A stretch of 41,578 nt of DNA. Source: Deltaproteobacteria bacterium (lineage in GTDB: Bacteria; Myxococcota_A; UBA9160; PR03). Shown one piece after another: positions 1 through 41,578 of the stretch; the stretch's first letter is position 1, and every line of letters starts with the position of its first letter. Where the stretch lies: positions 1 to 41,578 of the forward strand of contig JAPSFT010000031.1 of assembly GCA_035063765.1 (NCBI GenBank), read 5' to 3'. The position numbers were made by a program, and so were the translations under genes. The notes beneath the pieces were generated by a model. The model did no database searches. It saw nothing but the letters and a program-made list of their open reading frames with translations, and had not been told where the DNA came from.

Positions 1-45
1 CTACCTTGCCGCCCTCCCCGCCCCGCCGCCCCCGCGGCGACCTCA

Positions 46-121
46 GCCGACGTAGCTCAGCTGGTAGAGCAGCTGATTCGTAATCAGCAGGTCACCGGTT
101 CGAATCCGGTCGTCGGCTCCA
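46..121 (+). tRNA. tRNA-Thr (anticodon CGU)
   Basis: A full cloverleaf can be folded. The 7-bp acceptor stem pairs GCCGACG (46-52) with CGTCGGC (111-117). The D arm contains GCTCAGCTGGTAGAGC. The anticodon stem pairs GCTGA (72-76) with TCAGC (84-88) around loop TTCGTAA, giving anticodon CGT at 79-81, which reads ACG (Thr). The T arm contains GGTTCGAATCC. The discriminator is T118 and the CCA end is encoded (119-121). A block of lower GC starts just downstream, and tRNA 3' ends are common integration sites. I found no second copy of the tRNA 3' end at the far side of that block. Confidence 0.97.
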
Positions 122-333
122 CCACTTATCCGCCGAACCTGCGCATCGTCGAAACTGGCGGAAAGGGCGCGGAAAGGTGCGCGGGCGCGACACGCGCCAG
201 CGTTGCGCAGATTTCCGTACGCCCCTAACCTGCCCCCCAGCTCCCCCCGCCTTCCTGCCACAAGCCCGAACACGCCGCGAGCCGACGAGCGCGCCCACGC
301 GTGCCACGTCCGCTTCAGTCGAGGGACGGCACC

Positions 334-1149
334 GTGAAGAACTGGCTGAAGGACGCCGCGAACGTGGCGCCGCTGCTCCCGCCCAATCTCACCCTCGGTC
401 CGCTCTTGGCGGACGGCGGACAAGGCGTCGTCTACAGCGGGACCGCGAACGGCGCGCCCGCGGCGATCAAGCTCTACGTGCCGGGCCAGGTCGAGAAGCG
501 AATCGAGCGAGAGGTCGCCGCGCTCCACGAGCTGGCCTGCCCCTCGATCGTCCGTCCCCTCTGGCACGGGATCGTGCAGGCGCAGGGACAGGACCTCCAC
601 GTCGTCGCGACCGAGTTCGTCCACGGGGCGCCGCTTCACGACGTGCTGGCAGGCGAGCGCGCGCTCGGTGGCGGCGAACTCGGCGTCCTCTGCTTCGACG
701 TCGCGGAGGCGATCGGCGCCATGTGGAAGAGGCGGATCGTCCACCGCGACCTGAAGCCAGGCAACATCCTCCTGCGCCAGAACGGGCGGGCCTGCGTGAT
801 CGACCTCGGGCTCGCGCGGCACCTGGACGAGTCCTCGCTCACCGCCGCCGGGATGACCTGGGGGACGCGCGGCTACCTCTCCCCCGAGCAGGCGCAGTGC
901 GCCAAGGCCCTCTCCTGCAAGTCAGACGTCTTCGCGCTGGGCGTCGTGCTCCTCGAGGCTGCGTCGGGAACGCACCCCACCGGTCGCGATCAGAACCGAC
1001 TTCTCGCCCAGCCCTTCCACCAGACCCTCGTCCCAGCCCTCGCCGCGTGGGCCCACGCGGACCTGGTCCGCCGCATGCTCGACCCCGATCCGTACCGTCG
1101 GCCCTTGCCGCCGGCGATCCTCACCGCACTCGCGGCATTCCACCCCTAG
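334..1149 (+). CDS. Stand-alone eukaryotic-like Ser/Thr protein kinase
   Basis: A 271-aa protein that is only a kinase domain, with no transmembrane segment, PASTA or other sensor domain, so it is probably cytosolic. Visible motifs are the Gly-rich loop GGQGVVY (28-34), the ATP-binding Lys of AAIK (K46), an alpha-C Glu near E60, the catalytic loop HRDLKPGN (137-144; D139, K141, N144), DLG in place of DFG (157-159) and SPE in place of APE (183-185). All core catalytic residues are present, so it should be active. The GTG at 334 is preferred to a GTG at 301 because GAGGGA lies 7 bp upstream of it. It ends 17 bp before the next gene, which has a strong ribosome site, so the two probably form an operon. 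The next protein is a likely partner or substrate (inference). Confidence 0.9.
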   Translation: MKNWLKDAANVAPLLPPNLTLGPLLADGGQGVVYSGTANGAPAAIKLYVPGQVEKRIEREVAALHELACPSIVRPLWHGIVQAQGQDLHVVATEFVHGAPLHDVLAGERALGGGELGVLCFDVAEAIGAMWKRRIVHRDLKPGNILLRQNGRACVIDLGLARHLDESSLTAAGMTWGTRGYLSPEQAQCAKALSCKSDVFALGVVLLEAASGTHPTGRDQNRLLAQPFHQTLVPALAAWAHADLVRRMLDPDPYRRPLPPAILTALAAFHP

Positions 1150-1166
1150 GAGAGGAGGAACGTCCC

Positions 1167-2465
1167 TTGTTCTTTGTCAACGTCGGATACCGGTTCGCGC
1201 TCGACCCGTCCGTCACGCCCGACGGAGGCTTGATCCTTTGCAGCGCGATGCCCCGCCACCAGCTCGAACGACGCAAGCTCCGACGCTACCCGTATCTCGA
1301 GCAGCGCCTGTTCGATCCGCAGCTCTACCTCTCCGGGCTCGACGCCACGAGGGCGACGGATCACTGCGCCAAGCTCGCGACGTACCCCTGGTTCGGTGTG
1401 GCTGACCTTCCCGCGTTCGACAGTGGCCAGCACCGGCAATCGCAATGGATGGAGACCGCGCGCCAGAGGATCCGACGGATCTGGCCGGGCACGTTGCCCG
1501 GCGATCCGCAGGCCATCGAGGCCGGCGTGCGCGAATGCATCGACTTCCAGGTCCGACTGGACACCTGGGCAGTCATCCTCCCGAGCCCCCTCACCGTCGA
1601 CTTCACGTCGGATTACTCCGCGGAACTCGAGTGGCTCGACGCCGGACTGAGGCACCTAGAGTTCCTCGAAGGCGTCGACGCCCCGATCTACGCGACGGTG
1701 GCGATTTCCGATCGCGCACTGGTGTTCGCTGACCCGTCGAAGAATCCTATCCTGGGCCTCCTATTGGACCAGGTGAGCGCGCGCGAGGTCAACGGGATCT
1801 ACCTGGTCCTCGAGCAAAGCGGCGAAGACCCCAACGCCCGCCAGTGCGGCAGCTCTCGCACTCTCCGATCGTTGCTTTACCTCGTCCACCGATTCGCGAA
1901 CGATTGCAACCTCCAAGTCGGGGTGAACTTCGTCGGAGCCTTCGCGCTGGCGTGTAGGGCAGCCGGTGCCTCGTGGTGGGCGAGCAACTGGTACAAGAGC
2001 CTCCACCGCTTGCGCCTGGGGGATACGGTGGCGGGCGGTGCGGTGTACCCGCTCTACTGGAGCCAGCCTTCCGCCCTGGACGTGAACCTTGAGGCGGACT
2101 TCGACGCATTGGCGAAGGCCGACCTCTCCAGGATCGCCGACCCTACACCCGCCTGCGGCGGCCTACTCGCCGCGGCAGCCCAAGGCGTCGCCTCGAACAC
2201 GCTGCCCGACTGGCGGTACGCCAAGTCCAACGCGACGGCTGCGATCACTCACTTCCTCCAATCAGCCGTACAGATGGACGCGAGGCTCACCGCGCTCGGC
2301 GTCGGAACTGCCCAGCTCGCCCACGTCGAAGCATGGCTCCGCGACGCGGAGGCGACGGCCGCCTGGGCGGGAACGACTCTCCCGGCGGGCGCGAAGACGA
2401 GGCTCTCCCACGTCTCGGAATGGTTCGAGGCCTTCAGCGGCTACCGCTTGAGCCACAAGGTTTGA
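1167..2465 (+). CDS. Unrecognised 432-aa protein paired with the kinase
   Basis: No family is recognised. A TTG start at 1167 is chosen because GAGGAGG (1152-1158) sits 8 bp before it and the frame continues to the TGA at 2463. The protein is soluble, with no signal peptide or membrane helix. It shows alternating hydrophobic strand-like stretches (TWAVILPSPLTVDF, APIYATVAIS, NGIYLVLEQ, NLQVGVNFVGAFAL) separated by helical segments. That rhythm could fit an alpha/beta or TIM-barrel-like fold, but this is only an impression. The last 100 residues are alanine-rich and helical. It follows the kinase gene by 17 bp and overlaps the 3' end of the convergent gene by 25 bp. Codon use is less GC-biased than in the metabolic genes to the right. 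Confidence 0.8.
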   Translation: MFFVNVGYRFALDPSVTPDGGLILCSAMPRHQLERRKLRRYPYLEQRLFDPQLYLSGLDATRATDHCAKLATYPWFGVADLPAFDSGQHRQSQWMETARQRIRRIWPGTLPGDPQAIEAGVRECIDFQVRLDTWAVILPSPLTVDFTSDYSAELEWLDAGLRHLEFLEGVDAPIYATVAISDRALVFADPSKNPILGLLLDQVSAREVNGIYLVLEQSGEDPNARQCGSSRTLRSLLYLVHRFANDCNLQVGVNFVGAFALACRAAGASWWASNWYKSLHRLRLGDTVAGGAVYPLYWSQPSALDVNLEADFDALAKADLSRIADPTPACGGLLAAAAQGVASNTLPDWRYAKSNATAAITHFLQSAVQMDARLTALGVGTAQLAHVEAWLRDAEATAAWAGTTLPAGAKTRLSHVSEWFEAFSGYRLSHKV

Positions 2466-3154
2466 GGGCCGGGAGCCGCCGCCGAGGAGACCAGATAGTC
2501 CCACTGCGGATCCGCCCTTCGGCTCGATCGCCGAGGCGGGACCAGGCATTCGACCGTCCCCGAACGGACGGTGAGCAGCCCGACTCCGCGCTCCCGGAAG
2601 GCCGCTAGCGCCTCCGGCGTGCTGGGCGCTCCGGCCGCGTCCATCGCTACTAGAACGCGGTTTGCGAAGGTCGCGTATGAACTCGCCTGCTCAAGGGCCT
2701 CCCGCCACCGGCGGAGCTTCGCCTCGACCGCGACGACCTCGGCGTCGCTCTCCGCGAGGGACGGCGAGAGCGAGACCGCTCCCGACTCGGCCTGGCAGAT
2801 CGCTCCCGAGGCGAGCAGGTCGTCCAGGACAGGACGGATCCGGTCGAGCGGAGCGAATGCCTTGGCCGCGATCGTCTCCGGACGGAGCCGCCCGTGCCGC
2901 CGGAGCATCGACACGACGTAGGCGTGCCGGTACGTGCGCCGCCGCGGCCAGACGTCCAGGCACGGCTCCCCGGCGAAGCCCACGACGACGAGGTCGGGAA
3001 TGCATCCTCCGACGGGCACCTCGCGCCTGGCGAGCACGCGATCGAAGCCACCAAACCCGATCTCATCGAGCGCGGCGCCCAGCACCTCCGGACTCGCGAG
3101 TGCCCCCTGAAGGTCGGCCTCGCGCTCGAAGCCCGCGGACGGTCGATCGGCCAT
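2441..3154 (-). CDS. Winged-helix protein with PD-(D/E)XK nuclease-like residues
   Basis: A 237-aa soluble protein. An N-terminal FEREADL (E12), then CIPDLVV (D54), then VAVEAK (E144, K146) and EQASSY (Q156) follow the spacing of a PD-(D/E)XK nuclease core. Between D54 and E144, residues about 75-130 read like an inserted winged helix-turn-helix (YVVSMLRRHGRLRPETIAAK and a following DDLLASGAI). The closing GVGLLTV strand is common in such nuclease-like proteins. The ATG at 3154 has GGGAG 5 bp upstream and is preferred to an upstream GTG at 3208. Its 3' end overlaps the convergent 432-aa gene. Nuclease activity is inferred from residues; it could instead be a DNA-binding regulator with a dead nuclease fold. 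Confidence 0.7.
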   Translation of the reverse strand: MADRPSAGFEREADLQGALASPEVLGAALDEIGFGGFDRVLARREVPVGGCIPDLVVVGFAGEPCLDVWPRRRTYRHAYVVSMLRRHGRLRPETIAAKAFAPLDRIRPVLDDLLASGAICQAESGAVSLSPSLAESDAEVVAVEAKLRRWREALEQASSYATFANRVLVAMDAAGAPSTPEALAAFRERGVGLLTVRSGTVECLVPPRRSSRRADPQWDYLVSSAAAPGPQTLWLKR

Positions 3155-3209
3155 GCCCGCTCCCGCCAACGGATGGTCGCATCGGAGGGGGCCTCGCACG
3201 GCGCGCACG

Positions 3210-4058
3210 CTAGAGGATCCAGCGCGGCGCCGCGAGCGTCGCTTCTGCGGCTCGCAGGATTGCGTTGAGTGCCACCCTCCAGTCTACCTCGAGGTCGTAG
3301 TGGTTTCCGTCCTCGTCGTAGTCCTCGATCTCACCGGGTCCGTCCCACTCGCCCTCGAAGTAGACCGTCCTGCCGTCCTCTAGCTCCAGATATCCCTCGA
3401 CCTCGCCGTCGCCTGACTTCTCGACGGTGCCGCTCACGTAGTCGCCGCTGTCCGACGTCCCCGAGACGTCGTACTCGCGGCCTTCTCCAGTCCCGAGCCA
3501 AACCGGGGGCATCGTGGGCGCCCGGTAGGTCGGCAACTGCGGATCGGCCGCGAAGGAGAAGCAAGCGTTCCCGAGCCGAATGAACCCGGGCTTGCATACG
3601 CAGCCACGCCCTAAGGTGTCGAGCTGCGCGTTCGGCGGGATTGTCACTGGCAGGCAGCGATCGCCTTCACGTACGAAGCCTCGAGCGCAAGTCCAACCGT
3701 TGCCGAACAGGCGGGGCCGCGCATTAGCGGGCACTTCCACCCGTTGGCACCCGTCGCCTGATAGGTAGTAACCCCAGTTGCAAACCCAGCCGTTACCGAT
3801 CGGGTTCAAGCTGGCATTTTCGGGAACGCTGATCGGCTCGCAGACATCGGCGGCGCGCTGGAAGCCCCAGTCACACTCCCAACCGCCCCCGAGCGTCGGA
3901 TGCGCGTTGGGCGGAGGCTCCGCTGGCGCCTCGTAGGACCGCAGGAGTTCTTCGACGGAATCGACTGCGTCGGAATCGTTTGCGGGGGCCCAGGCAGAGA
4001 GGATCCCCGCACCGAGGACAGCCCACGTCGACCAGCGCCGGACGGTTGACGCCCGCAT
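3210..4058 (-). CDS. Secreted protein with four Cys-rich repeats and an acidic tail
   Basis: 282 aa from an ATG at 4058 with GGGGAGG about 9 bp upstream; an ATG at 4097 is also in frame but less well placed. It starts with a Sec-type signal peptide (RRW, then AVLGAGILSAWA). Four repeats of about 32 residues follow, each of the form (V/I)P-x-NA-x6-G-x-GW-x-C-x2-G(F/Y)-x7-C, the last with GRGCVC instead of GW-x-C. A strongly acidic, probably beta-rich C-terminal region follows, with many D, E and G residues. Similar VPENA-type repeats occur in exported bacterial proteins of unknown role. Paired cysteines suggest disulfides outside the cytoplasm. No catalytic motif is visible. Confidence 0.8.
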   Translation of the reverse strand: MRASTVRRWSTWAVLGAGILSAWAPANDSDAVDSVEELLRSYEAPAEPPPNAHPTLGGGWECDWGFQRAADVCEPISVPENASLNPIGNGWVCNWGYYLSGDGCQRVEVPANARPRLFGNGWTCARGFVREGDRCLPVTIPPNAQLDTLGRGCVCKPGFIRLGNACFSFAADPQLPTYRAPTMPPVWLGTGEGREYDVSGTSDSGDYVSGTVEKSGDGEVEGYLELEDGRTVYFEGEWDGPGEIEDYDEDGNHYDLEVDWRVALNAILRAAEATLAAPRWIL

Positions 4059-4429
4059 CGCCCTTGCCTCCCCGCGCCCAAGCTTACTACCAGACACTGG
4101 AAAACGCCGATGCAGAAATCAGTCATCCCGCAGCCGGAACGCGGCGCAAGGAGGCCTTGAGCGTATAGGGACAGGAACTCGCAGACCGCTGCGGCTCGCC
4201 CGCCCAGGTCCTCGGCGATCCTCGCTCGGTCCTGCTCCGGGAAATCCGGGTGGCGGAAATCGATCTCGTCGCGGACCAGCGCCCGCATGACCGCCGGGTC
4301 CGACGAGCCCTGGCCGGCCGCCCGTAGTGCCAGAACCGCCTCGTAGAACCGGCCCAAATCGGTCGGATAGTCCTCGTACCATTCGCTCTCGGATAGCCAA
4401 GCCTCGAACGCTCGATCGACGTCGTCCAC
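3806..4429 (-). CDS. Small acidic unknown protein with an implausible 3' extension
   Basis: A GTG at 4429 preceded by GAGGAGG at 8 bp opens a natural-looking acidic helical sequence (FEAWLSESEWYEDYPTDLG, then RFYEAVLALRAAG and IDFRHPDFPEQDRARIAEDL) for about 95 residues, down to roughly 4130. The open frame then runs on to 3806 but becomes low-complexity and overlaps the Cys-repeat gene by about 250 bp on the same strand. That tail is unlikely to be real. The other two minus frames stop at 4119 and 4123, so a single frameshift, real or a sequencing error, would end the protein there at about 100 aa. The family is not recognised. It lies 20 bp downstream of the chimeric ORF and may have shared an operon with that ORF's donor gene. 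Confidence 0.45.
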   Translation of the reverse strand: MDDVDRAFEAWLSESEWYEDYPTDLGRFYEAVLALRAAGQGSSDPAVMRALVRDEIDFRHPDFPEQDRARIAEDLGGRAAAVCEFLSLYAQGLLAPRSGCGMTDFCIGVFQCLVVSLGAGRQGRCGRQPSGAGRRGLSSVRGSSLPGPPQTIPTQSIPSKNSCGPTRRQRSLRPTRIRRSGAVGSVTGASSAPPMSASRSAFPKMPA

Positions 4430-4449
4430 AAGTGAGTCCTCCTCGGGGG

Positions 4450-4764
4450 CTACCACCTGAAGTTCACTACTTGGGAAATGCGCTCGCCGCTGCTCGCGAT
4501 GATTCCGCTGGGCCGAGGGTGGGCAACTGCCCGCCGCCATTCCTCGTCCGAGAACAGCTCCAGGAGGTTCGACGGGATCGGCCCGCCGGCGAGCCACAGG
4601 ACGAAGCGGAACCCATAGAACTCGAAGCAGGTCGCCACGACCTGATCGGATACGGTGACCTTGTGGTAGAGGCCGTCCTCGTCGAAGTAGGCGGCGAGCT
4701 CGTCGGCGTCGAGACGCGACCAGGCGGCGATGAACTCGCGGATCACCTGCTCGTTGCGCTGCAT
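4450..4764 (-). CDS. Chimeric ORF: SnoaL/epoxide-hydrolase-like N-terminus fused to foreign C-terminus
   Basis: 104 aa from an ATG at 4764 with AGGAGG 5 bp upstream. Residues 1-34 (NEQVIREFIAAWSRLDADEL ending in DEDGLYH) match the start of the SnoaL-like/limonene-1,2-epoxide hydrolase cone fold, which normally continues to about 120-150 residues with a predictable pattern. From K35 (nucleotide about 4662) the protein changes to an unrelated sequence (CFEFYGFRFVLWLAGG, SNLLELFSDEEWRRAVAH) that looks like the C-terminus of another protein and is encoded in lower-GC DNA. The hydrolase half is therefore broken and probably inactive. It is the last gene of the long leftward catabolic operon, 47 bp after the truncated crotonase. 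Confidence 0.7.
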   Translation of the reverse strand: MQRNEQVIREFIAAWSRLDADELAAYFDEDGLYHKVTVSDQVVATCFEFYGFRFVLWLAGGPIPSNLLELFSDEEWRRAVAHPRPSGIIASSGERISQVVNFRW

Positions 4765-4811
4765 GGGAACCTCCTGGGTGGCGAGCGCCCGGTGGGTCGG
4801 GGCTCGAAGGG

Positions 4812-5453
4812 TCAGGGCTCGAAGAGGCGGGGCTGGTGGGCGAGGAAGCTGCGCTTGGCGGCCTCGGGGAGGCCGGCGGGGAGCGCGGCGATGCTCCGGG
4901 CCAGCTCGCGCGCGGCGCCGAGCAGCTCCGCGGGCTCGACGACGCGCCCGACGAGGCCGATCGCGAGCGCCTCGCGGGCGTCGTAGCTCCGCCCGGTGAG
5001 GCACATCTCGCGCGCCGCCCCGGTGCCCAGGACGTGGCGCATCAGCTCGTAGAGCGCGGGCGCGCCGAAGCGCACCTGCGGCTGGCCGAAGACGGCCGTC
5101 GTGGCCGCGAGGCGGAGGTCGCACAGGGCGGCGAGGTCGCAGCCGCCGCCGAGCGCGGGGCCGTTCACGGCCGCCACGAGCGGCTTCGCGAAGGTATAGA
5201 CGCGCCGGTGATAGGCGACGGCGCTGGCGAAGACCTCGACCATCCCGGCGCCGAGCTCGGAGCGGTCGAAGCCGGCGCAGAAGGCCGGCCCGGCGCCGGT
5301 CAGCACGACGGCGCGCACCGCGTCGCTCGCCTCGAGCGCGTCGAGGCGTTCGACGAGCTCCGCGCGCAGCGCCGCCGAGAGGGCGTTGCGCTTCTCGGGC
5401 CGGGCCAGGGTGAGGACGGCCACCCCACCCGACTCCTCCAGGGTCGTCAGCAC
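4812..5453 (-). CDS. Enoyl-CoA hydratase/isomerase family protein, C-terminally short
   Basis: 213 aa, about 45 shorter than a normal crotonase. The GTG start at 5453 follows an excellent GAGGAGGTGATC site. The crotonase core is clear: CoA/oxyanion segments FCAGFDRSEL and ALGGGCDLAALCDL. The two hydratase glutamates of the rat enzyme (E144 and E164) correspond to D in GGGCDLA and Q in FGQPQVRFG, so ordinary water addition is unlikely; isomerase, hydrolase or other crotonase chemistry is possible. The protein ends at AKRSFLAHQPRLFEP, so the C-terminal helical region used in trimer packing is missing. It is 11 bp downstream of the patatin gene in the leftward operon. Confidence 0.85.
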   Translation of the reverse strand: MLTTLEESGGVAVLTLARPEKRNALSAALRAELVERLDALEASDAVRAVVLTGAGPAFCAGFDRSELGAGMVEVFASAVAYHRRVYTFAKPLVAAVNGPALGGGCDLAALCDLRLAATTAVFGQPQVRFGAPALYELMRHVLGTGAAREMCLTGRSYDAREALAIGLVGRVVEPAELLGAARELARSIAALPAGLPEAAKRSFLAHQPRLFEP

Positions 5454-5464
5454 GGATCACCTCC

Positions 5465-6244
5465 TCACGGCTCCGGGGCCGCCCGGTCGCTCGGGAGCGC
5501 GCCGCTGGCAAGCCCGCGCGCGACGGCCCGGTGGCCGGCGTCGATGCAACGCAGGACGGCGTCGGTGCTCGCCGAGAGCCGGTCGATCGGCAGCGGCGCC
5601 GCGGGATGGAGGACCACCACGCGCTCGCGCTCGGCGGCGGCGAGCGCGTGGGGGCGGCGCGCCAGGAGGCGCTTGCGGATCCGCCCCTGCGGATCGGCCA
5701 CGACGACGAGTGCCCGCCGGCAGCCGGCCTCGAGCGCGGCCTCGTAGGGGACGTTGTCGACGAGGCCTCCGTCCGCGTAGTAGCGCCCGTCGATCCGCAC
5801 GGGGCGACCATACACGCCCGGCAGGTAGTTGGCCGCCATCAGGCTCGCGAGGAAGGCCTCGCGGTGCTCCCAGCGCTCGAAGAAGTGGAGGCGGCGCTCG
5901 CGCAGCGACGAGGCGCCGATCCGGAGCCGGATCCCCGAGCCCGCGAGGCGCTCGAAGCGGAGCGAGCGCATGGGGATCCGGCGCACGATCTCGGGGAAGT
6001 TCGACGGCGTGCCGTGACGCCAGAGGTTCCCGAGGCGCAGCTTCGGGGCGCGCGCCACCGCGAGCCAGAAGCGGCGCATCTCGCCGATCTGGCCGGTGGC
6101 CACGCAGGCGGCGTTCCAGGCGCCCGACGACACGCCGACCACGACGTCGAAGCGGAGGCCCTGCGCGTGCAGGGCCTCGATCACCCCGACCTGGAAGGCG
6201 CCGCGCAGGAAGCCGCCGGAGAGGACGAGCCCAAGGCCGCTCAC
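5465..6244 (-). CDS. Patatin-like phospholipase
   Basis: 259 aa. Patatins are Ser-Asp dyad lipid acyl hydrolases. The oxyanion-hole segment SGGFLRGAFQ lies near residues 9-18, the nucleophile elbow GVSSG at 37-41 (S39), and the catalytic DGG at 158-160 (D158) followed by LVDNVPYEAA. No signal peptide is seen, so it is probably cytosolic or peripherally membrane-bound. The start is the GTG at 6244, whose GTGA overlaps the stop of the upstream dehydrogenase gene by 4 bp, implying translational coupling. Within a CoA-based catabolic operon it could release acids from storage or membrane lipid esters (inference). Confidence 0.92.
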   Translation of the reverse strand: MSGLGLVLSGGFLRGAFQVGVIEALHAQGLRFDVVVGVSSGAWNAACVATGQIGEMRRFWLAVARAPKLRLGNLWRHGTPSNFPEIVRRIPMRSLRFERLAGSGIRLRIGASSLRERRLHFFERWEHREAFLASLMAANYLPGVYGRPVRIDGRYYADGGLVDNVPYEAALEAGCRRALVVVADPQGRIRKRLLARRPHALAAAERERVVVLHPAAPLPIDRLSASTDAVLRCIDAGHRAVARGLASGALPSDRAAPEP

Positions 6245-7344
6245 GCGGCCGGCTCGCCGAAGACCACCCGCGGGCGCACCGCGCGCCCGCTCGCGAGCGC
6301 CTCGAAGGCGTCGCCTGCGGCCTCGAGCGGGAAGTCGGGGCCCGCGATCTCCTCGAGACGGAGCGCGCCCGCGCGGGCGAGCGCGAAGAGCTCCGGGAAG
6401 TCGCGCGCCGGGTCCGCGGAGCCGTGGATCGAGCCGTGGAGCGACTTGTCGAGGAGGAGCGAGATCATGGGCACCCGGATCTCCTCGCGGAAGGAGGGGA
6501 GCCCGACCACGATGGCCCGGCCGCCGGGCGCCAGCGCGTCGAAGGCCTGGCGCGCCGCCGCGCCGGTACCGACCGCCTCGACGGCGAGGTCGACGCCGCC
6601 CCCGGTGCGCGCGTGGATCGCGGCCACCGGGTCGCCGTCCGCGGGCGCGAGGAGATCCGTCGCGCCGAGCTCGCCCGCGAGCGCGCGGCGCGCGGGATTC
6701 GGGTCGACCGCGAAGATCCGGGCGGCGCCCGCGATGCGCGCGCCCTGCACGGCCGAGAGGCCGACCCCGCCGCAGCCGAAGACGGCGACGCTCTCGCCCG
6801 CCTGCGCGCGGCCCGTGAGGACCGCGGCGCCGAAGCCCGTCACGACCCCGCAGCCGATCGAGCAGACCGAGCGGAGCGGGAGGTCGCCGGGCACCGGGAT
6901 CGCGGAGCGCTCGCCCACGACGACGCGCTCGCACAGGCCCGACACGCTCATGTAGCGGCCGAGCGGCCGGCCGCCGAGCGAGAGCGAGCCGTCGTCGCCG
7001 TGGGTGCGCATCGCCGCGCACAGGTGCGTGCGGCCCGCGCGGCAGGCCCGGCACTGCCCGCAGCGGGGGATCCAGGCGAGCACGACGGGCGTACCCGGCA
7101 CGAGCCGGGTGACACCGGACCCGGTCGCCTCGACCACCCCCGAGGCCTCGTGGCCGAGGACCGCCGGGAAGCCGATCCCCTCGCCCGTGCGCCACACGTG
7201 GAGGTCGCTCGCGCAGATCCCGCACGCGGCGATGCGCACGCGCACCTCCCCGGGCCCCGGGTCGCGGACCTGGACCTCCTCGATCCGCAGCGGCGCCCCG
7301 CGTCCGGGCGCCACGGCGGCGCGCGCCCGGACCCCGCCGCTCAC
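6241..7344 (-). CDS. Zinc-dependent alcohol dehydrogenase (MDR family)
   Basis: 367 aa, the usual length for medium-chain NAD(P)-dependent alcohol dehydrogenases. The catalytic zinc ligands fit CGICASD, GHEASG and the Cys of SIGCGVVTG. The structural zinc cluster is CGQCRACRAGRTHLC. The Rossmann loop is FGCGGVG followed by an Asp in FAVDPN, favouring NAD. It is coupled on both sides by 4-bp overlaps: GTG start at 7344 inside the upstream stop, and its own stop at 6241 inside the patatin start. It probably oxidises an alcohol intermediate of the same pathway as the preceding paralogue; the substrate is unknown. Confidence 0.93.
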   Translation of the reverse strand: MSGGVRARAAVAPGRGAPLRIEEVQVRDPGPGEVRVRIAACGICASDLHVWRTGEGIGFPAVLGHEASGVVEATGSGVTRLVPGTPVVLAWIPRCGQCRACRAGRTHLCAAMRTHGDDGSLSLGGRPLGRYMSVSGLCERVVVGERSAIPVPGDLPLRSVCSIGCGVVTGFGAAVLTGRAQAGESVAVFGCGGVGLSAVQGARIAGAARIFAVDPNPARRALAGELGATDLLAPADGDPVAAIHARTGGGVDLAVEAVGTGAAARQAFDALAPGGRAIVVGLPSFREEIRVPMISLLLDKSLHGSIHGSADPARDFPELFALARAGALRLEEIAGPDFPLEAAGDAFEALASGRAVRPRVVFGEPAA

Positions 7345-8381
7345 GCGGGCGCTCCGGGCAGGAGGGCGAGGCGCACGGGGTCCCCGCGGCGGCTCGCGAG
7401 GTCGTCGAGCGCCTCGCGGGCGCGCGCGAGCGGATAGCGCCCCGTGATCGAGCCGGAGAGGTCGAGGCGGCCCGAGGCGGCGAGCTCGACCACGCGCGCG
7501 AGCTCGGCGCGCGTGTAGCCCATCGAGCCCTGGACGCCGATCTCCTTGCCGACGAAGGAGACGAGCGGGCCGAGCGCGGGCGACTCCATGCCGACACCGC
7601 CCACCACCACGCGCCCGCCGCGCGCGACCGACGCCAGCGCGAGCTCGACGGACGCCTGGCGGCCCGCGTACTCGATCACGACCTCCGGTCCCTCGCCGCC
7701 CGCCGCCCGGCGGATCGCGCGGCGCGCGTCCGGCGCGCGCGCGTCCACGCCGGCGTCCGCGCCGGCGGCCGCGGCCCGCCGCAGCGCCCCTTCGCTCGCG
7801 TCCACGGCGACGACGGTCTTCGCGCCGAGGAGCCGGGCCAGGAGGATCGCGTGGTAGCCGACGCCGCCGCAGCCGATCACGGCCACCCGCTCGCCGCCCG
7901 CGACCCCGGCGCGGCTCACCACCGCGTGGTAGGCCGTGGCCACCGCGTCGGCGAGGATCGCGCCGTGCTCGAAGGAGACCTGCGCCGGGAGCGGGAGCAC
8001 GCACGCGGCGGGCACCGCGATCTTCTCCGCGAAGGTGCCGTCGCGCGCCATCCCGAAGATCCGGGCCTCGGGGCAGAGCCCGAGGTGGCCGGCCTCGCAG
8101 GCGGCGCAGGCGCCGCAGGTCTCGCTCGGGAGCAGGAGCACGCGCGCGCCCGGGGCCACGCCCGAGACCTCCGCCCCCACCGCTTCGACGACGCCCGCGC
8201 CCTCGTGGCCCATGACGACGGGCAGCGCGGGCACGGGCAGGCGGCCGTGCGCCGCGTGCAGATCGGTGCCGCACAGGCCCGCGGCGCGCACCGCCACGAG
8301 GAGCTGGCCGCGCCCGAGCGCGGGCTCCGGCACCTCCTCGACCTGCACCACCGGTCCCGCGTGGAGACGCACTGCCTGCAT
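7341..8381 (-). CDS. Zinc-dependent alcohol dehydrogenase (MDR family), second copy
   Basis: 346 aa. Catalytic zinc residues are in CGTDLHAAHG and GHEGAG; the structural zinc cluster is CGACAACEAGHLGLC; the nucleotide-binding loop is IGCGGVGYHA followed by VAVDAS. It is clearly diverged from the downstream dehydrogenase, so the two are not a recent duplication, and different substrates or consecutive steps are likely. The ATG at 8381 lies 15 bp after the acyl-CoA ligase gene, with only a weak purine-rich site. Its stop overlaps the next start by 4 bp. Confidence 0.93.
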   Translation of the reverse strand: MQAVRLHAGPVVQVEEVPEPALGRGQLLVAVRAAGLCGTDLHAAHGRLPVPALPVVMGHEGAGVVEAVGAEVSGVAPGARVLLLPSETCGACAACEAGHLGLCPEARIFGMARDGTFAEKIAVPAACVLPLPAQVSFEHGAILADAVATAYHAVVSRAGVAGGERVAVIGCGGVGYHAILLARLLGAKTVVAVDASEGALRRAAAAGADAGVDARAPDARRAIRRAAGGEGPEVVIEYAGRQASVELALASVARGGRVVVGGVGMESPALGPLVSFVGKEIGVQGSMGYTRAELARVVELAASGRLDLSGSITGRYPLARAREALDDLASRRGDPVRLALLPGAPA

Positions 8382-8396
8382 GCCCTGCCCCGCCTT

Positions 8397-9956
8397 TCAC
8401 TCGGCGCCGTGGACGCCGCTCGCCTCGCCCTTCCAGTAGGGCTCGCGCAGCGCGCGCCGCAGGATCTTCCCGACGCCGCTCTTCGGAAGCTCGGCCCGCA
8501 GCTCGATCGCCTTCGGCACCTTGAAACGCGCGAGGCGCGCCTTGCAGAAGGCGAGCAGCTCCTCGGGCGTCGCGCGCGCCGCGGGCCGGAGCGTCACGGC
8601 GGCGCGGATCGCCTCGCCCCACTTCGGGTCGGGGACCGCGAAGACGGCACACTCGGCCACGGCGGGGTGCTCGGCGAGCGCCGCCTCGACCTCGGCCGGA
8701 TAGACGTTGAAGCCGCCCGTGATGATCTTGTCCTCCTTGCGGTCGGCGAGGAAGACGTAGCCCGCTTCGTCCATGCGCCCGAGGTCGCCGGTGCGCAGCC
8801 AGCCGTCGGAGAGCCGCTCGCGGTCGAGGGCGGGGCGCTTCCAGAAGCCCGGCGTCGTCCAGGGCGCGCACACGCAGATCTCGCCCACCTCGCCGGGCGC
8901 GAGCGTGCGCCCGTCCTCGCTCCGGATCCGCACCTGCGCGAAGGCGCTGCATTCGCGCCCCACGGAGGCGAGCCGCTCGCCGCCCGCTTCGAGGGCGGCC
9001 AGGTGCTCGGCGGGGCCCATCCAGGTGTTGAGCCCGTAGGCCTCGGTCTGCCCGAAGCCCGTGTGGAGGACGGGCCCGAGGCGCTCGAGCGAGCGGCGCA
9101 CGAGCGCAGGCGAGGCGGGGGCCCCGGCATACACGACCGCGCGCAGGCTCGAGAGGTCCGCGCCCGGGGCGTCGGGGTGGTCGAGGAGCATCCGCAGCAG
9201 CGTCGGGATCGCGAGCACGAGCGTGACGCGGTGCTGCGCGATCGCGCCGAGCGTGGCCTTCGGGTCGGGGCCCGGGAGGATCACGAGCGTCGCGCCCGCG
9301 ATCCAGCAGGCGTCCATCGCGCGCCCGCCGAAGTGGCTGAGCGCGAGCTGGCCGAGCAGGCGATCCTCGGGCCCGATCGCGAAGAGGCCCGCCCAGGCCC
9401 CCATCGCCGCCGAGACGCTCGCGTAGCTGTGGGTGACGCCCTTCGGGTGTCCCGTCGTGCCGGAGGTGTAGAGGATCTGGGCGAGCGCGCCCGGCGCGCG
9501 GTCGATCGCGAGCGGCTCGGCGGACTCGCGATCGGCGAGCGCGGCGAGGTCGCCGGCGCCCTCGCCCGCTCCGAGCGCGAGCACGGCGGCCCGCGCGCCG
9601 GCCGCCTGGCGCGCGCGCGCGATCGCCCCGGCGTCGAGCGCGACGACGAAGCGCGCCTCGGCGTCCTCCACCAGGAAGGCGTGCTCGGGGCCCGTGAGGG
9701 CGCCGAGGAGCGGCACGAGCACGCCGCCCGCGCGCGCGACGGCGATCACCGTCTCGACGTACTCGATCCGGTTCTCCTGCAGGACGGCGACCCGCTCGCC
9801 CGGCCCGAGGCCGAGGCGGACGAGCGCCCGCGCCAGGCGCGTCGCGCGCTCGTCGAGCTCGCGGTAGCTCCGCCGGCGCTCGCCGTCCACGAGCGCCGTG
9901 CGCTCGGGCCAGCGCTGCGCGGCGCGCGCCGGGTAGTGCGCGTAGGGATGGATCAC
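8397..9956 (-). CDS. AMP-forming acyl-CoA synthetase (ligase)
   Basis: 519 aa, full length for the adenylate-forming ANL superfamily. Visible motifs are the P-loop YTSGTTGHPKG, the A5-type TGFGQTEAYG, DGWLRTGDLG for ribose binding, the hinge region after LADRKEDKI, and the C-terminal catalytic Lys in PKSGVGKILRR. The enzyme activates a carboxylic acid with ATP and CoA through an acyl-AMP and would supply the CoA ester for the dehydrogenase, hydratase and thiolase genes of this operon. The GTG start at 9956 overlaps the upstream stop by 4 bp (GTGA). The acyl substrate cannot be deduced. Confidence 0.93.
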   Translation of the reverse strand: MIHPYAHYPARAAQRWPERTALVDGERRRSYRELDERATRLARALVRLGLGPGERVAVLQENRIEYVETVIAVARAGGVLVPLLGALTGPEHAFLVEDAEARFVVALDAGAIARARQAAGARAAVLALGAGEGAGDLAALADRESAEPLAIDRAPGALAQILYTSGTTGHPKGVTHSYASVSAAMGAWAGLFAIGPEDRLLGQLALSHFGGRAMDACWIAGATLVILPGPDPKATLGAIAQHRVTLVLAIPTLLRMLLDHPDAPGADLSSLRAVVYAGAPASPALVRRSLERLGPVLHTGFGQTEAYGLNTWMGPAEHLAALEAGGERLASVGRECSAFAQVRIRSEDGRTLAPGEVGEICVCAPWTTPGFWKRPALDRERLSDGWLRTGDLGRMDEAGYVFLADRKEDKIITGGFNVYPAEVEAALAEHPAVAECAVFAVPDPKWGEAIRAAVTLRPAARATPEELLAFCKARLARFKVPKAIELRAELPKSGVGKILRRALREPYWKGEASGVHGAE

Positions 9957-10801
9957 GGCGGGCCCCCGCGGCGGCCCTTCGGGAGGTGCCGCTCCGGCGG
10001 GCCCGCGTAGTGCGCGCCGAGGGCGTCGGGGATGATCCGGAGCGGGACGCCCTCGCGGATCTCCTCGACGACGTGCGCGAGGAGCGCCATCCCGTAGCCG
10101 AGCGCGCCGAGGCCACCGATCGCGAGCGGGTCGAAGCCGAGGTCCGCGAGCAGCGCGCCGAGGGCGCCGGCGAGGTTCACCGGGATCGGGCGGCCCTTGC
10201 GCCGCGCGAGCTCGACCTCGATCGCGTCGAGCACCCGCCCGTGCGCGCGCCAGCCGTCGTGCTCGCGCGCGAGCCGGCGCACGGCCTCCGCGCGCGGCTC
10301 GGCCGCCTTGTGGAGGGGATGGCCGAGGCCCGGGACGGCCCCGCGCCTCTCGAGCCAGGCCTCGATCGCGCGCGCGGCCGCCGCCGCGTCGTCGGCGAGA
10401 TGCCAGCCCACCGCCTCGATCAGCATCTCGGCCGGCTCCTGCGGCGAGCCCGTGACCGAGCCGCTCGCGAGGAGCCCGCTCGCGAGCGCCGGCACGGCCG
10501 AATCGGGGAACGCGGAGGCCGTGAAGCGCGCGGCGCAGGCGGCCGAGCTGACGAGCTGCTGGTCCATGCCGGCACGCAGGGCGAGGTCGAAGAGCGCCCT
10601 CTCGCGCGCGTCCGGGAGCTCGCCGCGCAGGAGCAGGAAGGCCGATTCGGTGTAGGAGAGCCCCGCGATCAGCTCCTCGACCGGGTAGCCGCGCACCCGG
10701 ATCCGGCCGCTCTCGGCGCGGCTGATGCGGGTCGTCCAGTAGTCGCTCCAGTCGCCGGAGGCGACGTACTCGCCGATGTGTCGGCGCCGGGGGGTCGGCA
10801 T
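9953..10801 (-). CDS. Short citrate synthase/citryl-CoA lyase-like protein with altered active site
   Basis: 282 aa, much shorter than citrate synthase (about 370-430). Family features are the N-terminal WTTRISRAE and IRVRGYPVEELIAGLSY, the later GLGHPLHK (matching GFGHRVYK of citrate synthase, His kept), and a C-terminal NLAGALGALLADLGFDP followed by GMALLAHVVEE. Two of the three classical catalytic residues look replaced: the HGGA-type His segment reads SVTGSPQEPAE, and the catalytic Asp of the NVDG-type motif is Ala (NLAG). It may therefore perform a lyase/condensation variant, or be structural. ATG at 10801 with GGGGAG 8 bp upstream, 4 bp after the hydratase gene. Confidence 0.8.
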   Translation of the reverse strand: MPTPRRRHIGEYVASGDWSDYWTTRISRAESGRIRVRGYPVEELIAGLSYTESAFLLLRGELPDARERALFDLALRAGMDQQLVSSAACAARFTASAFPDSAVPALASGLLASGSVTGSPQEPAEMLIEAVGWHLADDAAAAARAIEAWLERRGAVPGLGHPLHKAAEPRAEAVRRLAREHDGWRAHGRVLDAIEVELARRKGRPIPVNLAGALGALLADLGFDPLAIGGLGALGYGMALLAHVVEEIREGVPLRIIPDALGAHYAGPPERHLPKGRRGGPP

Positions 10802-10805
10802 CGCG

Positions 10806-11597
10806 CTATCTCCCCTTCCACTCGGGCTTGCGCTTCTCGAGGAAGGCGCGCGGGCCCTCCTGGGCGTCCTCGCTCTGGCGCACCGGCTCGGCGAGGAGCT
10901 GCTCGAGGCGCAGGCCCTCCTCGAGCGCGAGGTCGAGGCCGCGCCAGACGGCGGCCCGGGCCGCGCGCACCGCGAGCGGGGCGTTGTCGGCGATGGCGCC
11001 GGCGAGGGCCCGGGCCTGCGCGAGGAGCTCCGCGGGCGGGACGACGCGGCTCACGAGCCCGATCCGCAGGGCCTCGGCGGCGTCGATGCGCCGGCCCGTC
11101 AGGATGAGGTCGAGCGCGCGCTCGGGCCCGACGAGGCGCGGGAGGCGCTGCGTCCCCCCGGCGCCGGGGACGATCCCGCGCGTCACCTCGGGCAGGCCGA
11201 AGCTCGCGTGCTCGGCGGCGATGCGCAGGTCGCAGGCGAGCGCGAGCTCGAGCCCGCCGGCCAGGCAGTGGCCGTTCACGGCCGCGAGGACCGGCTTGTC
11301 GATCGCGAGGTTCCGCGTGAGCCCGCCGAGCCCCGGCTCCTGCTCCGCGCGGCGCAGGCGCTGCGCGGGCGTCTGGCTGCGGTAGAACGCGCCGACCCCG
11401 CGCAGGTCGGCGCCCGCGCAGAAGGAGCGCTCGCCGGCCCCGGTCAGGATCGCGACGCGCAGCTCGTCGTCGTCGCGGAAGCGGATCCAGGCCTCGGCGA
11501 GCGCGCGGCTCGTCTCGGGGTCGAGCGCGTTGTGGACCTCCGGGCGGTCGATCGTCAGGATCGCGAGCGGGCCTTCGCGCTCGAAGCGGATCGTCAC
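10806..11597 (-). CDS. Enoyl-CoA hydratase (crotonase), both glutamates present
   Basis: 263 aa, normal family length. The oxyanion-hole segments are FCAGADLRG and CLAGGLELAL. The two catalytic glutamates are kept, one in AGGLELAL and one in FGLPEVTRGIVPGAGGTQ, and the C-terminal FLEKRKPEWKGR is typical. Hydration of a 2-enoyl-CoA is the likely reaction. The GTG start at 11597 overlaps the stop of the DUF35 gene by 4 bp. It follows the acyl-CoA dehydrogenase and thiolase/aldolase genes in the operon, which fits a beta-oxidation-like sequence of dehydrogenation, hydration and cleavage. Confidence 0.93.
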   Translation of the reverse strand: MTIRFEREGPLAILTIDRPEVHNALDPETSRALAEAWIRFRDDDELRVAILTGAGERSFCAGADLRGVGAFYRSQTPAQRLRRAEQEPGLGGLTRNLAIDKPVLAAVNGHCLAGGLELALACDLRIAAEHASFGLPEVTRGIVPGAGGTQRLPRLVGPERALDLILTGRRIDAAEALRIGLVSRVVPPAELLAQARALAGAIADNAPLAVRAARAAVWRGLDLALEEGLRLEQLLAEPVRQSEDAQEGPRAFLEKRKPEWKGR

Positions 11598-12010
11598 GGG
11601 CGCTCCCCTTCGCCCGGCGCCGGCTCGAAGCGCGGGAGCACGAGCTCGCCGACCTCGTCGAAGCGCACCCGCACCGGCAGGTCCACGCGGGCCGCCTCGG
11701 GCGCACAGCCCACCAGGTTCGACACGAGGCGCGCGCCCTCCTCGAGCTCCACGAGCGCGACGACGTAGGGGGCGGGCAGCGCGGGGTCGTAGGTCCGCCG
11801 GTACACCGCAAAGCTCCACACGCGGCCGCGCCCCGAGGCGCGCCGCCAGGCGAGCCGCCGGCTCCAGCAGCGCGGGCAGCAGGGCCCGGGCGGGAGGAAG
11901 GCGTGGCCGCAGGCCTCGCAGCGCGACACCACGAGCTCGCGCCGGCGGCACGCCTCCCAGAAGGGCCGCGTGAGCGGGTCCGGCCGCGGCAGCGGGGGCG
12001 CGCCGGCCAT
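11594..12010 (-). CDS. DUF35 OB-fold/zinc-ribbon partner of the thiolase
   Basis: 138 aa. The N-terminal rubredoxin-like zinc ribbon has CEACGHAFLPPGPCCPRC, and the rest fits the OB-fold domain of the DUF35 family (GRGRVWSFAVYRRTYDPALP, then PYVVALVELEEGARLVSNLVG). These proteins bind thiolase-like enzymes and are needed for activity or stability of SCP-x-type thiolases and of retro-aldolases in steroid side-chain degradation. The gene sits 5 bp after the thiolase-like gene, which supports a physical complex. ATG at 12010; the stop overlaps the hydratase start. Confidence 0.92.
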   Translation of the reverse strand: MAGAPPLPRPDPLTRPFWEACRRRELVVSRCEACGHAFLPPGPCCPRCWSRRLAWRRASGRGRVWSFAVYRRTYDPALPAPYVVALVELEEGARLVSNLVGCAPEAARVDLPVRVRFDEVGELVLPRFEPAPGEGERP

Positions 12011-12015
12011 CGCGC

Positions 12016-13149
12016 TCAGCGCCCCAGCACGAGGGTGGCGTGGGTGTTCATCCCGAGGCCGTGGCCCGAGACGAGCGCCACCTCGGCGTCCGGGACCTGG
12101 CGGCCCTCCGCCTCGCCGCGGAGCTGGCGCACCGCCTCGATCACGTGGAGCATGCCGCCGCCGTAGCCCTCGGCGAGGAGCCCGCCGCTCGGGTTCAGGG
12201 GCAGGCTCCCGCCCGGCCCGATGCGCCCGCCCTCGACGAAGGCGCCCGACTCGCCCTTCTTGCAGAAGCCGTAGTCCTCGAGCTGGAGGAGCACCACGAT
12301 CGTGAAGCAGTCGTAGAGGAGCGCCACGTCGACGTCCGCGACGCCGAGGCCCGCGCGCGCGAGGGCGCGCGGCCCGCAGCGCGCCGCGGGAAGGGTCTCG
12401 AAGTGCTCCGGCGACGTGTAGGTCGCGAGGCGGTGCGCCTGCGCGTGGCCGAGGATGCGGGCCGCCGGCCGCCCGAGGTCGCGCGCGCGCTCGGCGGTCG
12501 TCACCACCACGGCCGCGGCGCCGTCGGAGACGAGGCAGCAGTCGAGGCGGCGCAGGGGCTCGACCACCGGCTCGGAGTCCAGGTAGTCGTCGATCGTGAT
12601 CGGCTGGCGCAGCTGCGCGTGGGGCGTGCGGGCCGCGTGCGCGCGCGCGGCCACGGCCACCGCCCCGAGCTGCTCGGGGCGGGTGCCGTAGCGGTGCAGG
12701 TGGCGGCGCGCCGCGAGCGCGTGGAGCCCCACCGCGCCGAAGAAACCGAAGGCCGCCTCGTCGCCGCGCCCGTAGCCGTAGGAGCCGGGGCTCGAGAGGG
12801 CGCTGTCGCCGTAGACGCACAGGCACACCGAGCACAGGCCCGCTTCCACGGCGAGCGCCGCGCGTTCGACGATCGCGACGCTCCCGGCCCCGCCGAGGAG
12901 CTCCGAGCCCGCGAAGTCGGGGGCGAGGCCGAGCTGGGCGCCGAGGCGGAGGAAGTGGGGCGTGATGCCGTCGAGGATCCCCTGCGCCGGGCCCGGGTCG
13001 GTGAGGAGGCCGTCCACGTCCGCCGGCTCGAGCCCTGCGTCGGCGACGGCGCCAGCCGCCGCCTCCGCCTCGAGCTCCCAGGCCGTGCGCCCCGCGAGCT
13101 TCCCGAAGGCCGTGTGCCCGACGCCCGCGATCACGGCGCGCCGGCTCAC
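12016..13149 (-). CDS. SCP-x/Ltp2-type thiolase or retro-aldolase
   Basis: 377 aa. The N-terminal AVIAGVGHTAFGKLAGRT, central LVSDGAAAVVV and C-terminal LNPSGGLLAEGYGGG belong to the SCP2-thiolase/lipid-transfer-protein type family. The segment YDCFTIVVLLQLEDYGFCKK resembles the YDxFT region of Ltp2-like aldolases, and the C-terminal SGHGLGMNTHATLVL lacks the usual thiolase GHPxG(A/S)(S/T)G loop. I therefore favour a DUF35-dependent C-C lyase (retro-aldol) over a classical thiolase, but this is inference. The GTG at 13149 overlaps the dehydrogenase stop by 4 bp. Confidence 0.88.
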   Translation of the reverse strand: MSRRAVIAGVGHTAFGKLAGRTAWELEAEAAAGAVADAGLEPADVDGLLTDPGPAQGILDGITPHFLRLGAQLGLAPDFAGSELLGGAGSVAIVERAALAVEAGLCSVCLCVYGDSALSSPGSYGYGRGDEAAFGFFGAVGLHALAARRHLHRYGTRPEQLGAVAVAARAHAARTPHAQLRQPITIDDYLDSEPVVEPLRRLDCCLVSDGAAAVVVTTAERARDLGRPAARILGHAQAHRLATYTSPEHFETLPAARCGPRALARAGLGVADVDVALLYDCFTIVVLLQLEDYGFCKKGESGAFVEGGRIGPGGSLPLNPSGGLLAEGYGGGMLHVIEAVRQLRGEAEGRQVPDAEVALVSGHGLGMNTHATLVLGR

Positions 13150-14306
13150 GCGCGCGCTGCCGCCGGCATGCGCCGCTTGGCGATGATCTCGCGCATGATC
13201 TCGCTCGTCCCCGCGCCGATCCCCCAGTTCTGCACGCCGCGCGTCGCGCGCGCGACGTAGCTCTCCTTCATGAAGCCGTAGCCGCCGAGGGCGTGCGCGC
13301 AGTCGAGCAGCAGGCGGCGCACGAGCCCGGCGCCGTAGAGCTTCGCCATGCTGACGCCCACCTCGCCCTCGGGATCGCGCGCGGCGAGCTGCCCGGCGGC
13401 GCGGTAGGTGAGGAGCTCCGAGGCCTCGAGCTCCGTCATGTGGTCCGCCATGCGATGGCGCCAGGCCTGCATCGAGGCGATCGGCTGCCCGAAGGCGCGG
13501 CGCTCCGCCAGGTAGGCGAGCGTCTCCTCGAGCACGTCGCGGCAGAGCGCGTTCATCATCGTCGCGAGCACCAGGCGCTCGCCCTGGAAGGCGCCCATGA
13601 TGTAGCGGAAGCCGTGGCCCTCCTGGCCGATCAGGTTCCGGCGCGGGATGCGCACGTCGTCGAAGAAGAGCTCGGCCGTGTCGCTCGACTCGAGGTCGAC
13701 CTTCTCGAGCCGCCGGCCCACCGAGAAGCCCCGGGCGTCGGTCGGGCAGACCAGGAGGCTCACGCCGCCGGGGCCGGGCTCGCCGGTGCGCACCGCGAGC
13801 GTCACGAAGTGGGCGCGCGCGCCGTTCGAGATGAAGATCTTCGAGCCACGCACGACGTAGTCGTCGCCGTCGCGCTTGGCGCTCGTCCGGAGCGACCCGA
13901 CGTCGGAGCCGCCGCCGGGCTCGGTCACGCCGAGCGCGGCGATCCGCTCGCCGCGGATCGCGGGCACGAGCCACTCGCGGCGCAGCTCGTCGCTCCCGTG
14001 GGCGTGGATCACGGAGGTCGCCATCTCGCACTGCACGAGGAGCCCCACGACGCAGCCGAGATCGCGGCCGCGCACGAGCTCCTCGACGAGGATCACCGTG
14101 TACCAGTAGTCGAGCCCGCTCCCGCCCCACGCCGGATCGAAGCGCACGCCGAGCAGGCCGAGCTGGCCGGCCTCGCGGAAGAGCGCGTCGGGGAAGTGGC
14201 CGTCGGCCTGCCAGCGCTCGGCGTGCGGCCGGATCCGCTCGGCCGCGAAGCTCCGCACGGTCCGGCGGAAGGCCTCGTGCTCCTCGCTCCATTCGGGAAA
14301 CGCCAC
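13146..14306 (-). CDS. Acyl-CoA dehydrogenase
   Basis: 386 aa, full length FAD flavoprotein. Motifs include GVTEPGGGSDVGSLRT in the middle domain, IFISNGARAHF, and RAFGQPIASMQAWRHRMADH with ALGGYGFMKE at the C-terminus. The usual YEGT-type catalytic Glu position reads GAGTSEIMR, so that Glu is absent; the segment GERLVLATMM carries a Glu where isovaleryl-/long-chain-type enzymes keep theirs, which suggests that subgroup. It introduces a 2,3-double bond into an acyl-CoA. The GTG at 14306 lies 15 bp downstream of the TetR gene, so this is the first structural gene of the leftward operon. Confidence 0.93.
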   Translation of the reverse strand: MAFPEWSEEHEAFRRTVRSFAAERIRPHAERWQADGHFPDALFREAGQLGLLGVRFDPAWGGSGLDYWYTVILVEELVRGRDLGCVVGLLVQCEMATSVIHAHGSDELRREWLVPAIRGERIAALGVTEPGGGSDVGSLRTSAKRDGDDYVVRGSKIFISNGARAHFVTLAVRTGEPGPGGVSLLVCPTDARGFSVGRRLEKVDLESSDTAELFFDDVRIPRRNLIGQEGHGFRYIMGAFQGERLVLATMMNALCRDVLEETLAYLAERRAFGQPIASMQAWRHRMADHMTELEASELLTYRAAGQLAARDPEGEVGVSMAKLYGAGLVRRLLLDCAHALGGYGFMKESYVARATRGVQNWGIGAGTSEIMREIIAKRRMPAAARA

Positions 14307-14321
14307 CGCGTGGACCTCCCG

Positions 14322-14948
14322 CTACCGGCGCCGGCCGCGCGGCGCCGCCTCGCTCGCGATGCCGCGCGAGAAGACGTCGTCCATGACCGACATGATCTCG
14401 TCGAAGTCGTAGTCGCCGATCCCGGACGCCTCGCGTTCGACGAGGAAGCTCCCGAGGTGGAACATCAGGTAGGCGACCCGCTCGGGGTCGACGGCGCGCA
14501 GCGAGCCCTCCGCAACGCCCTGCTCGAGGACCTGGCGCAGGAGATCGACGATGCGCCGCTCCTGGTCGCGGGTGAAGGCGTGGGCGACGGGCTCGAGCGT
14601 CATCTCGGCGTCGCCGGCCAGGGCGAGGCGCATCACGTGGTTGCGCGCGTAGGTGCGGCGCGTGATCTCGACGATCCGGCGGATCTTGCGCCGCGCGTTG
14701 CCTTCGGCTTCGAGCACGGCCGAGGCCTCGCGGATGAAGGCCTCCGCGTCCTGCTCGAGGAGGCTCCGGTAGAGGTCCTCCTTGTTGCGGAAGTGCGCGT
14801 AGAGGGTCGTGCGCGAGCAGCCGGCCTCGCGCGCCACCTCGTCGACCGTCGTCTTGCGCGGCCCGAAGCGGAGGAAGCGGCGGCGCGCGGCCTCCAGGAT
14901 GGCGTCGCGGGTGCGGCCCGGAGCGTCGGCGGCGGCGTGGTCGCTCAT
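14322..14948 (-). CDS. TetR-family regulator of the divergent catabolic operons
   Basis: 208 aa. The N-terminal helix-turn-helix is clear (TTVDEVAREAGCSRTTLYAH, then FRNKEDLY), followed by a helical ligand-binding domain. It is the first gene of the leftward operon and is divergent from the amidohydrolase operon. A TTGAC/GTCAA palindrome lies between the two starts, just upstream of its ATG at 14948, so autoregulation and control of both operons are likely, with an acyl-CoA or pathway intermediate as a plausible effector (inference from TetR regulators of fatty acid and steroid catabolism). Confidence 0.93.
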   Translation of the reverse strand: MSDHAAADAPGRTRDAILEAARRRFLRFGPRKTTVDEVAREAGCSRTTLYAHFRNKEDLYRSLLEQDAEAFIREASAVLEAEGNARRKIRRIVEITRRTYARNHVMRLALAGDAEMTLEPVAHAFTRDQERRIVDLLRQVLEQGVAEGSLRAVDPERVAYLMFHLGSFLVEREASGIGDYDFDEIMSVMDDVFSRGIASEAAPRGRRR

Positions 14949-14960
14949 CGGAGGGGCAAG

Positions 14961-14996
14961 TTAACAGTTGACGTCTTTTTGTCAAGTTGATAGAAA
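14961..14996. promoter_or_regulatory. Bidirectional promoter and palindromic operator
   Basis: A markedly AT-rich patch in otherwise GC-rich DNA. TTGAC (14968-14972) and GTCAA (14981-14985) form a perfect inverted repeat with 8 bp between the arms. Rightward, TTGACG (14968-14973) and TAGAAA (14991-14996), 17 bp apart, look like -35 and -10 elements for the amidohydrolase operon. Leftward, TTGACA (complement of 14980-14985) and TAACTT, 16 bp on, could serve the TetR operon. Both -35 boxes lie within the palindrome, so a bound repressor would block both. Confidence 0.6.
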
Positions 14997-15042
14997 GGAA
15001 GGCCTGGACCCCGTGGCCCCGAGGCCGAGCGAAGGAGATGCG

Positions 15043-15897
15043 ATGCCCGAGACCGTCCGCGCGATCGACGCCTGGGCCACCCTGGTGCGGCCCGGCACCC
15101 TCGACCGCTGGCCCGCCGAGTTCCTCTCCATCTTCCGGCGCTACGGGACGCTGCCGCTCTTCGAGCGCGGCATGACGGTCGAGGAGATCCTCGACGAGAT
15201 GGATGCCGCGGGCGTCGAGCGGCTGCTGCTCTCGGCCTTCGGCTACGGCAACCACCACATCATCACGAACGAGGAGGTCGCCGAGATCTGCGGCAAGCAC
15301 CCCGACCGCTTCACGGGCGTCGGGACCGTCGACCCGCGCGGCAAGCCGATGGACGTGGTGCGCCAGATCGAACGGCTCGCGACCGGGCTCGGCCTGCGCG
15401 GCCTGCGCCTCGAGCCCTACGCCTACGGCGACGGCACGGTCGGCGCGCCGCCCAACCAGAAGATGTACTGGCCGGTCTACGCCAAGTGCGTGGAGCTCGG
15501 GCTTCCGGTGGCGATCCAGGTCGGACACACCGGGCCGCTGCTGCCCTCCGAGGCGGGGCGCCCGATCTACCTCGACGAGGTCGCCCTCGCCTTCCCGGAG
15601 CTCGTGATCCTCGGCTGCCACCTGGGCCAGCCCTGGCACGAGGAGATGATGATCCTCGCCTGGAAGCACCCGAACGTCTACATCGAGACCAGCGCGCGCG
15701 CGCCCAAGCACTGGCCCGAGTCCTTCGTGAAGTTCGCCGGCGGCTACGGCCAGGACAAGGTGCTCTGGGCGACGGACTACCCGCTCCTCACCTTCGACCG
15801 CACGCTCCGGGAGCTGCGCGCCCTCGGGGTCTCCGACACCGCCTACCGCAAGATCGTGCGCGACAACGCGCTGCGCGCCTTCGGCCTGGAGCGCTGA
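15043..15897 (+). CDS. Amidohydrolase_2 (ACMSD-like) family metal hydrolase or decarboxylase
   Basis: 284 aa. The TIM-barrel amidohydrolase signatures are IQVGHTGPL, LGCHLGQPW and LWATDYPLLTFDR (metal-binding His and Asp). The first strand reads AIDAWATL instead of the usual D-x-H-x-H, a variant seen in a common subgroup of this family. ACMSD-like enzymes hydrolyse or decarboxylate ring-derived acids; the reaction here is unknown. ATG at 15043 with AAGGAG 5 bp before. It is the first gene of the rightward operon, opposite the TetR gene. Confidence 0.88.
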   Translation: MPETVRAIDAWATLVRPGTLDRWPAEFLSIFRRYGTLPLFERGMTVEEILDEMDAAGVERLLLSAFGYGNHHIITNEEVAEICGKHPDRFTGVGTVDPRGKPMDVVRQIERLATGLGLRGLRLEPYAYGDGTVGAPPNQKMYWPVYAKCVELGLPVAIQVGHTGPLLPSEAGRPIYLDEVALAFPELVILGCHLGQPWHEEMMILAWKHPNVYIETSARAPKHWPESFVKFAGGYGQDKVLWATDYPLLTFDRTLRELRALGVSDTAYRKIVRDNALRAFGLER

Positions 15898-15982
15898 GGG
15901 TGGACACCGGCGCACACGACACCTCCGGCGCGACCGTGGCCGGCCGCGGCCTCGCCTGCGCCTACCAGCCCCTGGAGATCCC

Positions 15983-16762
15983 ATGACGGCCCCCCTGCGA
16001 CTCACGAGCGAGGACGGCATCGCGACGATCACCCTCGCCCAGCCCGAGCGCCTGAACGCGCTGAGCCTCCCCATGCTCGAGGCCCTCGTCGAGGCGCTCG
16101 ACACCGTCGCGCGCGGTGGCGACCGCGTCCTCGTGCTCGCCGCCGAAGGGCGCGCCTTCTGCGCCGGCGCCGACCGCAGCGAGATGATCGAGCGCAAGCC
16201 CGCCGAGTGGGCGCCGATCGTCGCGCGCTACCTCGAGCCCGTGCGCCGGATCGCCGATCTCGACATCCCGGTGATCGCGCGCCTCCAGGGCGACACGGTC
16301 GGGGGCGGCTTCGGGCTCGCGATCGCCTGCGACTTCCGGGTGGCCGCCGAGGGGATCCGCCTCGGTGCGCCCTTCGTGCGGATCGGGCTCGCCGGCTGCG
16401 ACATGGCGGCCGGCTACTACCTGCCGCGCCTGATCCCGCTCGGCGCGGCCACCGAGATGATGATGACCGGCCGGCTCGTGCGCGCCGACGAGGCGCTGGC
16501 GCTCGGGCTCGTGCACCGCGTGGCGCCGGCGGCGCAGCTCGACGGGGCGGTCGCCGAGCTGGCCACGCAGCTCCGCAACGGCCCGCCGATCGCGCTCGCC
16601 TTCACCAAGCGCGCGATCCGCCGCTCGCTCGACCTCGATCGGAACGCCGAGTTCGACTACGAGGTCTTCGCCCAGGTGCAGTGCATCCAGACCGAGGACC
16701 ACCGCGAAGGCGTGCGCGCCTTCTTCGACGAGAAGCGCGCCCCCGCCTTCCAGGGGCGCTGA
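15983..16762 (+). CDS. Crotonase-family enoyl-CoA hydratase/isomerase
   Basis: 259 aa with FCAGADRSEM and TVGGGFGLAIACDF as CoA/oxyanion segments. The classical Glu pair is replaced (G in GGFGLAI, F in APFVRIG), while an acidic residue appears in AGCDMAAGYYLPRL, a pattern seen in crotonase members that isomerise or otherwise process double bonds. It lies 85 bp after the amidohydrolase and 1 bp before the next dehydrogenase gene, so it is clearly within the operon. Annotated simply as hydratase/isomerase because the residues do not support a standard hydratase. Confidence 0.9.
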   Translation: MTAPLRLTSEDGIATITLAQPERLNALSLPMLEALVEALDTVARGGDRVLVLAAEGRAFCAGADRSEMIERKPAEWAPIVARYLEPVRRIADLDIPVIARLQGDTVGGGFGLAIACDFRVAAEGIRLGAPFVRIGLAGCDMAAGYYLPRLIPLGAATEMMMTGRLVRADEALALGLVHRVAPAAQLDGAVAELATQLRNGPPIALAFTKRAIRRSLDLDRNAEFDYEVFAQVQCIQTEDHREGVRAFFDEKRAPAFQGR

Positions 16763-16763
16763 G

Positions 16764-17912
16764 ATGGCCGAGCCCGACTTCTACCTCTCGCCCGAGCAGC
16801 GCGAGCTCCAGCGCGCGCTGCGCGAGTTCGTCGCGAAGGAGATCGCGCCCATCGCGGCCCGCTGCGACGCCGAGGAACGCTTTCCGGTGTCGATCTTCCC
16901 GAAGCTCGGCACGCTCGGGTACCTGGGCCTGCGCTTCCCGGAGGCCGTGGGGGGAGCGGGGGGCTCGAACCTCGACTACGCGATCCTGTGCGAGGAGCTC
17001 GCCTACGGCTCCGCCGGCATCGCGCTCGGCGTCTACGTGCACATGGCGCTCGCCTGCGCGGCGCTCGAGGCCTTCGGCAGCGAGGCGCTGAAGCAGGCCT
17101 GGCTGCCGCCCGCCCTGCGCGGCGAGCGGATCGGGGCCTGGGCCTTCGCCGAGGCCGGCGCGGGCTCCGACGCGGGGAGCGTGGCGACGCGCGCCGTCGC
17201 CGACGGCGGCGACTACGTCCTGAACGGCGCGAAGCTCTTCATCACGAACGGGCCGATCGCCGACTTCCTCGTCGTGGTGGCCTCCACCGCCCCCGAGCGC
17301 AAGCTCAAGGGCCTCTCGCTCTTCCTCGTCGAGCGCGACCGGCCGGGCTTCCGCGTGGCGGGCACCCTCGCGAAGCTCGGCGTGCGGGCCTCGGAGATGG
17401 CCGAGCTCGTCTTCGAGGACTGCCGCGTGCCCGGCGCCCACCGGATCGGCCGCGAGCACCACGGCTTCCTCGACGCCCTGCGCACGCTGACCCTCGGCCG
17501 GATCGCCTCGGCGGCCTTCGCCACGGGCGTGGCCCGCGCGGCCTTCGAAGCCACCCGCGCCCATGCCGGCGAGCGCGTGCAGTTCGGGCAGCCGATCGCG
17601 TCGTTCCAGGCCGTGCGCTTCGGCATCGCGGACATGGCGGTGCGGATCGAGGCGGCGCGCCTGCTCTGCCACCGCGCCGCGCTCGCGGCCGACCGCGGCC
17701 TCCCCCACGGCCGCGAGGCGAGCATGGCGAAGCTCTATGCCACCGAGGCGTGTACGCAGATCGCCGAGCGCGCGCTCCACTACCACGGGGCGGCGGGCTT
17801 CCTGGCGGACTCGCCGATCCAGCGCCTCTACCGCGACTGCAAGGTGTTCGAGCTCGGCGAAGGCTCGAGCGAGCTCCAGCGCGAGATGATCGCGCGGGAG
17901 CTCGGGATGTAG
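16764..17912 (+). CDS. Acyl-CoA dehydrogenase
   Basis: 382 aa. Middle-domain motif AFAEAGAGSDAGSVATRAV, FAD/substrate segments LFITNGPIADF and QFGQPIASFQAVRFGIADM, and C-terminal GEGSSELQREMI, where the Glu occupies the usual catalytic-base position of short/medium-chain enzymes. It therefore differs mechanistically from the leftward paralogue at 13146-14306. ATG at 16764, 1 bp after the crotonase stop. The last gene of the rightward catabolic operon. Confidence 0.93.
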   Translation: MAEPDFYLSPEQRELQRALREFVAKEIAPIAARCDAEERFPVSIFPKLGTLGYLGLRFPEAVGGAGGSNLDYAILCEELAYGSAGIALGVYVHMALACAALEAFGSEALKQAWLPPALRGERIGAWAFAEAGAGSDAGSVATRAVADGGDYVLNGAKLFITNGPIADFLVVVASTAPERKLKGLSLFLVERDRPGFRVAGTLAKLGVRASEMAELVFEDCRVPGAHRIGREHHGFLDALRTLTLGRIASAAFATGVARAAFEATRAHAGERVQFGQPIASFQAVRFGIADMAVRIEAARLLCHRAALAADRGLPHGREASMAKLYATEACTQIAERALHYHGAAGFLADSPIQRLYRDCKVFELGEGSSELQREMIARELGM

Positions 17913-17964
17913 CCGAGCCCCCGGGTGCGGAGCCCGGCCCGCCGAGCCCACGAGGGAGGTCGCC

Positions 17965-19818
17965 ATGACCAACGGAAAGAGAACCCTGCTCCTGGCTTGT
18001 GCGGTGCTCGCTGCCTCGGGGCTCGGCTTCGGGCGCTGCCGGGACGGCGCCGCGATCCTGCACCCCCGCGACGGCGCCGTGCTCGAGCACGCGGGCGACG
18101 TCCGGGTGGTGATCGCGCTCGGCCCGCCCCGCGTCCCGACGCCGCCCTTCGAGGTCTCCCTGCGGGCCGGATCCGGACCGGCGACCGACGTCACGGACCA
18201 GTTCACGGTCCACGGGCCGCTCGCCAAGGCGCGCCTGCGTTCGGGCCTGCTCGGACAGGGCCCCCACACGCTCCTCCTCGACGCCGACCTCGACCGCGAC
18301 GGCGTCCCGGAGACCCACCGCGAAGCCCGCTTCACCTACCGCCCGGGCTTCCGCGCGGCGGCCTGCGCCAGGCGGATCACGCCCATCGCGGGCGTGAACC
18401 ACTCGGACCCCGTCTACATCGCCGGCTTCGACCAGAACCGGCCCGCCACCGGCGTCCACGACGACACCTGGGCGCGGGGGGTCGTGCTCGAGGATGCGGG
18501 GATCAAGCTCGCCCTCGTGACCCTCGACGTGGTCGGCTACTTCCACAACGAGGTCCTGGCGGCCCGGAGCCTCGTGGACCCGGCCCTCGGCTTCGACGCC
18601 ATCTTCGTGACCAGCACCCACACCCACGAGTCGGCCGACACGCTCGGGCTCTGGGGCCCCAACCTCTTCACGCCGGGTGTCGACTTCGGATACCTGGACT
18701 TCGTCAACCAGCAGATCGCCGACTGCGTGAGCGAGGCTTCGACGCGGCTCACGCCCGCCAAGATCAAGTTCGCGACGGGATCGACGAGAGGTGCCTCGCT
18801 GCCGCCCCACCCGGATCTCGTGCGCGACACCAAGATCCTCGAGGCACTCACGATCGACCTCGCACCGATCGGCCGGGAGGGAACGATCGTCGTCCAGGGC
18901 GACGACGGGCAGGAGTTCACCAACCCGACGGTGCCCTCCTTCCAGATCCGCGAGCGCCGGGAGCACGGAGCGCACGGCCGGCGGCGCGGGGCGCGCGCGC
19001 CGGGGCCGGGGCCCCACCCCGAGCGCGAGGTGATCGCGACCCTCGTGAACTTCGCCAGCCACCCGGAGGCCCTGGGCGGGGACAACACGCTCGTGAGCTC
19101 CGACTTCCCGCACTACACGCGAGAGGTCCTGGAGGCCCGCTACGGTGGGACCGCGATCCACATGAGCGCCGACGTGGGCGTGCTCCAGAGCCCGCGGGTC
19201 GACCTCGCCGACCCGGCGAACCCCGGGCACGAGATCCCGTACAACACCTTCGCGTTCGCCGAGCGGATGGGGACGTTGCTCGCCGAGCGGGCCGCCGAGG
19301 CGCTCGACGCGAGCCACGACTGGCTCGGGGCGCCGGAGATCGAGCTGCGCACGGTCGCGCCCGTCCAGGTCCCGATCGAGAACCCCGGCATGGCGCTCCT
19401 CGGCGGCTTCGGGCTCCTCGGGCGGCGGCGGGTCACGCCGGCACCCGGACAGGGACCCTTCGACGTGGCCTTCCTGAGCGAGGTCCACGTGCTGCGGATC
19501 GGGCCGGCGCAGGTCGTGCTGACCCCGAACGAACTCGACCCCCAGATCGGCGACGGCTACCGCGCGCTCATGACGCGGGCCGAGCACCGCTTCGTGGCGG
19601 GACTCGCCAACGACGAGCTCGGCTACCAGATGCCCGAGGAGAAGTTCAACCCGACCTGCTTCCTGTGCTTCGCCGAGGCCGTCCTCGGGGACCCGGAGTC
19701 GTGCCCCCTCTTCGACACGCTCGACTGCGGCACCGTCTTCCTGAACAACATCGGCCCGGGGACCGACCCGCTCTTCCGGGGCCTCCTCGAGCCCCTGCTC
19801 GAGGAGACGAACGAGTGA
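17965..19818 (+). CDS. Exported neutral ceramidase-like zinc hydrolase
   Basis: 617 aa. N-terminal export signal (KRTLLLACAVLAASGLGFG) followed by a Cys-containing mature start. From about residue 130 it resembles neutral/alkaline ceramidases: STHTHES (T218-H221), NFASHPEAL (H366), PNELDPQIG (E523) and ANDELGYQMPEE match the zinc-ligand regions of that family. The canonical serine motif GDVSPN is not evident; the nearest stretch reads ADVGVLQSP, so substrate or mechanism may differ. ATG at 17965 with GAGGGAGGT 4 bp upstream. The gene after it overlaps by 4 bp. It probably hydrolyses an amide- or ester-linked lipid outside the cytoplasm (inference). Confidence 0.82.
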   Translation: MTNGKRTLLLACAVLAASGLGFGRCRDGAAILHPRDGAVLEHAGDVRVVIALGPPRVPTPPFEVSLRAGSGPATDVTDQFTVHGPLAKARLRSGLLGQGPHTLLLDADLDRDGVPETHREARFTYRPGFRAAACARRITPIAGVNHSDPVYIAGFDQNRPATGVHDDTWARGVVLEDAGIKLALVTLDVVGYFHNEVLAARSLVDPALGFDAIFVTSTHTHESADTLGLWGPNLFTPGVDFGYLDFVNQQIADCVSEASTRLTPAKIKFATGSTRGASLPPHPDLVRDTKILEALTIDLAPIGREGTIVVQGDDGQEFTNPTVPSFQIRERREHGAHGRRRGARAPGPGPHPEREVIATLVNFASHPEALGGDNTLVSSDFPHYTREVLEARYGGTAIHMSADVGVLQSPRVDLADPANPGHEIPYNTFAFAERMGTLLAERAAEALDASHDWLGAPEIELRTVAPVQVPIENPGMALLGGFGLLGRRRVTPAPGQGPFDVAFLSEVHVLRIGPAQVVLTPNELDPQIGDGYRALMTRAEHRFVAGLANDELGYQMPEEKFNPTCFLCFAEAVLGDPESCPLFDTLDCGTVFLNNIGPGTDPLFRGLLEPLLEETNE

Positions 19819-20942
19819 AGGCACGGCCCCGGACGCACGGGCCTCCCGGCACCCGGCTCCGGCTCCGGCTCCTCGCCCTCGCTGCCGCGCTGCTCTCCGG
19901 GCCGGCGGCGGCCCGGGCCCATCTGGCCTACGGAGCGGAGGGCCTGCGGGAGCTGGCCGCGCGCTGCGACCTGGCGGTGGTCGTCGAGTTCGAAGGGCCG
20001 CGCCGGCAGGGGCGCGCCGGCGACGGCTCGCAGAGCCACGAGGTCTTCCCCGTGAAGGTCCTGTCGACGCTCTTCGGTGTGGCACCGTCGCCGCACCTCG
20101 AAATCACGTCGCACGCCGAGGGCTCCCCGGGCTTCGCGGCGGGCGAGCGCGCGCTCCTCTTCCTCGAGCACCTCGCGAGCCCGCTCGAGCGGGCCGGCAG
20201 CTTCTCGCTCGCCTCGCTCCAGGACCCCCGCCAGGAGTGGCGGCTCGGTCCCCACGGCGACGAGCTCGTCGCCGTCGTGCGCGAGTACCTGGCGCTCCGC
20301 GGGGCGCAGGGAAGCGAGGGCACGGCCCGCTTCCGGGCGATCCTCCTGCGCGAGCTGCGCGCGGCCGACCCCCGGCTTCGCGAGGACGCGCTTCGCGAGT
20401 GGATCCGCCTCGGGCGGGCTCCCCTCCTCCAGGACCCCGGGGAGATGGCTCCCTTCGCCGCGCTGGTGCCGGCGCTCCCGGTGGCCGAGGGCATCGTCCT
20501 CGCCGGCCTCCTCGAGCGGCAGGGGGGCTTCGAGCCCGCGCCCCACCTGCTCGCCCTCACCGGCCAGCCGCTCGCGCCGGGCGAGCGCGCCGCCCTGACG
20601 CGCGCCGCCGGCCGCTCGCGCGATCCCCGGCTCTCCCGCTGGCTCGCCGGGGAGCTCGGCGACCCCGATCCCCTCGTCCGCCGCGATGCGGCAGCGGCCC
20701 TGGGCGAGCCGTGGCACGGACAGCAGGTTCCGGCGCTGGCCGCGGCAACGGGCGATCCCGACGAGCGTGTCGCGCGAGCGGCGCTGCGCGCGCTCGCCCA
20801 GATCGGCAGCGAGCCGGCGCGGGCCGTCCTGCAGGACGCCGCTGCGAGCGGCGTGGAGCCGATCCGGCGCTTCGCCGCGGCCGAGCTGCGGAGAGCGAGC
20901 CTGGAGGGCGGCCTGCCGCCTCCCGCGCCGGGCACCCGCTGA
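19815..20942 (+). CDS. Exported HEAT-repeat protein
   Basis: 375 aa. GTG at 19815 overlaps the ceramidase-like stop by 4 bp. The N-terminus is basic then hydrophobic (LRLRLLALAAALLSGPAAARA), a Sec signal. Residues about 30-110 form a distinct N-terminal domain (LAVVVEFEG, VFPVKVLSTLFG, ERALLFLEHL). The C-terminal half has HEAT/PBS-type helical repeats: DPLVRRDAAAALGEP, DPDERVARAALRALAQIG, EPIRRFAAAELRRA. Such repeats form protein-binding superhelices. The tight coupling suggests it works with the ceramidase-like hydrolase. No catalytic residues are seen. Confidence 0.82.
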   Translation: MKARPRTHGPPGTRLRLRLLALAAALLSGPAAARAHLAYGAEGLRELAARCDLAVVVEFEGPRRQGRAGDGSQSHEVFPVKVLSTLFGVAPSPHLEITSHAEGSPGFAAGERALLFLEHLASPLERAGSFSLASLQDPRQEWRLGPHGDELVAVVREYLALRGAQGSEGTARFRAILLRELRAADPRLREDALREWIRLGRAPLLQDPGEMAPFAALVPALPVAEGIVLAGLLERQGGFEPAPHLLALTGQPLAPGERAALTRAAGRSRDPRLSRWLAGELGDPDPLVRRDAAAALGEPWHGQQVPALAAATGDPDERVARAALRALAQIGSEPARAVLQDAAASGVEPIRRFAAAELRRASLEGGLPPPAPGTR

Positions 20943-20976
20943 AGGGACGCGGCCCTCTCACGGGGCGCACCTCCGG

Positions 20977-20992
20977 TATGACGAACGTCATA
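20977..20992. promoter_or_regulatory. Perfect 16-bp palindrome upstream of the Coq4-family gene
   Basis: TATGACGAACGTCATA: two perfect 7-bp arms separated by AA, in the 155-bp gap before 21098. It is the most AT-rich spot of that gap and has the size and symmetry of a TetR/GntR-class operator. The regulator is not identified. Confidence 0.5.
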
Positions 20993-21097
20993 TTCCGCCC
21001 GGGCCCACGGTCCTAGCGTGCTCGTCGCACCCTGGGACGCAGCGGCGTGCCCGCGATTGCCGAGGGCGCCCTCGGGTGTTCCGCAGGAGGCGATCCC

Positions 21098-21820
21098 ATG
21101 GAAGCGCGCAACCGGATCCGTCCCCTCGTCGCGCTGCGCGCCATGCGCAAGCTCGTCGACAACCCGGACGACACGGCGCAGGCGATCGTGGTGGTCGGGG
21201 CGCTCGCCGGGAACTCGGGCAAGCGCCTCTTCCAGCGCTTCCGCCGCTCGCCGCGCTCCGCGGCGATCCTGCGCGAACGCCGCGACCTCTACGCGATCCT
21301 GAGCGACCTCGACCGCCTGCGCGCGATGCCGCCGGGATCGCTCGGCCGGGCGATCGGCGATTGGTTCGCGCGCGAGCAGATCGGCGCGCAGGGCCTCGCG
21401 CAGGCCGCCGGGATGGCGCGCTCGCAGCTCGGCATGGCGGACCCGGCCGGCGACGACGAGCGCGTCTTCACGACGCGGCTCCTCAACATGCACGACATCT
21501 TCCACGTGCTCGCGGGCTACGACCGCGACCTGCGCGGCGAAGCCGCGGTGCTCGCCTTCACGCTGCCCCAGACGCGGAGCCCGGGCATCGCCTACCTCGT
21601 CGCGCGCATCCTCTGGGGAGCGGGCTGGCGCTCCGACATGGGCCGGCTGGTGCGCCAGGGCTTCCAGCGCGGCCGGCGTGCGGCGTGGCTCGTCGACCAG
21701 GACTGGGAAGCGCTCCTCGAGCGCCCGATCGACGAGATCCGCCGCGAGCTCGCCGTCGGCGAGCCGCCCGCGTACGAGCAGGTGCGCTCGGCGGGCGCGC
21801 CGGTGCTGCGGGCGAGCTGA
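21098..21820 (+). CDS. Coq4-family protein
   Basis: 240 aa. It contains the Coq4 metal-binding signature HDxxHx11E (HDIFHVLAGYDRDLRGE) in an all-helical protein of typical length, with a basic N-terminus (RNRIRPLVALRAMRKLVDN). Coq4 in ubiquinone-making organisms organises the pathway and acts on ring C1; bacterial homologues outside that pathway are poorly understood. This window otherwise shows menaquinone genes (menG, menF), so a ubiquinone role is not assured. ATG at 21098 with AGGAGG 7 bp upstream; an in-frame ATG at 21047 is less likely. A perfect palindrome lies about 105 bp upstream. Confidence 0.85.
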   Translation: MEARNRIRPLVALRAMRKLVDNPDDTAQAIVVVGALAGNSGKRLFQRFRRSPRSAAILRERRDLYAILSDLDRLRAMPPGSLGRAIGDWFAREQIGAQGLAQAAGMARSQLGMADPAGDDERVFTTRLLNMHDIFHVLAGYDRDLRGEAAVLAFTLPQTRSPGIAYLVARILWGAGWRSDMGRLVRQGFQRGRRAAWLVDQDWEALLERPIDEIRRELAVGEPPAYEQVRSAGAPVLRAS

Positions 21821-21914
21821 GCCAGCCGGAGCCTCGCGGGCGCGCCCGCGCCGCGGCCCTCCCGTCCGGACCCGACGGCAGGCCGTGTGCACGGCGAGTA
21901 CCCTCCGCCGCACC

Positions 21915-22127
21915 ATGAGCCCCCCGGACCGTCCCGATCCCGAGCAGATGCGGGTGCTGGCCGGCCTCCCCCCGGCGCGCAAGCTCGAGATCGCGCGGCG
22001 CCTGCGCGAGGAGGCGCTGGCCCTGAAGGAGGCCTGGCTGCGCCAGCAGCATCCGGGCGAGGACGACGCGTCGATCCAGCGGCGGCTCCGCGCCTGGCAG
22101 CTCCATGGCAGCGCCCGGCTGGATTGA
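21915..22127 (+). CDS. Small helical protein preceding a nucleotidyltransferase (possible antitoxin)
   Basis: 70 aa, highly charged and probably helical (PARKLEIARRLREEALALKE, then RQQHPGEDDASIQRRLRAW). Its stop overlaps the nucleotidyltransferase gene by 23 bp. Small proteins with the same RxxHP...E..I..RLRAW pattern often precede this kind of nucleotidyltransferase. By analogy with other small-protein/nucleotidyltransferase pairs it may be the antitoxin, but that is inference. ATG at 21915; no strong ribosome site is seen. Confidence 0.65.
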   Translation: MSPPDRPDPEQMRVLAGLPPARKLEIARRLREEALALKEAWLRQQHPGEDDASIQRRLRAWQLHGSARLD

Positions 22128-22665
22128 GCTCTTCGTCGAGCGCCTCGAGGCGCTCGACCTGCCGTACATGGTGACCGGCTCGGTCGCTTCGATGATCTAC
22201 GGCGAGCCACGCCTGACGCTCGACGTGGACATCGTCCTCGACCTCGGCGCCGAGCGCGCCGCGGACCTCCTCGCCGCCTTCCCGGACTCCGAGTTCTACC
22301 GCCCCCCCCTCGAGGTGCTGCGTCTCGAGTGCGCGCGGCCGGCGCGAGGACACTTCAACCTGATCCACCACGCGAGCGGGATGAGGGCGGACGTCTACCT
22401 GGCCGCGCGCGACCCCCTGCGCCGCTGGGGGCTCGCGCATCGGCGCCGGGTCGGGCTCGGCGAGGGACAGCTCGCCCTGGCGCCACCCGAGTACGTGATC
22501 CTGCGGAAGCTCGAGTTCTGGCGCGAGGGCAGCTCGGAGAAGCACCTCCGCGACGTGCGCGCCATGCTGGCGGCAGGCCTGGAGCTCGACCGCGCCTTCC
22601 TGGACACCGAGCTGCGACAGCGCGGCCTGGAGGAGGCCTGGCAGCGGGTGCTCGAGGCGAGCTGA
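22105..22665 (+). CDS. Nucleotidyltransferase-fold protein, AbiEii/DUF6036-like
   Basis: 186 aa. The nucleotidyltransferase core is visible: VTGSVASMIYGEPRLTLDVD, giving the GS motif and D-x-D metal ligands, followed by IVLDL. A further conserved segment, PEYVILRKLEFWREG with SEKHLRDVRAML, is typical of AbiEii-like and DUF6036 proteins. Such enzymes are toxins of type IV or related toxin-antitoxin systems or abortive-infection systems, but some members have no known role. ATG at 22105, inside the preceding small gene, so translation is coupled. Confidence 0.85.
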   Translation: MAAPGWIELFVERLEALDLPYMVTGSVASMIYGEPRLTLDVDIVLDLGAERAADLLAAFPDSEFYRPPLEVLRLECARPARGHFNLIHHASGMRADVYLAARDPLRRWGLAHRRRVGLGEGQLALAPPEYVILRKLEFWREGSSEKHLRDVRAMLAAGLELDRAFLDTELRQRGLEEAWQRVLEAS

Positions 22666-22732
22666 GGAGGTTGCCGGGCGTCGTCGCCCGCGGAGCGCGA
22701 CGCGCGAGGAGGGGCCCGCGGCGCGAAGCGCT

Positions 22733-23536
22733 TCAGCGCGGCTGGCGGAAGCGCGTGCCCGGCGCGGGCGGGTCGGCGGGGGCCCCGGCGAAGCACTGCG
22801 CGATCGCCATCCAGCGCCGGGCGCTCTCGCCGGTCGCGACGAGCTGCGTGTCGCCGATGCTCCGGACCTGCGTCACGACCTGGCAGAACGCGGTGGCGTC
22901 GCCCTCCACGCGCGAGGCCGACCCGGGATCGTTCCACTCCCAGCTGGCGCCCGAGGGCGCGCGCAGGCGCACGTAGGGCACCTCGGCCGGGACCTCGAGC
23001 TTGCGGTTGACGAAGGTCCAGCGGAAGGTGCCGACCCCGAGCTGCGCGATGTTCCGGATCCGGTCGGTGTCGGTGCGCTCGGCGCCGAGCACGTCGTAGA
23101 CCTCCTGGCCGTGGGCCCACGTCTCCATGAGGCGCGCCGTGATGCTCGAGCGCACGCTCATGTCGGGCCCGGCCCAGCGCACGCGCGCCTTCGGGTCGGC
23201 GCTGCCGAAGTGCCGCGCGAGCTCGTGCGCGAAGCGGCGCCACTCCTCGAGCAGCGCGCGGCCGGCGAGGCCGGCGAGCCACTCGCGGCAGAGCTCCGGC
23301 AGCCGGCGCCCGGCCCCGATGCCCTGCGCGATCCCGGCGAAGAAGGCCTGGAAGGCCTCCGGGTCGCGCAGCGAGAGGTCGGCCGCCACGTTCCAGTGGT
23401 GGAGGTGCCCGACCACGTCGCCGATCGTGTAGCCGCGGAACTGGGTCTCGCGCTCGAAGTCGCGGTCGGCGAGCGGCGCGAGCAGCGCGTGGAGCGCCTC
23501 GCTCTCGGCGAGGAAGTCGGTGACCTGCTCGAACAC
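22733..23536 (-). CDS. TIGR03084-like DinB/maleylpyruvate isomerase-fold protein
   Basis: 267 aa. The N-terminal four-helix region (LADRDFERETQFRGYTIGD, VVGHLHHWNVAADLSLRDP) and SSITARLMETWAHGQEVYD match the DinB/mycothiol-dependent maleylpyruvate isomerase-like family TIGR03084; His residues in HLHHW and WAHGQE are likely metal ligands. The function of the family is unknown; it often occurs beside acyl-CoA metabolism genes. The GTG at 23536 is 1 bp after the hydratase stop, so the two are co-transcribed. Confidence 0.82.
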   Translation of the reverse strand: MFEQVTDFLAESEALHALLAPLADRDFERETQFRGYTIGDVVGHLHHWNVAADLSLRDPEAFQAFFAGIAQGIGAGRRLPELCREWLAGLAGRALLEEWRRFAHELARHFGSADPKARVRWAGPDMSVRSSITARLMETWAHGQEVYDVLGAERTDTDRIRNIAQLGVGTFRWTFVNRKLEVPAEVPYVRLRAPSGASWEWNDPGSASRVEGDATAFCQVVTQVRSIGDTQLVATGESARRWMAIAQCFAGAPADPPAPGTRFRQPR

Positions 23537-23537
23537 G

Positions 23538-24308
23538 CTAGGGCTCCTGCTTCGCCCAGGCGGCGGGGCGGCGGCCCAGGAAGGCCGCCATGCCCTCGCG
23601 GGCCTCGTCGCCGGCGAAGAGCTCGCGCGAGAGCGCGCCCGTGTAGGCGAAGGCCTCCTCGTCGCGCATCGCCGGCACCTCGTAGACCAGGCGCTTGGCG
23701 GCGCCGAGCGCCTGGGGCCCTCCCTTGCGCAGGTCCGCGAGCACCTCGTCCACGGCCGCGTCGAGCTCCGCGCGCGGCAGCGCGCGGCTGATCAGGCCGA
23801 GCTCGGCGGCGCGCGCCGCGGGGAAGCGGTTGCCGCGCAGGAAGACCTCGAGGGCGTCGCCGCGGCGCAGCTTCGGCAGGCACACCACCGAGATGATGGC
23901 CGGCACCACGCCGAGCCGGACCTCGGTGAAGCCGAAGTGCACGTCGTCGGCCGCGATCGCGATGTCGAGCGCCGCCGCCAGGCCGTTGCCGCCGCCCACC
24001 ACGTGGCCCGCGATGCGCCCGACCACCGGCGTCGGCGAGCGCTGGATCTCACCGAGGAGCTCCTCGAAGGCGCCGAGCCCCGCGCGGCCCCGGGGCGCGC
24101 CCGCGCGCTCCTTCAGGTTGGCGCCGGCGCAGAAGGTCGTGCCCTCGTTCGTCACGACGAGGGCGCGGATCGCCGGGTCGGCGTTGGCGGCCTGCAGCGC
24201 CTCGCGCAGGCCGGCGACCAGCGCCGCCCCGAGCGCGTTGCGGTTGTCGAGATCGGCGAGCGTGGCCGTCATCACGCCGCGCTCGATCGTGACCCGTACC
24301 GGCTCCAT
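23538..24308 (-). CDS. Methylglutaconyl-CoA hydratase-like crotonase (LiuC/AtuE type)
   Basis: 256 aa. FCAGANLKER and VVGGGNGLAAALDIAIAADD with FTEVRLGVVPAIIS match the LiuC/AtuE subgroup, which hydrates the product of methylcrotonyl- or geranyl-CoA carboxylase. One catalytic Glu (in TEVRLG) is kept; the other position is Gly, as in that subgroup. It is divergent from the acyl-CoA carboxylase genes across an inverted repeat, so the genes probably share regulation. The ATG at 24308 has GGGGAG upstream and is preferred to an in-frame start at 24365. The exact branched substrate is not determined. Confidence 0.88.
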   Translation of the reverse strand: MEPVRVTIERGVMTATLADLDNRNALGAALVAGLREALQAANADPAIRALVVTNEGTTFCAGANLKERAGAPRGRAGLGAFEELLGEIQRSPTPVVGRIAGHVVGGGNGLAAALDIAIAADDVHFGFTEVRLGVVPAIISVVCLPKLRRGDALEVFLRGNRFPAARAAELGLISRALPRAELDAAVDEVLADLRKGGPQALGAAKRLVYEVPAMRDEEAFAYTGALSRELFAGDEAREGMAAFLGRRPAAWAKQEP

Positions 24309-24327
24309 CCTGGGCTCCCCGCGGCTT

Positions 24328-24355
24328 CGGTAATCGGCCTTGCGGCACATTACCG
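24328..24355. promoter_or_regulatory. Inverted repeat between hydratase and carboxylase operons
   Basis: CGGTAAT (24328-24334) and ATTACCG (24349-24355) are perfect inverted 7-bp arms separated by 14 bp, in the 95-bp gap between divergent genes. The TA-rich arms stand out in GC-rich DNA. It is a candidate operator for the TetR encoded at the end of the carboxylase operon (29759-30409). Confidence 0.55.
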
Positions 24356-24403
24356 GCCGTGCCACGCTCGGTCAATCGCACCGCGAGCCGAGGGACGCCG
24401 ACC

Positions 24404-26056
24404 ATGAACGTGCTCCATGCCCCGCCCCTGCGTTCGAGCCTGGACCCGCGGCTGCCGGAGTTCGCGGAGAACCGCGCCGCGATGCTCGAGAAGCTCGCGG
24501 AGATCGACCGCCTGCTCGACGAGGCGGCCGCCGGCGGCGGGCCCGAGGCGCACGCGCGCCTCGCCCAGCGCGGCAAGCTCCCCGTGCGCGAGCGGATCGC
24601 GCTCGCCCTCGACCCCGACAGCCCCTTCCTCGAGCTGAGCGCGCTCGCCGCCTACGACTCGGACTACGCGATCGGCGGCGGCGCGGTCCTCGGCATCGGG
24701 GTCATCGCCGGCATCGAGTGCGTGATCTTCGCCAACGACCCGACCGTGCTCGGCGGAGCGCTCACCCCCTACGTCAGCAAGAAGTGGATGCGCGCGCTCG
24801 AGATCGCGCGCGACAACGGGATCCCCTACGTGAGCTTCGTCGAGTCGGCCGGCGCCGACCTGCGCATGAACCCGGACGAAGGCGGCGGCGGCAAGCGCCG
24901 GCGCCCCGCGCGGACCCTGCACTTTGCCGAGACCGGGCGCTTCTTCTACGAGATGATCGAGCTCTCGAAGCTGCGCATCCCCACCGTGTGCGTGGTCTTC
25001 GGCTCCTCGACGGCCGGCGGCGCCTACCAGCCCGGCATGTCGGACTACAACGTCGTGGTCCGCGGGCAGTCGAAGATCTTCCTGGCGGGACCGCCGCTCG
25101 TGAAGATGGCGACCGGCGAGGACTCCGACGACGAGACGCTCGGCGGCGCGCAGCTCCACGCCGAGGTGTCGGGCCTCGGCGAGTACCTGGCGGAGGACGA
25201 GCCGGACGCCCTGCGGCTGTGCCGCGAGATCGTCTCGCACCTGAACTGGCGCAAGCCGGGGCCGCCCCCGAGCCTGCGCCCGGACCCGCCGCGCCTCGAC
25301 CCGGAGGAGCTGCTCGGGATCGTGAGCCCCGACCTGCGCCGCCCGGTCGAGATCCGCGACGTGATCGGGCGCATCGTCGACGGCTCGCGCTTCGAGGACT
25401 TCAAGCCCCGCTACGGGAGCACCCTCGTGTGCGGCTTCGCCTCGATCGAGGGCTACCCGATCGGGATCCTCGGGAACAACGGCGTCCTCTACCCGGAGTC
25501 GGCCGAGAAGGGCGCCCACTTCATCCAGCTCTGCAACCAGATCGACCTGCCGCTGCTGTTCCTGCAGAACATCACCGGCTTCATCGTGGGCCGCGACTAC
25601 GAGCGCGCGGGCATCATCAAGAAGGGCTCGCAGCTGATCAACGCGGTCACGAACTCGACCGTGCCCCACTTCACGGTGATCATCGGCAACTCCTACGGGG
25701 CCGGTACCTACGCGATGTCGGGGCGCGCCTTCGACAACCGCTTCACCTTCCTGTGGCCCTCGGCGAAGATCGCGGTGATGGGCGGCAAGCAGATCGCGGG
25801 CGTCATGTCGATCGTGCGCCGCGGCCAGGCCGCGCGCAAGGGCCTGCCCTTCGACGAGGAGGCCGACGCGAAGCTCGTGGCCGCCGTCGAGGCGGTGCAG
25901 GAGAAGGGCTCGCGCGCGCTCGAGGCCACCGGCGCGATCAGCGACGACGGCATCATCGACCCGCGCGACACGCGCACGGTGCTCGGCATCTGCCTCTCGG
26001 TCGTGCGCAACCAGCCGATCGAGGGCGCGCGGGGCTACGGAGTGTTCCGGCTGTGA
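24404..26056 (+). CDS. Acyl-CoA carboxylase, carboxyltransferase (beta) subunit
   Basis: 550 aa, the length of methylcrotonyl/geranyl-CoA carboxylase beta subunits. The N-terminal half has GKLPVRERIALALDPDSPFL and the oxyanion pocket SSTAGGAYQPGMSD; the C-terminal half has FLQNITGFIVGRDYERAGII, IGNSYGAGTYAMSGRAFDN and MGGKQIAGVM. It transfers CO2 from carboxybiotin to an acyl-CoA. ATG at 24404 with GAGGGA 8 bp upstream. Its stop overlaps the start of the biotin carboxylase gene. The company of an AtuA-family gene and a LiuC/AtuE-like hydratase supports a branched or terpenoid enoyl-CoA substrate rather than acetyl- or propionyl-CoA. Confidence 0.93.
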   Translation: MNVLHAPPLRSSLDPRLPEFAENRAAMLEKLAEIDRLLDEAAAGGGPEAHARLAQRGKLPVRERIALALDPDSPFLELSALAAYDSDYAIGGGAVLGIGVIAGIECVIFANDPTVLGGALTPYVSKKWMRALEIARDNGIPYVSFVESAGADLRMNPDEGGGGKRRRPARTLHFAETGRFFYEMIELSKLRIPTVCVVFGSSTAGGAYQPGMSDYNVVVRGQSKIFLAGPPLVKMATGEDSDDETLGGAQLHAEVSGLGEYLAEDEPDALRLCREIVSHLNWRKPGPPPSLRPDPPRLDPEELLGIVSPDLRRPVEIRDVIGRIVDGSRFEDFKPRYGSTLVCGFASIEGYPIGILGNNGVLYPESAEKGAHFIQLCNQIDLPLLFLQNITGFIVGRDYERAGIIKKGSQLINAVTNSTVPHFTVIIGNSYGAGTYAMSGRAFDNRFTFLWPSAKIAVMGGKQIAGVMSIVRRGQAARKGLPFDEEADAKLVAAVEAVQEKGSRALEATGAISDDGIIDPRDTRTVLGICLSVVRNQPIEGARGYGVFRL

Positions 26057-28005
26057 GCTTCGAGACGCTGCTGGTCGCGAACCGCGGCGAGATCGCCCGC
26101 CGCATCCTGCGCAGCGCCCACGCGCTCGGGCTGCGCACGGTGGCGGTCTACACCGACGCCGACGCGCGGGCGCCCTTCGTGCGCGAGGCCACGGAGGCCG
26201 TCTGCCTGCCGGGCGGCTCCTACCTCGACGGCAAGGCGATCCTCGAGGCCGCGCGCACGAGCGGGGCCGGCGCGATCCACCCGGGCTACGGCTTCCTCTC
26301 CGAGAACGCGGGCTTCGCCGCCGACGTCCTCGCCCGCGGCCTCACCTGGGTGGGCCCCGGGCCGGCCGCGATCGAGCGCATGGGCGACAAGCTCGCGGCC
26401 AAGGCGCTCGCCGAGGAGCTCGGCGTGCCGACGCTCCCGAGCGCCACCGATCCCGCCGAGGCCGGCCGGATCGGCTACCCGCTGCTCGTGAAGGCCGCGG
26501 CCGGCGGCGGCGGCAAGGGCATGCGCGTCGTCAGCGCGCCCGCGGAGCTCGCCGAGGCGGTCGCCGCCGCCCGGCGCGAGGCGCAGAGCGGCTTCGGCGA
26601 CGAGCGCGTCTTCCTCGAGCGCTACGTGCCGCGCTGCCGGCACGTGGAGATCCAAATTCTCGGCGACCGCCACGGGAACCTCGTACACCTCGGCGAGCGC
26701 GAGTGCTCGATCCAGCGCCGCCACCAGAAGATCCTCGAGGAGTGCCCCTCGCCGCGCGTCGACGCGGCGCTGCGCCGCGCGCTCGGCGAGGCGGCGCTCG
26801 CCCTCGCGCGGGCGCTCGCCTACGAGTCGGCCGGCACCGTCGAGTTCCTGCTCGACGACGCGAGCGGCCGCTTCTACTTCCTCGAGGTGAACACGCGCCT
26901 CCAGGTCGAGCACCCGGTGACGGAGGCCGTCACCGGGATCGACCTCGTGCGCGAGCAGCTCCGGATCGCGGCGGGCCATCCGCTCGGCTTCGCGCAGGAC
27001 GACCTGCGCTTCGCCGGGGCGGCCATCGAGGCGCGGCTCTACGCCGAGAGCCCGGCGGCGGACTTCCTCCCCGCCACCGGCACGCTCCACGCCTTCGAGC
27101 CGGCAGCCGCGCCCGCCGTGCGCTGGGACTCGGGCGTCGAGAGCGGCTCGGTGATCGGCACCCGCTTCGACCCGATGCTCGCCAAGGTGATCGCGCACGC
27201 GCCGACCCGCGCCGAGGCGGCCGCCCGCCTCGCGCTCGCGCTCGAGCGCACGCACCTGGCGGGCGTCACCACCAACCGCGACTTCCTGGTCGCCGCGCTG
27301 CGCACGCCCGCGTTCGGGGCCGGCGACACCACCACCGACTTCATCGAGCGCGTGGACCCGCCGCGCCAGCGCGTGCTCGGCGAGGACGAGCTCGCGCGCG
27401 CGGGGGCGGCCGCCGCGCTCTGGCTCCAGGGCGCGAACCGCGCGGAGGCGCCCGTCCTCGCCGCGGCGCCGAGCGGCTGGCGCAACGCGCGCCTGCCGGA
27501 CCCCTGGGTGGTGCTGCTCCACGAGGGCCGCGAGCACCGCGTCTCCTACCGCGCGCTGCGCGACGGGAGCTTCCGGATCGCCGGCGACACCCCGGCCCGC
27601 GTCCACGGCTGGAGCCCGACGGCGATCGACGTCGAGATCGGCGGCCGGCGCTGGCGCGGCCGGGTGACGCGCGCCGGCCAGCAGCTCTGGATCCAGACCC
27701 CGCACGGCGACGTCGAGCTCGGGATCCAGCCGCGCTTCGAGCCGCCCGGGGCGAGCGGGCCGAGCGGGGGGCTGGTGGCGCCGATGCCCGGCAAGGTGGC
27801 GCAGCTCCTCGTCGAGGTGGGGCGCTCCGTGCGTGCCGGCGAGACCCTGCTGGTGCTCGAGGCGATGAAGATGGAGCACCCGATCCGCGCGCCCGAGGAC
27901 GGCGTCGTACGCGAGCTGCGCGTGGCCCTCGGCGAGCAGGTGGAGAACGGCGCGCTGCTGCTCGTGATCGAGGGAGCGGCCGCCGCGGACGAGGGGAGCA
28001 CCTGA
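26053..28005 (+). CDS. Acyl-CoA carboxylase, biotin carboxylase/biotin carrier (alpha) subunit
   Basis: 650 aa. Biotin carboxylase domain: LLVANRGEIARRI at the N-terminus, ATP-grasp loop KAAAGGGGKGM, IQRRHQKILEECPS and EVNTRLQVEHPVTE. A linker region follows (residues about 445-575), and the C-terminal biotin carrier domain has the biotinylated Lys in EAMKMEHP with the upstream MPGKVAQLLVEVG. GTG at 26053 overlaps the beta-subunit stop by 4 bp, giving coupled synthesis of the two subunits. It carboxylates biotin using ATP and bicarbonate. Confidence 0.95.
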   Translation: MSFETLLVANRGEIARRILRSAHALGLRTVAVYTDADARAPFVREATEAVCLPGGSYLDGKAILEAARTSGAGAIHPGYGFLSENAGFAADVLARGLTWVGPGPAAIERMGDKLAAKALAEELGVPTLPSATDPAEAGRIGYPLLVKAAAGGGGKGMRVVSAPAELAEAVAAARREAQSGFGDERVFLERYVPRCRHVEIQILGDRHGNLVHLGERECSIQRRHQKILEECPSPRVDAALRRALGEAALALARALAYESAGTVEFLLDDASGRFYFLEVNTRLQVEHPVTEAVTGIDLVREQLRIAAGHPLGFAQDDLRFAGAAIEARLYAESPAADFLPATGTLHAFEPAAAPAVRWDSGVESGSVIGTRFDPMLAKVIAHAPTRAEAAARLALALERTHLAGVTTNRDFLVAALRTPAFGAGDTTTDFIERVDPPRQRVLGEDELARAGAAAALWLQGANRAEAPVLAAAPSGWRNARLPDPWVVLLHEGREHRVSYRALRDGSFRIAGDTPARVHGWSPTAIDVEIGGRRWRGRVTRAGQQLWIQTPHGDVELGIQPRFEPPGASGPSGGLVAPMPGKVAQLLVEVGRSVRAGETLLVLEAMKMEHPIRAPEDGVVRELRVALGEQVENGALLLVIEGAAAADEGST

Positions 28006-29762
28006 TGGCCGATCCGATCCGCATCGCGAACTGCTCGGGCTTCTTCGGCGACCGGCTCTCGGCCGCCCGCGAGATGGTGGAAGGCGGGCCGATCGACGTG
28101 CTCACCGGCGACTGGCTCGCCGAGCTCACCATGCTGATCCTGGCGCGCACGCGCAGCAAGCGGCCGGGCGGCGGCTACGCGCGCACCTTCGTCACGCAGA
28201 TGGAGCAGGTGATGGGCGCCTGCCTCGAGCGCGGGATCAAGGTGGTGTCGAATGCGGGCGGCCTCGATCCCGACGGCTGCGCCGAGGACGTGGCCCGCGC
28301 CGCCCAGAAGCTCGGGCTGCACCCGAAGATCGCCTACGTGCGCGGCGACGACCTGATGCCGCGCATGCCCGAGCTGCTCGCGCAGGGGGCGCTGCGCCGC
28401 TTCGCGACGGACGAGCCGATCGGGGACGCGAGCTTCCTCACCGCCAACGCCTACTTCGGCTGCTGGGGCATCGTGGAGGCGCTCGCGCAGGGCGCGGACG
28501 TCGTGATCACGGGCCGCACCACCGACGCGGCCGTCGTCTGCGGCCCGGCCGCGTGGCACCACGGCTGGCAACGCACGGACTGGAACGCCCTCGCCGGCGC
28601 CGTCGCCGCCGGCCACGTGATCGAGTGCGGCTGCCAGGCCACGGGCGGCAACTACTCCTTCTTCCGCGAGATCCCGAAGCTCGCGCGCGCGGGGTTCCCG
28701 TGGGCCGAGATCGCAGCCGACGGCTCGGCGGTGATCGGCAAGCACGAGGGCACCGACGGCGAGGTCTCGATCGGCACGGTCACCTCGCAGCTCCTCTACG
28801 AGATCGGGGGCCCCCGCTACCTCGGGCCCGACGTGACCACGCGCTTCGACACGATCGAGCTCGAGGCGATCGCGCCCGACCGCGTGCGCCTCCACGGCAC
28901 CCAGGGCGAGCCGCCCCCGCCGACCCTGAAGGTCTGCCTGAACCGCCACGGCGGCTTCCGCAGCGACCTGCGGATGGCGCTCACGGGGCTCGACATCGAG
29001 GCCAAGGCGAAGCTCGTCGAGGAGACCTTCTGGGCCGCCTGCCCCTACCGCCCCGAGGACTTCGCGAAGGTGACGACCCGGCTCGTACGCACCGACCAGC
29101 CCGACCCGGAGTGCAACGAGCAGGCCGTCGCGATGTGGGTGCTGGGCGTCAAGGACCCCGACGCCAACAAGGTGGGGCGCGCCTTCTCGAACGCGATCAT
29201 CGAGACCGCGCTGGCCTCGATCCCGGGCTTCTTCGGCCTCTCGGGCGGGCCGAACGAGGGGCGACCCTACGGCGTGTACGAGCCGGCACGGATCGCGGCC
29301 GCCGCCGCCCCCCAGGAGGTGGTGACGCTCTGGAACGGCGAGCGGCACAGCGTGTCCTCGGTGATCCCGCCGGCGCCGTCGGCCGTGACGCCCGCGCCGG
29401 AGCCCCGCGCCACGGCCCCCGGCGGACCCACCGAGCGCGTGCCGCTCGGCCGGCTCTTCGGCACGCGCTCGGGCGACAAGGGCGGTGACGCCAACCTCGG
29501 GATCTTCGCGCGCAGCGACGCGGCCTGGGCGTGGCTCGACGCCTTCCTCGACGTCGAGCGCCTGCGCGCGCTCCTGCCCGAGACGGCGGGCCTCGCGATC
29601 GAGCGCCACCGGCTCCCCGCGCTGCGCGCGCTCAACTTCGTGATCCACGGGCTGCTCGAGGAAGGGGTCGCCGCGTCCACGCGCCAGGACCCGCAGGCCA
29701 AGGGCCTCGGCGAGTGGCTGCGCGCGCGCCTCGTGGAGATCCCCCGAGCCCTGCTCCCGTGA
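28005..29762 (+). CDS. AtuA-family (DUF1446) protein
   Basis: 585 aa. The DUF1446 domain fills most of the protein: RIANCSGFFGDRLSAAREMV, KVVSNAGGLDP, TANAYFGCWGIVEAL, DVVITGRTTDAAVVCGPA, GCQATGGNYSFF. The C-terminal 110 residues (LFGTRSGDKGGDANLGIFAR onwards) form the second AtuA-type domain, separated by a Pro/Ala-rich linker. AtuA is required for acyclic terpene (citronellol/geraniol) use in Pseudomonas, but its reaction is not established. ATG at 28005 overlaps the biotin carboxylase stop (TGATG), so it belongs to the same operon. Confidence 0.92.
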   Translation: MADPIRIANCSGFFGDRLSAAREMVEGGPIDVLTGDWLAELTMLILARTRSKRPGGGYARTFVTQMEQVMGACLERGIKVVSNAGGLDPDGCAEDVARAAQKLGLHPKIAYVRGDDLMPRMPELLAQGALRRFATDEPIGDASFLTANAYFGCWGIVEALAQGADVVITGRTTDAAVVCGPAAWHHGWQRTDWNALAGAVAAGHVIECGCQATGGNYSFFREIPKLARAGFPWAEIAADGSAVIGKHEGTDGEVSIGTVTSQLLYEIGGPRYLGPDVTTRFDTIELEAIAPDRVRLHGTQGEPPPPTLKVCLNRHGGFRSDLRMALTGLDIEAKAKLVEETFWAACPYRPEDFAKVTTRLVRTDQPDPECNEQAVAMWVLGVKDPDANKVGRAFSNAIIETALASIPGFFGLSGGPNEGRPYGVYEPARIAAAAAPQEVVTLWNGERHSVSSVIPPAPSAVTPAPEPRATAPGGPTERVPLGRLFGTRSGDKGGDANLGIFARSDAAWAWLDAFLDVERLRALLPETAGLAIERHRLPALRALNFVIHGLLEEGVAASTRQDPQAKGLGEWLRARLVEIPRALLP

Positions 29763-30409
29763 AGCGGGCGGAGCGCCCGCCCGCGCGCTTCACCGTGGCG
29801 GGCGTGCGGACGCCGAAGCCGCGCCTGCGCCCCGAGGCGGAGGCGCGCCTCACGCCGCGGCGGCGCGAGGTGCTCGACCAGCTCGAGGCGCTGGTCGTGG
29901 GCGGGGGCTTCGCCGAGCTCACGATGGTGCAGATGGCCGCGCGCGTGAACTGCTCGCTGCGCACCCTCTACGGCATCGCGCCGAGCAAGGACGAGCTGGT
30001 GCTCGCCGTGATGGACCGGAGGCTGCGCCGGATCGGCCGGCGCGCGATCGAGGCGATCGGCCGCGGCGACGGCGCCCTCGATTCGCTGCGGCGCTACCTC
30101 CGCGCGGTCAACGAGGCGCTGCAGCCGGCCACGATCGCGTTCGCGCGCGAGTTCGAGGGGATCGCCGGGAGTCGGGAGCTGATCGACGCGCACGAGGCCT
30201 ACATCGTCGCGGTCGCGCGCAAGCTCGTGGAGCGCGCCATCGCCGAGGGCGAGATCGCGCCCGTCGACCCGGCGGCGCTGGCGCACGTGCTCGGCGGGCT
30301 GGGCCGCGAGTTCGCGCAGCCGCGGGTCGCGAGCGTCCTCGCCCAGCCGGCGCAGGAGAGCGCGAACGCCGTGACCGAGATCGTCCTGCGCGGGCTTCCG
30401 CGGAAGTAG
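29759..30409 (+). CDS. TetR-family regulator, last gene of the carboxylase operon
   Basis: 216 aa. After a Pro/Arg-rich N-terminus, a TetR helix-turn-helix is visible (GGGFAELTMVQMAARVNCSL, then RTLYGIAPSKDELV), followed by an all-helical ligand-binding domain. GTG at 29759 overlaps the AtuA-family stop by 4 bp, so it is made with the carboxylase genes. The CGGTAAT/ATTACCG repeat at the operon's start is its most likely target (inference). Confidence 0.88.
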   Translation: MKRAERPPARFTVAGVRTPKPRLRPEAEARLTPRRREVLDQLEALVVGGGFAELTMVQMAARVNCSLRTLYGIAPSKDELVLAVMDRRLRRIGRRAIEAIGRGDGALDSLRRYLRAVNEALQPATIAFAREFEGIAGSRELIDAHEAYIVAVARKLVERAIAEGEIAPVDPAALAHVLGGLGREFAQPRVASVLAQPAQESANAVTEIVLRGLPRK

Positions 30410-30445
30410 CCCCGGCCGCCCGCGATCGGGTGCGGTCGCTCCGCC

Positions 30446-30463
30446 GTCCTCGCCGACGAGGAC
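30446..30463 (+). terminator. GC-rich hairpin after the carboxylase operon
   Basis: GTCCTCG (30446-30452) and CGAGGAC (30457-30463) pair perfectly around CCGA, 37 bp after the TetR stop. There is no T-run, so intrinsic termination is uncertain in this high-GC genome. Confidence 0.35.
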
Positions 30464-30467
30464 CGCA

Positions 30468-30491
30468 GCGCGCCCGCGCGCCCGCGCGCCC
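30468..30491. repeat. Three tandem copies of GCGCGCCC
   Basis: Three perfect consecutive 8-bp units followed by a partial fourth (GCGCGA). The repeat lies in the 212-bp non-coding stretch before the small exported protein gene; otherwise I see only the hairpin at 30446-30463 in that gap. Confidence 0.8.
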
Positions 30492-30621
30492 GCGCGACAG
30501 GGCGGGGCGTGCGCGGGGCAAGCGCGGCGCGGCGCGGCGCGACTCGGCGCGGCGTGAAGCGCTGCCGGCCCGGGGCGCCGCGGCTATCGTTGTGCGCCCG
30601 CACGGAGAGGGAGGGCTCGGC

Positions 30622-31203
30622 ATGCGCAGCGCCATCGGTCGTGGGCGGCGTCGGGTTGCAGGACGCCTCGTGGCGGCGCTCGGGGCCGCGTGCGCGGCGC
30701 TCGCGCTCGCGAGCGCGCCGGCCCGGGCCGCGCTCCCGCCCGCCGGGGCCTCGGCGGCCGCGCCGGCGGCGACCTTCCCGGAGCTGCTCGGTGCGCTCGG
30801 CGTGCCCGACTGCGCCTGCGAGATCGACGTCGCCGAGCTCGTGCGCTACCGCGACCTCGTCGCGCAGGCGCGGAGCGCCGAGGAGGCGCGCCGGCTCGCG
30901 ATCCGCCCGAGCGGCCTCGCGCGCCGGGCGCTCGGCGCTGCGCGGAGGCTTGCGCCCTGGAGCGGCAGCCTGCGCCGCGCGCACGGGACGCTCGCCGCCT
31001 ACGAGGCGAGGGTGGCGAAGGCCGCGACCCCCGCCGAGGCCGCCCGCGAGTTCGAAGGCCTGGTCCGGCTCGCGGGCAACGGCGTGACGGTCTCGGGCAA
31101 CAGCGGCCGCTGCCACTACGACACGGTCGAGATCATCGCGATCGTGCTGGGCTTCCTGCTCTTCATCATCCCCGGGATCATCCTGCTGATCGTGCTCTGC
31201 TGA
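30622..31203 (+). CDS. Small exported protein with C-terminal membrane helix
   Basis: 193 aa, family not recognised. A basic N-terminus (RGRRRV) and an Ala-rich hydrophobic segment (LVAALGAACAALALA) make a signal peptide. A Cys pair (DCACEID) opens the mature region, which is helical with repeated basic/acidic residues. The last 25 residues (from DTVEIIAIV to LLIVLC) are a strong transmembrane segment with a terminal Cys. The C-terminal anchor suggests a periplasmic domain tethered to the inner membrane. ATG at 30622 with GGGAGGG 6 bp upstream. It stands alone, between the carboxylase operon and a convergent gene. Confidence 0.7.
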   Translation: MRSAIGRGRRRVAGRLVAALGAACAALALASAPARAALPPAGASAAAPAATFPELLGALGVPDCACEIDVAELVRYRDLVAQARSAEEARRLAIRPSGLARRALGAARRLAPWSGSLRRAHGTLAAYEARVAKAATPAEAAREFEGLVRLAGNGVTVSGNSGRCHYDTVEIIAIVLGFLLFIIPGIILLIVLC

Positions 31204-31284
31204 CGCGAGCGCCGGCGCACCCGCGGGCCGCCGCGCGGATCGCGCCGCCCGCGCTTCGCCCGGGGATCGCAGCGCTGCGAGGCC

Positions 31285-32328
31285 CTAGCCGAGCTTGCGG
31301 AGCGTCCGCTCCGCCGCGGACGGAGCGAGGTAGAGCTGCCCGCCGAGCGCCTCGATCCCGAGCCGGGCGGCGTGGGCACGCACGCAGGCGAGGGGCGCGC
31401 GCAGCGGCAGTTCGCCGCGGCCATGGTCCGCAATCCGCGCCGCGAGCGCGCGCTGCTCGCGCGGGTCGAGCCCGGAGCGCAGCCGCTCGGCGGCGTGCCG
31501 GAGCGCGCGGGCGTGGCGCCGGGGTGTCGCCGGCACGCGCAGCGCCGCCGCGAAGCCCGCTTCGTAGCGCGCGCGCAGCGCTGCGCGCCCGAGGGCGGGA
31601 TCGCCCGCCGCGAGCCGCGCGAGCTCCGCGAGGTGCCGGGGCGAGTGCGCGAGGAGCTGCAGCTCGTGCGCGCCGTGGAAGGCGGCGAGCCCGGCGCGCG
31701 ACCAGCGGCCGGCAAAGAAGGCCCGCAGGCGGCGCTGGGCGAAGATGCGCTCGAGCCAGTGATCGCGTACGCACGGGTCGGCGAGGCGCCTCTCCTCCTC
31801 GACCGGGAGGAGCGGGAGGCCTTCGAGGAGCGCCTCGGCGAAGAGGCCGCGACCGCGCCGAGCCGCGCGGCCCGCGGCGCTCCACACCGCGACCCGCTCC
31901 AGCCCGCAGCTCGGCGAGCCCTGCTTCAGCACGTAGCCGCACAGCCCGAGCGCCGCGAGCGCGCGCACGCGCCGGCGCGCCCAGGCACGCATCGGACCGC
32001 TCCAATCCCGCCCGTTGCGCTCGCCCACGAGCCGCGGGTGCGCACCCGCGGCGCGGGCACCGCCAGGCGCGCGGGCGCGGGCCCCGCCCGCGCGCCCAAC
32101 GAGACGGATCGGCTCGCGCGGTACGCCCATGCCGAGCTCGAGCTCCGGGCACACCGGAACCCACTCGACGAAGGGCGCGAGCTCGCCGGCGAGGAAGGCG
32201 TCACGCTTGTGGCCGCCGTCCCAGCGCACCCGCTCGCCGAGCAGGCAGCTCGAGACGCCGATCCGCAGCGGCAGGTCGCCGATCCGCAGCGGCGCGCCGG
32301 GATCGCGGCGCCGCTCTTCGCTGCTCAT
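31285..32328 (-). CDS. DUF523-DUF1722 fusion (YbgA-like) protein
   Basis: 347 aa. The N-terminal DUF523 domain has SSCLLGERVRWDGGHKRD, VPVCPELELGMGVPREPIRL and KQGSPSCG, a set of conserved cysteines that could bind a metal or cluster. The C-terminal DUF1722 domain has FHGAHELQLLAHSPRHL and ACVRAHAARLGI. Such fusions are common next to photolyase or stress genes, but the biochemical role is unknown. It is the last gene of the leftward VWA/PspA set, starting 45 bp after the membrane protein gene. Confidence 0.9.
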   Translation of the reverse strand: MSSEERRRDPGAPLRIGDLPLRIGVSSCLLGERVRWDGGHKRDAFLAGELAPFVEWVPVCPELELGMGVPREPIRLVGRAGGARARAPGGARAAGAHPRLVGERNGRDWSGPMRAWARRRVRALAALGLCGYVLKQGSPSCGLERVAVWSAAGRAARRGRGLFAEALLEGLPLLPVEEERRLADPCVRDHWLERIFAQRRLRAFFAGRWSRAGLAAFHGAHELQLLAHSPRHLAELARLAAGDPALGRAALRARYEAGFAAALRVPATPRRHARALRHAAERLRSGLDPREQRALAARIADHGRGELPLRAPLACVRAHAARLGIEALGGQLYLAPSAAERTLRKLG

Positions 32329-32373
32329 GGCCGCTCTATAGCCGAACCGCCATCGCCCGCCCGGCGGCTCGCC

Positions 32374-32916
32374 TCAGGGACTGTCGAGCAGCGCGAGCGC
32401 CCGCCGCCGGGCCCGTTCGAAGCGGTCGCCCGGGCCCGCCTCGGGCGCCCGCTCGCGTACGCCACCGATCGCGAAGAAGCCCGCCTGGACGGCGAAGAAG
32501 CCCCAGAGCGCGAGCGGGATGCCGAGCGGCCCGGGGGTGGCGAGCCAGCGCGCGAGCAGGAGGCCGCCCCCGAGGAGCGCCGTCTCGATCGCGAGCGCGC
32601 GCGCCGGCCGCGAGCGGTAGAGCAGCGCGCTGCGGACCACGCCGAGCGCGACCGCGGCGCCCACCGCCGCCTCCCAGGCGTCACGCGCGAACAGGAGCAC
32701 GAGCGCGCCGAGCGCCGCCGTGGCGAGCGCGGCTCCCGTCCCGCGGACGCGATCGGGCGCGATCCCGTAGCCGTAGAGCGCGGCGGCTGCAACCAGGTAG
32801 AGCGAGAGCGCCCCGCGTGCGCCGAGGAGCGGCGCCGCGACCAGCGCGACCGCCGGCCACGCGATGGCCACCGTGGCTGCGAAGACGACGCTGGTCCCGA
32901 AGTCGTTCCCCCTCAT
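32374..32916 (-). CDS. Multi-pass membrane protein of unknown function
   Basis: 180 aa with about five to six hydrophobic segments: VVFAATVAIAWPAVALVAAP, LYLVAAAALYGYGI, ALATAALGALVLLF, AALGVV-type stretch, and IPLALWGFFAVQAGFFAI. The loops are short and the C-terminus is basic and cytosolic (RFERARRRALALLDSP). The ATG at 32916 overlaps the PspA-like stop by 4 bp (ATGA); longer in-frame starts lie inside that gene and are rejected. The coupling suggests that it anchors or works with the PspA-like coiled coil. Confidence 0.8.
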   Translation of the reverse strand: MRGNDFGTSVVFAATVAIAWPAVALVAAPLLGARGALSLYLVAAAALYGYGIAPDRVRGTGAALATAALGALVLLFARDAWEAAVGAAVALGVVRSALLYRSRPARALAIETALLGGGLLLARWLATPGPLGIPLALWGFFAVQAGFFAIGGVRERAPEAGPGDRFERARRRALALLDSP

Positions 32917-33545
32917 CGCGCCGTCTCCTCGGGCGCGCCCTCGAAGCCCCCCGCGGCGCGCGCGCTGCTCGCTGCACCGGATGCAGGGTCCCCGGATCCA
33001 GGGGCGGCCCCCCCGGCCTCCGGAGCCGGGCCGCGCCGGCGCAGCAGCTCGAGCTCGACCTCGGCCTCGTCCACGGGCGGCGGCGTGCCCGGCGCGCCCG
33101 CGCATCCGGGACCCTCGGCGAGGCGCGCGCGCACCCGCGCGCGCAGCTCCTCGAGCTCGCCCTCCTGCGCTGCCAGCCGCTCGGCGAGCGCCGCGCGCGA
33201 GGCGGCCAGCGAGGCCGCCTCGCGCGCGAGCGCAGCACCCTCGGCGCGCAGCGGGAGGAGCTTGCGGATCGCGAAGCGCGCCAGCTCCTCGCGGCCGCCG
33301 GCGAGCGCGAGCTCGACGTCCTCGTCGAGCGCCGCGCCCGCCGCGGCGGAGCGCGCCGCGCGTGCGCGCACGCGCTCCTCCTCCTGGGCGAGCGCGTCCA
33401 CGCGCGCGCGCTTCTCGAGCAGATCCAGCTCCGCGTCGCGCAGCGTCTGCTCGAGGAGCAGCGAGCGCTCCTCGAGGGCGCCCACCACGGCGTGCGCGTC
33501 GGCGCGCAGGAGCAGCGCGATGCGGTCGAGCAGTCGCAGGCCCAT
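32913..33545 (-). CDS. PspA/IM30-like coiled-coil protein
   Basis: 210 aa. The N-terminus MGLRLLDRIALLLRADAHAV fits the amphipathic helix that opens PspA/Vipp1 proteins, followed by long charged helices (ELDLLEKRARVDALAQEEER, then ARFAIRKLLPLRAEGAALAR and ERLAAQEGELEELRARVRAR). The C-terminal 60 residues are Gly/Ala/Pro-rich and disordered. PspA-type proteins bind stressed membranes. AAGGAGG lies 5 bp upstream of the ATG at 33545. It is encoded 14 bp after the VWA gene. The homology is judged from the general pattern only, so another coiled-coil family is possible. Confidence 0.65.
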   Translation of the reverse strand: MGLRLLDRIALLLRADAHAVVGALEERSLLLEQTLRDAELDLLEKRARVDALAQEEERVRARAARSAAAGAALDEDVELALAGGREELARFAIRKLLPLRAEGAALAREAASLAASRAALAERLAAQEGELEELRARVRARLAEGPGCAGAPGTPPPVDEAEVELELLRRRGPAPEAGGAAPGSGDPASGAASSARAAGGFEGAPEETAR

Positions 33546-33559
33546 GGCGTCCTCCTTCC

Positions 33560-35008
33560 CTACTTCCGGCTGCCCGGGCGGCCTTCGTTCTCCGAGCGCG
33601 CGCGCAGCTCCTTGGTCTCGAGCGGCGCCATCGGCGCGGCCCCGCTGGCCGCGTCGCGCAGGCGCGTCTCGAGCTTCGCGGCCTCGTCGAGCTGGGCAGC
33701 GACCGCGGGCGAGGCCAGCTCGCGGTTGCGCTGCTCGACCTGCGTGCGATAGCGCTGGATCTCGGCGACGGCCTCCTGCTCGCGGCCCGCCTGCACGGCC
33801 TCGGCCACCGAACGGCGCAGCGCGTTGTACTGGTGGACGATCACGCTGCGCTCCCAGCTCGCGCGGTCGAGCGAGGCCACGTAGCGCGCCTCGTCGGCGA
33901 CGGCGGCGACGCGCGGGGTCTCGGAGAAGGCCAGGCGATGGGGCTCGCCGGCCATGCGGTAGTCGAGCGAGAAGGCGCCGAGCGGGACCACTCCCCTTGC
34001 CCCGGGCGCCACCCGAAGCGTCACCCAGATGCGTCGCTCCTGGCCGGCGAAGAGGCCGCCGGGCGTGAAGCTCGTGCGGCCCTCCGCGCGCGTGAGCGGG
34101 TAGCCGGACGCGTCCACGACGGACACGCCGGGGCCGGGCTCGATGGTGACCTGCAGGCCGGTGGCGACCGTCTCGCGCGCCGTGGCGAGCTCGGCCTCCA
34201 GGATCGACCCGAGGCCGCCCGCGCTCGCCAGGAAGTGGAAGTTGCCGGTGCCGGCGTCGGCGAGCGCCGCCATCAGACCCTCGTCGAAGTCCGCGCCGAC
34301 CCCGACGGTCGAGAGCGCGTACTCGCCGTGCGCGGCGCGCCGGGCACGGGCCAGCAGGCCCTCGCGCGAGGTGTCGCCCTGGTTCGCGAGCCCGTCGGAG
34401 ATCAGCACGACGCGCGGGCTCCGGCCCTCGACGCGAGCGCCGTCCACGATCGCGAGCCCGAGGTCGAGCCCGCTCGAGAGGTGGGTGCCGCCCTCGGCCG
34501 CGATCGACTCGACCGCAGCCCGCCACGAGGCGCCGGGGCTCCCGAGCGGGAGTACCGGCACGGCGGTGTCGGCGTAGGCCACGAGCGCAAAGCGGTCTGC
34601 CGGACCGAGCGCCTCGACGAGCCCGCGCACCGCTGCGCGCGCGTGCACGATCTTCTCGCCCATCATCGACCCCGAGCGGTCGAGGACGACCACGAGGTCG
34701 GTCGGGACGCGCACCGGCGGGGTGCTCGCCTCGCGCGCCGCGGCGCCGAGCACGAGCTCCATGCGCACGAGCCCGTCCTGGCCGGGGAGCACCGCCGTCC
34801 CTTCGAGGGCTCCGGAGAAGTGCAGCGCACCGCCGCCCGGCGCGCGGAAGCTGCGCGGGAGGTCGATGGGCGCCGGCGCGGGCGCCGGGCGTTCGACGAG
34901 GCGCGCCGCGGCGCCGGCCGCGGCAGTGAGGGCCAGCAGCAGGCAGGCCAGGCGCAGCGGCCGGCGGCCGAGGCGCGACGGGGCTCGGGTCGGATCGTGG
35001 GCGGTCAT
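33560..35008 (-). CDS. Membrane-anchored von Willebrand factor A domain protein
   Basis: 482 aa. A signal anchor near residues 18-35 (LRLACLLLALTAAAGAAA) is followed by a beta-rich N-terminal region, then the VWA domain from about residue 103: VVLDRSGSMMG (MIDAS D110, S112, S114), ADRFALVAYAD, GGTHLSSGLDLG and VVLISDGLANQGDTS. A C-terminal beta region and helical tail (NRELASPAVAAQLDEAAKLE) follow. The protein probably binds a partner through a metal at the MIDAS in the periplasm. ATG at 35008 with GGAGGAG 5 bp upstream. First gene of the leftward set and divergent from the response regulator gene. Confidence 0.9.
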   Translation of the reverse strand: MTAHDPTRAPSRLGRRPLRLACLLLALTAAAGAAARLVERPAPAPAPIDLPRSFRAPGGGALHFSGALEGTAVLPGQDGLVRMELVLGAAAREASTPPVRVPTDLVVVLDRSGSMMGEKIVHARAAVRGLVEALGPADRFALVAYADTAVPVLPLGSPGASWRAAVESIAAEGGTHLSSGLDLGLAIVDGARVEGRSPRVVLISDGLANQGDTSREGLLARARRAAHGEYALSTVGVGADFDEGLMAALADAGTGNFHFLASAGGLGSILEAELATARETVATGLQVTIEPGPGVSVVDASGYPLTRAEGRTSFTPGGLFAGQERRIWVTLRVAPGARGVVPLGAFSLDYRMAGEPHRLAFSETPRVAAVADEARYVASLDRASWERSVIVHQYNALRRSVAEAVQAGREQEAVAEIQRYRTQVEQRNRELASPAVAAQLDEAAKLETRLRDAASGAAPMAPLETKELRARSENEGRPGSRK

Positions 35009-35063
35009 GGGATCTCCTCCAGCGGGTCGGGGAGCGCTCCCGTGCGCTCCTGCCGGAAGTACC

Positions 35064-35080
35064 CGGCGCCCGGGGCGCCG
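35064..35080. repeat. GC hairpin in the divergent VWA/regulator gap
   Basis: CGGCGCC (35064-35070) and GGCGCCG (35074-35080) pair around CGG. It lies in the leader of the leftward VWA operon and could be an mRNA structure or a protein site; no function is assigned. Confidence 0.5.
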
Positions 35081-35086
35081 TCCGGA

Positions 35087-35104
35087 AAAGAGCGGTAAAG
35101 AGCG
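35087..35104. promoter_or_regulatory. Tandem 10-bp-period direct repeat, candidate OmpR-type site
   Basis: AAAGAGCG occurs at 35087-35094 and again at 35097-35104, a 10-bp period that places both on one face of the helix, as is typical for OmpR/PhoB-family binding sites. It lies between the divergent VWA and response regulator genes. A looser pair (GTTACG, GTTTACG) follows at 35116-35132. Confidence 0.5.
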
Positions 35105-35169
35105 CAACCCATCCCGTTACGGGCGGTTTACGCAGGCGAGGCACGGGGCTTCCTACACCGGAGAGCAGC

Positions 35170-35859
35170 ATGCCGGCAGCGCGCCCGCGGATCCTGGTGA
35201 TCGAGGACGAGCCCGCGACCCGGCGCGGGCTGTGCGACGTGCTCGCCTATCGCGGCTACCAGCCCGCCGCCGCGACCTCGGGCGACGACGGCCTGCGCCA
35301 GGGGCTCGCGGGCGGCGTCGACCTCGTGATCCTCGACCCCCTCCTTCCCGGGCTCGACGGCTTCGAGCTGTGCCGCGCGCTCCGCGCGCGCGACCCGCGC
35401 CTGCCGATCCTGATGCTCGCCGCCAGCGCGCGGGAGGAGGACGTGCTCGAAGGCTTCCGCTGCGGGAGCGACGACTACGTCACCAGGCCCTTCTCCGTCC
35501 CGCTGGTCCTGGCGCGCATCGACGCGCTCCTGCGCCGCAGCGGGCGGGGCGAGCCGGCCCCGGCGCCCTTCCCCTTCGGTGACTGGTGGATCGAGCCCGT
35601 GCGGCTCGCCGCCACGCGCGCGGGCGCGTCGGTCGGGCTCTCGCGCCGCGAGCTCGAGATCCTGCGCCTCCTCGCGAGCGAGCGCGGGCGCATCGTCGGA
35701 CGCCGGCGGCTGCTGGCCGAGGTCTGGGGCTGCCGCGCGCCGGAGCGGGTCGAGACCCGCACCGTCGACGTCCACATCGCGAAGCTGCGCCGCAAGCTCG
35801 GCACGGGGCGCCGCCTGATCGAGACCGTGCGCGGCGAAGGCTACCGGCTCGCCGCGTGA
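35170..35859 (+). CDS. OmpR/PhoB-family response regulator with altered receiver residues
   Basis: 229 aa. Receiver domain: acidic pocket E12-D13-E14, phospho-acceptor D56 (LVILDPLLPGLDG), then MLAASA where the switch Thr/Ser is Ala (A84), and YVTRPFS where the conserved Lys is Arg (R106). The C-terminal winged helix has LSRRELEILRLLASERGRIV and RTVDVHIAKLRRKLG ending in IETVRGEGYRLA. With Thr and Lys both changed, phosphorylation signalling may be weak or replaced by another input. No histidine kinase gene lies in the window. ATG at 35170 with GGAGAGCAGC upstream. Likely controls the divergent VWA operon through the direct repeats. Confidence 0.9.
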   Translation: MPAARPRILVIEDEPATRRGLCDVLAYRGYQPAAATSGDDGLRQGLAGGVDLVILDPLLPGLDGFELCRALRARDPRLPILMLAASAREEDVLEGFRCGSDDYVTRPFSVPLVLARIDALLRRSGRGEPAPAPFPFGDWWIEPVRLAATRAGASVGLSRRELEILRLLASERGRIVGRRRLLAEVWGCRAPERVETRTVDVHIAKLRRKLGTGRRLIETVRGEGYRLAA

Positions 35860-36025
35860 CGCGGCGGTGGATCGTCCTCGCGCGGAGAGCGGCAGCGCGG
35901 TCCCTCTCGAGCCGAGCGTGCGCGTGTCGCGGTCGCGCGGGCCGCCCCCGCGCGCGTCGGGGCATGGCGGCGGGCCGGCTCGCAGGACGCACGCGGCGCA
36001 GCGCCGCGGCTGCACCCGCGGCGCG

Positions 36026-36631
36026 TCAGCGCGCGAGCGCCTTCGCGAGCGCGAGCGCCATCCGCTCGAGCGTGGCGTGGGCCCGTGCGGGCCCGAGGCG
36101 CTGCTCGGCCCGCAGCCGGTCCCAGGCCTCGAAAGAGGTCACGAGCTCGAAGGCCTCGGCCAGGGGCTCGGGCGCACGGGCGAGCTCGGGCAGCCAGCGG
36201 CGCAGCTCGGCACGCAGGCGGCGCGCGAGCGCGGCGTGGCTCGCGCGCAGGAACGGCGAGCCGGCGCGGCGCCGCGCGCCCGCGCGCTCGTAGGGGGCGA
36301 TCGTCTCGTAGAGCCGGCAGCGCCGCTCGAGCAGGGCGCGCACGCGCTGCTCGAGAGGACCGGGCACGGGCGGCCCCGAGAAGCGCGGCGCCACCCGCGC
36401 CTCGAGCCGCGCGTCCATCGCGGCGAACAGGCCCTCCATGTCGCGGAAGTGGCGGAAGACGGTCCGGATCCCGACCCGGGCGCGGGCCGCCACCTGCTCG
36501 GCGGTGGGGCTCGGCTCGCCCTCGCCCACCAGCGCGAGCATCGCCTCGACGATCGCATGGCGGCTGCGCTCGGAGCGTGCGAGCCGCCCGTCGAGCGCGG
36601 CCTGACCGGTCCGTGCGTCGAGCCTCGCCAC
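36026..36631 (-). CDS. TetR-family regulator
   Basis: 201 aa from a GTG at 36631, preceded by AGGTAGGGGGC. The N-terminal DNA-binding domain is recognisable (SRHAIVEAMLALVGEGEPSP, then TAEQVAARARVGIRTVFRHF), with a helical C-terminal domain (RVRALLERRCRLYETIAPYE, and later FELVTSFEAWDRLRAEQ). It lies 85 bp downstream of the AAA/PEGA gene on the same strand and is convergent with the response regulator gene. Target genes are unknown. Confidence 0.85.
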   Translation of the reverse strand: MARLDARTGQAALDGRLARSERSRHAIVEAMLALVGEGEPSPTAEQVAARARVGIRTVFRHFRDMEGLFAAMDARLEARVAPRFSGPPVPGPLEQRVRALLERRCRLYETIAPYERAGARRRAGSPFLRASHAALARRLRAELRRWLPELARAPEPLAEAFELVTSFEAWDRLRAEQRLGPARAHATLERMALALAKALAR

Positions 36632-36716
36632 GCCCCCTACCTTGGCACTTGTGATGCCCCACCGCGAGGACACGGCGCGGCGCCCCTCCCGTTGCGCCAG
36701 GCGACACGGAGGCGCG

Positions 36717-38405
36717 TCAGCGCACGTGGATCTGGTAGCGGGTGCCGCGCACCTCGACCACGCGCTCGACGACGCGCCCGTCCGGCAGCCACACCTCGAC
36801 CCGGTGCGGTCCCGGTGCAAGGCGCAGGTCGCGCACCGTGCCCGAGCCCACCGGCCGCCCGTCGACCAGGATCGAGGCGCCGGGCTCGGCCTCCACGTCG
36901 ACGGCGGTGGGGCTCCGCGGGGCTTCGGCGCGGCGGCGTGGCCGCTCGGGCTGCTCCGGCTGCTCGGGCGCGAGCGCGGGCGGCGCGGCAGCGGAGGCCG
37001 GCGGCGGCGCGAGCGGGTCGCCTGCCGCTCGCGGCTCGCTCGCGAGCGTGCGCGGCGGAGCCGACACTGCGGGCGGCGCGGCGGCGGCGGCCTGCGCGGC
37101 GGGCGCGGCAGCGGAGGTCTGGGCACCGGCTGCGGGCAGGACGGGCGACGCGAAGGGATCGTGGCCACGGAGCGCGGTGGGCGGCGGCGGGGCCGGCGCC
37201 ACTGCGGGATCCGCCTCCGCGGGAGGCGAGAGCGCGGCGGAAGCCGCGCCGGACGCAAGCGGGGGCGGCGCCGAGACGGGGGGCGCGGCCGCGGCGGAGT
37301 CCGCCTCGGTCGCGAGCGCGGGCACCGCCGCGGGCCCCGCGCGCAGCGCCTCGAGCATCTGCGCGGTCAGGAAGCCGGCGACGTAGGCGGCCGCGAGGGC
37401 AACGGGCAGCACGAGCCAGCGCAGCAGCGAGTCGCGGCGGGCCGCGACCGCGGCTCGCGCCGCCGGCCGCGATCTCGGCGCGGCGAGCGGGGACGGTGCG
37501 CCGTTCGCGCCGCGCGGCACCTCGCGCCCGCCAGTGACATCTTCCGGTGTCAGCGAGGTGCTCGCGCGCGCGGGCGCTGCGACGTCCCGCGCAGGCGGCG
37601 TGGCCGCGCGCGGAACGCGTGCCGCGTCCCTTGCCGGCGGCACGGGTGCCGCCTCGCGGGCCGGCGGCACGGGTGCCGCCTCGCGGGCGCTCGGTCGGGC
37701 CGCAGCCTCGCCGGCGGCCGCGAGGAATGCGGCCGCTTCCATCCTCACCCGGCCCGGAACGCCGCCCGAGCGCTCGTGGATCCGCGCCAGCGCGGGTGCG
37801 TCGAAGCGGGCACGTGCCTCGGGCCCGGCCCCGCAGCGGACGAGCTCGGCGCGCAGCCAGGTCTCGATCTCCTCGCGGCTCAGGGCGGGCTCGATCGTTA
37901 CCACCTCGGTGCCCCCCTGGAAGGCGTTCGCGAGCTCGGTGGCAAGGCGCCCGTCGCGGACCGCGAGCAGCGCCAGCAGTCCGCCCCCGCTCCGCCGCAC
38001 GGAGTCGAAGAGCCACATCTCGGTGCGCGGTGCGAGCGCGTCGGCGTCGTCGACCAGGAGCAGCACCCGGCGCGCACCGAGCTGCTCGACCGCACGGGCC
38101 ACCGCAACGCGCGGAGAGCCGTCCCAGGGCGCCCCGAGCGCGTCGAGCACGCGGCGCGCGAGCCCATCCGGATCGAGCCTCACGGCCGACACCAGGACCG
38201 GAACGGTGCGCCGCCCGGTGCGCTCGGCGAGCACGGCCAGCAGCATCGACTTGCCGGCGCCCTCGGGCCCGCGCAGCACCCGGACCGGAGGCTCGCCGGC
38301 GGCCGCCCAGCCCTCGAGCGCCGCAAGGACGCGCGCGGCGGCCGCGTTCGGAACGTAGGCCGCGGCGTCGACCGAGGGTGCGAAGGCCGTGGCGCCGCCG
38401 CTCAC
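36717..38405 (-). CDS. ExeA/GspA-like AAA ATPase with transmembrane helix and PEGA domain
   Basis: 562 aa. Cytosolic N-terminal AAA domain with Walker A GPEGAGKS, Walker B VLLLVDDADAL and a helical lid (SREEIETWLRAELVRCGAG). A low-complexity Pro/Ala/Arg linker with two exact 9-residue repeats follows, then one transmembrane helix (WLVLPVALAAAYVAGFLTA), a long Pro/Ala-rich periplasmic spacer, and a C-terminal PEGA domain (VEAEPGASILVDGRPVGSG to VVEVRGTRYQIHV). ExeA/GspA proteins use ATP and bind peptidoglycan to place secretion machinery; here PEGA replaces the usual peptidoglycan-binding domain. GTG at 38405 with AGGGGGA upstream is preferred to an ATG at 38531. Confidence 0.85.
   Translation of the reverse strand: MSGGATAFAPSVDAAAYVPNAAAARVLAALEGWAAAGEPPVRVLRGPEGAGKSMLLAVLAERTGRRTVPVLVSAVRLDPDGLARRVLDALGAPWDGSPRVAVARAVEQLGARRVLLLVDDADALAPRTEMWLFDSVRRSGGGLLALLAVRDGRLATELANAFQGGTEVVTIEPALSREEIETWLRAELVRCGAGPEARARFDAPALARIHERSGGVPGRVRMEAAAFLAAAGEAAARPSAREAAPVPPAREAAPVPPARDAARVPRAATPPARDVAAPARASTSLTPEDVTGGREVPRGANGAPSPLAAPRSRPAARAAVAARRDSLLRWLVLPVALAAAYVAGFLTAQMLEALRAGPAAVPALATEADSAAAAPPVSAPPPLASGAASAALSPPAEADPAVAPAPPPPTALRGHDPFASPVLPAAGAQTSAAAPAAQAAAAAPPAVSAPPRTLASEPRAAGDPLAPPPASAAAPPALAPEQPEQPERPRRRAEAPRSPTAVDVEAEPGASILVDGRPVGSGTVRDLRLAPGPHRVEVWLPDGRVVERVVEVRGTRYQIHVR
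37633..37686. repeat. Perfect 27-bp tandem duplication within the AAA/PEGA gene
   Basis: Units 37633-37659 and 37660-37686 are identical. They encode two copies of a 9-residue Ala/Pro/Arg repeat in the linker after the ATPase domain and keep the reading frame, so this is likely a recent slippage event. Confidence 0.9.
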
Positions 38406-38495
38406 TGGCTTCCCCCTTGCGGAATCGCGGAACGGGCCGCGAGCGGCTTTGCTCCTCGCGCCCGCGACTCGACGGGCGCCGAGCCTAGCGAACCG

Positions 38496-38517
38496 TGCGA
38501 TCGACCTGCGATCGACC
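38496..38517. repeat. Two tandem copies of TGCGATCGACC
   Basis: Perfect 11-bp units at 38496-38506 and 38507-38517 in the gap between the AAA/PEGA gene and the MerR gene. The 11-bp period and the CGATCG core suggest a possible protein-binding site, but no function can be assigned. Confidence 0.7.
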
Positions 38518-38534
38518 CCACGGGGATCCACGGG

Positions 38535-38570
38535 TCGACAATAGGAGTGAATACTCTCATAGTCACTACA
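38535..38570 (+). promoter_or_regulatory. MerR-gene promoter with overlapping palindrome
   Basis: TCGACA (38535-38540) and CATAGT (38558-38563) with a 17-bp spacer resemble -35 and -10 boxes. An imperfect palindrome, AGTGAATA (38546-38553) and TAGTCACT (38560-38567), overlaps the -10 box. Transcription would start about at the ATG (38570), and no Shine-Dalgarno sequence is seen, so a leaderless mRNA is predicted. Likely autoregulated by the MerR protein. Confidence 0.5.
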
Positions 38571-39325
38571 TGGAATATCGGATCGAGGCTCTCGCCAGCC
38601 ACAGCGGCGTCCGCGTCGACACGATCCGCTTCTACCAGGGCCGCGGCCTGCTGCCCCCGCCCCGGCGCGAAGGCCGCATCGCGCTCTACGACGAGGCGCA
38701 CCTCGAGCGCCTGCGCCGGATCCGCCGGCTGCTCGCCGACGGCCTCTCGCTCCAGCTGATCCGGCGCGTCCTCGCGGCCGAGGCGAGCGCCGCTCCCGAT
38801 CGCGAGCCGCTCCTCGCGGCGCTCGTCGAGGAGCAGGTCGGGCGGCGCACGCTCTGCCGGGCGGAGCTCGCCAGCGAGGCGGGCGTTCCCGAAGCGCTGA
38901 TCGGGGCGGCGCAGGCCGCCGGCCTCGTGCAGCCGCTGCGGATCGGTGACGAGGAGCGTTTCAGCGAGGCGGATCTCCAGATGGCGCGCGCGGGCCTCGC
39001 GCTGCTCGGCGCCGGTCTGCCTCTCGGCCAGCTGATCGAGCTCGCCGTGCAGCACGCGCGCGCCACCCAGGAGCTCGCCGAGCGGGCGATCGACCTCTTC
39101 GACCGCCACGTGCGACGCCCGGACGGCACCACCACCGACGTCGAGGCCGTGACCACCCGCTTCCGCGAGCTATTGCCACAGGCGACCCGGCTCGTGGCGC
39201 TCTTCTTCCAGCGCACGCTCGTCACGCGCGCCCTGGCGCGCCTCGAGGGCGCCGGCGACGGCGAGGCGCTGCGCGCCGCGATCGCGGCCACCGAGTCCGC
39301 GCGCCTGGAGGTGCGCTGGAAGTGA
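38570..39325 (+). CDS. MerR-family regulator
   Basis: 251 aa. The MerR DNA-binding domain is at the N-terminus: YRIEALASHSGVRVDTIRFY, then GRGLLPPPRREGRIALYDEA and HLERLRRIRRLLADGLSLQL. The C-terminal part contains a second helix-turn-helix-like stretch (RAELASEAGVPEALIGAAQA, then FSEADLQMARAG) and long helices. The only Cys after the DNA-binding domain is isolated, so a metal-sensing type is unlikely. The ATG at 38570 lacks a ribosome site. Its stop overlaps the menG start by 4 bp, so the regulator is made with the menaquinone enzymes. Confidence 0.88.
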   Translation: MEYRIEALASHSGVRVDTIRFYQGRGLLPPPRREGRIALYDEAHLERLRRIRRLLADGLSLQLIRRVLAAEASAAPDREPLLAALVEEQVGRRTLCRAELASEAGVPEALIGAAQAAGLVQPLRIGDEERFSEADLQMARAGLALLGAGLPLGQLIELAVQHARATQELAERAIDLFDRHVRRPDGTTTDVEAVTTRFRELLPQATRLVALFFQRTLVTRALARLEGAGDGEALRAAIAATESARLEVRWK

Positions 39326-40026
39326 GCGTGCTACCGGCCGCCGGAGCCAAGCGCGCCACCGTCCAGGCGATGTTCGATCGCATCGCGCCGCGCTACGACG
39401 CGCTGAACCGGCTGCTCACGGGTGGGCTCGACCAGCGCTGGCGGCGGCTCGCGCTCGAGGCGGCGCGCGTCGGGCCCGGCGACCGCGTCCTCGATCTCGC
39501 CTGCGGCACCGGCGACCTCGCCGCCGCGGCCGCGCGGCGGGGGGCGCACGTGGTCGGGATCGACCTCTCGCGCGGGATGCTGCGCGGCGCCCGGCGGCGC
39601 GGCGTCGCCGCCGGCCTCACGCAGGGCGATGCCGAGCGGCTCCCGCTCGCCGACGCGTCGATCGACGCCGTCGTGTGTGGCTTCGCGCTGCGCAACTTCG
39701 AGACCCTGGCGCCGGTCTTCGCCGAGCTGGCGCGCGTGCTCGTGCCCGGCGGGCGCGTGGCGCTGCTCGACGTCGATCGCCCGCGCGGGCGCGCGCTCGC
39801 CGCTGCCCACTCGCTCTACTTCGACCGCGTCGTGCCCCGGATCGGGGGCCTGCTCTCGGACCGCGCCGCCTACGCCTACCTGCCCCGCTCGACCGGCTAC
39901 CTGCCGCCCGCCACCGAGCTGCTCGCGCGGCTCGGGGCGGCCGGCTTCGCGGGCGCCGCGAAGCGCCCGCTCCTGCTCGGCGCGGCGCAGCTCCTGACCG
40001 CGACGCGGGCCGGAGCCGCACGATGA
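39322..40026 (+). CDS. menG: Demethylmenaquinone methyltransferase (UbiE/MenG family)
   Basis: 234 aa, typical length. SAM-binding motif VLDLACGTGDLA, with the family signatures FDRIAPRYDALNRLLTGGLD, LRNFETLAPVFAELARVLVP and YLPRSTGYLPP. It methylates the ring in the last step of menaquinone (or ubiquinone) synthesis; the following isochorismate synthase favours menaquinone. GTG at 39322 overlaps the MerR stop (GTGA) and its own stop overlaps the menF start (ATGA), so the three genes form one translationally coupled unit. Confidence 0.93.
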   Translation: MSVLPAAGAKRATVQAMFDRIAPRYDALNRLLTGGLDQRWRRLALEAARVGPGDRVLDLACGTGDLAAAAARRGAHVVGIDLSRGMLRGARRRGVAAGLTQGDAERLPLADASIDAVVCGFALRNFETLAPVFAELARVLVPGGRVALLDVDRPRGRALAAAHSLYFDRVVPRIGGLLSDRAAYAYLPRSTGYLPPATELLARLGAAGFAGAAKRPLLLGAAQLLTATRAGAAR

Positions 40027-41420
40027 GCGACCCGCTCGCCGCGCACCTCGCGCGCGTGGCGGCGGAGGCGCGCCGCACGGGCCGGCCGCTCCTGGCCGCC
40101 TGGCGCGAGCGGGCGCCCGGGACGCTCGATCCGCTCGCGTGCTTCGCCGCGGCCGGCACCGAGCGCTGCTACTGGTCGGTGCCGGCGCAGGGCCTCGCCA
40201 TCGCGGGCGAGGGCGCCGTCGCGGCCGTCGAGGCCGCGGGCGCCGCCCGCTTCGCCGACGCCGCCGCGCGCGCCCGCGCGCTCTTTGCGGGCCTGCGCAG
40301 CGGCACCGAGCCGGGTGACGGGACGGCTCCCGCCGAGGCGAGCCCCCTCCTGCTCGGCGCCTTCGCCCACGGAGACGAGGCGAGCACGCACGCACCCTGG
40401 GCGGGCCTCCCGCCGCTGCGCTTCACCCTGCCCGAGCGCACCTTCGTGCGCGCCGGCGCGCGCGCCTGGCGGATCCTGTGCGCGCAGGTCGGGCCCGCGG
40501 ACGATCCCGAGCGCATCGCGGCCCGCCTGCGCACGCCGGATCCGCCGGCGCGGGCGCCTGCCGACCCCGCCGGCGAGGACGCGGCGCCCGGCTTCGCCGT
40601 ACGCGCCGACCGCAGCCCCCGGGCCTACCGGCGCGGCGTTGCGACCGCGCTCGCCGCGATCGCGCGCGGCGAGCTCGAGAAGGTCGTGCTCGCCCGCGCC
40701 TGCCGCGTCGCCCGGCGCGGGCGCTTCGACGCCGCGCGCGTGCTGGCGACGCTCGCCCGCCAGCATCCCGGCTGCTTCGTGTTCGGGATCGGCACGGGTG
40801 CGGCCTGCTTCGTCGGCGCGAGCCCCGAGCGGCTCGTGCGCCGCGACGCGCTGCGCGTGCGGGTGAGCGCCCTCGCCGGCTCCACGCCGCGCGGCCGCAC
40901 GCCCGACGAGGACGCGCAGCTCGCCCGGACGCTGCGCGAGAGCAAGAAGGAGCAGGCCGAGCACGCGGTGGTGCGGCGCGCGATCGCCGCGGCCCTGGCT
41001 CCCGTGTGCGCAGAGCTCGACGTCCCCGAGGCGCCGGATCTGCTGCGCCTCGACGGCGTCCAGCACCTCCACACGGCGATCGAGGGCCGGCTGCAGCCTG
41101 GCGCGCCGCCCGATCTGCTCGCGCTCGCCGGGCGCCTGCACCCGACCCCCGCGATCGGGGGCGCGCCGCGCGCGGCCGCGCGCGCCTTCCTCGCCCGGCA
41201 CGAGGCGCTCGACCGGGGCCTGTACGGTGGGGGCGTCGGCTGGCTCGCCGCCGGCGGCAACGGCGAGCTCGCGGTGGCGCTGCGCTGCGCGCTCCTCCAG
41301 GGGGGCCGCGCGACGCTCTGGGCCGGCGCCGGGGTCGTCGAGGGCTCGGAGCCGGAGGCGGAGCTTGCCGAGACGCGGCTCAAGCTGCGCGCCGCACTCG
41401 CGGCCCTGGTGGAGCTCTAG
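40023..41420 (+). CDS. menF: Isochorismate synthase (MenF-type)
   Basis: 465 aa. The C-terminal chorismate-binding domain is clear: AIARGELEKVVLARACRVAR, FVGASPERLVRR, LAGSTPRGRTPDEDAQLART, SKKEQAEHAVVRRAI, LHPTPAIGG and the closing WAGAGVVEGSEPEAELAET. The sequence ALAGSTPRG and the conserved EHAVV fit isochorismate synthase rather than anthranilate synthase (no fused or adjacent glutaminase). It converts chorismate to isochorismate, the first menaquinone step. ATG at 40023 overlaps menG by 4 bp. MenD and other genes may follow beyond the window. Confidence 0.92.
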   Translation: MSDPLAAHLARVAAEARRTGRPLLAAWRERAPGTLDPLACFAAAGTERCYWSVPAQGLAIAGEGAVAAVEAAGAARFADAAARARALFAGLRSGTEPGDGTAPAEASPLLLGAFAHGDEASTHAPWAGLPPLRFTLPERTFVRAGARAWRILCAQVGPADDPERIAARLRTPDPPARAPADPAGEDAAPGFAVRADRSPRAYRRGVATALAAIARGELEKVVLARACRVARRGRFDAARVLATLARQHPGCFVFGIGTGAACFVGASPERLVRRDALRVRVSALAGSTPRGRTPDEDAQLARTLRESKKEQAEHAVVRRAIAAALAPVCAELDVPEAPDLLRLDGVQHLHTAIEGRLQPGAPPDLLALAGRLHPTPAIGGAPRAAARAFLARHEALDRGLYGGGVGWLAAGGNGELAVALRCALLQGGRATLWAGAGVVEGSEPEAELAETRLKLRAALAALVEL

Positions 41421-41578
41421 TGTCCGGTGTCGGAAGTTCGCCGTCGAAGTCTCGAGCCGTCGCGGGCGGCTGGGTGTGCACCGAGATCGCGGCGACGGGC
41501 CGCTCGCAAGGCGCGCGACCGAGCCATGGCCGTCGCCATGGGGAGGGAGCGCAACGCTGCGTCGGCCCGTCGCCGCGA
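41421..41578. repeat. Large imperfect palindromic element truncated by the window end
   Basis: After menF there is no gene, but strong symmetry. TCGCGGCGACGGGCCG (41487-41502) is perfectly inverted at 41563-41578, the last bases of the window. Inside, CCATGGC (41524-41530) pairs with GCCATGG (41535-41541) around CGTC. The arms are 16 and 7 bp and the whole palindrome, at least 92 bp, is centred near 41532. As the outer arm ends exactly at the window edge, the palindrome may extend outward to include 41421-41486. It could be a MITE/REP-like element or a very large terminator hairpin. Confidence 0.7.

Follow-up and report, generated by a model that had tools for sequence, protein, structure and literature searches.

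What do three small genes do together beside a tRNA gene, when one encodes a protein of no recognized family? The window, by which we mean the whole 41,578-bp stretch of DNA analyzed from a Deltaproteobacteria bacterium, carries such a trio near its start: a kinase gene (KIN), a gene for a 432-aa protein (X), and a convergent nuclease-like gene (NUC). The initial annotation had suggested that the three act together, possibly in defense or signaling. The features concerned are as follows.

46-121, + strand: tRNA-Thr (CGT), beside the module
334-1149, + strand: KIN, 271 aa, GTG start, with the RBS-like sequence GAGGGACGG at 321-329
1167-2465, + strand: X, 432 aa, TTG start, with the strong RBS GGAGAGGAGG at 1149-1158
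2441-3154, - strand: NUC, PD-(D/E)XK-type nuclease-like protein, 237 aa
2765-2941, - strand: winged-helix insert in NUC, approximate extent
2441-2465: convergent overlap of the X and NUC 3' ends, 25 bp

The described layout holds up at these coordinates, with the X start codon 17 bp past the KIN stop codon and the tRNA gene adjoining the module. The DNA is also lower in GC than the flanking metabolic genes, as had been claimed: GC is 0.69 for window positions 1-3154 versus 0.76 from 5.5 kb onward, and the GC3 of the module is 0.84-0.91 versus ~0.97 in the metabolic genes.

A profile search yielded 13 complete KIN-X-NUC cassettes, all three genes being adjacent at 13/13 of the first-collected loci with readable flanks. 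Their hosts are Myxococcota-like genomes, Acidobacteriota, the plasmids of four other bacteria, and one haloarchaeal plasmid. Because 13 complete cassettes are spread over two domains of life, a chance neighborhood of the three genes is ruled out. NUC adjoins X at every X locus with readable flanks (15/15), while KIN does so at 13 of the 15. The initial annotation had held that a joint function would be contradicted by X homologues occurring mostly without the kinase or nuclease gene; X was instead never found without NUC and rarely without KIN. Together with a gene fusion described below, the cassettes and these adjacencies make co-function of the trio well established. The distances between family members fit co-inheritance as well, since the matrices correlate as expected (X-NUC r 0.76, X-KIN r 0.83, NUC-KIN r 0.72; p 2e-4).

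The loci were reached by different routes, and the searches sampled each phylum rather than covering it exhaustively. Scanning a genome collection turned up an Acidobacteria contig (L009) that carries X and a convergent NUC but ends before the kinase side is reached; whole-genome searches then added the full trio of L011 (G341), and a profile search added L034 and L035. A broad X profile added four further genomes of the window's phylum, and an earlier profile added one further Acidobacteriota genome. The trio on an Arthrobacter conjugative plasmid was reached via its NUC homologue, and plasmid searches added Kineococcus, Kocuria, Polaromonas, and the haloarchaeon Natribaculum. Because NUC led to some of the plasmid loci, the X-based genome searches constitute the least biased set, and in these both partners lie beside every X with flanks. 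Four loci (L056, L057, L058, and L060) had been left out of profile building and were found all the same, with NUC E values of 1e-18 to 1e-29. At L059 only 213 bp of contig precede X, and the frame upstream closes with a stretch resembling a kinase tail. Matches in G215 and G218 (L012 and L013) did not recur with the broader profile and were taken as chance.

Two gene orders were found. KIN and X are followed by a convergent NUC in the window, L011, L042, L047, and L049, while L034, L035, L045, L048, L056, L057, L058, and L060 have a NUC-KIN-X operon, with overlapping gene ends in L034 and L035. L011, from a genome of the window's phylum (G341), has the full trio in the order and orientation of the window. 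The tail-to-tail overlap of X and NUC is the same 25 bp in L011 and L009, and is 4 bp on the Arthrobacter plasmid. In Kocuria, KIN and X are fused into one 696-aa protein, which suggests that these two proteins act together physically; the constant pairing of X with NUC suggests the same for that pair. The X gene of L011 contains an in-frame TAG (1720-1722) in an otherwise intact cassette, which may be a decayed copy, a sequencing error, or a case of recoding.

A reverse search with NUC uncovered two X+NUC loci lacking the kinase, L112 and L114, whose X proteins score 42 and 34 bits versus ≤1 bit for 400 shuffled controls, along with a lone NUC having neither X nor KIN (L113). L112 (G341:C1:13183000-13201000, 6527-9541) is a second, diverged X+NUC copy in G341, in which a gene for a DdrO/ClgR-like XRE-type HTH protein and a gene for an HExxH protein, the latter named from its motif and position only, precede the X-like gene and the convergent NUC. 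An Mrr-like nuclease gene, recognized by eye, lies upstream at 4532-5620. In L114 (G305; 6399-8202) the X-like and NUC genes are paired, with unknown neighboring genes upstream at 8147-9320. Since L112 and L114 pair X with NUC in the absence of a kinase, X and NUC form the constant core and KIN is its usual partner, probably a replaceable switch in a system whose core can be combined with something else.

The cassette is rare, being present in 6/379 genomes of the window's phylum (~1.6%), 3/184 genomes of one order, and 2/347 Acidobacteriota. Its distribution does not follow species: the window X shares 50% identity with an Acidobacteria protein but 18% with the copy carried by a member of its own family. 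A genome of the same genus (G061) lacks X; the stretches of G061 that were examined contain nothing corresponding to window 128-5516, but are conserved with the window from 5517 onward. KIN-X-NUC is a conserved three-gene module that has moved horizontally. Homologues of X or NUC were absent from the phage and viral-contig collections searched, indicating that carriage by sequenced phages is not common, and some of the plasmid searches were likewise negative.

The tRNA-Thr gene beside the module is itself an integration site. Contig C21 of the same genome (G000; 82,236 bp) has window 1-121 at its start and window 75-195 at its end. It is thus an integrative element of 82 kb whose att core, 47 bp long, is the 3' end of tRNA-Thr (window 75-121). 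An integrase-like gene, assigned from its sequence and a weak match (E 1.6e-6), lies next to the right end at 80683-81990 (- strand). As the window carries the uninterrupted, empty site, C21 is polymorphic or excising in the sequenced population. The module lies directly outside the attachment site, and it is not part of C21, which contains no X, NUC, or KIN.

Two further features lie downstream of the module. Window 3210-4097 (- strand) encodes a secreted-looking protein with several cysteine-containing repeats (of the N-A...G-x-G-W-x-C-x-x-G-F type) and weak EGF/TIL matches only. A segment of ~104 bp at window 4661-4764 (L040 5199-5302) is 87% identical to G046, a genome of another family, although DNA matches at that distance are otherwise mostly 65-75% alike; it has no Rfam match at the gathering threshold and is possibly an unrecognized RNA or regulatory element.

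The setting expected by the initial annotation, that of defense islands and mobile elements, recurs among the homologous cassettes. The G341 copy lies ~1.9 kb from a BREX set (BrxC, then PglXI, BrxHI, and PglZ), and the Natribaculum copy is near an Eco57I-type R-M enzyme. The G071 copy immediately follows a tail tape-measure gene and has the gene of a terminase small subunit upstream, the G058 copy is beside a phage-type integrase, and the Arthrobacter copy is beside the relaxase and coupling-protein genes of its conjugative plasmid. Within the stretches read, L034, L035, and L058 had no recognized defense gene, and an early guess that L036 4598-5026 encodes an integrase found no support. On the Natribaculum plasmid, a calcineurin-type phosphoesterase gene (L048 8845-9534) follows ~20 bp downstream of X and might encode a phosphatase that partners the kinase. 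Being rare, mobile, patchy, and adjacent to defense genes, the cassette carries the usual genomic signature of anti-phage defense. From this context we are fairly confident that the module is an anti-mobile-element, probably anti-phage, defense system. Since its genes travel together among distantly related hosts, often on plasmids, in or beside phage-like elements, or near known defense genes, the trio is probably an undescribed one.

The same context might be read as that of a kinase-controlled toxin or addiction module, in which X would inhibit NUC, a nuclease toxin, and KIN would be the regulator, the module serving mainly to maintain plasmids and integrative elements. The cassette is indeed frequent on plasmids and in mobile elements, its genes are coupled tail-to-tail or in operons, and the X-NUC pairing is tight even without KIN. 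However, toxin-antitoxin pairs are usually less elaborate than a set of three genes that includes two enzymes, and BREX and R-M neighbors fit defense better. We therefore consider this reading unlikely as the principal explanation, and maintenance and defense roles are in any case not exclusive.

We turn to the proteins themselves. The initial annotation had recognized KIN as a kinase domain with a complete active site and little else, and it is a stand-alone Hanks-type Ser/Thr kinase domain (Pkinase E 7e-32) in which all of the catalytic residues are found. K46, E60, H137-R138-D139, N144, and D157 are invariant in 13/13 relatives, as are the GT and PE of the activation segment, with variation confined to the residues that follow the DFG Asp. 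With this full catalytic set, KIN belongs to the Hanks-type Ser/Thr protein kinases. Its best 25 matches in PADLOC are all kinase entries, led by MAD6 (E 7e-44); the KIN domain is also similar to PD-T4-6 (E 3e-36).

For NUC, the initial annotation had pointed to D54, E144-x-K146, and Q156 in PD-(D/E)XK spacing. These residues are located where it placed them and, together with E45, are invariant in 14/14 homologues, so that the motif E...D...(D/E)xK...Q identifies NUC as a putative PD-(D/E)XK enzyme. The catalytic residues of both KIN (13/13) and NUC (14/14) are identical despite protein identities down to ~18-20%. No convincing entry for the window NUC was found in PADLOC, Pfam, NCBIfam, or PHROGs, no Pfam family was found for the NUC members, and none of them matched NERD (PF08378). 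An AlphaFold (AF2) model built from a two-sequence input was poor (pLDDT 50.5); Foldseek with this model placed 3dnx of Silicibacter at rank 2 (E 0.04).

The winged helix said to be inserted in NUC is borne out by a profile of 14 members, in which the insert matches MarR-type winged-helix domains (best E 5e-4). This domain raises the prospect of a signaling or regulatory module, with NUC as a transcription factor whose winged helix sits on a PD-(D/E)XK scaffold and KIN and X tuning its DNA binding at stress or mobile-element genes. Such a role would also suit the annotation of the Kineococcus NUC as an Rrf2 regulator and the XRE-type HTH and HExxH proteins in place of KIN at L112. Nevertheless, the nuclease catalytic residues are invariant in all 14 homologues, and the NUC proteins of L045 and L056 lack the winged helix yet keep these residues, which argues that the helix is accessory and the catalytic core is not. 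We regard a purely regulatory module as improbable.

The claim that X belongs to no recognized family also stands, as the window X had no match in Pfam, NCBIfam, PADLOC, PHROGs, or PDB sequences. Only insignificant matches resulted when 15 X members were compared with Pfam and PADLOC and an X profile with PDB sequences. The conserved residues of X are D50-P51-Q52, P139, Y212, G267-A268, and H362. Both its alternating strands and helices and its ending (V-x-V-(G/N)...GA...ASG) recall TIM barrels. An AlphaFold model from a two-sequence input was of low confidence (pLDDT 42.6); TIM barrels dominate its Foldseek list, with no E below 0.08. Since the models were poor for both proteins (pLDDT 43 for X and 51 for NUC), the fold of X is read from weak signals, which hint at a weakly TIM-barrel-like protein. 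The initial annotation had named a clear housekeeping fold as evidence against its proposal, and none was matched by AlphaFold and Foldseek with these low-confidence models.

If X were a TIM-barrel enzyme of the TGT kind, it might mark DNA or RNA while NUC restricts unmarked DNA, much as in Dpd. This idea draws upon the TIM-barrel-type Foldseek matches, at E above 0.08, and upon a CxCxxC motif in four X members (L042, L047, L112, and L114), which lies 57-66 residues past the GA..xSG-type, last barrel-like motif and resembles the TGT zinc site, located 43 residues after TGT's own motif. However, most X members lack these cysteines, comparison of X with TGT and DpdA profiles gave no match (hhalign probability 0.5-8%; no Pfam TGT match; no match of PF23859 at the X loci), and no Dpd partner genes were seen beside X. 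The relationship of X to TGT, prompted by the cysteines of four members, is thus a lead only, and we judge a base- or RNA-modifying system to be highly improbable.

The reading we prefer, with a probability of roughly 0.6, is an undescribed defense module in which KIN is the switch, NUC the effector, and X the sensor or adaptor. X, alone or with KIN, would sense a signal of invasion through its TIM-barrel-like core, a possible binding site for a nucleotide or a modified base; a role as sensor/adaptor is likely. KIN would then phosphorylate X and/or NUC. The exchangeability of the kinase for another input module argues that KIN is a switch rather than an effector, and at L112 XRE-type HTH and HExxH-protein genes stand in its place. 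With its active site intact, NUC is the putative effector, a PD-(D/E)XK-fold enzyme that would cleave DNA of the invader or of the cell itself. In most versions the winged helix would steer NUC, and it may also repress the operon until activation. A bolder proposal, which we offer tentatively, is a new defense system common to bacteria and archaea, with an undescribed X-NUC sensor-effector core, an exchangeable trigger (mostly a kinase and once an XRE/HExxH-protease-like pair), and X as a new TIM-barrel-like family of invader sensors or base-recognizing proteins. Small intact cassettes in culturable bacteria (Arthrobacter FB24, Kineococcus radiotolerans, Polaromonas CJ2, and Kocuria) make the defense idea directly testable. 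If it is correct, the trio is an unlisted system in which phosphorylation controls a restriction-like nuclease via a family without a known member, and the swapping of KIN for another input module would show how defense effectors get rewired.

How, then, does such a kinase-controlled, restriction-like defense compare with known systems? Neither the window X nor the window NUC has an entry in PADLOC-DB, Pfam, or NCBIfam, and no three-gene system corresponding to the trio was recognized. The MAD6 kinase of MADS is the best PADLOC match of KIN, but KIN corresponds to only part of MAD6, has no other Mad gene beside it, and scores 96.7 bits against MAD6 where the NCBIfam cut-off is 460. PD-T4-6 and other single-kinase defense genes have a kinase domain similar to that of KIN. 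PD-T4-6 is a single-gene kinase system, however, whereas KIN has two partners that are nearly always there. The ImmA/IrrE-XRE switches of mobile elements resemble L112, where X and NUC have an XRE HTH and an HExxH protein upstream, but the window version has a kinase instead. Dpd and TGT (DpdA) are similar in placing a possible TIM-barrel enzyme beside a nuclease and in the CxCxxC of four X members; they differ in that their profiles have no significant match to X, and to our knowledge no kinase belongs to Dpd. The module is assigned to neither MADS nor Dpd. Nor is it a member of BREX, as no PADLOC family was matched by X or NUC, the best PADLOC matches of KIN are kinase entries, and a separate BREX set is found near the G341 copy only. 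The closest concept to the trio is the coupling of NERD nucleases with kinases, as PglW of BREX type 2 and some DndF variants combine a NERD-REase with Ser/Thr kinase domains (PMC12839542, PMC10853773). The papers located by word searches, which may have missed some, describe such couplings but no kinase-X-NUC trio. Within BREX, PglW combines its domains in a single large protein, whereas the trio consists of three small separate ones, and membership in the PglW type is not indicated, as NUC has no NERD match; X has no counterpart in either PglW or DndF, and the gene layout is different. What the trio would share with these systems is the coupling of an REase-fold nuclease, putative in the case of NUC, to a Hanks-type kinase in a defense setting.
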